IMG/VR virus record: IMGVR_UViG_3300009162_000008
Location: 1-43,660 of that record
Source of the DNA: a virus
Reading direction: 5' to 3' (one strand)
DNA length: 43,660 bases
Under the pieces are notes generated by a model that saw nothing but the letters and a program-made list of their open reading frames with translations, was not told where the DNA came from and searched no databases. A program made the translations under genes and the position numbers. Below, piece by piece: positions 1-43,660 of this stretch (positions within the stretch are counted from its first letter, which is position 1; each line of letters begins with the position of its first letter).

Positions 1-350
1 GCCTTGTTTCCACCGCCAGCAGATCCCGGACTTTGTTTCGGCGGCGCCTCGTGCGCGCGCGCGAGGAGCTGGATCGAGCATGGCGGGCAGATGGGCTCGA
101 TCAGGGCGCATTTCTCGGGCGTCTCGATGCCCCACTCGCACCGGAGCGCCGCGATCGCCTCCAGCGGCACCTGCACGGTGCGGTAGCGGCCCACCTCCTC
201 ATCGAGCGCACGCTCCAGCGGGTGCCGGAGCACCTCATCGAACGTGGATTGCGACACCTCGACCAGCCGGAGCGTGTGGTGGCGGGCCGCGCGGCTGAGC
301 CCGCGCGAGAGGTTGACCGCGTTGCGCAGCTCCTCGGCCAGCGGGGGCAT
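1..350 (-). CDS. Partial hypothetical protein with cysteine pair, open at left edge
   Basis: An open frame starts at ATG 350, overlapping the dpdA stop as TGATG, and runs without a stop to base 1. About 116 residues are visible. The first ~95 have strongly GC-biased third codon positions and a charged helical look. A cysteine-containing stretch follows (ECWG-like segment, then a CPPC pair at about residues 91-94) that could bind zinc. The last ~17 visible codons lose the GC3 bias and are rich in Pro, Gly, Lys and Gln, so the end may be a disordered tail. I recognise no family. It is translationally coupled to dpdA and so is probably in the same operon. If the contig is circular the frame would continue from base 43660 and stop at 43603-43605. 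Confidence 0.6.
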   Translation of the reverse strand, partial: MPPLAEELRNAVNLSRGLSRAARHHTLRLVEVSQSTFDEVLRHPLERALDEEVGRYRTVQVPLEAIAALRCEWGIETPEKCALIEPICPPCSIQLLARAHEAPPKQSPGSAGGGNK

Positions 351-955
351 CAGCGGGTCCTCCCGAGCCCGAGATCCGGCTGGAGGTCGAGCTCCCGATA
401 CCAGGCGGCGAGCCGCGGTCGGTTCTGATCTGGCCCCCACCGGAGGAACGTGCCATCCACGCTGTGGCAGCCCATCGCTCGGGCGATCCTCAGCCGCCGG
501 AGTGAGTTCACCCGGCCCATGTGGAGGTGCTTCTGGCGCCGGAGGGCCTCCGCCGCGAGCTCGTGGGCCGCCTCGCCCAGCTTCCATGCCGTGGTGCCGC
601 CCACGAACAGGGCATCGAAGTCGGCCCACGGCACCCGGAGGGCCTCCAGCCCATCCTGTGCCACGAGCGCGGCAGGGTAGCCCTGCTCGCGGATCACCCA
701 CAGCATCGGCAGGCTCAGCTCCAGCGTGGCGAGAGCATCGCCCACCACGTCCGGGGCGGTCGCGAACAGGCACCGCGGCGCCTCGGGCGCCCATCGAGCG
801 AGCCATGTGAGGTAGAGCTCGTCGGTGTACTCCTCCGGGGAGGCGAACCGCCCGTTGTCGGCGGCCCACACCTGCCCCGCCGGCGGGCCCTGCCGCATCC
901 GGGGGGTGATCATCGCAGGCATATCCGCCTGGATCACGCCGCTCAGGTAGATCAC
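350..955 (-). CDS. dpdA: DpdA-like 7-deazaguanine DNA transglycosylase (TGT superfamily)
   Basis: The 201-residue product starts at GTG 955, which overlaps the upstream transporter stop as GTGA. It resembles compact phage DpdA proteins, relatives of tRNA-guanine transglycosylase that exchange guanine in DNA for a 7-deazaguanine base. Supporting segments are FVGGTTAWKLG (about 118-128), HMGRVNSLRRL (145-155) and GCHSVDGTFLRWGPD (162-176), the last two typical of phage DpdA/queuine-transglycosylase-like annotations. Asp167 in SVDGT and Asp69 in APDVV are the best candidates for the nucleophile and the base-recognition Asp, by analogy with TGT. It is much shorter than bacterial TGT and lacks the C-terminal zinc domain. 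The YhhQ-type transporter next door supplies a matching precursor-uptake role. Family assignment is from remembered motifs; the exact base inserted is unknown. Confidence 0.8.
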   Translation of the reverse strand: MIYLSGVIQADMPAMITPRMRQGPPAGQVWAADNGRFASPEEYTDELYLTWLARWAPEAPRCLFATAPDVVGDALATLELSLPMLWVIREQGYPAALVAQDGLEALRVPWADFDALFVGGTTAWKLGEAAHELAAEALRRQKHLHMGRVNSLRRLRIARAMGCHSVDGTFLRWGPDQNRPRLAAWYRELDLQPDLGLGRTR

Positions 956-1485
956 GCCGCGGCTCGCTCGCGCCGGAGCTGGAGGTGGCGGATCACCACG
1001 AGCCACACGGTGCCGCCGAGCACCTTCGCCACGAACTGGCCGAGGATCACGGGCCAGAGGAGCGCGCCGAAGGCCAGCGTGGGGAACAGCAGGCTATCCA
1101 CTGCTGCTCCGGCCACGTTGCTGGCCATCACGCCCCGCACAGGGTGCGGGCGGCGCCCGTGAGCGGCCACGATGTGGAACACGAGGGCATCCACGGCACT
1201 CGCCGCGGCCCAGCTCAGCGCGCTGGCCACCGCGATCGGCCCGGCGCCGGGCGTGGCGATGTAGCTGAGAGCGCCTCCGGCCACGATCAGGGCGCCCATC
1301 CGCACCGGGAGGCGGGATCGATCGAGGCGCTGGAACCCCTCGGCGGCCCAGCGAGCGTGGAGCACATCGCGCACCGTGAGGTCGAGGCCGATGAGCAGGA
1401 ATGCGTTCAGGATCGTGATGCCCGGGCCCAGCAGGGCCGCGCTCACGTTGGCGGCCACGATGGCCAGCAGGTAGATCGCGATCAC
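952..1485 (-). CDS. yhhQ: YhhQ/VUT-family queuosine-precursor transporter
   Basis: A 177-residue integral membrane protein with about five to six hydrophobic segments. It matches the VUT (YhhQ) family: an N-terminal Ile/Leu/Ala-rich helix followed by NAFLLIGLDLTVRD (27-40) and HARW (43-46). Later come an A-S-A-V-D-A helix (95-101) and ASNVAGAAVDSLLFP (121-135), a signature of this family. E. coli YhhQ imports queuosine precursors such as preQ0 and preQ1. The GTG start at 1485 overlaps the upstream stop as GTGA, and its own stop overlaps the dpdA start the same way. The pair is probably made together, so I infer a base-salvage step feeding DNA modification. No precursor-synthesis gene (folE, queD, queE, queC) is seen in the window. 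Confidence 0.83.
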   Translation of the reverse strand: MIAIYLLAIVAANVSAALLGPGITILNAFLLIGLDLTVRDVLHARWAAEGFQRLDRSRLPVRMGALIVAGGALSYIATPGAGPIAVASALSWAAASAVDALVFHIVAAHGRRPHPVRGVMASNVAGAAVDSLLFPTLAFGALLWPVILGQFVAKVLGGTVWLVVIRHLQLRRERAAA

Positions 1486-1943
1486 GGTGCCTCCTCGTGG
1501 CCGTGCAGGCCGCCATCCGGGTTGTGCGCCACGAGCTCGCCCGTGGGCTGGCCATCCACGAGCTCGCGGCGGGCCACGATCGGTCCGCGACACACCGGAC
1601 ACCGGAGTTCTCCGGGCCCGAGCGCGGGCGGAGGGGCCCCGAGCAGGCGGGTGATCCGCTCGGTGGAGCGCGCGCCGGGCTGTAGCGCGCCTCGCAGCCA
1701 CCTCTTGTACGCATACATCAGGGCCATTCCGCACGTGGGCTCCATCAGCACCTCGCGCCCGAGGCCCTCCGCGAAGATCAGGCTGTTCGTGGGCCTTCCG
1801 CACCACACGCAATTGCCCAGCGGGGGCCCATCGAACCCGCCATCGAGGCGGCCCGAGAGCTCCAGCGGCTTGGGGAGCCGCCTGGCCTGCTCCTGCTCGG
1901 GTGCGATCCGGGCCAGCTCATCACGGATCACGCGCTCAGGCAT
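1482..1943 (-). CDS. Zinc-ribbon-like hypothetical protein
   Basis: A 153-residue protein starting at ATG 1943, inside the end of the upstream gene (8-base overlap). It has CVWC (45-48), a lone Cys71 and CPVC (115-118). Two CxxC knuckles about 70 residues apart would suit one zinc-binding site. The segment NCVWCGRPTNSLIFAEGLGR is of a type often seen in small phage proteins, but I cannot name a family. It lies just upstream of the YhhQ and DpdA genes with coupled starts, so it may belong to the same modification operon. A role in DNA modification is speculation. Confidence 0.75.
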   Translation of the reverse strand: MPERVIRDELARIAPEQEQARRLPKPLELSGRLDGGFDGPPLGNCVWCGRPTNSLIFAEGLGREVLMEPTCGMALMYAYKRWLRGALQPGARSTERITRLLGAPPPALGPGELRCPVCRGPIVARRELVDGQPTGELVAHNPDGGLHGHEEAP

Positions 1944-2292
1944 CGCTGGCCTCCGGCGCCGGCCTGTTGCGATCCTGCTCGGTGGCCTGCCGGGCCCGCT
2001 CCAGAGCCCGGACCCACATGACGCCGTAGTTCCGATCTTCGTGGGGCTGGAGGTGCGGCTCGATCGAGGCCCTGATGGCCCGCCACTCCTCCATCGCGGC
2101 CCCGACGAGGGTGCGCCAGTGTTCTCGGGAGTCGCGCCGCACGTTGCCGCGGCGCTCCTGCATGGTGATCACGTCGAAGGCATCGATGAGCTGGGCCCGG
2201 AGGGCCTCGCTGAGCAGGCTGAAGTGCGGCGGGCACGCCAGCATCTGCCCGATCATGGTGCCTCGGCACCCGGTCCAGCGGCAGCGGCTCAC
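1936..2292 (-). CDS. Small Cys-containing phage protein
   Basis: A 118-residue protein from GTG 2292 (GTGA overlap with the upstream stop). The N-terminus has Cys4, Cys9, Cys20 and His23 in the order CxxxxC, 10 residues, CPPH. This is a zinc-knuckle arrangement common in small actinophage proteins, where a Cys-x2-His is followed by Leu-rich helices, as it is here. The rest is charged and helical (about 40-105) with an acidic, Pro-rich tail. Function unknown. It is co-transcribed with its neighbours by tight overlap on both sides. Confidence 0.7.
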   Translation of the reverse strand: MSRCRWTGCRGTMIGQMLACPPHFSLLSEALRAQLIDAFDVITMQERRGNVRRDSREHWRTLVGAAMEEWRAIRASIEPHLQPHEDRNYGVMWVRALERARQATEQDRNRPAPEASDA

Positions 2293-2678
2293 GAGGGCAC
2301 CTCCACGCGCTTGGCGCTCACGATCGCGCTCACCTCCACATCGCGGCGGGCTCCGCCCCATCGGCCACCCCGGTGGAGCAGCCGCACGATCGTGCGCTTC
2401 GGGCCGAACGAGCCCTCCTCGCGGCTGGCGAGCACCTCCCAGCCGCGCATATTCTGAGGGCCGCCGCGGCGGCGATCCACCATCAGGTCGTAGGTCTGCC
2501 CCTCGATCAGGGGCGTGCCATCGATCGCGGCCACGGTGATCACGTGGGCCCAATCGGCGGGGATCATCATGCTGAAATGCCCTCTGATCTCCACCATGCC
2601 GCCCGGCTTGGCCTCGGCCACGTAGCGGTTGCCGCGGGTGAGCAGGTGCTCCACGTCGCGGGCCAGCTCCACCCTCAT
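2289..2678 (-). CDS. Hypothetical protein
   Basis: A 129-residue protein starting at ATG 2678, overlapping the upstream stop as ATGA. The sequence is basic and rich in beta-forming segments (VEIRGHFSMMIP; TYDLMVDRRRGG; RTIVRLLHRGGRW). No signal peptide, membrane segment or Cys pair is visible, and I recognise no family. It sits between the deoxyribosyltransferase-like gene and two Cys-rich genes in an unbroken coupled run that leads into yhhQ and dpdA. Confidence 0.68.
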   Translation of the reverse strand: MRVELARDVEHLLTRGNRYVAEAKPGGMVEIRGHFSMMIPADWAHVITVAAIDGTPLIEGQTYDLMVDRRRGGPQNMRGWEVLASREEGSFGPKRTIVRLLHRGGRWGGARRDVEVSAIVSAKRVEVPS

Positions 2679-3151
2679 GACGGCAGGGTGAGGCGCTTGA
2701 TCCGAGCTGATCGCTCGACGGCCTCTCTCCAGGCGGCGAGGTGCGCCTTCGCCTGCTCCCAATCCGCGAACCGCGGCACCGTGGGCAGCCCGTAGAACAC
2801 GTTCTCCAGCGGGCCCACCACGATCACGTGCTTCCGGAGGCCCACGGCCTTGCCGTACTCCACGTGGCGCCCGCCCCGCCGGCACTCGCCCGGCGGCTCG
2901 CTGAACACCACCACCGCGTGGGCCGCGGCGAGATCCTCCACATCGTCGGTCGCGTACTTCTGAGCGATGGCCAGCCCCTCGGGGCTCTCGCTGCCATCCC
3001 AATCGTGCTCCTCGGTGAGCCACCGGGCCTCCACCCGCCCGATCCCGGCCACCGCGAGCTCCTGCCCGTAGGCGATTAGCTCCTCCCGGCGGCTGTAGCG
3101 GGCCGCGAGGTAGATGAGCGGGCCCTTCGCCACGGGCCCCACGGCGCTCAC
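2675..3151 (-). CDS. Nucleoside 2-deoxyribosyltransferase-like protein
   Basis: A 158-residue protein from GTG 3151 (GTGA overlap). The N-terminal strand LIYLAARYSRREEL (12-25) and the segment RGGRHVEYGKAVGLRK (92-107), then VIVVGPLENVF, are the hallmark of the nucleoside 2-deoxyribosyltransferase fold; Glu98 is in the nucleophile position. DDVEDLAAAHAVVVF (70-84) is the usual strand before the active-site loop. Known family members swap bases on deoxyribonucleosides or hydrolyse N-glycosidic bonds of nucleotides. In phages these genes are usually assigned to nucleotide metabolism. Being three genes upstream of yhhQ and dpdA, it could process a modified base or nucleoside, but that link is inference only. 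Confidence 0.82.
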   Translation of the reverse strand: MSAVGPVAKGPLIYLAARYSRREELIAYGQELAVAGIGRVEARWLTEEHDWDGSESPEGLAIAQKYATDDVEDLAAAHAVVVFSEPPGECRRGGRHVEYGKAVGLRKHVIVVGPLENVFYGLPTVPRFADWEQAKAHLAAWREAVERSARIKRLTLPS

Positions 3152-3441
3152 GAGAGCACCGCCCCGAGCTGGAGGTAGGCCCAGCCGGTGAGGAGCGCGA
3201 ACAGGGTGATGATCACGGTGGTGATCCACCGCACGACGAACGGCGGAGGCTCCTCATCGGGCTTGGGCACGCGGGTGCCGCGCACGAGCGAGGCGATGAT
3301 CAGCACGCCGATGGCGTGGAGCAGATCGAGCGCCGGCGCTCCGAGCGGCACGAGGTACCAGCCCCACAGCAGGGTGAGCACCCACCCGCGGAGCGGCACG
3401 ATCGTGGCGAGGGTGATGGCCACGCTGGCGGCGCCGCTCAC
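3148..3441 (-). CDS. Small membrane protein, three predicted helices
   Basis: A 97-residue protein from GTG 3441 (GTGA overlap). Hydrophobic segments at about 5-20, 24-52 (possibly two helices) and 70-93 suggest three transmembrane spans. A Pro/Glu-rich loop (58-67, KPDEEPPP) lies before the last one. No family is recognised. Its position a few genes downstream of the endolysin and holin is compatible with a second membrane-active lysis factor, but nothing in the sequence proves this. Confidence 0.68.
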   Translation of the reverse strand: MSGAASVAITLATIVPLRGWVLTLLWGWYLVPLGAPALDLLHAIGVLIIASLVRGTRVPKPDEEPPPFVVRWITTVIITLFALLTGWAYLQLGAVLS

Positions 3442-3923
3442 TGGAGGCCCTCCGCCGGGAGCGGCGCCTCGAACAGCATCATCACGTCGGCTCCGGCGGC
3501 CTCGGGCGCCGTGAGCATCATCAGCGGGAGCCCGTACAGGGTTGGCACGCCCGTGCTCGGATCGAGCGCGTGCTCGCTCTGGAGCTCCTCCCACACCTCG
3601 GGGCTCACCTGCCAGTAGCCGTAGGCCCTCGATCGGCGCGAGGCGGCCAGCGTCTGCACCGCCCGATCGCGCAGCTCGGCGCCGCGCGGGCTCAGCTCGT
3701 GGGCGGCGCTCAGCGCGAGGCTCACGGGCGGGATCGGCTCCATGCCGAAGATGCCGAGCTCGATCAGGCCACCCGCCGCGATCGCCTCGCGCTCCTCGGG
3801 GGTTGGCCTCCAGGCCATCAGGACCACGCCCTCGGCGGGCTTGCGCTGGACCCACGCATCCCCGATATCGGGCGTGGGCCCGCGGTACACGAAATTGCTG
3901 CCGTTGGTCCGCACGGGCTCCAT
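3438..3923 (-). CDS. Conserved-looking phage protein of unknown function
   Basis: A 161-residue soluble protein. ATG 3923 is preceded by a GAGGAGGGATCGGGC ribosome-binding region. The segments WRPTPEEREAIAAGG (38-52) and ELGIFGMEPIPPVSLALS (55-72) look like a small phage protein I have seen unnamed in other phages, but I cannot give it a function. The C-terminal part (about 110-161) is a Leu/Met-rich strand region. A break in coupling with the HNH gene upstream (13-base gap) and the good Shine-Dalgarno suggest independent translation. Confidence 0.72.
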   Translation of the reverse strand: MEPVRTNGSNFVYRGPTPDIGDAWVQRKPAEGVVLMAWRPTPEEREAIAAGGLIELGIFGMEPIPPVSLALSAAHELSPRGAELRDRAVQTLAASRRSRAYGYWQVSPEVWEELQSEHALDPSTGVPTLYGLPLMMLTAPEAAGADVMMLFEAPLPAEGLQ

Positions 3924-3936
3924 GCCCGATCCCTCC

Positions 3937-4302
3937 TCACGCTGTCGCTGGATTGGCCGCCTTGCGCCCGTTGCACGAGCGGCAGAGCACCGCGATGTTC
4001 GCGGGGTCCCACGGATCGCCGCCGGCGGCCAGCAGGCGGGCGAGCGGGGTGATGTGATCGGCGGTCAGTTCACGGCTTGCATGGCCTCCACGCTGGTACC
4101 CCGGGCACCACCAGCCGCGGGCAGCCACCCATCGGCGGATGATCCACGCCCGGAGGCGCTTCCACCGGATGCTGTCGTAGATTGCCCTGCTCGGGCGGCG
4201 CGCATCAGCCTCGGCCTGGCACCCACGGCACAGTCCGTGAGGGCTCGGCCGGCCAGTGATCTGGCCGCATGCGAGGCACTGGCGCGCCGCCCGGCGAGGC
4301 AC
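3937..4302 (-). CDS. HNH endonuclease with N-terminal zinc ribbon
   Basis: A 121-residue protein from GTG 4302. An N-terminal CLAC (9-12) and CRGC (25-28) form a zinc ribbon. The HNH core is TADHITPLARLLAAGGDP (80-97), with catalytic His83 after Asp82. Then come Asn102 and LCRSCNGRK (106-114), whose CxxC holds the structural zinc in the WC...CxxC subclass. Free-standing HNH nucleases of this size occur near terminases, where they help packaging, or as mobile homing nucleases. Here it lies between the holin and late hypothetical genes, which would still be next to the packaging module if the genome is circular. The start is uncertain because no strong ribosome-binding site precedes the GTG. 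Confidence 0.85.
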   Translation of the reverse strand: MPRRAARQCLACGQITGRPSPHGLCRGCQAEADARRPSRAIYDSIRWKRLRAWIIRRWVAARGWWCPGYQRGGHASRELTADHITPLARLLAAGGDPWDPANIAVLCRSCNGRKAANPATA

Positions 4303-4306
4303 ATCG

Positions 4307-4666
4307 CTAGGTGGCGTCGGGAGGTGGCGTATCCGCCACCTTGGGGTTGAGGTTGTCGAGGATCGACTTCCCCGTGGTGGCCGCGAAGCTCGCTGCCGCC
4401 GCGAGGCCTGCCAGCCCGATCACATCGATGCTGAACTCCCCGATCGAGATGGGCCCGAGGGCCTTTCCGAACAGGATGGTCAGCGTGATGATCACCACGT
4501 GGATCAGGCTCACCCGCACCCACGTGGCAAACGCATCGAGCGTGAACTGGCCACTCTGGATCGCGCGGAGCGATCCGGTGACGAAGTCGAGCAGTGCCAG
4601 CGCGGCGATCGCCGTGATGGCCTTGCCCTCGACGGAGTTGGCGAGCTGGCCGAGGAGTACCTCCAA
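4307..4666 (-). CDS. Holin-like membrane protein
   Basis: A 119-residue protein with an amphipathic N-terminus and hydrophobic segments at about 14-34, 50-66 and 76-97. It has the look of phage holins of the three-helix type: ALLDFVTGSLRAIQSGQFT followed by a WVRVS turn and a long Ile/Val/Leu helix. It ends in a short polar, Pro/Asp-containing tail. The start is TTG 4666, two bases after the upstream stop, with GAGG about eight bases before it; no ATG lies nearby. It would form the membrane lesion that releases the M23 endolysin encoded two genes upstream. Assignment rests on topology, size and position. Confidence 0.75.
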   Translation of the reverse strand: MEVLLGQLANSVEGKAITAIAALALLDFVTGSLRAIQSGQFTLDAFATWVRVSLIHVVIITLTILFGKALGPISIGEFSIDVIGLAGLAAAASFAATTGKSILDNLNPKVADTPPPDAT

Positions 4667-4668
4667 GG

Positions 4669-4833
4669 CTAGGCCTCGCTCTCGTCTGCGGCGCCCTCGG
4701 CGCCCTCACCGCCCTCCGCGGCATCGGCGGCATCGGCGGCATCGCTGCCACCATCCGAGGCGATCTCGCCCTCGGGGATGGTGGCCTCGACCTCGCCCTC
4801 GCCCGGATCGAGCGGCTTCTCGAAATCGCCCAT
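4669..4833 (-). CDS. 54-residue highly acidic low-complexity protein
   Basis: A short reading frame between endolysin and holin: ATG 4833 follows a strong GAGAGGAGGCCCAC ribosome-binding region and TAG lies at 4669-4671. The product is built almost only from Glu, Asp, Gly and Ala, including a DAADAADAA run and GGEGAEGAA, and has a very strong negative charge. Only residues 1-10 (MGDFEKPLDP) are of normal complexity. No family is recognised. It could be a disordered regulator or inhibitor of the neighbouring lysis proteins, or a DNA mimic; both are guesses. The good start signals and tight fit (two bases before the holin start) support translation. Confidence 0.7.
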   Translation of the reverse strand: MGDFEKPLDPGEGEVEATIPEGEIASDGGSDAADAADAAEGGEGAEGAADESEA

Positions 4834-4856
4834 GTGGGCCTCCTCTCGCTGTGGCC

Positions 4857-4871
4857 GCGGGCATCGCCCGC
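4857..4871 (-). other. Small hairpin between endolysin and acidic gene
   Basis: GCGGGC-ATC-GCCCGC forms a 6-bp stem with a 3-base loop in the 46-base gap after the endolysin stop. It has no T-tract and is too short for a confident terminator. It may modulate expression of the downstream acidic gene and holin. Confidence 0.3.
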
Positions 4872-4879
4872 TGGTAGCC

Positions 4880-5668
4880 CTAGTTCGCGCTCTTCTGAGC
4901 GAGCAGGCTGGCGATCACCAGCCATCGCCCATCGAGCTGGATGCGCTCCCAGCGGTTGCTGGTGTGCCCATCCACGGTGTAGCTGGCACCCGTCACGGTG
5001 CCGCCCCACTTGCGCCACGAGGAGCGGGCGCCGAGATCCTTGCCATCGCTCACCCTCACCAGGCGATCGCCCTCGACGGTGGCGTAGCGGGTATCGGCGC
5101 CGAGCTTGGGCTCGGTGCGCAGGTTGGTGCCATCGGTGGCCGCGGCGCCGGGCCGCACCGTGACGTTCTGCTCCAGCAGCGGCCACGGATCGACCCAGCG
5201 GCCCGTGCCGCCAGCGCCCGGATCGCGGTAGAACTCATTCACGCCACCGCTGAACCCGGACTTCATGCTCCAGTGGAGGTGCGGCCCGGTGCTGTTGCCC
5301 GTGCTGCCGATCGCCCCGATGCGCTGGCCGCGGCTCACCTGCTGCCCGGCGCTCACCGCGCGCGAGCTCAGGTGGCCGTACCCGGTGGCGATGCCGTTGC
5401 CGTGCAGGATCACGATGGACTTGCTGCCATCGTTGAGCGTGCCGCTGTAGATGATCCGCCCAGCCGCCGGCGCGTACACCGGATCGCCCGAGCCCGCGGC
5501 ACCGCGGGCGATATCCACGCCGCGGTGGTAGTGGGCGCACGAGCCGTAAGGCCGCTCCCAGCTGAACCCGGTGCAGCCGAAGCGCTGCGTCCGCCACCAG
5601 CGCGAGGAGCCGCCCTCGATGCCCGCGCTGAGGTAGATGGTGCGGCGGAGCGGGCTATCGAACAGCAC
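4880..5668 (-). CDS. Endolysin: M23 metallopeptidase with C-terminal SH3-like domain
   Basis: A 262-residue protein from GTG 5668, 14 bases inside the upstream gene. The peptidase domain (about 40-140) has the M23 (LytM/lysostaphin) signatures: HYHRGVDIA with His48 and Asp52 as zinc ligands, and STGPHLHWS with the HxH pair His130/His132. Between them lie conserved strands (VYAPAAGRIIYSG; GNGIATGYGHLS; GQRIGAIGSTGNS). These enzymes cut peptide cross-links in peptidoglycan. The C-terminal part (about 175-262) looks like a bacterial SH3 wall-binding domain (TNLRTEP, RLVRVSDG, WERIQLDGRWL). No signal peptide is visible, so release probably needs the holin-like protein two genes downstream. The segment before residue 40 is short and may be a linker. 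Confidence 0.9.
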   Translation of the reverse strand: MLFDSPLRRTIYLSAGIEGGSSRWWRTQRFGCTGFSWERPYGSCAHYHRGVDIARGAAGSGDPVYAPAAGRIIYSGTLNDGSKSIVILHGNGIATGYGHLSSRAVSAGQQVSRGQRIGAIGSTGNSTGPHLHWSMKSGFSGGVNEFYRDPGAGGTGRWVDPWPLLEQNVTVRPGAAATDGTNLRTEPKLGADTRYATVEGDRLVRVSDGKDLGARSSWRKWGGTVTGASYTVDGHTSNRWERIQLDGRWLVIASLLAQKSAN

Positions 5669-5966
5669 GGCGCGCCGCCTTCCGCTCGCGGTAGGCCGCG
5701 AGGAGCTCCAGCGCCTTGGCCCACACCTCGGTGCCCGCCCAGCAGCGGCGGCAGAGCTGCGACCACGGGTGCTGGAGCGGGCCGCCCTTGTACACCTCGG
5801 GGAGGGCATCGAGCTCGGTGATGGTGGCCACCACCTGATCGAGGTTGCACTGCTCGGGCTTGGCGAGCGGGCCGCCCTCCAGGCGGGCCCCGCGATGGTA
5901 TCGAGGCCGCCGGCCCTCACGGGCCACCTCCAGCACCACCTCGCGCGCGTCCTGCTGCGTGCTCAT
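5655..5966 (-). CDS. Hypothetical protein, first gene after promoter at 6.0 kb
   Basis: A 103-residue protein. ATG 5966 is preceded by AAGGAGGATCG, one of the best ribosome-binding sites in the window. It has an N-terminal charged region, the helix NLDQVVATITELDALPEVY (41-59) and a LCRRCWAGTEVW motif with Cys72 and Cys75. Cys40 could complete a zinc site. No family is recognised. It is the first gene of the transcription unit that contains the endolysin, holin and modification genes. Confidence 0.75.
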   Translation of the reverse strand: MSTQQDAREVVLEVAREGRRPRYHRGARLEGGPLAKPEQCNLDQVVATITELDALPEVYKGGPLQHPWSQLCRRCWAGTEVWAKALELLAAYRERKAARRAVR

Positions 5967-5988
5967 CGATCCTCCTTGGAGGCATATC

Positions 5989-6017
5989 ACGGTAGCCACC
6001 CACCCCTGCGATTGCAA
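5989..6017 (-). promoter_or_regulatory. Sigma-70-type promoter, 6.0 kb
   Basis: On the minus strand: -35 TTGCAA (6012-6017), a 17-base spacer and -10 TACCGT (5989-5994), followed by the ribosome-binding site and ATG 5966. The spacer begins TCGCAGGGG, shared with the other promoters in this window. Upstream of the -35 is GGTAC, as at the 15.1 kb promoter. It would drive the lysis and DNA-modification operon. The evidence is consensus-like hexamers, ideal spacing, position in a gap and sequence conservation with three other sites. Confidence 0.75.
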
Positions 6018-6027
6018 GTACCGAAGA

Positions 6028-6255
6028 TCATGCGGCCAGCAGCCGCGGCAGTCCAGCGGGATCGTGCCACAGCTCCACGTCCTTGCCCGCCTCCAGCCGG
6101 AGGAACACATCGCGGGCGTGGATCGGGCACAGGCGCACGATCTTCGCCGCCTCATCCTCCTCCAGCACCACCTCGATCGGCACCCCGTTGAGCTGGCAGA
6201 CGGGGTCGCCCCACCAGCACAGATCCCGGCGCCGGAGCGCTTCGTAGCTGATCAT
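6028..6255 (-). CDS. Small hypothetical protein
   Basis: A 75-residue protein starting at ATG 6255 (ATGA overlap with the nuclease gene). It contains LCWWGDPVCQ (12-21) and RLCPIHARDVF (41-51), giving Cys13, Cys20, Cys43 and His46, a plausible single zinc site. The rest is acidic (IEVVLEEDEAAK). No family is recognised. It is the last gene of the replication block; the 6.0 kb promoter lies directly after its stop. Confidence 0.68.
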   Translation of the reverse strand: MISYEALRRRDLCWWGDPVCQLNGVPIEVVLEEDEAAKIVRLCPIHARDVFLRLEAGKDVELWHDPAGLPRLLAA

Positions 6256-6716
6256 CGGGTGAGCCAATCGGCCACCGCCTGGAGTCCGTGCCACGGGCGG
6301 AACACCTCCACCTCCAGCCCGCACGCCCGCATGGCCACGATCACTCGGCATTGCTCCTTCGTGAGCTCCCCCGTGTCGGTCTTGCACTCGATCCACCGGG
6401 CCCGCCGGCGCTGCTCGTGCAGGAGCGAGAGATCCGGCCAGCCGCGTTGGCTGAACCGGCTGAGCAGCGGGTGATAGCTGTAGTACCCGAGCGTGGTGGC
6501 CACCCGCACGATCTGCCCCTGCCACACCTTCTCGGCCATGCTCGATCGCTCGCCGCGGGGCGGCAGCGGCGCGAGCTCGGCCCGGAGGCGCAGGTACTCC
6601 TGCTGCTCGGCATCGAGCACATCATCGAGGAGCGAGGAGCTGAGCGGGAGCTCGGTATCGCCCAGCCGAACGCTGCGCTGCGCTGCGATCCGCCGCGTTC
6701 CGGGGCGGGGGCTCAC
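6252..6716 (-). CDS. VRR-NUC domain nuclease (PD-(D/E)XK)
   Basis: A 154-residue protein from GTG 6716 (GTGA overlap with the 55-residue gene upstream). The C-terminal ~95 residues form a VRR-NUC domain: a helix with WQGQIVRVA, then RGWPDLSLL with Asp95, WIECKT with Glu110 and Lys112, and a KEQCRVIVAM helix. These make the PD-(D/E)XK catalytic set D...ExK. VRR-NUC proteins of phages act as Holliday-junction resolvase-like or structure-specific nucleases. The N-terminal 60 residues are basic and less conserved. It lies in the replication/recombination block with YqaJ and RecT, which fits junction processing. Confidence 0.87.
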   Translation of the reverse strand: MSPRPGTRRIAAQRSVRLGDTELPLSSSLLDDVLDAEQQEYLRLRAELAPLPPRGERSSMAEKVWQGQIVRVATTLGYYSYHPLLSRFSQRGWPDLSLLHEQRRRARWIECKTDTGELTKEQCRVIVAMRACGLEVEVFRPWHGLQAVADWLTR

Positions 6717-6880
6717 GCTCGTGCCCTCAGCCGGATCAGCCGCGGGTGGCTCCACGAGCGATCGCGGCGCCAGCCTGCGCGCCGGAAGCACCAGCCGGGC
6801 ACCTCGCTGGCCACCGTCGTGGGCTCCCAGCGCTGCACCTCGATCGGCCACAGGTGCGGGACCACCAGCGGCTCGATCAT
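6713..6880 (-). CDS. 55-residue Trp-rich basic protein
   Basis: A reading frame from ATG 6880 (ATGA overlap with the initiator-like gene) to TGA at 6713-6715, which itself overlaps the nuclease GTG start as GTGA. The 55 residues contain six Trp and many Arg, especially in the C-terminal half (FRRAGWRRDRSW). No family is recognised. Exact four-base coupling on both sides and consistent GC-biased third positions support it as a real gene despite its size. Confidence 0.7.
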   Translation of the reverse strand: MIEPLVVPHLWPIEVQRWEPTTVASEVPGWCFRRAGWRRDRSWSHPRLIRLRARA

Positions 6881-7551
6881 CGGTGGCCTGGCGGAGGCGG
6901 CACGAGGTCACTGAACCTCTCCATCGCCCCGCCCCGAGGGCCTCCTGCGCCCTCGCGGGCGGGCGCGCTCGCGCCCGAAGGCACGGCATCGGTAGGGGCA
7001 CGGGGAGGCACTCCGCCCGCGCTGGCGCCTACGCGCGCGCCTGCGTCCGGGCCTGTGCGCGGGCCTGCGCGCGAGGCCGCGTTACGCCGCGGAACGCCGC
7101 GGATCGCCGCGTTACGCGGCGAGCTGGCATCCACCGCCTGTTCGAAGCTCGCCGCCTCGCCCTGCGCGTTGCCGTAGACGAGATCCTGCCAGCCCCTCGG
7201 AGCGGGCCAGCGGGAGGGGAAGGCCCGGCGCTGCCCGGCCTGCCAGTGCCACCAGCGGGTGAGCTGGATCAGCTCATCACCGCGGTGCTCGTATCGCTCC
7301 AGCATGCCCGCCTCCGCGAGCTCGTCGAGGGCCTCGCCCACCTGATCCACCGATACCAGGCGGAGGAGTCGCGGCAGGCACTGCACGAGCACGCCCGCGG
7401 CGCCACCCGCCAGCCGGCCCTGATCATCCGCCTGCGCCACGAGCCGAGGGAACAACAGGTTGGCCAGCAGGCCACACCGCCCCATCGATGGTGAGTCGCA
7501 CAGCTCCGGGTGGATTGCCCGGGGCCCGGGCGTGCTGAATTGCTTCGTCAT
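6877..7551 (-). CDS. Replication initiator-like winged-helix phage protein
   Basis: A 224-residue protein, ATG 7551 with ATGA overlap. The first ~125 residues contain QFSTPGPRAIHPELC (4-18), SLG/RCGLLANLLFPRLVAQAD (23-42), LDELAEAGMLERYEH (75-89) and FPSRWPAPRGWQDLVYG (110-126). This pattern is typical of phage proteins placed next to methylase and nuclease genes and annotated as replication-initiation or replisome-organizer proteins; the centre looks like a winged-helix fold. The second half (about 135-205) is low complexity, rich in Arg, Ala, Gly and Pro, and encoded by short tandem DNA repeats. That design recalls lambda O, whose gene contains the origin iterons. Function is inferred from family look and location. 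Confidence 0.65.
   Translation of the reverse strand: MTKQFSTPGPRAIHPELCDSPSMGRCGLLANLLFPRLVAQADDQGRLAGGAAGVLVQCLPRLLRLVSVDQVGEALDELAEAGMLERYEHRGDELIQLTRWWHWQAGQRRAFPSRWPAPRGWQDLVYGNAQGEAASFEQAVDASSPRNAAIRGVPRRNAASRAGPRTGPDAGARVGASAGGVPPRAPTDAVPSGASAPAREGAGGPRGGAMERFSDLVPPPPGHR
7076..7115 (-). repeat. Four tandem 10-bp GC-rich repeats, possible origin iterons
   Basis: On the + strand four adjacent 10-bp units read gccgcgttac, gccgcggaac, gccgcggatc and gccgcgttac, followed by a partial gcggc. Units 1 and 4 are identical; the variable bases are at positions 6-9. They lie in the coding sequence of the initiator-like protein, next to further GCGC-rich short repeats (about 7020-7075). The arrangement resembles iterons inside lambda-type initiator genes. 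A purely protein-level Arg/Asn/Ala repeat is the alternative. Confidence 0.5.
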
Positions 7552-8135
7552 GCCGATCCCCACAGCTTCAGGGGCCGAGCGCTCGGGCGCTTGCCGATCG
7601 GGCGGGCCTGTGAGCTCCACGTGGCCCATGCCCTGCCGATGGCGCCCGTGCCCGGGTAGAGATCCTCCAGCGTATCGGTGGGGCGGAGGCCCGCCGCATC
7701 GAACACGTACATCGCCACATCGAGCGGCTTGGCGCCCTTCAGCTTGCGCCCCGCCCGGGTGGGGTTGCCGCGGTACCAGTCGAAGATCGATGTGCGATAG
7801 GGCGGCCCGAGCGGGCGGATCAGGATGGGCTCCCACGCATACTGGAGGCGGGCGCCCGGGCGGAACACCGCGAAGGGCTTCACCCACGCCACGATCCGCA
7901 CCTCGGGCGGGCAGAGCGGCAGCAGGCTGGCCAGCGCGGGCACGTGGGTGTGCAGGGCCCAGCCATCGAACTCGCTCTCCAGGCGGGCGATCAGCTCGCT
8001 GTGATCCACCTCCTCGTGCTCCACGTACAGGTTGGCCAGCCCCGGATACGGCGGGTCCGCGTAGGCGAACCTCAGCGGGCGGTTGTCCCGCCGCCGGGCG
8101 CTGCTCACGGGGATCACCCGTGGCTCGCCCTTCAC
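7548..8135 (-). CDS. MT-A70-like DNA adenine methyltransferase
   Basis: A 195-residue protein. GTG 8135 overlaps the upstream stop as GTGA; ATG 8159 is an in-frame alternative. The catalytic motif DPPY (27-30, in FAYADPPYPGLANLY) is near the N-terminus. The SAM-binding-like motif DLYPGTGAIGRAW is near the C-terminus (about 158-170). This order is the permuted arrangement seen in MT-A70 and related amino-methyltransferases. WVKPFAVFRPG and YAWEPILI are typical of phage members. It probably methylates the N6 of adenine in phage DNA. It lacks an obvious separate target-recognition domain, so specificity cannot be read from sequence. Confidence 0.85.
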   Translation of the reverse strand: MKGEPRVIPVSSARRRDNRPLRFAYADPPYPGLANLYVEHEEVDHSELIARLESEFDGWALHTHVPALASLLPLCPPEVRIVAWVKPFAVFRPGARLQYAWEPILIRPLGPPYRTSIFDWYRGNPTRAGRKLKGAKPLDVAMYVFDAAGLRPTDTLEDLYPGTGAIGRAWATWSSQARPIGKRPSARPLKLWGSA

Positions 8136-8383
8136 AGCGGCAGCCCGAGCTGCACCCATGGGCGCGGCTCCACCAGCACGTACTTGGCCACGTGGGCGCC
8201 GCCCTCGGTGGCCACCATCGTGCGATCGATCTTGTGCCCGGCCTGCTTCAGGTCGTAGATGCGGGCGCCCAGCCGGAAGCTCCCGATGCGATCGAGCGCG
8301 AGGAGCGGGGTCACGCCCGCATCGCCACGCTCGCGCAGGAGCTCCAGCAGGCGCTCAGCCTGAGTGGCCTTCTCCGTCGCCAT
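8132..8383 (-). CDS. Small helix-turn-helix DNA-binding protein
   Basis: An 83-residue protein from ATG 8383, starting 29 bases inside the end of the large methyltransferase gene. An N-terminal helix (QAERLLELLRERG) is followed by VTPLLALDRIGSFRLGARIYDLKQAGHKI, with the RLGARIYDLK recognition-helix pattern common in small phage winged-helix proteins. A beta wing (MVATEGGAHVAKYVLVEP) follows. It could be a transcription factor acting on the early promoters or an accessory to the methyltransferases on both sides. Only the fold is suggested by the sequence. Confidence 0.78.
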   Translation of the reverse strand: MATEKATQAERLLELLRERGDAGVTPLLALDRIGSFRLGARIYDLKQAGHKIDRTMVATEGGAHVAKYVLVEPRPWVQLGLPL

Positions 8384-9881
8384 GATCAGTGCCCTCCTCG
8401 ATACTCACCGCCCTCGGCGGTGCCGTTGCGCCGGAGCCCGGAGGCCCGGCGGGGATCACGCTGGGCCAGCCGGGCCACCATGTGCCCGCCTTGCACGCGC
8501 TCTCCTCGATCGCCCCGCGGTGGAACCCTGCTCCATGCGAGCAGCCCGCGAGCTCAGGTGGTGGCGCCGCCTCCGCCGCGGGCGCCTCGGGTGCGGGGAA
8601 CTCCAGGATCTCGCCCGTGGTCCGATCCACGAGGTAGCCATCGGGGTGATCCATCGTGTCGCCGGCGGCCACCGCCTCCGGGTCCACCCGCGGCAGGGCC
8701 GAGATATCGGCGGCCTGCACCCACTCCTCGGGCGCGATGGCGGGCTCCCACGGCTCCTCCGGCTCGTTCACCGCGTAGGATGCCCGCTGCTGGAGCTGAT
8801 CCCCCGGTGCGCCCTCCGCCTCGGCGGCAGGCTCGTCCGCGGCAGGGCGGCCCGGCGCGCTGGCGGGAGGCGCGGGATCATCGGGTGGCAGCAGCGCCAG
8901 ATCGAGCTGAGGGCTCGGCGGCGCCGCGCGGTCGTAGCTCCAGCCTCGGGGCGGGCGGCCTTTGAGGAAGCACAGCACGTTCTGGTGGGCCCGCCCGAGC
9001 TTGCGCCCGGCCTCCATGTACTTGCCCACCCGGAGCGGCAGGCTGCCCACGCTGTTGATCAGCACGGCCTCGTTGTACAGGCGGAGCCCGGTGGCCTCGG
9101 CGGCGCCGATCGTGGCGGGCACGAGGCCCTTGCAGTAGCCCTCCCGATCGCGGATCTCGCTCACCACCACCACCGCGAAGCGCCCATCACGGAGGCGCGC
9201 GGCGGCCTGATGGAGGATCGAGGCGAGGCTGCTCACGAACATCGCCCAGTCGTAGGTGCTCAGGTCGCGGGGATCGCTGCTGTACACCTCCAGATCGTGG
9301 TAGGGCGGGCAGGTGAACACCATGTCGTACTCGGCGCCCGCCGGGAGGAGCTCGGCCAGATCCTGTGAGTCGCCATCGATCCACCGCGGCGCCGGCTCGG
9401 CGGGTGCGAGGATCGCCTCCGCCTGGTGACGGTTGGCGGCGAGCTGGGCGCTGCTCAGGTCCACCCCGGTGTACGGGTGCCCGAGCTTGGCCGCCACGAT
9501 CCCGCGCACGCTGCCGCCCGCGAACGGATCGAGGATGGCGCCGCCAGCCGGGGCCCACCAGCGGTAGGCCAGCTCGCACAGCACCGGATCGAACACGCTG
9601 GTGCCGGCGCCCTGCATGCCCTCCGGCTCCGCCACGGGATCATCGCCCGCGGCCCAGCGAGCTCGCGCCTGCTCGGCGGGGCTCAGGTGCAGCAGGTCGG
9701 CGGCCCGGCCCAGCTCACTCTGGATGCCGAGCGCGAGCCACGCCCGGCGCCGCTCCTGCCAATCGCCCTTCCGCGTATCGAGCACGCTGAATGGCGGCTG
9801 GAGGAACTTCGTCGAGAGCTCGCCCGGGCGGAACTCGGGTGCTGCGGGGGGCTCCTCGACCCCCCACAGCATGGCGCCCAC
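8355..9881 (-). CDS. Phage DNA methyltransferase with long low-complexity tail
   Basis: A 508-residue protein from GTG 9881 (ATG 9872 is an in-frame alternative). Residues ~24-56 (KFLQPPFSVLDTRKGDWQER, RRRAWLALGI) form the conserved leader region common in phage DNA-modification methylases. The SAM motif DPFAGGSVRG (118-127) precedes CPPYHDLEVY (191-200). The motif order FxGxG then PPY fits amino-methyltransferases (N6-adenine or N4-cytosine). Residues ~305-508 are Pro, Ala and Glu-rich and end with a Cys/His-containing segment (CSHGAGFHRG, ESACKAG), so the gene carries a disordered extension unlike typical family members. It is flanked by a metallopeptidase and an HTH gene in the early operon. 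Confidence 0.85.
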   Translation of the reverse strand: MGAMLWGVEEPPAAPEFRPGELSTKFLQPPFSVLDTRKGDWQERRRAWLALGIQSELGRAADLLHLSPAEQARARWAAGDDPVAEPEGMQGAGTSVFDPVLCELAYRWWAPAGGAILDPFAGGSVRGIVAAKLGHPYTGVDLSSAQLAANRHQAEAILAPAEPAPRWIDGDSQDLAELLPAGAEYDMVFTCPPYHDLEVYSSDPRDLSTYDWAMFVSSLASILHQAAARLRDGRFAVVVVSEIRDREGYCKGLVPATIGAAEATGLRLYNEAVLINSVGSLPLRVGKYMEAGRKLGRAHQNVLCFLKGRPPRGWSYDRAAPPSPQLDLALLPPDDPAPPASAPGRPAADEPAAEAEGAPGDQLQQRASYAVNEPEEPWEPAIAPEEWVQAADISALPRVDPEAVAAGDTMDHPDGYLVDRTTGEILEFPAPEAPAAEAAPPPELAGCSHGAGFHRGAIEESACKAGTWWPGWPSVIPAGPPGSGATAPPRAVSIEEGTDHGDGEGHSG

Positions 9882-9884
9882 GGC

Positions 9885-10502
9885 TCAGCTCTTGGCCGAG
9901 GCCGCGGCGAGCCCGAGCCCGAGCTGCTCCGCGAAGTGCTCCAGCCCGCTGTGCCACTGGCCGTACTTGCCGACCACCCACGCGAACTCCTCGATATCGT
10001 GATCGAGCAGCACCACGTTGCCCGCCTCGTTCCGGCCACCCACGTGGCTCAGCTCGTGCGCGAGGAGGGCCTCCCGCTGGCGCTCGCTCAGGTGCCTCCA
10101 GGCCTTCTCGACCGCGAAGATCACCACCTCGTATTGCCCGAGGTCGCGCCACATCGGCGGCGCCTTCACCGCCTTGGCGATGGCGTGCAGCCCGCCCTTG
10201 GCCGCCGGGTCCTGATCCCACAGGAGCGCGTAGCCCATGGCGATCCCGGTGCACACATCGAACCGGGGATCGCTCTCGATCACTCGCTCCGCGATCGCCT
10301 GCACCTCCTCGCTGAGCAGGTAGCCCTCCGGCATCGTGGCCTCGCCCAGCCCGGCCTTGGCCGCGCGCCGGCGCTCCCCGAGCGATCCGCGGCCAGCCTC
10401 GCGGAGGCGGCGCAGGGCCTCCTCCATCGTGTGGCCACCGATCGTGGCCTCGCGGCCATCCGCGGTGCGCATCGTGATCGTGGTGTCCTCGTCGCCGCTC
10501 AT
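9885..10502 (-). CDS. Putative phage metallopeptidase (HExxH)
   Basis: A 205-residue protein, ATG 10502 with ATGA overlap onto recT. It resembles the PhageMetallopep family: a segment with FDVCTGIAMGYALLWD (81-96), a strand YEVVIFAVEKAWRHLSE (124-140), then ALLAHELSHVGG (145-156) with zinc ligands His149 and His153 and catalytic Glu150. DHDIEEFAWVVGKYG follows at about 167-181 and may supply the third ligand. Such proteins are common in phage recombination operons but their substrate is unknown. It is encoded between RecT and a DNA methyltransferase. The N-terminal 60 residues are variable and charged. Confidence 0.82.
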   Translation of the reverse strand: MSGDEDTTITMRTADGREATIGGHTMEEALRRLREAGRGSLGERRRAAKAGLGEATMPEGYLLSEEVQAIAERVIESDPRFDVCTGIAMGYALLWDQDPAAKGGLHAIAKAVKAPPMWRDLGQYEVVIFAVEKAWRHLSERQREALLAHELSHVGGRNEAGNVVLLDHDIEEFAWVVGKYGQWHSGLEHFAEQLGLGLAAASAKS

Positions 10503-11734
10503 GCCTTGCCTCCGGGCTGGCGCACCGTGAAGCGGGTGCCGCCCGCCTCCTGATGCTCGCGCTGTGGCGGGTACTCGTTCCCCGCCGGATCGTGCCATGG
10601 GCCCTGATCATGCCCCTTGGGGAGCACGCACGGGCCAGCGTCGAGCTGATCATCGCGCGCGCCGCACTCGCCCGGCGGGTTGCCGAGCACGGCGGCCACG
10701 CTCGTGGGCTCGCTCTTGGGGCGCTCGGCGGGAGGGGCGGCAGCGGGGGCACTATCCGCTGCCGCCGCCTCCTGCCGGTTGGCCGCTCCGTCGGCTCTCG
10801 GCGCTTGCGCACCCTCAGCCTTCGGGGCCTCGGCAGCAGGGCGGGTACCGACCGCCTCGCTGCCTTGTGTGGTGGGGAGCTCGCGGGCCTCGCCCTCGCC
10901 CTCGACCTCGGTGGGCGCCGAGCCCGGCCCGTACTCCCGATCGAGGGCCTGCTGGAGCTGCTGGCGGAGCTCCGCCTGGCGGCTGGGCGCAACGTGGGTG
11001 GCGCCCTCTTCCACCTCGGGATCGAGCTCGTCGAGCTTGCTGGCCACGTTGACCGTGAGGGGCGCCAGCTTCAGGAGGCGGCGCAGCACGGTTTTCTTGG
11101 CCATCTCGAAGTAGTCGGTGATCCACGGGCCCGCGTTGCCCGCGCTCGATCGGGCCCGGATGGCCTCGATCTCGGCATGGCTCATCACATCGAACTGCCG
11201 CTCGCCATCGCGGTACACGATCACCGCGTATGCGTAGGTGAGCTCGCCCGGGTCGGCCTCGCGGGAGGGCTGGTGGCGCAGGTACGGCTCCAGCCCGTAG
11301 CCGTAATCGAACACGTCCTTCGCCCGGACCACCCGAGCCTCCACGCGCTGCACCTCGCCCGAGCGCTTGGCGAGGATCACCAGCCCGCGGTAGCCGATCA
11401 TCAGGGTGGCCTGGCGCCCGCGCGGCACGAGGTAGGCGCCGCCGAGCAGGCCCGTGGGCTCCAGCCCGAGCTGGCCAGCCTCCACGATCGCTCGGGCGAT
11501 GCTCACGGGCTCGCACGCCAGCAGGCTCGGGGTCTTCGTGAACACGGTGAGAGCCACGAGCTTCAGCCGATCCGCCGTGATCCCGGCGGTGGCGCTCGCC
11601 TGGACGATCGCCAGCCGGTTATCGATCTCTCGGGTGACGGCCACGAGCGCGCGTTGCGGGCCCTCCTGCTCGGCCTGCTGCTGTGGCTGGGCGGGCGCCT
11701 GCCGGCGGCCCCGTTGCTGCTGCTGCGTGGGCAT
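10499..11734 (-). CDS. recT: RecT-family single-strand annealing recombinase
   Basis: A 411-residue protein from ATG 11734, directly after the exonuclease stop (TAGATG). The RecT core is at about 38-260. It includes FTKTPSLLACEPVSIARAIV, AGQLGLEPTGLLGGAYLVP (92-110), ATLMIGYRGLVILAKRSGEV and the YFEMAKKTVLRRLLKLAPL segment, all typical of RecT. It anneals single strands resected by the YqaJ exonuclease encoded just upstream. The C-terminal ~150 residues are low complexity (Ala, Pro, Glu) and then carry CGARDDQLDAGPCVLPKGH and DQGPWHDPAG, a Cys/His patch like those added to other proteins in this genome. The N-terminus is Gln-rich. The extensions make it longer than standard RecT. Confidence 0.92.
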   Translation of the reverse strand: MPTQQQQRGRRQAPAQPQQQAEQEGPQRALVAVTREIDNRLAIVQASATAGITADRLKLVALTVFTKTPSLLACEPVSIARAIVEAGQLGLEPTGLLGGAYLVPRGRQATLMIGYRGLVILAKRSGEVQRVEARVVRAKDVFDYGYGLEPYLRHQPSREADPGELTYAYAVIVYRDGERQFDVMSHAEIEAIRARSSAGNAGPWITDYFEMAKKTVLRRLLKLAPLTVNVASKLDELDPEVEEGATHVAPSRQAELRQQLQQALDREYGPGSAPTEVEGEGEARELPTTQGSEAVGTRPAAEAPKAEGAQAPRADGAANRQEAAAADSAPAAAPPAERPKSEPTSVAAVLGNPPGECGARDDQLDAGPCVLPKGHDQGPWHDPAGNEYPPQREHQEAGGTRFTVRQPGGKA

Positions 11735-12820
11735 CTAGCTCTCCTCTCCATCGTCGCTGGTATCGGCATCGAACGTGGGCTTCCATGGGCGGCTCGGCTT
11801 GCCCTCCTCCGCCAGCCCTCGGGCGAGGGCCTCTGTGCGGATCGCCGCGGCGAGCGCCTTCTTCGTGGGTGAGCTCGCGGCCAGCACCGTGCGCTGATCG
11901 AGGAGCAGCGCGGTGGCCAGCTCCTCCCACTGCACGTTGAGCGGCGGCTTCCCCGTGCGCCAATTGATCGTGAAGCCGGGGCCCACCAGCTTGGCCGTGA
12001 GGCCCATGCTGAGCTGGAGCTCCTGCGCGATCCGGGCCTCCTCCCGCTCGGCGGCCTTGCGCGCCGCGATCGCCTCGTGGAGGCGGGTGGCCAGCAGCGC
12101 CTGCTCGGGCGTGGCCACGGCCTCGTGGGCATCATCCGCCGCGTAGATGCGGCGCAGGTGGCGGCCATAGCTCTCGCTGCCATCGGGCTCGGGCGGCACC
12201 TGTGGCACGACGTGCTCGCGCCAGAACCGCTCCTCCAGCTCCATCAGGCCCGCGATCATCGGCTCATTGCGCTCGATGAGGTACCACCTGAAATCCGCGT
12301 ACCCGAGGAGCACGGCCAGCACGGCCACCTCCCGGCCCGTCACCGCGAGGTAGTGCTGCACCTGCACCGCGTAGTGGATGGGCACCTCCAGCTTGGGCTG
12401 AGGCTCGCCCGTGAGCGCCCGGTGGAACGAGGGCCCCCACCCATCCCGGCGGGCGGTCCACTTGCACTCCAGGATCGCGGCGCGATCGAACGTGGCGATC
12501 CCGGGCTGAGGATCGGGCACGTAGCCGATCCGATCCACATTGCCGCCAGCCCATGGGTACTGGCGGCTGTGGTACTGGCCCTGCGGGCGGCGCCAGCGCA
12601 CATCGAGCGCCTCGCCCGCGAGCTCGGCCACGAGCTGCTCCATGCGGTGGCCCATATCCATCATCCGCGTTTCGCGGCGGGGCACGGGCAGGCCCACCTT
12701 CTCGCTCCACACATCGATCGGCTGGGCCCAGCCTGGCGGGTTGACGCCAGCGAGCGCCGGCGCATCCGAGCCGCCGATGTAGGCGCGCCGATCCTCGCGC
12801 TGCTGATCAGTGAGCGCCAT
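11735..12820 (-). CDS. YqaJ-type viral recombinase exonuclease
   Basis: A 361-residue protein. I chose ATG 12820 because GGAGG lies six bases before it; ATG 12826 touches the GGAGG. YqaJ features: IGGSDAPALAG (15-25), NVDRI with Asp96, ILECKW with Glu118 and Lys120 (PD-(D/E)XK exonuclease set), and HYAVQVQHYLAVTG, the conserved Gln helix. It degrades one strand of duplex DNA to feed the RecT annealase encoded immediately downstream; the pair is equivalent to lambda Exo/Beta. The C-terminal ~110 residues (after about 250) are charged and helical, and the very end is Asp/Glu-rich. Confidence in family is high. Confidence 0.9.
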   Translation of the reverse strand: MALTDQQREDRRAYIGGSDAPALAGVNPPGWAQPIDVWSEKVGLPVPRRETRMMDMGHRMEQLVAELAGEALDVRWRRPQGQYHSRQYPWAGGNVDRIGYVPDPQPGIATFDRAAILECKWTARRDGWGPSFHRALTGEPQPKLEVPIHYAVQVQHYLAVTGREVAVLAVLLGYADFRWYLIERNEPMIAGLMELEERFWREHVVPQVPPEPDGSESYGRHLRRIYAADDAHEAVATPEQALLATRLHEAIAARKAAEREEARIAQELQLSMGLTAKLVGPGFTINWRTGKPPLNVQWEELATALLLDQRTVLAASSPTKKALAAAIRTEALARGLAEEGKPSRPWKPTFDADTSDDGEES

Positions 12821-13769
12821 CGCCATCCTCCAGCATCGCCACCACGTCGGCCCACCGCTCGGTGGCGCTGGCCAGCAGGGCCTTGCCCCGCTCCTCGCGG
12901 GCGACGGCCTCGTCCCACAGCTTCTCGTTGCGCTCCAGCTCCACCTCGGCGGTGATGAGGCGGTCGAGCGTGGGCGGGTCGAGCGCGTCGAGCTCCCAGC
13001 TCACGGCCCCGTAGTCGCGCAGGTAGGTGCCGATCCGGCTGTCGGTGAGCTTGGCCGGGTTGGGTGGCGGCTTGTGCTCGCGCACCTGATCCATCGTGAG
13101 CGCCACACGGCGGATCTCCACCGCGTAAGGGTCGTAGCCATCGCCATCGAGGAATACGCTGAACCGATCGCGGATGTCCCGGGTCATATCGATCCCGCTC
13201 GGATCGTGGTCCCCGAGGTGGAGCACGACCACCCGCTCGGCGCCAGCATCGAGGTAGCCCTCCAGCCGCTGGGCAGCCTCCCATGCGCTCGATTGGCTGT
13301 GGTACCCGCGGCAGGCGAAGTACGGAATATCGGCCCGGCGGGCTGGCCGCGCCACCACGTCCACGAGCGCGGCCTTCTCCACCCACACCTCGATCCGGGT
13401 GGGCTGCGAGCTCCACTTGGCCGTGCGGAACTGCGGCATCACGCTCCGCACGAACTCGTGGGCCGCGTCGTCGCCCTCATCGGTGGCGGTGCCCCAATGG
13501 GGCTGGTCCTCCAGCTCGCGGGTGCGATCCACGATGTGTTCCCAATCGATCATCCCGGCCAGCCGGGCATGGCTGATCAGGGTGCCGAGGTTGTCGTACT
13601 CACGTTCCTTGTTCTCGATCAGCCCGCGGGCCACGAACTGGTAGTAGAGCTGCCGGAGGGTGAGGCTGTAGCCGCTCGCCGCGTAGGCCCGGCAGATCGC
13701 ATCGGCCTGCTCGATCCTCTCCAGGCGGGCGGGCGTGAACTTGCGCTCCACGTACTCGATGTAGGGCAT
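12807..13769 (-). CDS. Spo11/TopoVI-A-like TOPRIM protein
   Basis: A 320-residue protein. An N-terminal winged-helix part has LTLRQLYYQFV (36-46), which matches the R-x-x-Y-Y catalytic tyrosine motif of TopoVI subunit A and Spo11 (Tyr43 the candidate). LGTLISHARLAGMIDWEHIVD (61-81) follows. The TOPRIM part has VWVEKAALVD with Glu131 and LHLGDHDPSGIDM (183-195) with the DxD pair Asp187/Asp189. Enzymes of this family cut both DNA strands through a covalent tyrosine link. No TopoVI-B (GHKL ATPase) gene is present. It is coded directly upstream of YqaJ and RecT, so it may provide or process breaks for recombination or replication. Such single-subunit phage proteins exist, but their activity is poorly known. 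Confidence 0.85.
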   Translation of the reverse strand: MPYIEYVERKFTPARLERIEQADAICRAYAASGYSLTLRQLYYQFVARGLIENKEREYDNLGTLISHARLAGMIDWEHIVDRTRELEDQPHWGTATDEGDDAAHEFVRSVMPQFRTAKWSSQPTRIEVWVEKAALVDVVARPARRADIPYFACRGYHSQSSAWEAAQRLEGYLDAGAERVVVLHLGDHDPSGIDMTRDIRDRFSVFLDGDGYDPYAVEIRRVALTMDQVREHKPPPNPAKLTDSRIGTYLRDYGAVSWELDALDPPTLDRLITAEVELERNEKLWDEAVAREERGKALLASATERWADVVAMLEDGDGAH

Positions 13770-13772
13770 GGC

Positions 13773-14036
13773 TCAGGGTGCCTCAGCGGGAGCTGCCACG
13801 AACTCGTGGTGGCGCGCTGGCGCCGGGCACTCGGGCTCGGGCGGCCCGTGGACAGGATCGTCGTTGGGCATGAAGCAGAGCAGCACGCCCGGCGGCCACA
13901 CACGCGGAGCGTGGCACTCGCTGATCGGGGGTTGCTCGGCGCCACTGCGATCAGGCACACTCTGTGGTGCCTCCGTCGCTGGATGGTGGAGCTGAGCCCC
14001 GGGGTTGCCCGGGGCTCGCTCGTTCTCGGCGCTCAT
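13773..14036 (-). CDS. Small Pro/His/Cys-rich hypothetical protein
   Basis: An 87-residue frame from ATG 14036 (ATGA overlap). It is rich in Pro, Ala, His and Cys (ISECHAPRVWPPGVLLCF; PECPAPARHHEF). Codons ~5-33 have weaker GC3 bias and hold a very strong hairpin (13994-14017) and a CCAGCGAC-GGAGG leader-like sequence. A shorter product starting at GTG 13958 (61 residues) is therefore a serious alternative, with the hairpin acting in an untranslated leader. No family is recognised. Confidence 0.55.
   Translation of the reverse strand: MSAENERAPGNPGAQLHHPATEAPQSVPDRSGAEQPPISECHAPRVWPPGVLLCFMPNDDPVHGPPEPECPAPARHHEFVAAPAEAP
13994..14017 (-). terminator. Strong hairpin, possible terminator or leader structure
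   Basis: A perfect 10-bp stem (GAGCCCCGGG / CCCGGGGCTC) closes a 4-base loop. It lies 17 bases after the stop of the membrane protein at 14033. No T-tract follows on the minus strand, so a rho-independent terminator is not proved. It may be coding only, if the ATG at 14036 is used. Confidence 0.4.
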
Positions 14037-14347
14037 CGCCATGGCCATGGGGTGTAGGCGGCCACGAGGGCCACGAGGAACAGCAGCGCGAACACCAGCA
14101 CCACGGGGATCACGATGCCCCCGATGCGGCTGAGCTGGCGCTCCTCCCACGAGAGGCGAGGCGGCTCGGGATCTCGATAGCCGCCCGCCTGGAGGTAGGG
14201 CTCACAGTCGTGGAGCACCTCGCTGGCCAGCGAGATCACGGCGCCACAGCGGCAGACCTCCACCCACGCGCCGCACTGGCGGCAGGGCAGCGGGCCCACC
14301 ACGGGATCGTGGAGCTCGCGCGGGGCGAGCGTTGCGGGTACGTCCAT
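14033..14347 (-). CDS. Small membrane-anchored zinc-knuckle protein
   Basis: A 104-residue protein from ATG 14347. CRQC (22-25) and CRC (32-34), with Cys48, form a zinc-ribbon-like N-terminal part. A single transmembrane helix lies at about 77-97 (VIPVVLVFALLFLVALVAAY), followed by a short Trp-rich tail. Topology suggests a C-terminally anchored protein with a cytoplasmic zinc domain. No family is recognised. It is separated from the upstream gene by a terminator-like hairpin and from the downstream gene by another. Confidence 0.68.
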   Translation of the reverse strand: MDVPATLAPRELHDPVVGPLPCRQCGAWVEVCRCGAVISLASEVLHDCEPYLQAGGYRDPEPPRLSWEERQLSRIGGIVIPVVLVFALLFLVALVAAYTPWPWR

Positions 14348-14392
14348 CAGGTAGTGCCCTCGATGATCAGCGGGGGCTGTGCCAAGTAGGGT

Positions 14393-14428
14393 GGCAGGCC
14401 CGGCGCCCCCAATTGCTCCGGGCCTGCC
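14393..14428 (-). terminator. Hairpin terminator after the 15.0 kb gene
   Basis: A perfect 11-bp inverted repeat (GGCAGGCCCGG / CCGGGCCTGCC) has a 14-base loop. It lies in the 89-base gap between the stop at 14437 and the next start at 14347. Downstream on the minus strand is CACCCTACTTGG, with no real T-run. The position after a short monocistronic unit with its own promoter supports termination or attenuation. Confidence 0.6.
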
Positions 14429-14436
14429 CCATGTGC

Positions 14437-15024
14437 TCAGGCCTGCGCTGGTGCGGCCTCCTGAGCCTTGCGCGCCCGCTCGGCGCGCTTCTGGTCGCGG
14501 GCCTGCGCCTTGCGCGCCTCGTTGGCCCGATCGAGGGCCTGCTGGCCCTCCTCGCTGGCCACGGCCTCCTGCGAGGCCGGGATCAGGTAGCGCTTGCCCG
14601 CGATGGTGCTGAGGGCCCAGCCATCGGGCACCTCGGCATCGACTGCCGGGGCGGCCTGCTCGGCCTGCACCGCCTCGATGGCCACCGGATCGGGCGCGAG
14701 CTCGACCTCGGCCACCGGAGCGGCCTTGGCGGCCTTGCTCGCCTTGCGGGGCGGGAGCGCGTAGGCCGCGTCCAGGGCCCGATCGCGCTCGATCCCGACC
14801 TCCATCAGGTCGGCCTTCCGGATCGCCCGCTGCTTCGCGCTCCACGCCTTGCCGTATGCGTTGCCGCATGCCCGGCAGCGGGTGCTCAGGCCATCGGGGT
14901 TGCCCTTGTTGCTGTTGAAGTTCTCCAGCGTGGCGGCCAGCTCGTGGGCGGGCTGGTAGTAATCGCTCGCGGAGGGCGGCTCGGGTGCGTAGCCCGGGCA
15001 GCGCTTGGTGCCCTGTTCGGTCAC
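14437..15024 (-). CDS. Zinc-ribbon protein with charged coiled C-terminus
   Basis: A 195-residue protein from GTG 15024, preceded by GAGAGGAG nine to ten bases upstream. The first 60 residues resemble a phage Cys-containing module (KRCPGY; NFNSNKGNPDGLSTRCRACG; AYGKAW) often seen near recombination-endonuclease-VII-like or HNH proteins, here without the catalytic part. The middle (100-140) is Ala/Glu-rich. Residues 155-195 form a Lys/Arg/Ala helix ending in AQA. It has its own promoter at 15.1 kb and a hairpin after the stop, so it may be a strongly and separately expressed early protein. Function unknown. Confidence 0.75.
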   Translation of the reverse strand: MTEQGTKRCPGYAPEPPSASDYYQPAHELAATLENFNSNKGNPDGLSTRCRACGNAYGKAWSAKQRAIRKADLMEVGIERDRALDAAYALPPRKASKAAKAAPVAEVELAPDPVAIEAVQAEQAAPAVDAEVPDGWALSTIAGKRYLIPASQEAVASEEGQQALDRANEARKAQARDQKRAERARKAQEAAPAQA

Positions 15025-15057
15025 GGGTTGTGGCTCCTCTCGTCGCTGAGGCCTCGC

Positions 15058-15086
15058 AGGTTAGCCCTGCGATTGCCGCTGTGCAA
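15058..15086 (-). promoter_or_regulatory. Sigma-70-type promoter, 15.1 kb
   Basis: On the minus strand: -35 TTGCAC (15081-15086), 17-base spacer, -10 TAACCT (15058-15063). The GTACTTGCA context matches the 6.0 kb promoter. The CAATCGCAGGG element found at all four promoters is here shifted next to the -10. It drives the gene starting at 15024. Confidence 0.72.
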
Positions 15087-15105
15087 GTACGAATGCGCGA
15101 GGCCA

Positions 15106-15273
15106 TCAGGCCATGGGCGCCTCCTCGCTGAGGGTGGCCTCGGCCACCACTTGGGTGAGCGCGCTCAGCAGCGCGATGGCCACGGGCGGGAGCTGGCCGA
15201 GCCCGACCAGCCACTCGCGGAGGCGCTCGGCCTCCTCGGCGCTCATCAGGATCTGCACCTGCCGCTCAGGCAC
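15106..15273 (-). CDS. 55-residue hypothetical protein
   Basis: A small frame from GTG 15273, overlapping the upstream stop by eight bases, to TGA at 15106-15108. An internal ATG at 15246 would give 46 residues. The sequence is a predicted amphipathic two-helix protein (SAEEAERLREWLVGLG; PPVAIALLSALTQVVAEATL) with good GC3 bias. No family is recognised. It is the last gene of the short 15.6 kb operon. Confidence 0.62.
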   Translation of the reverse strand: MPERQVQILMSAEEAERLREWLVGLGQLPPVAIALLSALTQVVAEATLSEEAPMA

Positions 15274-15580
15274 CGTGGGCCGCCGGATAGTGCACCTTGA
15301 AATCGGCGCTGTAGAACTTGCCGCGGCAGCCCGGGCAGGTGATCGAGAACGCGCTCCGGAAGTACCACACGCTCACGCGCACCGTGCCGCGATCCTCGCT
15401 CACGGGCATGCCCTGCTCGGTGGCGCCCTCGGGATCGTAGCCCGCGAGCGCTGCGCTCAGGTCGGCGGCCTGCCGGAGGGCGCCGCTGCGGAGCTCCTCG
15501 CGCGTGCCGCGCACCTGCACGTAGTGGCCATGGCGCGCGTTGGCGGGCCTGCTGTACTCGCTGATCAGAACCTGAGCCAT
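15266..15580 (-). CDS. Small protein with CPGC zinc-finger-like end
   Basis: A 104-residue protein; ATG 15580 follows an AGGAGGCACTCAG ribosome-binding region. A central helix (TREELRSGALRQAADLSAAL) leads to beta strands (TVRVSVWYFRSAFSITC). A C-terminal CPGC...HYPAAH segment (Cys82, Cys85, His97, His102) looks like a C2H2-type zinc site. No family is recognised. It is the first gene after the 15.6 kb promoter, so probably an early or host-takeover protein. Confidence 0.72.
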   Translation of the reverse strand: MAQVLISEYSRPANARHGHYVQVRGTREELRSGALRQAADLSAALAGYDPEGATEQGMPVSEDRGTVRVSVWYFRSAFSITCPGCRGKFYSADFKVHYPAAHGA

Positions 15581-15613
15581 CTGAGTGCCTCCTCGTGTGT
15601 CGCTGGTAGGTGA

Positions 15614-15642
15614 AATATGAGGCATCAGCCCTCCGATTGCAA
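15614..15642 (-). promoter_or_regulatory. Sigma-70-type promoter, 15.6 kb
   Basis: On the minus strand: -35 TTGCAA (15637-15642), 17-base spacer starting TCGGAGGG, -10 CATATT (15614-15619). It is nearly the same sequence as the 17.4 kb promoter, including the upstream TTGTGGACAA box and the downstream CCAGCGACAC leader. It drives the gene at 15580. Confidence 0.78.
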
Positions 15643-15647
15643 GGGGT

Positions 15648-15657
15648 TTGTCCACAA
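15648..15657 (-). promoter_or_regulatory. DnaA-box-like / dyad element upstream of 15.6 kb promoter
   Basis: The + strand reads ttgtccacaa, which contains TTGTCCACA, the preferred actinobacterial (Streptomyces) DnaA box. It is also a near-dyad TTGT-NN-ACAA. It ends five bases upstream of the -35, exactly as at 17.4 kb, so it may be an activator or repressor site. Confidence 0.6.
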
Positions 15658-15666
15658 TCGATGGTG

Positions 15667-15996
15667 CTATTTCGCGCCAGTACCTCTGCCGCGCAGGCGC
15701 TGCACCTCGCCCCTCGCCACGAACTCGCGCACCGGATCGCCGCCGGCCTCCGCCTGGACGAGCTGCGCCTCGGCCTCCTCCAGGCTGGCGGCGCGATCGC
15801 CCTCGCGCCGAGGGCACTCCAGCGGGGCCCCCGCATCCGCGAGCTTGGCCAGCCCTCGCCCGGTGATCCGGCCTCGCGGCAGCAGGCCCGCCACGGCGCC
15901 CTCAGCGGGGCGGTGGAGGTGGAAGTTCGCGCCACACGCGGCACACGGCGGGCGCCCGATGTAGATGCCCTCGGCGGGCACGTAGGTGCCGCTCAT
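15667..15996 (-). CDS. Hypothetical protein with Cys pair
   Basis: A 109-residue protein, ATG 15996 with ATGA overlap onto the C5 methyltransferase gene. An N-terminal CAAC (18-21) with nearby His26 and His28, and a later Cys61, suggest a zinc site. The C-terminal half is an Arg/Glu-rich helix (EEAEAQLVQAEAGGDP; VREFVARGEVQRLRGRG). No family is recognised. It is co-expressed with the methyltransferase; the next promoter starts at its stop codon. Confidence 0.68.
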   Translation of the reverse strand: MSGTYVPAEGIYIGRPPCAACGANFHLHRPAEGAVAGLLPRGRITGRGLAKLADAGAPLECPRREGDRAASLEEAEAQLVQAEAGGDPVREFVARGEVQRLRGRGTGAK

Positions 15997-16736
15997 CGGA
16001 GGGCCTCCAGCAGGGCCCGCCCGATGTGCTCGGTGTAGGCGGGCGGGATGCTCTCGCTCAGCTCCTCGCCCGTCATCCAATCGATGCCCATGGCCTGCCG
16101 CCGCACGGCGGTGGAGAACTGCACGAGGCCATCGCGCTTGCTCGATCCGCCCGCCGAGCCCCACACGCCGATCGTGCGCGGGCGCCGCGGTGGGTTGTGG
16201 TAGTCCTTGTCCTGCCCGCCACCGTACACGGGCACCGTGGGCGCCCGGTTGTGGGCGCACGGGCCCGGCGGCCAGAGGCCGAAGCTGCCCACCTCGAAGT
16301 AGCGGTGGCGCCTGAGCTGGCTCTCCTCCACGCCCAGCCCGAACATCGTGCCGCACAGCTTGATCGGGTCCACGAGCTCGCGGCGGGCGCCCTCCACGTT
16401 CTCGATCACGTAGGGCAGGCCGAGGCGGTGGAGCTCGGCCCGCGTGGGCGGGATCAGGTTGGGGTGCTCGCGCTCCTTCCACAGGCCGCGGCGCATCGTG
16501 CTGTAGAGCTGGCACGGCGGGCTGGCGTGGATCGCCGCCACGGGCTGGCCGAGCAGCGCCTCCAGATCCTCGATCGCACCCGAGCGCAGGAACGCCACGG
16601 CATCGCCCTGCACGAACCGGAAGGGGTACCGCGGCTGAGGCGCGAGATCCACGCCCACCACATCGAACCCGGCACGGTGGTAGCCCATCGCGGCGCCGCC
16701 AGCGCCCGAGAACAGATCGAGCAGCAGAGGCCTCAT
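15993..16736 (-). CDS. DNA cytosine-C5 methyltransferase
   Basis: A 247-residue protein, ATG 16736 with ATGA overlap. Motif I LDLFSGAGGAAMGY (6-19), catalytic motif IV ASPPCQLYS (71-79) with Cys75, motif VI VIENVEGAR (110-118) and motif VIII-like QLRRHRYFEV (150-159) identify a C5 methyltransferase. It transfers a methyl group to C5 of cytosine in DNA. It is shorter than restriction-linked enzymes (usually over 300 residues); the region between motifs VIII and IX, which holds the target-recognition domain, is small. No cognate restriction gene is present, so self-protection or regulation is likely. Confidence 0.93.
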   Translation of the reverse strand: MRPLLLDLFSGAGGAAMGYHRAGFDVVGVDLAPQPRYPFRFVQGDAVAFLRSGAIEDLEALLGQPVAAIHASPPCQLYSTMRRGLWKEREHPNLIPPTRAELHRLGLPYVIENVEGARRELVDPIKLCGTMFGLGVEESQLRRHRYFEVGSFGLWPPGPCAHNRAPTVPVYGGGQDKDYHNPPRRPRTIGVWGSAGGSSKRDGLVQFSTAVRRQAMGIDWMTGEELSESIPPAYTEHIGRALLEALR

Positions 16737-16861
16737 CGGATCACCCCCGTGGGCATGTTGATCAGCTCCGCGAGCTGAGGGCCGAGGAGGATCACGGCGG
16801 CGATCGCCACCACGATGATCAGCACGAGCAGGGCGCCCGTGACGATGGCCTGCTCGCTCAT
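16733..16861 (-). CDS. 42-residue single-helix membrane protein
   Basis: ATG 16861 overlaps the upstream stop as ATGA and the frame ends at 16733, overlapping the methyltransferase start. The product is one hydrophobic helix (about 6-27, Leu/Ile/Val/Ala only) plus a short tail. No family is recognised. Coupling on both sides supports translation. Confidence 0.65.
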   Translation of the reverse strand: MSEQAIVTGALLVLIIVVAIAAVILLGPQLAELINMPTGVIR

Positions 16862-17040
16862 CGGGCGGCCCGCCTCTCGTGCAGGAGCTGGACCGGTGAG
16901 AGGATGCCGCGCGTGCGGCTCTCCATGATCGCCTTGGCCGCGAGGTCGCCACGCGCCTCGGCCAGATCGTGCCGCCGGGCCTCGCGGTCCCATGCGGCGA
17001 GCGCGGCCCGCTGGCGGCGCTCCTGCTCGCTCGGCCTCAT
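16858..17040 (-). CDS. 60-residue basic helical protein
   Basis: ATG 17040 overlaps the upstream stop as ATGA. The product is almost all helix, rich in Arg, Ala and Glu (EQERRQRAALAAWDREARRH; LAEARGDLAAKAIMESR). No membrane segment or Cys is present and no family is recognised. It may bind nucleic acid or a protein partner; it lies in the early operon driven by the 17.4 kb promoter. Confidence 0.65.
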   Translation of the reverse strand: MRPSEQERRQRAALAAWDREARRHDLAEARGDLAAKAIMESRTRGILSPVQLLHERRAAR

Positions 17041-17342
17041 CGCGCGCACCGATCCCGGTCGAGCTCGATGGCTCGATCCATCTCGAAGGCGCTGATGCGG
17101 CGGGCGATCGCCTCGGTGCCGCCCTCCTGCTCGATGTAGGCCTCGGCGGCCTTGGCCACGACGCGGCGCATGCACGCGGTGTGCATGTGGTGCTCGGGGT
17201 GGGTGGTGCAGAGCCACGGAACCCCGTTGCATGGGGTGGTGGGCTGCCAGTGATCAGCCTCGCGCAGGATCTGGCGCTGGGGCTCGATGCACTGATCGGC
17301 CTCGCAGAGCCACTTCGCGGGCTTGCCGAAGGTTGCTGCCAT
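17037..17342 (-). CDS. Cys/His-rich small protein, first gene of 17.4 kb operon
   Basis: A 101-residue protein; ATG 17342 is preceded by a CAGGAGGCACACACC ribosome-binding region. It has Cys13, Cys18, Cys38, Cys45 and a THPEHHMHTAC stretch (47-57), enough for one or two zinc sites. The pattern recalls HNH or zinc-finger relatives without a readable catalytic set. The C-terminal half is an acidic/basic helix. As the first gene of an early promoter it may be a regulator or host-takeover protein; I recognise no family. Confidence 0.7.
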   Translation of the reverse strand: MAATFGKPAKWLCEADQCIEPQRQILREADHWQPTTPCNGVPWLCTTHPEHHMHTACMRRVVAKAAEAYIEQEGGTEAIARRISAFEMDRAIELDRDRCAR

Positions 17343-17377
17343 GGTGTGTGCCTCCTGATGTGTCGCTGGTGATGTGA

Positions 17378-17406
17378 AACCTACAGCATCACCCCTGCGA
17401 TTGCAA
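17378..17406 (-). promoter_or_regulatory. Sigma-70-type promoter, 17.4 kb
   Basis: On the minus strand: -35 TTGCAA (17401-17406), 17-base spacer starting TCGCAGGGG, -10 TAGGTT (17378-17383). It is followed by the leader CACCAGCGACACATCAGGAGG and ATG 17342. It would drive the 17.3-15.7 kb operon including the C5 methyltransferase. Confidence 0.78.
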
Positions 17407-17411
17407 GAGGG

Positions 17412-17421
17412 TTGTCCACAA
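17412..17421 (-). promoter_or_regulatory. DnaA-box-like / dyad element upstream of 17.4 kb promoter
   Basis: A second exact ttgtccacaa on the + strand, again five bases upstream of the -35. Identity and spacing match the 15.6 kb site while the surrounding bases differ, which supports a protein-binding site. Confidence 0.6.
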
Positions 17422-17441
17422 TCGGCGGACGTACTTTCGGG

Positions 17442-17783
17442 CTAGGCCCTCTGGCGGCGCTCCCGCACCACGCCAGCAGCGTAGGCACCCACGCCCACGA
17501 ACGCGGCGAACAGGAGCCACAGGAGCCATCCGCCCACCACGCGCCCGATATCGGTGGGCTCGGCGGGATCGCTCGCCTGGCGAGCGATCGCGAAGGCCAC
17601 CCGGGCCACGTACAGGATCGAGCCGAGGAACCCGAAGTACCAGCCTTGCAGGAGGGCCCGGCGGCCCAGCCCGCGCTCGGGGATCGTGGGGTGGAACACC
17701 GCGAGGTACCCACCAGCGAGGAGGCCCGCGGCCACGCTCAGCACGAGGTTGCCGATGGTGAGCACGCCCAGCACCTCGCTCAC
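17442..17783 (-). CDS. Membrane protein, about three helices
   Basis: A 113-residue protein from GTG 17783 (GTGA overlap). Hydrophobic spans are at about 5-31, 44-66 and 83-106, with a basic C-terminus (VVRERRQRA). The central GWYFGFLGSILYVARVAFAI is holin-like in look but I cannot name a family. It follows the tail-tip gene and a TM/coiled-coil gene. This is a frequent place for lysis proteins, so a second holin or antiholin is possible. The early promoter at 17.4 kb begins just after it. Confidence 0.65.
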   Translation of the reverse strand: MSEVLGVLTIGNLVLSVAAGLLAGGYLAVFHPTIPERGLGRRALLQGWYFGFLGSILYVARVAFAIARQASDPAEPTDIGRVVGGWLLWLLFAAFVGVGAYAAGVVRERRQRA

Positions 17784-18145
17784 GTCTCGGCCTCCCCCTC
17801 GTGATCGGTGAGCCGTGCGGGCGGGCGCTTGCCCGTCTTGCGGTAGAGCTCCAGCAGCTCGGCCTCGGTATCGCGCAGGTCGCGCTTCACCTGCCGGATC
17901 TCCATCTCGCACTGCTGCCGCCGGCGCTCCGTCTCATCGGAGGCGGCCTTGGCCTCGCTCGATGCCTTCTCGGCCAGCTCCAGGCGATCCTGAAGCGTGT
18001 CGATCAGGGCCGCCTGCTCGCTATCCACCTGCCGGGCGAGGCCGGGCAGGCCGAACTTGCGAGAGGCGATCACGCCCACCACCGTGGTGCCGATCGCGGC
18101 GAGCATGCCCGCCACGGCGGCGAACACGAGCTGCTCCATGCTCAC
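17780..18145 (-). CDS. N-terminal TM plus coiled-coil protein (spanin- or holin-associated-like)
   Basis: A 121-residue protein, ATG 18145 with ATGA overlap. One transmembrane helix (about 5-27) is followed by a long charged coiled coil (40-105; AALIDTLQDRLELAEKASSE, RRRQQCEMEIRQVKRDLRD) and a polar tail. The design is that of Rz-type inner-membrane spanins or of small tail-adjacent membrane proteins. Its place next to a multi-helix membrane protein after the tail genes supports a lysis or envelope role, though a spanin would be unexpected in a monoderm host. Confidence 0.65.
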   Translation of the reverse strand: MSMEQLVFAAVAGMLAAIGTTVVGVIASRKFGLPGLARQVDSEQAALIDTLQDRLELAEKASSEAKAASDETERRRQQCEMEIRQVKRDLRDTEAELLELYRKTGKRPPARLTDHEGEAET

Positions 18146-18324
18146 CGCGCGGATTGCTCGGTGATCACCACCTCGTATGCCTCGTGCTCGTGCTCCAGCG
18201 CGCGCTTCGCGGCCTCGGCGGCCTGCTCGGCGGTGGGGGGCACGTAGCCCGCGGGGGCATCCTCGCGCCGCCGGAGCTCCAGCTTCAGCGTGATCGTGCG
18301 CTCGGCCTTCTTCGTTGCTGGCAT
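18142..18324 (-). CDS. 60-residue hypothetical protein
   Basis: ATG 18324 follows a strong AGAGGAGGAGCACCG ribosome-binding region. The N-terminus is basic (ATKKAERTITLKLELRRRE), likely a beta strand, followed by an Ala/Glu helix and a final strand (YEVVITEQ). No family is recognised. It is translationally coupled to the TM/coiled-coil gene. Confidence 0.68.
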   Translation of the reverse strand: MPATKKAERTITLKLELRRREDAPAGYVPPTAEQAAEAAKRALEHEHEAYEVVITEQSAR

Positions 18325-18337
18325 CGGTGCTCCTCCT

Positions 18338-19636
18338 CTATGCGAAGTGCGTGATCACCCACACGGCGCCCTTGCTGCCGTTGCCGCCTGCGCCCGAGTC
18401 CACCACAGCGTTGACGCCAGCCCCGCCGCCGCCACCACCACCACCGGGGAAGCCACCTGCCCCGCCCGTGCCGATGTTGGCCGCCGTCTTGCTGCCGCCA
18501 CCACCACCACCGCCAGCGCCCATGTACGGGAACGTCTCGCCGCTGATCACGGCGCCCGCCGTGCCCGCCGCGTGCACGGCGCCGCCGTTGGCGTTGCTCA
18601 GCCCGAGCTTCTCGCTGGGCACGCCACCGTTGCCGCCCGCCCGCTCGTTGTTCGAGGCATCCACGGCGCCGCCCGCCCCGCCGCCGCCGCACGCATAGAA
18701 CGGGTTGCCCTCATACGCGGTGCCCGTGAGGATCGAGCTCCCGCCGGAGGCGAGCTTGTTCTGATCGAGCGTGTTCTGGAAGGCGATCTGGTAGTGATCG
18801 ATCCGGCTGTTCCAATTGCCGCCGCCTGGAGGGCCGCCCGCCCCGGAGCCTGCGCTGGCACCGCCTGCCGTGCCGGGCTGGCCGGCATTGCCCATCACCT
18901 TGGCGTCGGTCTGCACGCCATCCACGCTGTTGCCGAAGAACGAGGCGGTGGCACCACTGCCGCCCGCCCCATCGGTATCGCTCGTGGTGCGGCCAGCGCC
19001 GCCCGTGCCGCCAGCGCCCACGGTGAGCTTCTCGGTGGCGCCGAGATCCGAGGCGAGCAGGCGCTTCCGGCTCACGCCGCCGGCACCACCTCCGCCGCCG
19101 CCGTAGCGGGCGGTGCTCGCGGCGCCCTTGCGGCCCGAGGCCCCGCCGTTGCCGCCGCCCACGCACACGACCTCCACCCACACGGCGCCCGCCGGCTTCG
19201 TCCACGTGGTGTTGCCCGCGGTGTTGAAGAGCTGCACATCAGGCGCGCTCACCCCGGAGGTGCTCGGATCGGAGCCCCACAGGATCGCCTTGGGGGTGGT
19301 GCCGCCGGTCTTGAACTGGCAGAACGTGCCCGTGCCTCGGGCGGCCTGCGAGGTGGCCTGCTTCGCCACGGTGTGGGTCTTGCCGTAGTGGCCCCGCGTC
19401 ACGCTCGCGGCCACGTTGACGAGCGCGGCCTCGCCTTGCAGGAGCACCCGCCCGGTGGCGTTGTTCGCGATGCTCTCCTGCGCGATGCCCACGGTGGCGG
19501 TGCTGCCGCTCGTGGTGGTGGTGGTGAAGGAGTCGTCGTTGGCTCCATCGAGGATCACCACATCGCCAGCGATCACGCTGCCGCCGCTCTTGTTCGTGAG
19601 CGGCACGATGATCCGGCGCCCCGAGGTGCTAGCCAT
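18338..19636 (-). CDS. Glycine-rich tail tip / adhesin protein
   Basis: A 432-residue protein. Residues 1-110 form a normal-complexity domain (IIVPLTNKSGGSVIAGDVVILD, then TTSGSTATVGIAQE) of the type found on phage tail fibre proteins. TTWTKPAGAVWVEVVCVGGG (143-162) opens a region of repeated poly-Gly runs (GGGGGGAGG, GAGGTGGAGR, GGGGGGGGSK, GGGGGGGGAG) ending in VWVITHFA. Such glycine-rich domains are known in T-even-type gp38 adhesins, where polyglycine-II sandwiches bind the receptor, and in phage tail proteins of the same family look. It is coded directly after the baseplate protein, so it probably sits at the tail tip and helps determine host range. Confidence 0.78.
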   Translation of the reverse strand: MASTSGRRIIVPLTNKSGGSVIAGDVVILDGANDDSFTTTTTSGSTATVGIAQESIANNATGRVLLQGEAALVNVAASVTRGHYGKTHTVAKQATSQAARGTGTFCQFKTGGTTPKAILWGSDPSTSGVSAPDVQLFNTAGNTTWTKPAGAVWVEVVCVGGGNGGASGRKGAASTARYGGGGGGAGGVSRKRLLASDLGATEKLTVGAGGTGGAGRTTSDTDGAGGSGATASFFGNSVDGVQTDAKVMGNAGQPGTAGGASAGSGAGGPPGGGNWNSRIDHYQIAFQNTLDQNKLASGGSSILTGTAYEGNPFYACGGGGAGGAVDASNNERAGGNGGVPSEKLGLSNANGGAVHAAGTAGAVISGETFPYMGAGGGGGGGSKTAANIGTGGAGGFPGGGGGGGGAGVNAVVDSGAGGNGSKGAVWVITHFA

Positions 19637-19651
19637 CCTGCTCCTGCCCTC

Positions 19652-22600
19652 TCACTCCAGCACCGCCGCGTAGTCGATGCTCACATTGTCGGTGCCGCTT
19701 GCAGGAGCGCTGCCGAACGTCACCTCATCGTTGAGCGTACCACCCAAGGTGACCGGGGTCCGCACCCCCGCCACCCACGCCATCACGCTATCCGGGCGGG
19801 CCCTGTTGGCGAGCACGAACACCGTGGTGGCGGCATCGCCGCTGAAAACCTCATCCACGATGTGCACGTGCGGCTCGATCGCATCGAGGGCCACCGCTGC
19901 TGCCGCCGCGGCGATCGCCGGCACCTCATCGAGCTCGCCCTCGATCGCCTCCGCCTGGATAGCGAGCTCGCGCAGCCCGCCCTCCACATCGGTAGCCGTG
20001 AAGCGCTCGTCGAGATCCGCGAGCGCCACATCGGCGGCCACCTCGGGCGGCACGTAGCCCTCGAACTCCAGCACCAGGCGGGCGTTCCCACCTCGCGCCA
20101 CGCCGCTGAGGTTGTACCCGCAATACACCACGTACCACGTGTCATCCTCGCGGTAGAGGCTGCCCCGGAAGGCGAGCGCCTCATCGAAGGCTCCCGCATC
20201 GCCGTTGGGCAGCACGGGGTTGGCGCTGTAGCGGGTGTACGGCCCGGCGGGATCAGTGGCGAAGGCGAGGCCTTGGCTGCAATCGTTGCCGTGCGGGAAC
20301 GGGGAGGTTGGGCCGCCCACGTACATGATCACGTAGTGGCCATCCACGTAGTCGATATCGGGATCGGCCACCACGCTGTCATCCCACGAGCCGCCAGTGC
20401 CGAACGGCAGCACGGGATTGAGCGCCGAGCGGGTGTACGGGCCCTCGGGCGCATCCGCGATGGCCACGCCAATCTGCTCGCTCTCCTGATAGGGCAGGTC
20501 GGAGTCCTCGCCCATGTAGGCCATGATCCACTTGCCGCCGCGGTAGATGACCGAAACCTCGCCCACCCGCCGCGAGTCCCATGCGCCGGCGGTATCGGGC
20601 GCGAACACCGCCGAGCCGTGCTCGGTGTAGGGCCCGGTGATCACATCGGCCACGGCCATGCTGATGGCGTTGAGCGGGCTGGTGGCGCCCGCGATCGGCG
20701 CGAGGCTCATGAACAGATAGAACCGATCGTCGGGGCCCTGCACGAGGTACGGCGCGTACATGGCGTGCGAGCTGCGCCACGTGATGTCGTCCTCATCGAA
20801 GATCGATGTGCCGGCGCTCCACGGGCCATCGGGGCTCGGCGCCGTGGCCAGCCACACGAGGCCATCCCCGCCGCCGAAGCTCGTGGTGTAGGGGCAGTAG
20901 TACGTGCTGCCCACCCGGATGATCTTCCCCTCTGGCACGGTGGCCGTGGGCCACGTGGGGTTGCTCGCGCTCTTCTCGGAGGTGATCGTGGCCTCGGGGC
21001 GGAGCTTGCCGTGCCAGTGATCGTCGCGCTCGCCTGGTAGCCACAGCTCCTGATCCGCGTCCCACACCGGGATCTGGCCATCCTCCAGATCGGCCATGTC
21101 CACATCGGTGAGCCCGCTGTACGCGCCCGAGCGCGGCCACACTCGGGCCACGCCATCCGCGGGCTGCGTCACGCCCCAATCGCTCTCGATCGTGCCCGCC
21201 ACCACCTCATCGCCCGTGGCGGTATCGCGCACGATCATCGAGGTGGAGCCCTTGCTCCCGGCGCCCACGCTGCCGCCACCGCCCGTGATCCCGCCGCCGG
21301 CGCCCGTGCCGCCATCGCTGGCGTTGGCATCGGGGAAGTAGCTGGTCGAGAGCTCCACGAGCGCCCGCCATGCCTCCCGCTCCTCGGTGCAGGTGATGGC
21401 GTAGACGGTGAAATCCTGCTCGTTGTAATCGAACGGCCCGGTGCCGGTGTGGAGCCGCACGAGGTCGCCCACCCAATAGTGGCCATCGGTGCCCGCCGGG
21501 CCCGGCATGTAGAGGCCGGCCGCCTCATCGTCGCCCCACGCCACTTGCAGGGCCAGCGCATCGGCCACGCTGCGCTCCTGCGCGAGCTCCGCCGCCGCCG
21601 TGCCCTCCAGCGCCTCGGCGCTCGTGAGGTCGGTGGTGATGAACCCCTCGCGCACGTACCCGAGGTCGTTATCCACCGCCGTGGCGAACAGCTTGCCCTC
21701 GCCCTGCGCGAGCATGTGCGTATCCACCCGCCGATCATCGAGGCGCCGGAGGAGGCGCTCCACGATGTTGACGCCGCTGCGCAGGCGCACCTTGCCAGCG
21801 CCGAAGCTGGCGCTCGTGCGGTCGGTGCCGTAATTGCCCGGGTTGTAGGCCTCCAGCTCCAGCAGCGGGCTCATCTGGAGCACCAGCCCGTAGCTCGTGA
21901 GCCTCAGCGCGGTGGCCATGCCGAGATCCCCGATGGCCGCGCTGAACTCCACGGTGCCCGCCGCGGCATCCCACGGATCGCCCGTGGAGTCCTGAGTGAA
22001 ATCGAAGTCGTAATCGGCCTCGGGGATCGGCTGCTGTGGCCGATCGCCGCTCTGCCACTCGGCCATCAGCCGCGCGAGGATCGCGCCTGGATTGGCCTCG
22101 TCGAGGCGCCACACGCCATCCACCGGATCGTGCGGGGTGGAGCTGGTGATCTGGTACTTCCACACCGCATCGGCGGTGTAGCTCACGGGGTAGAAATAGT
22201 CCTGCCCGCCCTCGGTGCGCCACGAGCCGCCGAACGCGCTGAGGCCCGTGGTCTTGATCACATCGGTGATCACGGTGGGGGCCGCCGTGCTGGCGATCAG
22301 GGCGCGCTTCGTGCCGCTGAACCAGATGGCGATCTGCGCGCCGTTGATCGAGAGGCCCGTGCACTTGGTCTGCGCCACGCCGCCGTAGCTGATCGAGTGC
22401 GAGGCGGTGACGGCCCCGGTGGCCTTGCTGCGCTGCTGGAAGTCGGGCCCGTCGTACTTGCTGGTCCAGAGGCTCGTGCCATCCGCCTCGATATCGGTGA
22501 GCTGCACGGCGCTCCCGAGGTCGAACGTGGCGAGGATCGCCCAATCGCTGATCCTCACCTTCCTGATCTTCGTGTTCCCCGAGCCGCCCAGCGCCCACGG

Positions 22601-24190
22601 GCTCTCCAGCGCCCACATGATCGTGCTATCGCTGGGGTCCTCGCACAGGCCGCCGGCATAGTTGTCGGAGCCGCTCCAGAGCGGGGGCGAGGTGCGCACG
22701 ATGGCGCGATCGCTCTGCCGGAGCTTGTACACGCGCCGGGAGTAGCCCCCGATCACGTACAGGAAGTCATCATCGCCGCCCACCGTGCACGAGCCCACGG
22801 GCGCGTTGATCTTGTGGGTTTCCCACACCTCGGTCCACGTATCGCTGATGTCGTTGCCCGTGGTGAAGGCCTCGCTCCACATGCGGGCCCGATCGAGGTA
22901 GCTGAGGGCGCCACGCCCGCCGAAGGTGAGGAGCTCCCCGCCCTCCTCCTCGCTGGCATCGAGCAGCGTGAAGTCGCCCTGCTCCAGGAAGAACGCGAAG
23001 ATGTAATCCTCGCTCACCTCGGGCAGCCGCACGCGCACGAGGTTGCCCTTCGCGAAATTGGCCGCCGTGGCCTCCTCCGCGTGCCGGCTGATCACCACCT
23101 CGCCGTAGCCCGGGCCCGCGAGCTCGGCCCGGAACGTGCGCTTCTGGTGGCCCGTGATCGTGGCGAGGATCGGCCCGTGCAGATCATCCGCCGCGTAGAT
23201 ATCCCACGCCACGGGCTGCGGGTTGTCGTCGGGCACGAACTCCAGCAGGGCGGTGCCGGAGCGGCCCACGGTGGCCGCCGCGTTGAGCCCCGCGTACATC
23301 ATGGTGTAGGGCGGGCCCTCATCGGTCCACACGCCGCCGCGGAACGGGCCGCCCTCATCCCACGTGCCCGAGCCGCCCGGCGGGAGGAACGGGTTCTGAG
23401 CGTGCTTCGTCCAGGGCCCATCGAGCGCGGCCAGCGTGAGGTTGGCCGCGGTGGCGATGCCCACGCCCCACGGGAAGCCGATCACGGGCGAGCCGCCGCC
23501 CACGCCCGCGGCCCCGGTGTACATCAGGGCCCAGCGCCCGCCGGCGCCGCCGAGCTCGCTGGCAGGCTCCCGCCACAGGTGGGGGTGATCCACGATCACG
23601 TCGTCCCACGCGCCCGAGGAGCCCACGTTGAGGATCGGGTTCGTGAGCGCCTTGGTCCACACCCCGCTCAGGGTGGCCCGGGTGGCGTAGCCGATCCGCC
23701 GCTCCGTCTCGCCGCTCGCGCTGCCGGAGTAGGCCATGACGTACCCGCCCGAGCCATCGGCGCACACGCTCGGGCCGCGTACGTCGGCATCGTCCCACGC
23801 GCCAGCCGTGCCCACGGGCAGCACCGGGTTGGCGGCATCGCGGGTCCACGCGCCGCCCGGGAACGAGCCCACGGCCATGCTGGCGTGGCCGATGCCCTTC
23901 GTGAACACGTTGTAGTACAGGTGGATCGTGCTGCCATCGAGCAGGAGCATCGAGGTATCGATGCCGGTCGAGCCGCTCTCCCAGCCCGTGCCGAGGGCGC
24001 TGAGCAGCGTGCCCTGATTGGTCCACGGGCCCTCGGGCGCCGGCGCCGAGGCATAGCCCACCACGTAGGGCGCCCCGATCCCGCGGTAGGTGGTGTAGTA
24101 CGTGCTCCCCACCTTCACGATGCTCTCAGCGAGCGCGCTGAAATTGACGGTGGGGTTGCTCGGGTCCTTGGTGATCTGGATGGAGCTCAT
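19652..24190 (-). CDS. Giant baseplate/tail-associated protein with three beta-propellers and Gp37-like core
   Basis: A 1512-residue protein. Residues ~8-315 are a five-bladed glycosidase-like propeller with repeats such as NPVLPVGTAGAWDDADVRGP (121-140), NPILNVGSSGAWDD (184-197) and DEGGPFRGGV (278-287). A ReqiPepy6 Gp37-like tail core follows in two parts (~325-460 and ~690-955), interrupted by a second, unrelated propeller (~465-690; FLYVIGGYSRRVYKL, TDIEADGTSLWTS). A Gly-rich hinge (959-979) leads to a third propeller (~1075-1380) that is a copy of the first (SNPT, VGSTYY, NPVLPFGTGGSWDDSVVADP, DEALAFRGSL). A helix and a beta domain (1441-1512) end it. It lies after the distal tail protein and probably forms the receptor-contacting baseplate. 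The first and third propellers resemble GH43/GH32/GH130 folds, so they may bind or cut glycans. Confidence 0.85.
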   Translation of the reverse strand: MSSIQITKDPSNPTVNFSALAESIVKVGSTYYTTYRGIGAPYVVGYASAPAPEGPWTNQGTLLSALGTGWESGSTGIDTSMLLLDGSTIHLYYNVFTKGIGHASMAVGSFPGGAWTRDAANPVLPVGTAGAWDDADVRGPSVCADGSGGYVMAYSGSASGETERRIGYATRATLSGVWTKALTNPILNVGSSGAWDDVIVDHPHLWREPASELGGAGGRWALMYTGAAGVGGGSPVIGFPWGVGIATAANLTLAALDGPWTKHAQNPFLPPGGSGTWDEGGPFRGGVWTDEGPPYTMMYAGLNAAATVGRSGTALLEFVPDDNPQPVAWDIYAADDLHGPILATITGHQKRTFRAELAGPGYGEVVISRHAEEATAANFAKGNLVRVRLPEVSEDYIFAFFLEQGDFTLLDASEEEGGELLTFGGRGALSYLDRARMWSEAFTTGNDISDTWTEVWETHKINAPVGSCTVGGDDDFLYVIGGYSRRVYKLRQSDRAIVRTSPPLWSGSDNYAGGLCEDPSDSTIMWALESPWALGGSGNTKIRKVRISDWAILATFDLGSAVQLTDIEADGTSLWTSKYDGPDFQQRSKATGAVTASHSISYGGVAQTKCTGLSINGAQIAIWFSGTKRALIASTAAPTVITDVIKTTGLSAFGGSWRTEGGQDYFYPVSYTADAVWKYQITSSTPHDPVDGVWRLDEANPGAILARLMAEWQSGDRPQQPIPEADYDFDFTQDSTGDPWDAAAGTVEFSAAIGDLGMATALRLTSYGLVLQMSPLLELEAYNPGNYGTDRTSASFGAGKVRLRSGVNIVERLLRRLDDRRVDTHMLAQGEGKLFATAVDNDLGYVREGFITTDLTSAEALEGTAAAELAQERSVADALALQVAWGDDEAAGLYMPGPAGTDGHYWVGDLVRLHTGTGPFDYNEQDFTVYAITCTEEREAWRALVELSTSYFPDANASDGGTGAGGGITGGGGSVGAGSKGSTSMIVRDTATGDEVVAGTIESDWGVTQPADGVARVWPRSGAYSGLTDVDMADLEDGQIPVWDADQELWLPGERDDHWHGKLRPEATITSEKSASNPTWPTATVPEGKIIRVGSTYYCPYTTSFGGGDGLVWLATAPSPDGPWSAGTSIFDEDDITWRSSHAMYAPYLVQGPDDRFYLFMSLAPIAGATSPLNAISMAVADVITGPYTEHGSAVFAPDTAGAWDSRRVGEVSVIYRGGKWIMAYMGEDSDLPYQESEQIGVAIADAPEGPYTRSALNPVLPFGTGGSWDDSVVADPDIDYVDGHYVIMYVGGPTSPFPHGNDCSQGLAFATDPAGPYTRYSANPVLPNGDAGAFDEALAFRGSLYREDDTWYVVYCGYNLSGVARGGNARLVLEFEGYVPPEVAADVALADLDERFTATDVEGGLRELAIQAEAIEGELDEVPAIAAAAAAVALDAIEPHVHIVDEVFSGDAATTVFVLANRARPDSVMAWVAGVRTPVTLGGTLNDEVTFGSAPASGTDNVSIDYAAVLE

Positions 24191-24199
24191 GGCCGCGAG

Positions 24200-24661
24200 C
24201 TAGGGTGTCTCAGGGAGCCAATACGGGTCCACGCTCTCCAGCGCGATCGATACACGAGCCACGTGGCTGGCCACCCGCTCCTCGATCAGCACGGGCGGCA
24301 GCACCCGGGCGTTGATCGTCTGCACGGTGCCATCCTCCATCGTGGCCGAGAGCACGCGCGGATCGAGGACCGGATCGAACAGCGCCTGGAGGGCCTGCAC
24401 GCTCTCCCGAAAGTTCGCGATCGCCAGAGCCACGGTGGTGCCCTGCGCGAGCACCCACCCCTCCAGCTCCAGCGCGAGCACATCGGCCACCCGGGCGCGC
24501 GCGATCCGGCCCGTGCGCCGCGGCACCACATCATCGGCGCCCCGGACGCTGGGCACCTCGTTGAGCCCGCGCACGAGCCACAGCACGTACTCCAGCGAGC
24601 TCGGGGCGAGATCCGTGCCGTCGTAGCTCAGGGCCACGTAGCCGCCGCTGGTGAGAGGCAT
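24200..24661 (-). CDS. Distal tail protein (Dit-like)
   Basis: A 153-residue protein from ATG 24661, three bases after the tape-measure stop. YVALSYDGTDLAPSSLEYVL (8-27) opens a beta-rich domain. VPRRTGRIARARVADVLALE (47-66) and a following LEGWV strand fit the galectin-like barrel of siphovirus distal tail proteins, as do FRESVQALQALFDP (84-97) and the last strands ARVSIALESVDPYW. It forms the hub between tail tube and baseplate. The order tape measure, distal tail, baseplate is standard. The assignment relies on order, size and these segments. Confidence 0.82.
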   Translation of the reverse strand: MPLTSGGYVALSYDGTDLAPSSLEYVLWLVRGLNEVPSVRGADDVVPRRTGRIARARVADVLALELEGWVLAQGTTVALAIANFRESVQALQALFDPVLDPRVLSATMEDGTVQTINARVLPPVLIEERVASHVARVSIALESVDPYWLPETP

Positions 24662-24664
24662 CGC

Positions 24665-27211
24665 TCAGGCTCCTGCTGGATCGGTGCGGGGCCGCGGGTT
24701 GATCAGCCCATGGCGCTGGTACCAGCTCGCGCGCTCCAGCACCTCCAGCTCATCGCGGTGGCGCTCGGGCAGCACGATCGTGGTGCTGTAGCTCGTGGGC
24801 TGGGCGGGCGCTGGCGCCGGGGCGGGCGGGCCCATGCTGATATCGCCCTCGGGCACCACCGTGCCAGCCACATCGGGCACCCACAGCTCACGGCCTCGCT
24901 CGCCCACCCACTGGATCGAGCCCGCGCGGGCATGGCCGCCCTCGGCCATGCCGGGCACCGTGGCGCCACCGCCGAACCGCTCCTCCATTATCGCAATCTT
25001 GTTCAGGAACCCCACGTACAGGGCATTGCCGAGCCGCCGAGCCGCCGCGGCCACGGCGCCCTTCTTGTCGTCCACGCCATCCGCGAGATCCTGCCCGGCC
25101 TCGCGCCCGGCCTTCAGCGCGGCGATGCGATCGAGCTCGTGCTCCACGATCGCCTGAGTGCGCTGGGCCTGCGCCCGCACCGCCGGGTCCTTGCTTTTCA
25201 GGCCCGCGGCGAGCTCCTCCTGCGCCTTCTTCCCCGCCTTGCCGCCCGCGAGGATCACCTCCGCCAGGCGCTGCTCGATGATCGCCCGGGTGCTCTCGGC
25301 CTGCGCCCGGACCAGCGGGTCGTTACTGGCGAGGCCCTTGGCCAGCTCCTTGCTCGTGAGCAGCCCCACCAGCTTGGCCTGCTCCTTGGCCGGGCTCATC
25401 GCGTTCTTCAGATCCTCCACGAGCTGCGCCATGGCGGCATCCACCGCCGAGCGCTTCTCGCGGATGCCCGCCGCGAGCTCGCCGCTGATCAGCAGCCCGT
25501 TCTGCTTCGCCTGCGCCACCGCCGTGGCGCCCGCGGGGGTCATGCCCGCGTACATGTTCTGAGCGGCGGCAGCCACGGGGCCCGAGCCATCCCCGATGCC
25601 CTCCGCGAGCGCGGGCCCGATGCCGGCGGCTCGGCGCTCGATCTCCGCGTTCGTGGCATCGAGCTCGGCGGTGAGCTTATCCCGGGCCTCGCCCGTGAAC
25701 AGGCCGAAGTCCCACACGCCGTTGAGATCCGCGATGCCCTTCTCCAGCGCCGCCTTCTGCGTGGCCAGCGCCTCATCGGTGCCGCTCTTGATCTGAGCCT
25801 GCACATCGCTATCGATGGCCTTCAGCTGCTCGCCCAGCTCGGCCTTGATCCGGTTGTATGTGTTCACCACCTCCACGAGGAGGATGGCCGCGAACCCTGC
25901 CGCGGCGAGCCCGCCGAGGGTGGAGCCGAGGAGCGCGCCGAGCTTGCCGGCGCCCGCCTTCACGAGCCCGGCGCCCGGGAGCTTGCCGAGCGCCCCGCCC
26001 AGCGCGCCAGCGAGCTGATCCGCCACGAACATCGCCCCGCTGAAGATCGCCCCGATGATCAGCCCGGCCTTGGTCGCTGCGCCCTTCACGAGGGCGGAGC
26101 CCGCCAGCTTGCCGAAGGCCTTGGCGAGCACCCTGTCCAGGCCGAGGCTGCCGCCGAGGCTGGCCAGCGCGGCGGCCCCGGTGAGCACCGATCCCCACTC
26201 GGCGCCGAAGCCGCGCAGGGCGGCGCCAGCCTCGCTCATCAGCTTCTTGAACCGGGCGCCGAACGTGCTATCGAGGGCCTCCGCGGCGCGATCCGTGGCG
26301 CCCGCGCTCTCCTCCGCCGACACCATGAAATCATCGAGCGAGTCGATGCCCGGCTGGAGCGCGTTGGCGAGGCCAGCGCCACCGCGGGCTCCGAACACCT
26401 CCATCGCCGCCTGCGCGCGCAGGGTGGGGTCCTCGATCGAGCTGATCTGCGCGATGAGGTCGTCCAGCGTTTGGCCCGGCTTCAGCCCGGCCACCGCCTT
26501 CTTCAGTGCGCCCGCCGCGGCCCCTGCATCGAGGCCCGAGGCGGCGAACAGATTGAGCAGCCCGATCCCATCATCCACATCGGCGCCGAGCGCCCGGAGC
26601 TGTGGCGCGAGCTGGCCCAGCGCCTGCTGATTGGCCACGATCGAGCCGCCGAACCGCTGATTGCTGGCGAGGAGCTTGTCCTGTAGGCCCGCCGCATCCT
26701 CCGCCGTGAGCCCCCACGCATCGAGGATGTCGTCGTAATCGCTCACCGCCTGCGCGGCATCCTGCCGGGTGACCCGGGCGAACCGCACGAAATCCTCGGT
26801 GAGCTCGTTGGCCGCCTCGCCCGTGGCGCCGAGATCCTTGCGCACCCGGATCGCGGCCTCAGCCACCGCCTCCAGGCTGGCGCGCTCGCTGCCCGCCACC
26901 TTGTTGATCGCTGCCGCGGCGGCCTTGGCCTCATCGGCGGTGGCGCCCGTCTCGGCCCGGAAGCGGGCTTGGATCTCCTCCAGTTGCATCGCGCCGGCGC
27001 TCATCGCCCCGAACACGAGCGCGGCGCCACCACCGATGGCGCGCAGCGCCCCGCCCATGTTCGACTTCAGGCTCCCAGCGAGGCGCTGGCCCATGCTCTT
27101 GCCAGCCTGATCGCCCGCCTTCTCGCCCGCCTTGACGGCGCTCTTTACGAACTCGCGGCCATCGCCATCGAGGAGCAGGCGGCCGAAAACGTCGATCAGG
27201 CTGGCGGCCAT
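24665..27211 (-). CDS. Tail tape measure protein
   Basis: An 848-residue protein, ATG 27211. The N-terminus (FVKSAVKAGEKAGDQAGKSM; GGALRAIGGGAALVFGAMSA) and the region 75-290 (QLEEIQARFRAETGA; DLGATGEAANELTEDFVRFA; ILDAWGLTAEDAAGLQDKLL; DPTLRAQAAMEVFGARG) are typical of the phage tape-measure domain. Hydrophobic segments at about 370-470 are likely membrane-inserting. Helical repeats (KNGLLISGELAAGIREKRS; LVGLLTSKELAKGLASNDP; AQEELAAGLKSKDP) fill 540-720. GMAEGGHARAGSIQWVGERG (about 775) is a common C-terminal segment. At about 1.5 Angstrom per residue the tail would be near 125 nm. No lytic domain is seen. Confidence 0.93.
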   Translation of the reverse strand: MAASLIDVFGRLLLDGDGREFVKSAVKAGEKAGDQAGKSMGQRLAGSLKSNMGGALRAIGGGAALVFGAMSAGAMQLEEIQARFRAETGATADEAKAAAAAINKVAGSERASLEAVAEAAIRVRKDLGATGEAANELTEDFVRFARVTRQDAAQAVSDYDDILDAWGLTAEDAAGLQDKLLASNQRFGGSIVANQQALGQLAPQLRALGADVDDGIGLLNLFAASGLDAGAAAGALKKAVAGLKPGQTLDDLIAQISSIEDPTLRAQAAMEVFGARGGAGLANALQPGIDSLDDFMVSAEESAGATDRAAEALDSTFGARFKKLMSEAGAALRGFGAEWGSVLTGAAALASLGGSLGLDRVLAKAFGKLAGSALVKGAATKAGLIIGAIFSGAMFVADQLAGALGGALGKLPGAGLVKAGAGKLGALLGSTLGGLAAAGFAAILLVEVVNTYNRIKAELGEQLKAIDSDVQAQIKSGTDEALATQKAALEKGIADLNGVWDFGLFTGEARDKLTAELDATNAEIERRAAGIGPALAEGIGDGSGPVAAAAQNMYAGMTPAGATAVAQAKQNGLLISGELAAGIREKRSAVDAAMAQLVEDLKNAMSPAKEQAKLVGLLTSKELAKGLASNDPLVRAQAESTRAIIEQRLAEVILAGGKAGKKAQEELAAGLKSKDPAVRAQAQRTQAIVEHELDRIAALKAGREAGQDLADGVDDKKGAVAAAARRLGNALYVGFLNKIAIMEERFGGGATVPGMAEGGHARAGSIQWVGERGRELWVPDVAGTVVPEGDISMGPPAPAPAPAQPTSYSTTIVLPERHRDELEVLERASWYQRHGLINPRPRTDPAGA

Positions 27212-27212
27212 C

Positions 27213-27617
27213 TCACACCACCCGCACGGCCACGATATCGGGGTTCGTGTGGGCCATGGCGAGGATCACCCGCTCCAGCTCAGCACCCGCGAGGCCGCCG
27301 CCGTACATGCCGGCCACGGCGCCGCTGTGCTGGCGCGCTCGCCAGCGGGTGTAGGCCTTGGGGTCGTGAGCGAAGATCATGCCGCTGCGCACGGCCTCCA
27401 CGCTGCGCTGATGCTCTCGGGTGAGGCGAGCCTCGCTGGCCTCCAGATAGGCGAGGAGCTGCTCATCGGTTAGCTGCTCCTCGATCGCCGTCGCGGCCCA
27501 GCCGTAGGCCGATGCGACCCATTCGTAGGCTGCGAGGAGCCGTTCACCCGGCGCGCGGGTGTCGGCAGCTCCACGCCCGCCTGCCGCATGGTGCTGAGCG
27601 CGACGGTGGCGAAAGGG
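27213..27617 (-). CDS. Tail assembly chaperone, -1 frameshift extension (gpGT-type)
   Basis: This frame continues the upstream chaperone after a -1 shift and ends at TGA 27213, directly before the tape measure. After the low-bias overlap it becomes clearly coding (LLAAYEWVASAYGWAATAIE; DEQLLAYLEASEARLTREHQ), with a C-terminus ending DIVAVRVV. It has no good start of its own: ATG 27632 lies inside the upstream gene and lacks a ribosome-binding site. A pair of this kind before the tape measure is the universal siphovirus arrangement, so I read it as the T-part of a fused chaperone. Confidence 0.8.
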   Translation of the reverse strand, partial: PFRHRRAQHHAAGGRGAADTRAPGERLLAAYEWVASAYGWAATAIEEQLTDEQLLAYLEASEARLTREHQRSVEAVRSGMIFAHDPKAYTRWRARQHSGAVAGMYGGGLAGAELERVILAMAHTNPDIVAVRVV

Positions 27618-28060
27618 TTGGCGGCGCTCCACACCTCCAGCACGCCCCGGAGCACCTCGGTGTCCGTGGCCATCTCCTCCAGCGCCTCGATCGGCGGGAG
27701 CACGCCATCCTTGTCGTAGCTGTAGAGGGCCTCGATGAGCTGAGGGGTGGCCGTGGCGAAGGCGGCCATCACCGCCTCCAGGCTATCGCCGCTCGCATCG
27801 AGCATCCCGAGGAGGTTGCTGAGGCGATCCTCCAGCGCCTCCTTCCACTCCCGGTTGGCCTTGATCGGGAGCACGCGCATGGTGTAGCGCTCGCCGCCCA
27901 GCCGCACGTGGAGCTGGCCAGCGAGGATGTCCTGCGCCGATCGCTCGGGCAGCAGGGCGGTGAGGTCGAGGCCGGGCAGAGGCATCGGGCCCGGAGCCGC
28001 GAGCTCAGGGGTGAGCTCGGGCTCCGGTGCCGGTGCTGCCGTGGCCGTGGCGGTCGGCAC
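27470..28060 (-). CDS. Tail assembly chaperone, short form (gpG-type)
   Basis: A 196-residue protein from GTG 28060. A Pro/Ala/Glu-rich N-terminus (1-40) precedes a helical domain: LHVRLGGERYTMRVLPIKAN (50-69), REWKEALEDRLSNLLGMLD, FATATPQLIEALYSYDKD and VLEVWSAANPFATVALSTMR. The C-terminus after about residue 170 (RRVNGSSQPTNGSHRP) has poor codon bias, as expected for the tail of the unshifted product. The long form arises by -1 frameshifting into the overlapping frame that ends at 27213. Both forms normally coat the tape measure during tail assembly. Confidence 0.82.
   Translation of the reverse strand: MPTATATAAPAPEPELTPELAAPGPMPLPGLDLTALLPERSAQDILAGQLHVRLGGERYTMRVLPIKANREWKEALEDRLSNLLGMLDASGDSLEAVMAAFATATPQLIEALYSYDKDGVLPPIEALEEMATDTEVLRGVLEVWSAANPFATVALSTMRQAGVELPTPARRVNGSSQPTNGSHRPTAGPRRRSRSS
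27611..27617 (-). promoter_or_regulatory. Candidate -1 ribosomal slippery heptamer CCCTTTC
   Basis: In the short-form frame the codons AAC CCT TTC contain C-CCT-TTC, which fits X-XXY-YYZ. A -1 shift gives CCC TTT C and enters the frame that ends at 27213. It is the only canonical heptamer I found in the overlap (27470-27632). Codon bias, however, seems to switch only about 60 bases later, near CGGGTGAAC, so a non-canonical site there is the alternative. Confidence 0.55.
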
Positions 28061-28069
28061 GGCCTGCGA

Positions 28070-28600
28070 TCAGGAGGCCGGGACGGTGATGACGATGCGG
28101 TGCGGGCTCGCATCGGTGCCGGCGGTCCAGTTCGAGTGGACCTCCAGCCGCGGGCTCATCATCCCCGCGTTCTGGCCGCTCAGCTCGATGGTGCCTCGAT
28201 TGAGGCCCTTGTCGGCGAAGAACGAGAACGACTTGCCATCGAGGCCGGGCACCCGGAGCTCGTAATCGTGGTAGTCGTCCGTGGCGATCCGGCGCTCCGA
28301 GCCATCGGTATCGATGGTGGTGTCCTCGCCCACCGTGGCGCTCTGGCTCGCGGGCCAGAGGAGGCCGAGCGTGGCCGCGCTGATCTCGGGCCACGTGACC
28401 TCCAGGATGGCCTCCTCGCGCACCTTGTAGTGGGTGCCCACGTAGGTACCCGGCGCGCCGTTGAGGTTGTCCGGAGCGAAGATCTCCTGCTCGATGCGGT
28501 AGACGTTGTCATCGGCGGTTACGCCCTGATCCGAGTCGTCCACCAGCACATCGCCAGCCCCGATCACGAGGTTGGCGGGCGTCTGCGCGGTTGCTCCCAT
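28070..28600 (-). CDS. Major tail tube protein
   Basis: A 176-residue protein, ATG 28600 with GAGAGGAG about ten bases upstream. It is beta-rich: NLVIGAGDVLVDD (10-22), GTHYKVREEAILEVTWPEI (55-73), HDYELRVPGLDGKSFSFFAD (111-130), RGTIELSGQNAGMMSPRLEV (134-153). The early 'I-G-A-G-D-V' strand and a final PHRIVITVPAS are typical of siphovirus tube subunits. Its location just before the frameshifted chaperone pair and after the tail terminator is the usual one. It would polymerise into hexameric rings round the tape measure. Confidence 0.85.
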   Translation of the reverse strand: MGATAQTPANLVIGAGDVLVDDSDQGVTADDNVYRIEQEIFAPDNLNGAPGTYVGTHYKVREEAILEVTWPEISAATLGLLWPASQSATVGEDTTIDTDGSERRIATDDYHDYELRVPGLDGKSFSFFADKGLNRGTIELSGQNAGMMSPRLEVHSNWTAGTDASPHRIVITVPAS

Positions 28601-28621
28601 GGTGTTGCTGCTCCTCTCGCT

Positions 28622-29089
28622 CTACAGGTACACACGCCCGCCGGGCCGCGATCCCGCGTACCAGCCGAGCACTTCTGAGCGCCGACGCGGCGCGAGGGCG
28701 CCCAGCCTGAGCCCGGCTGGGGAGTGGTAGCTCACATCGCGCACCTCCACGGCGCCGCAATCGGCGCACATCGTGAGCATCACCTCCACGCGACCTCGAT
28801 AGGCCTGGAGGATCAGCGCCGCCGGGGCTGTGGGCCACACGGCGGTGCGCAGGAGCTCCATCGAGTGCTCCTCCCGGCGGCATGCCTCGCTGGAGCCGCG
28901 GGGGCTCACAGGGCGCTGCTGGAGGATCGTGAGCTGCGGCAGCAGGGGCTGGCACGGGCAGCTCGCGGATCGGCCCTCGTGGGCCGAGGTGCTCAGGTGA
29001 GCGGGGAGGAGCTGGCGTCGGATCACCTGCGCGCGGACGCCATCCGCAACGGTGGTGAACTCGGCTGCCGGGGGCGGCAGGCTCGGCAC
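28622..29089 (-). CDS. Hypothetical Cys-containing tail-region protein
   Basis: A 155-residue protein from GTG 29089, preceded by CGGAGGAGAGC. Codon bias is good from that start, so I prefer it, but an internal ATG at 28861 has an excellent GGGAGGAG site and could make a 79-residue form. Cys pairs CPC (44-46) and MCADC (107-111), with one more Cys between, suggest zinc binding. It sits between tail terminator and tail tube, a slot often used by small unnamed proteins or a tail chaperone. No family is recognised. Confidence 0.68.
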   Translation of the reverse strand: MPSLPPPAAEFTTVADGVRAQVIRRQLLPAHLSTSAHEGRSASCPCQPLLPQLTILQQRPVSPRGSSEACRREEHSMELLRTAVWPTAPAALILQAYRGRVEVMLTMCADCGAVEVRDVSYHSPAGLRLGALAPRRRSEVLGWYAGSRPGGRVYL

Positions 29090-29131
29090 GCTCTCCTCCG
29101 ATCGCCCCTCGGTGGCAGTGCCGCCGGGAGG

Positions 29132-29575
29132 CTACTGCGCCACGGCCTGAGTCGTGGCGACGGATTCCACTACGAAACTGTATAGCGGCTGCTGCGTGTC
29201 CGGGTCCTGATCCGGGCTACCCCCCGTATCGTCGTGGCTCACGTAGATGCCTTGGCCCGATCCGTGAAGCCGCGGGCCCTTGTGGTGGAGGGCATCGCTG
29301 GCCGCCGCGTACAGGGCCGCCGCCTCCTCTTCGGTGCGGCCATAGCAGCGTACAACGTGTCTCGCGCGTTGGGTAGGGACAGATGGGTGGCGCGGCAGGG
29401 CCAGCGCGGCGATCACGATGTGAGCTCGATAGCTGCCCTTGGGCTGGGCATCGCCCGGCGCCGGCTCGGGCGAGCGCACGCGGGGCACCGCGATGTGGGG
29501 GTTCTCGCCCGTGATCTCGGCCACGGCGGGATCATCGCGCAGCTCGGTGAGCAGCTTACCGACCGGGTCCCACAT
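29132..29575 (-). CDS. Tail terminator / tail completion protein
   Basis: A 147-residue protein, ATG 29575. The N-terminal helix (WDPVGKLLTELRDDPAVAEIT) followed by IAVPRVRSPEP, strands RAHIVIAALAL and ARHVVRCYG, and EEEAAALYAAASDALHHKGP is the pattern of siphovirus tail terminators. The protein ends in YSFVVESVATTQ, also usual. It caps the tail tube at the head-proximal end. Placement directly after the neck protein and before the tube protein supports this. The central basic loop (RHPSVPTQRAR) is unremarkable. Confidence 0.78.
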   Translation of the reverse strand: MWDPVGKLLTELRDDPAVAEITGENPHIAVPRVRSPEPAPGDAQPKGSYRAHIVIAALALPRHPSVPTQRARHVVRCYGRTEEEAAALYAAASDALHHKGPRLHGSGQGIYVSHDDTGGSPDQDPDTQQPLYSFVVESVATTQAVAQ

Positions 29576-29578
29576 CGC

Positions 29579-29974
29579 TCAGCTCCTCACTCGATCCACG
29601 CGGGCCTGCACAGCGGGCGCCACGATGGCCGGCGCGTCCGGGATCGTGCCCACGATGGCGGGTGTGGCGAAGGGCCGCGGCGGCTGGCGCGAGGTGCCCC
29701 GCTCCTGAAAGCGCCCGGGGAACCCCCACCCGATGATCGTGGTGATGCCCCGCTGGAGGATCGAGCCTCGCGGTGGGGTGCCGCCGCCCGCCACGCGCTT
29801 GCCCATGACGTAGGTCGTGGCCCGCCCGGTGTCCACGAGGCCCACGCCATACGGCGGCGCATCCGGGACCACCGCGCGCTCGATGACGCGCTCGCCCACC
29901 GCCTGGAGCCCATCCGCGTAGCCCAGCACCGCGGCATCCACCACCTCGCGGTTCAGCCGTACCCGCTTGCTCAT
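29579..29974 (-). CDS. Neck / minor tail protein (HK97 gp10-like)
   Basis: A 131-residue protein, ATG 29974, three bases before the tail terminator start on the other side of its stop. The N-terminal helix (LNREVVDAAVLGYADGLQAV; GERVIERAVVPDAPP) followed by VDTGRATTYV and a GGGTPPRGSILQRGI turn matches the neck-protein type in which an N-terminal helix carries an 'ARVAPVDTG'-like segment. The basic C-terminus (QARVDRVRS) is short. Role: connecting the completed head to the tail. The slot between connector and tail terminator is right, even though the four-gene cassette is inserted before it. Confidence 0.75.
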   Translation of the reverse strand: MSKRVRLNREVVDAAVLGYADGLQAVGERVIERAVVPDAPPYGVGLVDTGRATTYVMGKRVAGGGTPPRGSILQRGITTIIGWGFPGRFQERGTSRQPPRPFATPAIVGTIPDAPAIVAPAVQARVDRVRS

Positions 29975-29997
29975 CCTCTGCCAGCGCGCCACGGCGG

Positions 29998-30648
29998 CTA
30001 GCCTACTGCACGGCCCCGCCACTCGTACAGGAACGTCTGGTGCGCACGCTCCCACTCCGCCGCGAGCTCGTACCCGGGCGGCACCCACGGCGCGCCCGCC
30101 CAGCTCTCCAGCACGAGCATCGGGTGCCAGCGCCGGATCGTGCGCTCGGCGCCCCACAGCACCTCGTTCTCGTGGCCCTCCACATCGATCTTCACCAGCC
30201 GCACCTCCTCCAGCCGGAAGGCATCGAGCGTGGTGGCGGGCGCCTCGATCCAATCGGCGCCGGGATCGGGCCGCTCGGCCACCCGGGTGTGGCCGCGGTT
30301 CTCGGGATCGAGCTGGAGGCGCACGAGGTGCTCCCGATCGCTCAGGGCCAGCGGGTGCACGTGCACGGTGGGCCAGCGAGCCGCGTTGGCCAGCAGCAGC
30401 GGCAGGTTGGCCGGGGAGGGCTCGAACGCCCGGATCTCGGTGTGGCGGGCGAGGCCCGCGAGGTAGCAGGAGTGCGTGCCGATCATCGCGCCCACGTCCA
30501 CCAGCACGCCGGCGGGCCCGCTCTCCAGGCGCTCGCGGATCGCCTCCAGCACGGGCTGCTCGTACCACTCGCCGCTGAGGCGGATCACATCGCTCACGTA
30601 GTCGCCCGGCGGGTGCAGCGCGAACGGCTCGCCCAGCAGGGTGGCCAT
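29998..30648 (-). CDS. FkbM-family SAM-dependent methyltransferase
   Basis: A 216-residue protein; ATG 30648 overlaps the upstream stop by one base (TGATG). VLVDVGAMIGTHSCYLAGLA (48-67) is motif I, EIRAFEPSPANLPLL (71-85) has the acidic residue binding SAM, and LVKIDVEGHENEVLWGAERT is the diagnostic FkbM motif. FkbM enzymes O-methylate sugars or polyketides. In this cassette with two glycosyltransferase proteins it would probably methylate a glycan placed on virion proteins. The upstream neighbour is a second, distinct methyltransferase. Confidence 0.88.
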   Translation of the reverse strand: MATLLGEPFALHPPGDYVSDVIRLSGEWYEQPVLEAIRERLESGPAGVLVDVGAMIGTHSCYLAGLARHTEIRAFEPSPANLPLLLANAARWPTVHVHPLALSDREHLVRLQLDPENRGHTRVAERPDPGADWIEAPATTLDAFRLEEVRLVKIDVEGHENEVLWGAERTIRRWHPMLVLESWAGAPWVPPGYELAAEWERAHQTFLYEWRGRAVG

Positions 30649-31250
30649 CACACGCCGAGGTGCCAGAGCCCGAGCATTTTCCGAGCATCGCGCACGTGGC
30701 TGCCCACCTCGTAATCCCAGCCGTCGCGCACGAGGAGCAGCGCCGGGCCGAGGCCCCACTGCGGGTGCTCCAGATCCGGGCTGTAGGCCTCGCCCGGGGC
30801 GATCCTGAGCCCGAGCTCGCCGCCCACGTAGGTGGTGGCCAGCAGCCACGGGGTGCCGCTCGCCCGGATCGCGCCGAGCAGCCGATGGCCCTCCTCCGCC
30901 GGCAGGTGGTGGATCGCATCGCGGCACAGCACGAGGTCGCCGCGGGGCACCCGGTGGATGGCCGGATCGAACACGCGGAAGGTGCGCTCGGGGTGGAGCT
31001 CGCGGGCTCGGGCGATCGCCTCGGCGCTCACATCGAGGCCCACGTAGCCGGGCAGCTCGGGCTGCCAGTAGCCATCGCCGCACGCCATATCCACCACGGT
31101 GTGGGCGCCCACGGCCACGGCCATCATCCGCACCGCGATCGCCGTCCAGGCGGTGGCCGCGCGGCCACTTCCGGGCCCCGAGCGGCTCTCCTCGCCCGCC
31201 CATGCGTTCTCGCGGTAGATGCGATCGAACACGGCGCCGAGCTCAGCCAT
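30648..31250 (-). CDS. Class I SAM-dependent methyltransferase
   Basis: A 200-residue protein, ATG 31250, overlapping the upstream glycosyltransferase by eight bases. HTVVDMACGDGYWQPELPGY (50-69) is motif I; YVGLDVSAEAIARARELHPE (69-88) carries the second SAM-binding Asp. DLVLCRDAIHHLPAEEGHRL and LLATTYVGGELGLRIAP resemble small-molecule and sugar methyltransferases. The substrate cannot be read. Its N-terminal MAELGAVFDRIYRENAW is a typical cap helix. Placement between a glycosyltransferase and an FkbM methyltransferase argues for glycan tailoring rather than DNA modification. Confidence 0.87.
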   Translation of the reverse strand: MAELGAVFDRIYRENAWAGEESRSGPGSGRAATAWTAIAVRMMAVAVGAHTVVDMACGDGYWQPELPGYVGLDVSAEAIARARELHPERTFRVFDPAIHRVPRGDLVLCRDAIHHLPAEEGHRLLGAIRASGTPWLLATTYVGGELGLRIAPGEAYSPDLEHPQWGLGPALLLVRDGWDYEVGSHVRDARKMLGLWHLGV

Positions 31251-32583
31251 GCCGCTTCTCGGGGGGCAGCCACGAGCCCCAATAGTGGTGGAGGCCGAAC
31301 CCCCACGGGTGCCGGTTGCGGAGCTGAGGATCGGCCATCAGGCGCTTGCGATCCGGGTCGCGGTAGTGCACCGCGTAGAACGAGCCCGGCGGGAGGAGCA
31401 GCACATCGGGCCGCCCCACGAGCACCGCGGTGGTCACGCCCGGGCCCCGCTCCCACGTGGGCTGCTCGATGCGATCGAGGGCCAGATCGAGGCACGCCTG
31501 GATGGCCGGGTGGCTCGGCACGGCGCCCATCACCGCGTTGGGCACCACCCGCTCGTCCTCCCACGCTGCGAACGCGCTGAGCGGCAGCAGGGGATCGAGC
31601 GCGCGCCACGGCTCCACGTCCTGATCCACGTAGATGCCGCCCCACCTGAGCAGCGCCTCCAGCCGCACGAGATCCGCCAGCTCGGCGCCGTTCTGGCACT
31701 GATCCCAATACGGGCTCGTGGCCGGCCACTCGGCGGGGTCCAGAGGATCGCGGTGCGTGAGGAGCGTCCACTCGGGGTGGAGCTTGCCGAACGCGGCCCA
31801 CCAGCGATCCGCGAGCTCGTTGGGTGCCTCGGGCACCACCCGGTGGAGGATGCGCGGGATGCCCGCCATGCGGTGCTCGTATGCCGGGCGGGTGGTGGCG
31901 CGCACCCGCTGGAGCTCCTCGGGGTTGCCCCGGGCCCGGAGGTACAGCTCGGCCCGGAGCTTATTCCGCTGGTGGGTGAAGGTGCCGCGCTTGCCCTCCG
32001 CGGCGGTGGGGTGCCACAGGTGCCAGAGCTCGCCCGGGAGCTTCAGCACGGGCTGGCCAGCCATCGTCTCGCAGGCCGCCGCGAACGCATTGTCCTCGAA
32101 ACCCCACCCCACGAACGTCTCATCGAAGCCGCCCACCGCATCCCACAGGGATCGGCTCACGATCACCACGCTGCTCACCATATCGGTGTAGGTGCGGTGC
32201 ACGAACTTGGTCCAGCTCCCGCTGTAGCCGCTCATCACGGCCTTGCTCCCGGGCGCGTTGAGGTCGTGCCGCACATCGAACGGCAGCACCATCCGCCCCG
32301 TGGCGATCGCCTCCTCCACGCCTCGGCGGGTGCGCTCGGGATCGTTGATCACATCGGCATCGATGATCACCGCCACGTCCCACGGGCGCTCCTGCTGCCA
32401 ATCGGCCATGCCGGCGGCTCGATTGATCGCCGCCGAGCGATTGAACAGGCCCTCGTCGTGGTGGCCCTCGTGGATCTCCCAGCCGAGGTGATCCCGCCAC
32501 CACTGGCGCACCCACGCCCACGTGAGGTCACGCTCCCGATCGCCCTCGCGCCGCGGCACGAGGATCACGATGCGCTCAGCCAC
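31243..32583 (-). CDS. Two-domain glycosyltransferase (GT-A plus Gly_transf_sug)
   Basis: A 446-residue protein from GTG 32583, 19 bases inside the upstream gene. Domain 1 (~5-200) has AVIIDADVIN with the DAD motif (75-77) and GFDETFVGWGFEDNAFAAAC (152-171), the GT7/galactosyltransferase-type WGxED motif. Domain 2 (~240-446) starts IPRILHRVV and has ADLVRLEALLRWGGIYVDQD (303-322), the DxD-containing Gly_transf_sug signature. One polypeptide thus probably adds two sugars in sequence. Neither domain is membrane-bound. Phages use such enzymes to glycosylate virion proteins or DNA; the location among structural genes favours virion proteins. Confidence 0.87.
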   Translation of the reverse strand: MAERIVILVPRREGDRERDLTWAWVRQWWRDHLGWEIHEGHHDEGLFNRSAAINRAAGMADWQQERPWDVAVIIDADVINDPERTRRGVEEAIATGRMVLPFDVRHDLNAPGSKAVMSGYSGSWTKFVHRTYTDMVSSVVIVSRSLWDAVGGFDETFVGWGFEDNAFAAACETMAGQPVLKLPGELWHLWHPTAAEGKRGTFTHQRNKLRAELYLRARGNPEELQRVRATTRPAYEHRMAGIPRILHRVVPEAPNELADRWWAAFGKLHPEWTLLTHRDPLDPAEWPATSPYWDQCQNGAELADLVRLEALLRWGGIYVDQDVEPWRALDPLLPLSAFAAWEDERVVPNAVMGAVPSHPAIQACLDLALDRIEQPTWERGPGVTTAVLVGRPDVLLLPPGSFYAVHYRDPDRKRLMADPQLRNRHPWGFGLHHYWGSWLPPEKRHG

Positions 32584-33749
32584 TCCTCCAGCACCTCCGC
32601 CGCGGTTGCCGCTATCCCGGCCCGCCGAGGGTACACGCATCGCAGGGCTGCCGCGCGCGCGGCCTGCTGCTCGGGCTCATCCGCGAGGGCCCGCTCGATG
32701 CCCGCGAGCAGCTCCTCCGGCTCATCCACCTGCACGCCCACCCCCGCGTCGTGCCAGAACCGGAGCCCGTGCTCGATCGAGCGGCGATACCAGGGGGCAT
32801 TGAGCACGAGCACGGGGCGATCGGTGAGCGCGAACTCGTACAGCGTGCTCGTATTGTCGGCCACGTAGAGATCCGCGCGCTCCAGCACCTCCTCCCAGCT
32901 CGGCACCCACTCGATCCCGAGCTCGCGCCACAGCGGCTCCAGCCCGGCGCGCGGGTGGCCGTGGCCGATCACGTGGTGCTCGCGGGCCAGCCCGGCCAGC
33001 GCCCGGCGGTAGTGCGGGAGGGCGGATCGGCTCTCGGGGGCCGCGGGGCACTCCCAATGGAAGCTCACCGCGATCGTGGGGCGCCCGCCGCGACCCGATT
33101 GCGCGGGCGCCCTGCCCGAGAGTACCTCGGCCACCGGATCGCCCACCAGCTCCACGCGCGCGCCCGGGTAGGCGCGGCGATCGGCGCTGGCCGCGTGCTC
33201 GTTGGGGCTCAGGAACAGGTTCACGTGCTGGCGGCCCACGCCGCCCGGGTAGCCACCGGGCCGCCCGTAGCTCTGGCCGATGCCGTGCTCCATGTAGGCG
33301 ATCCGGCGGTACCGCGCGCGCAGGGCGGCGCCGAGATCCTGAGCGCTGCTCACGAGCACGGCGCCAGCGGTGCCGCTCACGGGCGGCCACACCTGCTCGG
33401 GGAGGGCATCGAGCACGGGCTGGAGGTGCGCGAGGTACTGCGCGCGGGTGGCGATCACATCGAGCTGGTGCATGGCCGGGCGGGGGTCCTCAGCGGTTGC
33501 CATCCGGGCCACCTCTGCATCGACCTCCGCCCGGTCGCGATCGAGGATAGCGCGGCGGCGCTGCTCAGCCCTGCGAACCCGCTCGCGCTCGCGGTACTCG
33601 GGATGGGCGGCCCGCCATGCCCGGCACCGGGCCGCCCACGCGGCTGGATCATCGCTGTGGCGGTGGCCGATCCCGCCCCGGGAGCCCACGCCCGTGCGGA
33701 TGCTGCGCGAGGAGCGCCGGCGCCCGTAGGCATCGCGCTCCTCGATCAC
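32565..33749 (-). CDS. GT-B-type CDP-glycerol glycerophosphotransferase-like protein
   Basis: A 394-residue protein from GTG 33749. Residues 1-85 are strongly basic (RRRSSRS; WRAAHPEYRERERVRRAEQR), like DNA- or protein-binding extensions. From ~93 a GT-B-like body follows: LVSSAQDLGAALRARYRRIA, YMEHGIGQSYG (150-160), LFLSPNEHAA and VELVGDP (200-206). The C-terminal half carries the conserved ERADLYVADNTSTLYEFALT (291-310), as in CDP-glycerol glycerophosphotransferases and related glycosyl transferases, and PVLVLNAPWYRR. The reaction is probably transfer of a sugar or glycerol-phosphate to a virion target. It opens the decoration cassette. Confidence 0.8.
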   Translation of the reverse strand: MIEERDAYGRRRSSRSIRTGVGSRGGIGHRHSDDPAAWAARCRAWRAAHPEYRERERVRRAEQRRRAILDRDRAEVDAEVARMATAEDPRPAMHQLDVIATRAQYLAHLQPVLDALPEQVWPPVSGTAGAVLVSSAQDLGAALRARYRRIAYMEHGIGQSYGRPGGYPGGVGRQHVNLFLSPNEHAASADRRAYPGARVELVGDPVAEVLSGRAPAQSGRGGRPTIAVSFHWECPAAPESRSALPHYRRALAGLAREHHVIGHGHPRAGLEPLWRELGIEWVPSWEEVLERADLYVADNTSTLYEFALTDRPVLVLNAPWYRRSIEHGLRFWHDAGVGVQVDEPEELLAGIERALADEPEQQAARAAALRCVYPRRAGIAATAAEVLEEWLSAS

Positions 33750-33752
33750 GAG

Positions 33753-34124
33753 CTAGCTGGTGGGCTCCTCGACGTCGCGGCTGGCCACGCGCCGTGCATC
33801 CACCTCCAGATGGTGGTCCTGCCCTCCGGCATCAGCCACCGCCTGCACCTCGAAGGAGCGGCCATCGGTGCTCTCCAGGCGATCGCCCTCGCGCACATCG
33901 GCCACGATCCCGAACAGGGTGTGATCGGCCACCACGGCGCCCTGCTGGCTGAGGAGCGCCACCTCGCGCGAGCTCTTGGGCTGGATCAGGCACGGCCACT
34001 CGCCCACGTTGGCATCAGCGGTGATCGGCTGCCCGAGCTCGGTGTACGTGGGCTCGCCGCCGCTCTCCACGGCCACCTGCCGGATGATCGCCACGCGGTG
34101 GCGCAGGAGGCCCGTGAAGCTCAC
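33753..34124 (-). CDS. Head-tail stopper / head closure protein
   Basis: A 123-residue protein from GTG 34124 (GTGA overlap). GLLRHRVAIIRQVAVESGGE (5-24) is the typical opening of siphovirus head-closure proteins, followed by GEWPCLIQPKSSREVALLSQ (43-62), VVADHTLFGIVADVREGDRL and FEVQAVADAGGQDHHLEV. The small beta-barrel with a long loop closes the connector after packaging. It is coded in the right slot after the connector. The extra gene and the decoration cassette around it do not change that. Confidence 0.82.
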   Translation of the reverse strand: MSFTGLLRHRVAIIRQVAVESGGEPTYTELGQPITADANVGEWPCLIQPKSSREVALLSQQGAVVADHTLFGIVADVREGDRLESTDGRSFEVQAVADAGGQDHHLEVDARRVASRDVEEPTS

Positions 34125-34432
34125 ACTGGCCTCCACTCGCCGTGCTCGATGTAGCCGTGCCACGTCTTGCCGTGGGCCCCGTGCACGAGGATCGAGTTCG
34201 ATGAGCCATCACCCGGGCGCACGCTGATCGTGCCGTCATCCTCCTCGCGGATCGTGTGCCTCGTGAGCAGCGCCACCCCGAACCCGGGCTCGGGCGCCAC
34301 CACGTAGTAGCACAGGCCGGTGAGGTTGGAGGGCTCGGGGCTGGGCTCGATCAGGGCCCGCCAGTAGTCGCCCGGCTGGATATCGGGGGGCAGGTCGCCC
34401 ACGTGCGCATCCGGTCGGCGCCGCCCGATCAT
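34121..34432 (-). CDS. Hypothetical protein in connector module
   Basis: A 103-residue protein, ATG 34432 with ATGA overlap. It has DLPPDIQPGDYWRALIEPSP (13-32) and YYVVAPEPGFGVALLTRHTI, and ends HGKTWHGYIEHGEWRPV. The final WHGYIxxGEW pattern is seen in several small unnamed phage proteins. No catalytic or zinc motif is visible. Its location between connector and stopper may mean a structural role, but I cannot assign one. Confidence 0.72.
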   Translation of the reverse strand: MIGRRRPDAHVGDLPPDIQPGDYWRALIEPSPEPSNLTGLCYYVVAPEPGFGVALLTRHTIREEDDGTISVRPGDGSSNSILVHGAHGKTWHGYIEHGEWRPV

Positions 34433-35025
34433 CGATCGAGCACGCCCGCCAGCCCGTGCCGCACGCTGCTCAGGATGCGCATGCTGCCCGCCTCGGGCTC
34501 GCCCCGGAGCTCGCGCACGAGCGAGCGGCGGAGGGCGGTGGCGGAGCCGCCAGCCCGGGTGTAGCTGTAGCTGCCGATGATCTCGCTGGTGAGGCCGGCG
34601 CCGCCCTGCACGCCCAGCGTGAGCCCGAGCAGGAACTTCAGGGCGCGCTTGATCACCAGCTCATCGCCCGGGGTGTACGTGACCTCCCACGCGCCCGTGA
34701 TCCGCGTGGCCACGCCATCGCTCACCACGAGGGCTACCCGGCGGTTGCCGTGGCGGAGCTCCACCGTATCGGTGATATCGATGCCGTCGCTGAGCACCTC
34801 CAGATCCGCGGTCGGATCAGCGGCGCGCGCGAGGCGCACCTCGTGGCTCCGCACGCGCAGGTAGCTCAGGGGGAAGCTCTCGGTGCGCTCGCCAGTGAGC
34901 GGGGCGCCGCCCAACTTGCCCGCGAGCCACGCCTCCTCCTCATCGATCGCCGCCTGGAGTGCCTCGGCTGAGAGGTGGCCACCGATCCCGGCAGCCACCG
35001 CCTCATCCGTCGTGAGCAGGCTCAT
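34429..35025 (-). CDS. Head-tail connector (adaptor) protein
   Basis: A 198-residue protein, ATG 35025. The first 40 residues (SLLTTDEAVAAGIGGHLSAE; ALQAAIDEEEAWLAGKLGG) match the N-terminal helix pair of adaptor proteins. A central part ESFPLSYLRVRSHEVRLARA leads to VELRHGNRRVALVVSDG and WEVTYTPGDELVIKRALKFL (114-133), a strand-helix typical of siphovirus adaptors. The end (GGAGLTSEIIGSYSYTRAGG, LRRSLVRELRGE) is also typical. It would sit under the portal and dock the stopper. Confidence 0.82.
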   Translation of the reverse strand: MSLLTTDEAVAAGIGGHLSAEALQAAIDEEEAWLAGKLGGAPLTGERTESFPLSYLRVRSHEVRLARAADPTADLEVLSDGIDITDTVELRHGNRRVALVVSDGVATRITGAWEVTYTPGDELVIKRALKFLLGLTLGVQGGAGLTSEIIGSYSYTRAGGSATALRRSLVRELRGEPEAGSMRILSSVRHGLAGVLDR

Positions 35026-35034
35026 CGTGTGAGC

Positions 35035-35172
35035 CTACTTGCTCGGCTTGCCGCCGCCGGCGGTGTAGCCGCGCTTCTTCAGCTCAGCCGCGCGCTCCTC
35101 GGAGACGCTCACGGTGAACTTGCCGTTGGGGTGGCGGAGGGTGACTCGCGCCTTGGCTGCCTTGGTCGCCAA
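35035..35172 (-). CDS. 45-residue basic protein between capsid and connector
   Basis: A TTG start at 35172 follows GAGAGGAG with about eight bases spacing; TAG is at 35035-35037. The product MATKAAKARVTLRHPNGKFT then VSVSEERAAELKKRGYTAGG ends GKPSK. It is a small basic protein with a strand (RVTLRHPNGKFTVSVS) and a helix (EERAAELKKRGY). Many siphoviruses encode a similar short 'VxVSEExAExLxxRGY' protein between the capsid and connector genes; its role is unknown. Codon bias and the start signals agree with translation. Confidence 0.72.
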   Translation of the reverse strand: MATKAAKARVTLRHPNGKFTVSVSEERAAELKKRGYTAGGGKPSK

Positions 35173-35206
35173 TCTCGTTGCTCCTCTCGTGGATGCTGGA
35201 GCTGTA

Positions 35207-35238
35207 GGTGGGGCCCCGTGGATAGCCGGGGCCCCACC
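35207..35238 (-). terminator. Strong hairpin after the major capsid gene
   Basis: A perfect 11-bp inverted repeat (GGTGGGGCCCC / GGGGCCCCACC) with a 10-base loop lies in the 101-base gap between the capsid stop and the 45-residue gene. No T-tract follows on the minus strand. It may be an attenuator or a 3' mRNA stabiliser that raises capsid level over downstream connector genes. Confidence 0.6.
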
Positions 35239-35273
35239 AGCGCTCAGGGTATCGCCCTCAGAGGCGGGTTAGC

Positions 35274-36227
35274 TCAGCTCGCCGCCGGCTGGAGCACCGC
35301 GAAGGGGTAGGCATCGGCGCCGCCCTCCTTCGTGAGCGTCTCGGCCGTCTGGAACCCCACCCGCATCTTGAAGCGGAGCCCGATCAGGTCGTTCTCCGCG
35401 AGGCTCACGAGCGTGGGGGTGCCACTGATCGTGATGGTGACGGAGGCCTGATCGAGCAGCTTGAAGGTGATGTCCTGGCGGATGCCGAGCACCGCGTAGC
35501 GCGAATCGCCCACGATGAGCTTGGCCTCGTCGCTGTCCCACGAGCCGTTGCTCACGTAGTTCAGGTTCGCGCCGTAGAGGCTCGGCACGTTGCTGCCCCC
35601 GGTGGGCGGCTGGATGATCGGCTGCCCGTTGTCGTCCCGGAGGCCGCGGAGCTGCGCCCGGATCGTGCGCCGCGCGTAGGCATCCGGGGCGTCGTACCCA
35701 TCGGCCTCCACGAGCGCCAGCGTCTGGTTGATGTCCTCGGCCACATCGACGCCCGAGGTGCCCTCGACGTACACGTTGCCGGCGGCAACGGCAGCGGGCA
35801 CGATGCCATCCGGCCACGAGGCCGGGGCATTGACGCCGAAGAACACCGCGGCATCGAGGGTGGCGCCGACCGCCTCCGCGATCCGGGGCCGCACCTCGGC
35901 CCAGATATCGAAGTCGGCTGCGGCATCCTCGAAAACGTTCTCGGGGATGACCACGATGCCGGCGATCTCCTCCGCCTCCAGCACGCGCTTGTCCCACGCG
36001 GCTGCGGTGGTGGGCTTCTTGGTGGTGCCGCTGTCGGCATCCTCACCGCTCACGAACGCCGCGTTCGGGAGGGCGGCGATCAGCGGGTAGTTGCTCTTCT
36101 TGGTGCCCATGTTCACACGCCGGAACGTGCGCAGGGCCGCGCTGAACTCCGGGGCAGCCTGCCAGATTTCGCTGGCGTTCTGCTCGCGGATCAGCGCGAG
36201 GGCATCGGCTCGACTGATATCGGCCAA
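35274..36227 (-). CDS. Major capsid protein (HK97 fold)
   Basis: A 317-residue protein from TTG 36227, with GAGAGGAG nine bases upstream. The start codon is unusual for a highly expressed gene but no ATG fits. MGTKKSNYPLIAALPNAAFV (40-59), then WDKRVLEAEEIAGIVVIPENV (78-98), VFEDAAADFDIWAEVRPRIA (98-117), LDAAVFFGVNAPASWPDG (124-141) and a spine-helix/P-domain pattern place it in the HK97 family. LIGLRFKMRVGF and the final YPFAVLQPA are typical ends. The scaffold gene upstream and portal before it confirm the context. No protease gene is seen, so a separate scaffold is used. Confidence 0.9.
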   Translation of the reverse strand: MADISRADALALIREQNASEIWQAAPEFSAALRTFRRVNMGTKKSNYPLIAALPNAAFVSGEDADSGTTKKPTTAAAWDKRVLEAEEIAGIVVIPENVFEDAAADFDIWAEVRPRIAEAVGATLDAAVFFGVNAPASWPDGIVPAAVAAGNVYVEGTSGVDVAEDINQTLALVEADGYDAPDAYARRTIRAQLRGLRDDNGQPIIQPPTGGSNVPSLYGANLNYVSNGSWDSDEAKLIVGDSRYAVLGIRQDITFKLLDQASVTITISGTPTLVSLAENDLIGLRFKMRVGFQTAETLTKEGGADAYPFAVLQPAAS

Positions 36228-36275
36228 GGTGTGAGGCTCCTCTCTGCTGAGGGCCTCACACCTGCGCTCGGGCGG

Positions 36276-36884
36276 TTAGCCCTTGCCGATGATTGCCCTC
36301 AGCGCATCGTTCATGGTCGGTGCGCCTGCTGCTGGAGCTCCGCCGCGGTTGCCCCCTCCGAAGTCGCCGCCTGCGGCCTTGCCGAGGTACGGCTCCCGCT
36401 CCAGGAGCTTGGCGAGCTGCTGCTCCACGTTCTCGGGCTCTCCGCTCTCCTTGAACTTGATCGCATCCCGATCGAGGAGCGCATACGCCACCTCGGGGCT
36501 GCGATAGCCCAACTTGGAGGCCGCCTCGTAGGCTGCCGTGCGGATCGCCGTCGTCTGGAGCTGCGCCCTGAGCGATGTGGCCTCGGCCCTTGCGGCCTCC
36601 GCCTCCGACCTCGCCCGCTCGGCCTCCGTCTGTCCCTCTCGCTGCCGGGCCGCATCGGCATCGCGGAGCTTCTTCAGCTCTCGCTCCGCCGCGCGGCGAG
36701 CCTCGCGCTCCTCCGCCAGCGCCGCCTGCCCTGCCGGGCCGAGCGGCTGATCCTCGGTGCCGCCGCCGCTGGCACCCGCCGGGGGTGCTGCGCTCGCGGG
36801 TGGTGTGCTCTCCGGTGCTGCTGCTCCAGCGGGCCTCGCGCCCTCGGGTGCGCCCGTCGCAGGCGCGCCTTGTTCGGGTGGCAT
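36276..36884 (-). CDS. Capsid scaffolding protein
   Basis: A 202-residue protein, ATG 36884 with CAGGAGAGGTACG upstream. A Pro/Ala/Gly-rich N-terminus (1-50) is followed by a long charged coiled coil (50-110; EEREARRAAERELKKLRDAD, GQTEAERARSEAEAARAEAT), then KLGYRSPEVAYALLDRDAI, the conserved segment of siphovirus scaffolds. A Gly-rich linker and a short C-terminal capsid-binding helix (TMNDALRAIIGKG) end it. Placement between portal and capsid is standard. Confidence 0.9.
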   Translation of the reverse strand: MPPEQGAPATGAPEGARPAGAAAPESTPPASAAPPAGASGGGTEDQPLGPAGQAALAEEREARRAAERELKKLRDADAARQREGQTEAERARSEAEAARAEATSLRAQLQTTAIRTAAYEAASKLGYRSPEVAYALLDRDAIKFKESGEPENVEQQLAKLLEREPYLGKAAGGDFGGGNRGGAPAAGAPTMNDALRAIIGKG

Positions 36885-36931
36885 CGTACCTCTCCTGTCT
36901 AGCCCCTATCCGAGCTGTGGCGCCGCCGGGC

Positions 36932-38503
36932 TCAGGCGGTGGCCATCCCGGCCACTATAGGCGCTCGTGCGCCGCCCATGCGAGGGCCCATCGGCGCCGG
37001 CGCGAGCTCGGGCGCACCGCCCGCCCCGTTGGCCAGCCCGGGCGCGCCCGCACCCTCACCCTCGCCCGCGGCCTCGGCAGCCTTGGCGGCCTCCTCGCGG
37101 CGCTCGCGCAGCGCGGTGATCTGCTGGCGGGTGAGCCCGGCCATCTCCCACGCCAGCTCATCATCGATGATCCCGGCGCCGTGCAGCTTCACCACCGCAT
37201 CGGTGCGCACCGCCTCATTGCGCGTCTCGCTATCCACCCACACGGTTTCCGCGAGGTCGTAGCCCGCCGCCTGGCGATTGCCCTGCGCGAGGAAGCCGAG
37301 GCGGATCACCTCCTCCCAGCCCTCCCCGAAGAACAGCTCGGCCCGTGCCAGCTTGCGGACGAGCCCGCTCTCACCGCTCTTGATCGACTCGGCGCTCGGG
37401 GGCACGCTCTGCGGGCCGCCCAGCAGGCGGTAGAACGGCACATCGCTGTTCGCGCTGAGGTGCGCCACCTCCAGCTCGATCATCCGCGCGTATGGCTCTA
37501 GGCTGGCCGAGTCGAGCTGGCCGATCTTCAGCTCGGGCGGGTTGGGCTGGTCGGGATCGGGCGGAGGCACCACCCACAGGCGATCGATGGCCGCCCGGAA
37601 CGGCTCCTTCGCCCGGCCCGTCTCATCATCCTGCTCGGGCTCGTAATTGAGCAGGTAGCGCTGAGGGTAGGCGGCGAACTCGCTGGTGATCAGGGCATCG
37701 CATCGGTACTTGTTGATCGCATCCTGATTGGATCGGATCGGCGCGATCTCGGACTGCCCGCCCTTGCGCAGCCGCGGGCGGTTGGCGAGCTCCACGAGCG
37801 GCACCCGCCCGAGGCGGTTGGGGAGCGGCCACTCCTCGCCCGGCACCTCCATCGGTGCGAACTGCGCGGCGCTCCAGATCCGCCACACGTAGCCCTCATC
37901 CCACGGCCCGGCGGTGCTCCACCACGCACTGAACTCCGGGGTCCACTTCTGCTTCGTGCGGTACTTGTACACGGCCTCGGGGAGGTAGAGGAACACCACG
38001 AGGTAGCCCTCATCATCCACCCACCGCTTCAGCGCGGCCCGCCGGCGCTTCAGGCTCCGGGGATCGTGCTCCACGATCGCCTCGGTGGCATCCTCGATCG
38101 TGATGGTGGGGTAGCCCTCGCCCGAGGGTTCCACGAGCGCGTAGCTGTAGCCCTTGATCAGGGCCTCCTGCTGGGCCTGTTGGCTGGAGGCATCGAGGTC
38201 GTTGGCCTGCCAGATATCCCACGCCTGCTGATCCGGCCCACGCCCACCGAACCGGAACCCCTGCACCTCCAGCCGCTCGGCCACGGCATCCACCACGGTG
38301 GCGCAGAAATTGCTCGTGAAGGCGGGGAACCTCTCGCCAAACGCATCGCGGAACTTCTGCGAGGCGAACGCCAGCGGCTGGTCGCCATCGTAGTAGCGAT
38401 CCCATCGCCCGATCGTGAGCTGGCGATCCTGTAGCGCCCGGAGGAGGCGGAGCAGGTACCACTCGGGGGACTCGATAGGCGGGGTGTAGCTCGCCTCGGC
38501 CAC
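36932..38503 (-). CDS. Portal protein (SPP1 Gp6-like)
   Basis: A 523-residue protein from GTG 38503 with GAGGAG upstream. WYLLRLLRALQDRQLTIGRW (15-34), DRYYDGDQPLAF (35-46), FTSNFCATVVDAVAERLEVQ (62-81), KGYSYALVEPSGEGYPTITI and YRCDALITSEFAAYPQRYLL match siphovirus portals. DVPFYRLLGGPQSVPPSAES and a long terminal helix region (480 on, Ala/Glu-rich) complete it. It forms the dodecameric DNA-entry ring. It directly follows the large terminase, nine bases apart. Confidence 0.92.
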   Translation of the reverse strand: MAEASYTPPIESPEWYLLRLLRALQDRQLTIGRWDRYYDGDQPLAFASQKFRDAFGERFPAFTSNFCATVVDAVAERLEVQGFRFGGRGPDQQAWDIWQANDLDASSQQAQQEALIKGYSYALVEPSGEGYPTITIEDATEAIVEHDPRSLKRRRAALKRWVDDEGYLVVFLYLPEAVYKYRTKQKWTPEFSAWWSTAGPWDEGYVWRIWSAAQFAPMEVPGEEWPLPNRLGRVPLVELANRPRLRKGGQSEIAPIRSNQDAINKYRCDALITSEFAAYPQRYLLNYEPEQDDETGRAKEPFRAAIDRLWVVPPPDPDQPNPPELKIGQLDSASLEPYARMIELEVAHLSANSDVPFYRLLGGPQSVPPSAESIKSGESGLVRKLARAELFFGEGWEEVIRLGFLAQGNRQAAGYDLAETVWVDSETRNEAVRTDAVVKLHGAGIIDDELAWEMAGLTRQQITALRERREEAAKAAEAAGEGEGAGAPGLANGAGGAPELAPAPMGPRMGGARAPIVAGMATA

Positions 38504-38512
38504 TCGCGCTCC

Positions 38513-40210
38513 TCAGAACCCCACCGCTCGGCGCGCCACGCGGCTCCGCGGTTTCGGAGGCTCGATCATAGCGAGGCTCACCGCGATCGCACAAGCCACC
38601 GCGAGGTCGATGAGCCTGCTGCTGCCCTTGGGCTTGTCGATCACCCACCCTCGGCGGGTGCGCTTGGCCACGGCGCCGATGATCGCCTGGCGGAGCTCGG
38701 GATCGCCGTCGTGCGCGAGGCGGCCCGCCTTGGCCAGCTCCAGCAGCAGCTCGGAGGCGGGGCCCATCCGGCTGGCGTTCTGCGGGAACTCCACCATGTT
38801 CACCCCCTCGGCCTCCAGATCCTCGGCGCTCTCCCGGAAGTGCCACGGGTCGTAGCCCACCGCGGGCCCGGGCATCACCCGCTGATCATCCACGCGGCGA
38901 GCCATGGGCACGGGGAACCGATCGCGGAGCCCGCGGATCTCCGCCCGCACCTCCTCGGTGTTCACCCGCCAGTGCTCGCGCAGGTGATGGCCTGGCGGAT
39001 ACGGGTTGGCCCAGCGGCGAGCTCGCACCACCACTCGATCGGCAGTGCAGCCCGATTGGCCGTGCACGGGCTCCTCGCGGGGCGCCCACACCTCGGGCTC
39101 CTCGCTCACCTGCTCCTCGTGGCATGCCCGGTTCTCGCACGGCAGATTGCGCTGGCGCTGGGCCCACACCACGCCCGTGCTGTCGTACACCTCGCCCATG
39201 TCCACGCCCGCCCCGATCGGCAGGCCGCCGCTCTCGTGCGGGCCCATCAGGAGCTCCAGCGTGCTCCGGCAGGCATCCCACATCGAGCCCTCGATGAACG
39301 CGTCCTCGGCCTCCGTCCACTGATTGGCGTGCCAGCGGCGGTACTCCAGGAAGCGCATCGAAGGCTTGTTCTGCTCGCGCCAGAGGTACTCCATGGTGAT
39401 CCACGAGGCCGGGTTGGCCTGCTTCACCACCTCGGGATCGCTCACGTCGAAGGCCGGATCATCCGGCACGCCGTACCACCACATCAGGAACCCGGCCTGC
39501 CGATCCCGGGCGATCGTGAGGAACGGGGTGGGCCGCTCGATCTCCAGCTTCAGGGCCCGCCCGTACAGGAGGCCGAGCGGGCTCTCCTCATCGAAGCCGG
39601 CGGTGGTGATCGTGAGGGTGAAGGGCTGCTCGCGGGCAGCGGTGCCCGAGGTGAGCGCCACGTACAGATCATCGGTGGCGTGGGCCCACAGCTCATCGAT
39701 CACGTTGCCCGAGGGGTTGCTGCCGTGCTGGAGCTTGGCGTCCGAGGCGATCACCCGGAGGTGGCCGCTGTTCTCCGGGCACTCGATCTCATGCCGGAGC
39801 ACGCGCACGTAATCGGGCAGGGTGGGGCTCGCCCACACGAACTCGCGGGCCTGCTGGAACACCACCCGGGCCTGATCCTTGGCGCCCGCCGCGTTGTACA
39901 CCTCGGGCCCGGCCTCGCCATCGGCCACGAGCAGGTACAGGCTGATGCCGGCGGCCATCGTGGACTTGCCGTTCTTCCGGGGCAGGCCGAGCAGCACCTC
40001 GTGGTAGATGCGGAGCCCGGTGATCGGGTCCACCTCGAAGGCCTCGTTCAGGAAGGCCTGCTGCCACTCCTCGAATAGCAGGGGCTGGCCGGCCCATCGC
40101 CCTTTGGTCTGCCGCACGTGCTCGGCGCAGAACGCGCCCACGGTGGGCCCGAGGGTTGGCCTCGGGTGGTCCAGCCACTCCAGCGGCCCAGCCGCTAGCT
40201 GGAGCAGCAC
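38513..40210 (-). CDS. terL: Terminase large subunit
   Basis: A 565-residue protein from GTG 40210, directly after the upstream TAG. ATPase: Walker A GLPRKNGKST (75-84), Walker B VIDE (170-173) in NPSGNVIDELWAH. Nuclease: Asp337 in GAGVDMGEVYDS, Asp454 in VGYDPWHF, Asp535 in SRLIDLAVA, the three RNase-H-like Asp. Between the first two Asp there is an insertion with Cys358, Cys363-His364 and Cys388 that might hold zinc and is not usual in the family. It packages and cuts concatemeric DNA; P27-type TerS partner and portal flank it. Confidence 0.94.
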   Translation of the reverse strand: MLLQLAAGPLEWLDHPRPTLGPTVGAFCAEHVRQTKGRWAGQPLLFEEWQQAFLNEAFEVDPITGLRIYHEVLLGLPRKNGKSTMAAGISLYLLVADGEAGPEVYNAAGAKDQARVVFQQAREFVWASPTLPDYVRVLRHEIECPENSGHLRVIASDAKLQHGSNPSGNVIDELWAHATDDLYVALTSGTAAREQPFTLTITTAGFDEESPLGLLYGRALKLEIERPTPFLTIARDRQAGFLMWWYGVPDDPAFDVSDPEVVKQANPASWITMEYLWREQNKPSMRFLEYRRWHANQWTEAEDAFIEGSMWDACRSTLELLMGPHESGGLPIGAGVDMGEVYDSTGVVWAQRQRNLPCENRACHEEQVSEEPEVWAPREEPVHGQSGCTADRVVVRARRWANPYPPGHHLREHWRVNTEEVRAEIRGLRDRFPVPMARRVDDQRVMPGPAVGYDPWHFRESAEDLEAEGVNMVEFPQNASRMGPASELLLELAKAGRLAHDGDPELRQAIIGAVAKRTRRGWVIDKPKGSSRLIDLAVACAIAVSLAMIEPPKPRSRVARRAVGF

Positions 40211-40687
40211 CTACAGCTCAGGCGGGAGGGGCAGATGCACCGCGATGGCGTTGGCGAGGCGCTCGATCATGCGCTCCTCGCCACCTCGGAGGAGGGTGCG
40301 CGTGGCATCGCTCACGGGCTGCGAGACGTTCTCGTCCAGCAGGTCCATGATCGGCTGGAGCACGGGCTGGAGGTGGAGGTGGAGCAGTTCGTGGGTGAGC
40401 GTCGTGCGCCGGAGCTCGGCGGGCACCTCGTGGTGGCGCCGCTCCACAGCGATCCATGCCTCATCCGAGTCCACCCGCACGCTGGAGCTCGCGCTCGTCT
40501 CGGGGTTGGCCTCGTGGGTGCTCACCCTGATCCGCCAGCCGTGCAGGCCGAGCAGCGGGGCCGCCGCGGCGCACCAGGCGGCGATCGCGGCGGCCTGCTC
40601 GGGCGTGAGCGCGCCATCGGGGCGATCGAGGAACGGATCGGTGCCCTCGGGGCCCGGCGGGCTCTTGCCGCTGTTGCTGCTAGCCAT
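40211..40687 (-). CDS. HExxH protein between terminase subunits
   Basis: A 158-residue protein; ATG 40687 lies inside the last codons of the small terminase gene (8-base overlap). A helix (TPEQAAAIAAWCAAAAPLL) and a strand (WRIRVSTHEA; EAWIAVERRHHEVP) lead to TTLTHELLHLHLQPVLQPIM (95-114). His99, Glu100 and His103 form an HExxH zinc-peptidase motif, and EERMIERLANAIA may offer the third ligand. It resembles small SprT- or ImmA-type metallopeptidase folds. Its placement inside the packaging operon is unusual. Whether it is active and on what substrate is unknown; prohead processing is one idea. Confidence 0.78.
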   Translation of the reverse strand: MASSNSGKSPPGPEGTDPFLDRPDGALTPEQAAAIAAWCAAAAPLLGLHGWRIRVSTHEANPETSASSSVRVDSDEAWIAVERRHHEVPAELRRTTLTHELLHLHLQPVLQPIMDLLDENVSQPVSDATRTLLRGGEERMIERLANAIAVHLPLPPEL

Positions 40688-41363
40688 CCGCGGCGGCCTC
40701 GGCAGGCTGCACGAGCGATGGCCGCGGCAGGCCCGAGGTGATCCCGGCCAGCCCTCGGCCCTTGGGCGCATTCTTGCCACCCTGGAGGCGGGTGCGGCCC
40801 ACCGGATTGAGCCCGAGGAGCTCCCCGATCATCCGGGCCTCGCGCAGGGCCTCGCGCTCCTGCGCCAGCAGCGGGTTGCTCGTGAAGCCGCGCACCGATC
40901 GGCTCACGAACTGCTCGCGCAGGGTGCGCCGCCGCACGCGCTTGCCGAGCTGGCAGCCGCGCACGTGCCGGAGCGGCTCGGGCGACGGGAGGGCCGCTCG
41001 CCCGAGCGCTACCGGCTCCGCGGGTGGCCGCGGACAGGCACATGTGTCATGGTGCTCCCACTCGATCTCCTCGCGGATCGCGCCCGCCCGGCTCATGTGC
41101 ATCACGTAGCTCACGAGCGCCCCGCGGTCCACCCGATCGATCAGCTTGGCATCCACGAGCTGCGGCACGACCTCGCTCCAGTAGGTGATCGCGCACCACG
41201 GGTGGTGGATCGCGCCCTTCGCAGGGCAGGTGCAGAGCTCGCGGGGGGCCTCGCGCCACTCCTCCAGCGAGGGGCGGCCACCCACGATCACGGGCAGCTC
41301 CGGGCCCACCTCGCCAGCAGCGCGGCGGGCCTCCAGGCTGATCGGCTTGCGGCCTGTGGTCAT
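40680..41363 (-). CDS. terS: Terminase small subunit, P27 family, with Cys/His insertions
   Basis: A 227-residue protein, ATG 41363 (ATGA overlap). The P27 core is YWSEVVPQLVDAKLIDRVDR (61-80), GALVSYVMHMSRAGAIREEI (81-100) and NPLLAQEREALREARMIGEL then LGLNPVGRTRL (163-193). Two inserts are foreign to the usual family: LCTCPAKGAIHHPWC (43-57) before the core and HHDTCACP (104-111) inside it. Both could bind zinc. The basic stretch CQLGKRVRRRTLRE may touch DNA. It recognises viral DNA for TerL. The neighbour at 41360 carries the same CxC...HHPxC motif. Confidence 0.85.
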   Translation of the reverse strand: MTTGRKPISLEARRAAGEVGPELPVIVGGRPSLEEWREAPRELCTCPAKGAIHHPWCAITYWSEVVPQLVDAKLIDRVDRGALVSYVMHMSRAGAIREEIEWEHHDTCACPRPPAEPVALGRAALPSPEPLRHVRGCQLGKRVRRRTLREQFVSRSVRGFTSNPLLAQEREALREARMIGELLGLNPVGRTRLQGGKNAPKGRGLAGITSGLPRPSLVQPAEAAADG

Positions 41364-42076
41364 GCGAACGGGCGAGCCTCCGCGTACTGGCACGGCGGGT
41401 GGTGCACGCCATAGGCCCCGCCGAGGCACGAGCATCCCGCCGGCGCCTCGGGCGCCTCGGGGAACGTGATCGGCTGGCGGAGCTCCAGCGTGCCCGCGCG
41501 CGCCTCGGGATCGATCACCACCGGGTAGCCCCACAGGGCCTCCTCCACGGTGTCGGGCTTGGGCACCAGCGCGCTGATCGGCAGGGCCTTCACCCACTCC
41601 TCCAGCGCCTCGTGCACATCGTTGCTCACCCTGAAGCTCCAGCCCGGCTCCCGATCCGCGTACATGCCGATGCGGGCTCGATCCACGAGCTCGCGGGCCC
41701 GGGCCATCGCCTCGACGCCTGTGAGGCGAGGTGCCGGATCGGGCAGGTCGTGCCCGCGCTCTCGGCGGATCGCCTGCGCGGCACGCCAGCTCGCCTGCAT
41801 GGCCGTGCCGAGGGCCCGGGCGCTCTCCATGCTGATCCCACCCATGCGCGCGAGCGTGGGCGCGAACTCCTCCACCATATCGTCCAGCGTGCAGATCCGG
41901 GCGAAGGTGCCCCGCTCGTCCTGCCCCATCAGCACGGGCGCCGGGATGCCGTAGCGCCGGCGCACGGCCTCCATCTCCTCCTCGGGCACCTCGATCGAGC
42001 CGCCTGAGCGCGCGGCCAGCGCGCCGATCAGCTCGGCCATGTGCGCGCCCTCGTGATCGTGCTGCTGGTGAGCCAT
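41360..42076 (-). CDS. Hypothetical protein with C-terminal CxC...HHPxC motif
   Basis: A 238-residue protein, ATG 42076, preceded by AGGAGGCACAGG. It is mostly helical; PAPVLMGQDERGTFARICTL (45-64), MESARALGTAMQASWRAAQ (83-101) and VSNDVHEALEEWVKALPISA are unassigned. PDTVEEALWGYPVVIDPEAR (174-193) follows. The end GCSCLGGAYGVHHPPCQYAE (214-233) repeats the TerS motif. Its position just upstream of TerS and coupling as ATGA suggest a packaging partner. No family is recognised. Confidence 0.72.
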   Translation of the reverse strand: MAHQQHDHEGAHMAELIGALAARSGGSIEVPEEEMEAVRRRYGIPAPVLMGQDERGTFARICTLDDMVEEFAPTLARMGGISMESARALGTAMQASWRAAQAIRRERGHDLPDPAPRLTGVEAMARARELVDRARIGMYADREPGWSFRVSNDVHEALEEWVKALPISALVPKPDTVEEALWGYPVVIDPEARAGTLELRQPITFPEAPEAPAGCSCLGGAYGVHHPPCQYAEARPFA

Positions 42077-42086
42077 CCTGTGCCTC

Positions 42087-42302
42087 CTATCCGTCGCTGG
42101 TGTTCTCGATCGTACCCTGCGGCCTCATGTTGCGATAGGCCTTGAACAGCGTGGCCTCGTCCATCGAGCTCGGCCTGCCGTAGCTCTCCAGGCTGGAGCG
42201 AGTGGGCTCCGGGCGGGCCTCATCGCCCGCCTCGCAGTACGGGCACGGCCCTCGGCCCATCCACTCGTGGGGATCGCAGCGCGTGAGCGGCTGAACGATC
42301 AT
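42087..42302 (-). CDS. Small protein with CPYC motif
   Basis: A 71-residue protein, ATG 42302 (ATGA overlap). Cys9 and His12 with CPYC (20-23) in RCDPHEWMGRGPCPYCEAGD give a compact zinc knuckle; the remaining sequence is polar, helical and Arg/Glu-rich. No family is recognised. It precedes the leader motif CCAGCGAC and the next gene's ribosome-binding site. Confidence 0.68.
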   Translation of the reverse strand: MIVQPLTRCDPHEWMGRGPCPYCEAGDEARPEPTRSSLESYGRPSSMDEATLFKAYRNMRPQGTIENTSDG

Positions 42303-42754
42303 CCGGGGCCCGGGATGATGCGCTGCGCCACCTCCGCGGCGGGGTTGTGGGCCACGAGGATCACCCCGGTGAGCGGCCACACGGGCCCGAGCTGCTTCAC
42401 GAGCAGCGCGTAGGGCAGCTCCGAGCCATCGATGTACTCGATGCTCACGGGCACGAGGCCAGCCCACGCGCGCTCCACACCGATCCCGAGCTCGCCATGG
42501 TCGGTGTAGTCCACCGGGCTGAGGCCCTGCCGAGCCCACCGGAACTCGATCCCGCGCGGCAGCACGAGCTTGCCCGCTCCATCCACCGCGAAATCGCCGC
42601 CCAGCGCCGCCCCGAAGTGTGTCACGCCCACAGCGAGCTCGGTGAACTCGCCCACCTTGGTCCACTTGCCGTTGGCGAGCGGGATGCCGCCCGCCGGCAG
42701 CGTGCCCTCGCTCACCTTGCGCACGATCTTCTCGTATCCGTTCTCCATGCTCAC
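42299..42754 (-). CDS. Hypothetical protein
   Basis: A 151-residue protein. GTG 42754 (GTGA overlap with the upstream stop) is eight bases after GGGAGGAG; ATG 42748 is a close alternative. It is a mixed alpha/beta sequence: KVGEFTELAVGVTHFGAALG, FAVDGAGKLVLPRGIEFRWA, VSIEYIDGSELPYALLVKQL, GVILVAHNPAAEVAQRIIPG. No catalytic motif or membrane helix is apparent and I recognise no family. Confidence 0.7.
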   Translation of the reverse strand: MSMENGYEKIVRKVSEGTLPAGGIPLANGKWTKVGEFTELAVGVTHFGAALGGDFAVDGAGKLVLPRGIEFRWARQGLSPVDYTDHGELGIGVERAWAGLVPVSIEYIDGSELPYALLVKQLGPVWPLTGVILVAHNPAAEVAQRIIPGPG

Positions 42755-42897
42755 AGCGAACTCCTCCCGAGCACCCGATCGAGGCCCCTGATGGCCAGCC
42801 ACACGAGCGCCAGCAGGATCAGCAGCGCGAGGGCCCACGCGCCGAGGATCACGGGCATCAGCCCAGCATCGTGGTGATCCTCGATCGGTGCGCTCAT
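42751..42897 (-). CDS. 48-residue single-pass membrane protein
   Basis: ATG 42897 overlaps the upstream stop as ATGA and its stop overlaps the next GTG start. An acidic N-terminus (SAPIEDHHD) precedes one hydrophobic helix (about 14-36, MPVILGAWALALLILLALVW) and a basic tail (RGLDRVLGR), so an N-out, C-in orientation is likely. No family is recognised; size and helix fit small phage membrane proteins. Confidence 0.68.
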   Translation of the reverse strand: MSAPIEDHHDAGLMPVILGAWALALLILLALVWLAIRGLDRVLGRSSL

Positions 42898-43172
42898 CGC
42901 GGCCACAGCGCGAAGGCGATCGCCACCGCGAGCCAGAACAGGCCTCCCAGCGCGCATCCCCACCGGAGCGTGGCGCCGCTCATGCCGGGCTTGGCCGTGG
43001 GCAGCGGCTGCCACACGAACATCACGCCGTCCATCAGGGCATCGTCGGATCGAACGTACCCACCTCCATCGCCCGGCATGGCGATGATCCGAGGCCGATC
43101 GGGGCTCACGATGTACACCTGCCCATCGAGCGGCCCGCCGACCATCACCGCCTGGATGCGCTCCTCGCTCAT
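42894..43172 (-). CDS. GGPLDG-motif protein with C-terminal membrane helix
   Basis: A 92-residue protein, ATG 43172 (ATGA overlap). IQAVMVGGPLDGQVYIV (6-22) is the conserved GGPxDG opening of small phage proteins of unknown role; a short strand region and FVWQPLP follow. The end (MSGATLRWGCALGGLFWLAV then AIAFALW) is a single membrane helix not usual for the GGPLDG type. Function unknown. Confidence 0.72.
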   Translation of the reverse strand: MSEERIQAVMVGGPLDGQVYIVSPDRPRIIAMPGDGGGYVRSDDALMDGVMFVWQPLPTAKPGMSGATLRWGCALGGLFWLAVAIAFALWPR

Positions 43173-43486
43173 GCTGCACGTGCCCCCGTGAGGTACAGGT
43201 GAGCCACGAACGGCTCCCCATCGATGCTGGTGTGGGCACTCCCGAGGTGCTCCACCCGGAACCCGGGCATGGCCTCGGGTGGTGCCTCGCCCGTCATGGC
43301 CACGGCCACGTGCTGCTCCATGCGGTTGGCGCTCTCGGGATCGACCAGCACCTCGGCCCACACGGTGAGATCCTGCTCCCCCGTTGCTCGTTGCTGCCAC
43401 CCCACCTCCAGCCATCGCACCACGGTTGCGCGGATGACCTGCTCGCGCCTGATGGCCAGCGTGAACTTGTGGATGCGGATTGACAT
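43169..43486 (-). CDS. Hypothetical protein near right edge
   Basis: A 105-residue protein. I prefer ATG 43486 because it has an AGAGGGGGGCACT ribosome-binding region and because codons upstream of it have clearly weaker GC3 bias. An in-frame ATG at 43606 would add 40 basic residues and would overlap a possible stop as ATGA if the genome is circular. The sequence is beta-rich (IRIHKFTLAIRREQVIRATV; DLTVWAEVLVDPESANRMEQ; FVAHLYLTG). No family is recognised. Confidence 0.65.
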   Translation of the reverse strand: MSIRIHKFTLAIRREQVIRATVVRWLEVGWQQRATGEQDLTVWAEVLVDPESANRMEQHVAVAMTGEAPPEAMPGFRVEHLGSAHTSIDGEPFVAHLYLTGARAA

Positions 43487-43660
43487 AGTGCCCCCCTCTG
43501 CCCTTCGGCCCTGCCGTTGCTGGATGCGCTCAGCTCGATCGAGCTTGGCTGCTGCTGCTCGTGCATCGCGGCGATCGCGCGGGTTGCTGCAATGTGGCTT
43601 GCTCATCGTTGATCGCCCGGGGGTGGGGTACCTCTAAGGGCGCCGCCACCGCCCACCCAC
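43487..43660. other. Right-edge segment without a confident gene
   Basis: 174 bases with a possible N-terminal extension of the first gene (ATG 43606). No clear promoter, hairpin or repeat is seen. No direct repeat of the left end is visible. If the contig is circular this segment would continue the gene that leaves at base 1. Confidence 0.4.

Follow-up and report, generated by a model that had tools for sequence, protein, structure and literature searches.

A candidate tail-hub protein with glycosidase-like propellers at both ends in a soil-type siphophage

A virus record of 43,660 bases and 71% G+C (IMG/VR record IMGVR_UViG_3300009162_000008), which over its full length constitutes the window analysed here, encodes a 1512-residue protein with homologous GH43/GH117-like propellers in its N-terminal and C-terminal regions. 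We interpret this protein as a siphophage tail hub, in the position of Tal proteins, whose glycosidase-derived propellers would act as adsorption domains, that is, as multivalent glycan binders and not as cutters. We give this reading a probability of about 0.6. A sequence-only reading of the same DNA had proposed a glycan-binding or glycan-cutting tail tip with multiple binding sites; alignment, fold prediction and the location of the gene speak for the binding alternative, which is still a prediction.

Gene position and reading frame

The record comes from a bacterial virus of soil type, whose minus strand encodes a siphophage gene set comprising terminase, portal, capsid, tail terminator, major tail protein and tape measure genes. 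The virus is represented by a second IMG/VR record, identical to the window over 16.5 kb that include the frame described here. The open reading frame of interest (19652 to 24190, minus strand) is uninterrupted, and its third-position G+C is high from end to end; it is therefore coding throughout. The 1512-residue frame is thus real, and it lies shortly downstream of the tape measure gene. The tape measure protein (24665 to 27211, minus strand; PF10145, 5e-11; phrog_991, 4e-14) is followed by a 153-residue gene (24200 to 24661, minus strand), which by position only corresponds to a distal tail protein gene and has no family match in Pfam or PHROG searches, and then by the 1512-residue frame, an order that corresponds to the placement of a Tal or tail hub gene. 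Downstream lies a 432-residue glycine-rich tail protein (18338 to 19636, minus strand; PF21722, phrog_8859, phrog_863, phrog_356).

Several further features of the window are recorded here as observations. No clear ribosome-binding site precedes the annotated start codon, an ATG at 24190, and an internal GTG at codon V319 (23234 to 23245, minus strand), with a GGAG upstream, falls exactly at the border between the N-terminal propeller and the core. We considered this GTG as the start of a hub-only product and rejected it: the GGAG lies within a run of LLEF codons and is probably accidental. Between the capsid and tail genes, the intervals 31243 to 32640 and 32565 to 33749 (minus strand) hold one gene resembling galactosyltransferases (phrog_1721, E 1e-27) and one with a sub-threshold glycerophosphotransferase match; virion decoration by the phage itself is a possibility. 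Two DNA methyltransferase genes (8355 to 9881 and 15993 to 16952, minus strand) are also present, the first of which additionally matches a ParB-like family.

The two terminal propellers and their relatives

The N-terminal propeller (residues 1-320; 23231 to 24190, minus strand) and the C-terminal five-bladed propeller (residues 1065-1380; 20051 to 20998, minus strand) are homologous, as the sequence-only reading had claimed. Residues 2-318 and 1071-1380 align end to end, with 31% identity over about 334 columns (BLASTP E 2e-31), and their Smith-Waterman score of 327 lies well beyond chance (mean 44, sd 6.7 and maximum 77 over 300 shuffles). An initial alignment of the propellers proved too permissive for scanning. 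A 16-sequence profile, which counts the two domains themselves among its rows, matches the N domain at residues 7-317 with 243 bits and the C domain at 1073-1377 with 253 bits, nearly over the full profile length in both cases. Most of the shared motifs described earlier hold, namely the SNPT...VGSTYY opening and the ordered NPxLxxGxxGxWD repeats; the last-blade motif had been given as DE-x4-FRG and is actually DE-x3-FRG. In the alignment of the two domains it spans D278-G285 in the N copy (23336 to 23359, minus strand) and D1336-G1343 in the C copy (20162 to 20185, minus strand).

In Pfam searches the C domain passes the GH43 cut-off (PF04616; 60.2 bits vs 32.2) and the N domain stays just under it (29.2 bits), while DUF4185/GH183 (PF13810) scores below its cut-off in the C domain (23.6 bits vs 39.5) and gives no match in the N domain. 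An AlphaFold2 model of the C domain, built from the 16-row alignment, has five blades at a pLDDT of about 90; the same architecture is assigned to the N domain solely through its homology to C. GH117 and GH43 structures rank first in a Foldseek search with the C model (5ta7, E 3e-13), and sequence matches of the propellers in the PDB are likewise to GH117 anhydro-galactosidases and GH43 arabinanases.

We favour internal duplication as the origin of the two propellers. They are each other's best match, and they have in common the short first blade (SNPT...VGSTYY) and the DE-x3-FRG motif, which are absent from the other aligned relatives. Separate acquisition of each from bacterial secreted propeller proteins is a serious possibility, if not the one we would expect: the N domain matches a protein of another viral contig, L011, with 99 bits over 220 residues, nearly what it achieves against the C domain (107 bits over 334 residues), and a tree of the propellers fails to group N with C, which leaves the duplication short of proof. 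The L011 protein itself (6812 to 8254) is a five-blade propeller protein with a secreted-like start that lies among head-type genes.

Propellers of this kind recur among the tail proteins of environmental phages. Searches of viral contigs with the full-length protein, the core, the C domain and the insert recovered only the second record of the same virus, and a tblastn search with the propellers over 50,697 phage records retrieved only two Methanofastidiosa viruses at a meaningful E-value; these encode proteins of about 480 residues with the same propeller at their end (vir521, L005 7173 to 8645; vir520, L008 7371 to 8798). In named phage records, propeller relatives are labelled just 'hypothetical protein'. 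On an environmental viral contig (L013), a propeller lies beside the gene of a tail hub, with a tape-measure-like frame upstream. In another contig (L068, 4601 to 6529) a propeller stands ahead of a DUF2341 domain; the first 30 or so residues of this protein resemble the start of DUF2341, and by this resemblance the propeller may be inserted within that domain. A frame of at least 3981 residues (L065, 1568 to 13511), with many head-to-tail propeller repeats, runs off its locus. A further parallel is a 1758-residue protein (L067, 4973 to 10249; IMGVR 3300033141), which starts with an Mtd domain and contains two propellers of this family, separate from each other. A phage tail-type protein with a pair of propellers is thus no singular case; in L067, however, the base is an Mtd-type fibre domain instead of a hub core and both propellers lie behind this attachment domain. 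Flanking a hub core is what distinguishes the 1512-residue protein from other two-propeller tail proteins.

The hub-like core and its insert

Between the propellers, residues 323-460 (22811 to 23224, minus strand) and 701-955 (21326 to 22090, minus strand) probably represent the two halves of a tail-hub core of the Gp37/phiC31-gp46 type. Residues 795-922 match phrog_1885, a minor tail protein family to which phiC31 gp46 and Streptomyces phage Heather gp15 belong (E 3e-4). In hhalign comparisons with a joint profile of 12 phrog_1885-type hub proteins and 8 Gp37 proteins, residues 329-443 align with the N-terminal part of the profile (109 columns, E 0.0055) and residues 857-916 with a stretch near its C-terminal end (E 0.0024), with probabilities within 7-12% for both. 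The halves match in the correct order, and their scores were equalled neither by shuffled versions (100 for each half) nor by 40 decoys made of pieces of other window proteins. Near the start of the first half, VAWDIYAADD includes a hub-like WDIYA opening; the second half contains QGEG and WVGD motifs. Because the hhalign probabilities stay low despite the right order and the WDIYA start, we regard the hub core as probable, not proven.

The Gp37-like core that had been proposed is weakly supported. The Sipho_Gp37 model PF14594 gives no match in the window at E values up to 10, where controls are silent too (the model does detect 8 of 396 actinobacterial genomes), but the two halves do show a remote match, in co-linear order, to proteins of the tail hub. 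That the core is split by an insert is backed to the same extent, by the profile match of the flanking halves and no more. Searches with the core found no relative in the 50,697 phage records (tblastn) or among solved structures in the PDB. A match to Borrelia OspA (E 0.6) was rejected as chance. Three matches in the 396 actinobacterial genomes (E 0.004-0.008) were also rejected, since the open frames there appear to encode housekeeping proteins without relation to the core. Single-sequence folding of core and insert yielded no usable model (pLDDT 33).

The position of the first propeller looks unusual, in agreement with the sequence-only reading. Like phiC31 gp46, Heather gp15 and Sipho_Gp37 proteins, to which its core shows the remote co-linear match, the 1512-residue protein occupies the place after the tape measure; those proteins, however, start with the core. 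In 12 tail-hub relatives, read by eye, the core begins within about the first 30 residues and none of the 12 was seen to have a propeller in front, compared with 320 preceding residues here.

Behind the core follow a glycine-rich linker with a small fibre-type segment (residues 956-1064; 20999 to 21325, minus strand), recognized by weak matches to phrog_3384 and phrog_13853 (E 0.002-0.003), and, beyond the C-terminal propeller, a helical segment (residues 1381-1440; 19871 to 20050, minus strand) which the model shows as helices at low confidence, and a C-terminal segment (residues 1441-1512 and stop; 19652 to 19870, minus strand), also of low model confidence, with no meaningful family match in Pfam and PHROG searches. 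The fibre-like character of the C-terminal segments, the silence of PF14594, the lack of a solved relative of the core and the example of L067, with its two propellers behind an Mtd-type fibre domain, would fit a tail fibre or receptor-binding protein in which the middle region is a fibre scaffold and the hub match is spurious. We consider this unlikely: the hub profile is matched by the two halves of the core in the right order, with scores above those of every shuffle and decoy, and no other gene of the interval is an obvious hub, the one after the 1512-residue frame being glycine-rich.

The insert between the core halves (residues 461-700; 22091 to 22810, minus strand) had been described as a further propeller at about residues 465-690, which we could not substantiate. 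It aligns with neither end domain, it shows no internal repeat signal (18 of 60 shuffles reach its score), and no relative was found in PDB, phage, actinobacterial or viral sequences apart from the second record of the same virus; its single-sequence model is the unusable one noted above. A sub-threshold Kelch_6 match (E 0.038) is the sole hint of a blade.

Binding, cutting and the organization of the tail tip

Catalytic residues were judged on sequence alignments, without superposing structures. In alignments with GH43 arabinanases, the base Asp of HDPSII in blade I is replaced by E1087 in the C domain, and its position in the N domain, inferred by spacing, is occupied by A21. Where the GH43 acid Glu and the pKa-modulating Asp might be sought, the blades begin with RVGEVS and VVADPD in C and with DVRGPS and IVDHPH in N. 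Alignment with GH117 enzymes shows that both copies lack the Asp of RDPS and the His-Glu pair of SGHE, a pair marked as functional in GH117 by the PDB titles of the mutants H302E and E303Q; the replacements read NGDA in C and PGGS in N. In this GH117 alignment the blade-IV Asp is kept in C as D1276 and is His202 in N. The same acids are missing from aligned non-enzyme relatives of bacterial, archaeal and viral origin, many of which are secreted repeat propellers. The propellers thus resemble GH117 and GH43 enzymes (5ta7, 4ak7, 4qqs, 2x8f) in fold and sequence but not in these residues.

Since neither propeller retains the catalytic residues of GH43 and GH117 that were tested, and the relatives are alike in this respect, glycan binding is likelier than cutting, hydrolysis by the propellers appears unlikely on sequence grounds, and the glycan-cutting tail tip is not upheld. 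Active hydrolases with a changed set of catalytic residues, one or both propellers cutting a wall or capsule polysaccharide of the host at adsorption, have some arguments in their favour. The C domain exceeds the Pfam GH43 cut-off and retains acidic E1087 and D1276 near pocket positions, from which an unusual activity is possible; and propellers make up about 12% of polysaccharide-degrading folds among phage proteins screened by DepoScope (PMC11326577). There is also a precedent in Gordonia phage GMA6, whose Orf45, a 'putative lysin', is a large multidomain actinophage protein with a GH43-like propeller: this DUF4185/GH183 domain, of related fold, has endo-D-arabinanase activity and shares its chain with amidase and M23 domains (PMC10115798). 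The 1512-residue protein differs from it in falling under the DUF4185 cut-off in C, with no match in N, and in lacking the tested residues, as do its closest relatives. For this reason we give the enzyme interpretation little weight, although the GMA6 GH183 domain shows that it is possible in principle.

Returning to the glycan-binding hub, the organization of the tail tip can be sketched by analogy with Tal proteins and with Gp45 of phage phi11. The latter, a receptor-binding protein of a siphophage tail tip, has a five-bladed propeller with a cavity that might accommodate GlcNAc, and its trimers carry three propellers (PMC4901313). In phi11 the propeller sits on a separate triple-helical receptor-binding protein, one per chain, whereas here two propellers flank a hub-like core. 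If the hub trimerises like other Tal proteins, each tail tip would display three N-terminal and three C-terminal propellers, the former close to the hub ring and the latter hanging on the glycine-rich linker and reaching toward the cell. These six propellers would jointly bind a surface glycan of the host through numerous contacts that are individually weak but together hold the phage firmly. That a third propeller lies inside the core between the two of the same family, giving nine per trimer in three tiers that engage glycans sequentially, strikes us as improbable.

Experimental examples of propeller receptor-binding domains in tailed phages are few. The present case, taken together with its relatives from environmental viruses, points to GH43/GH117-type propellers of enzymatic descent as a tail-tip part that can be reused, added before, behind and perhaps inside scaffolds. 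With the 1512-residue protein one can test directly if a fold that once cut sugars has come to bind them, and how a single hub gene builds in multivalency.
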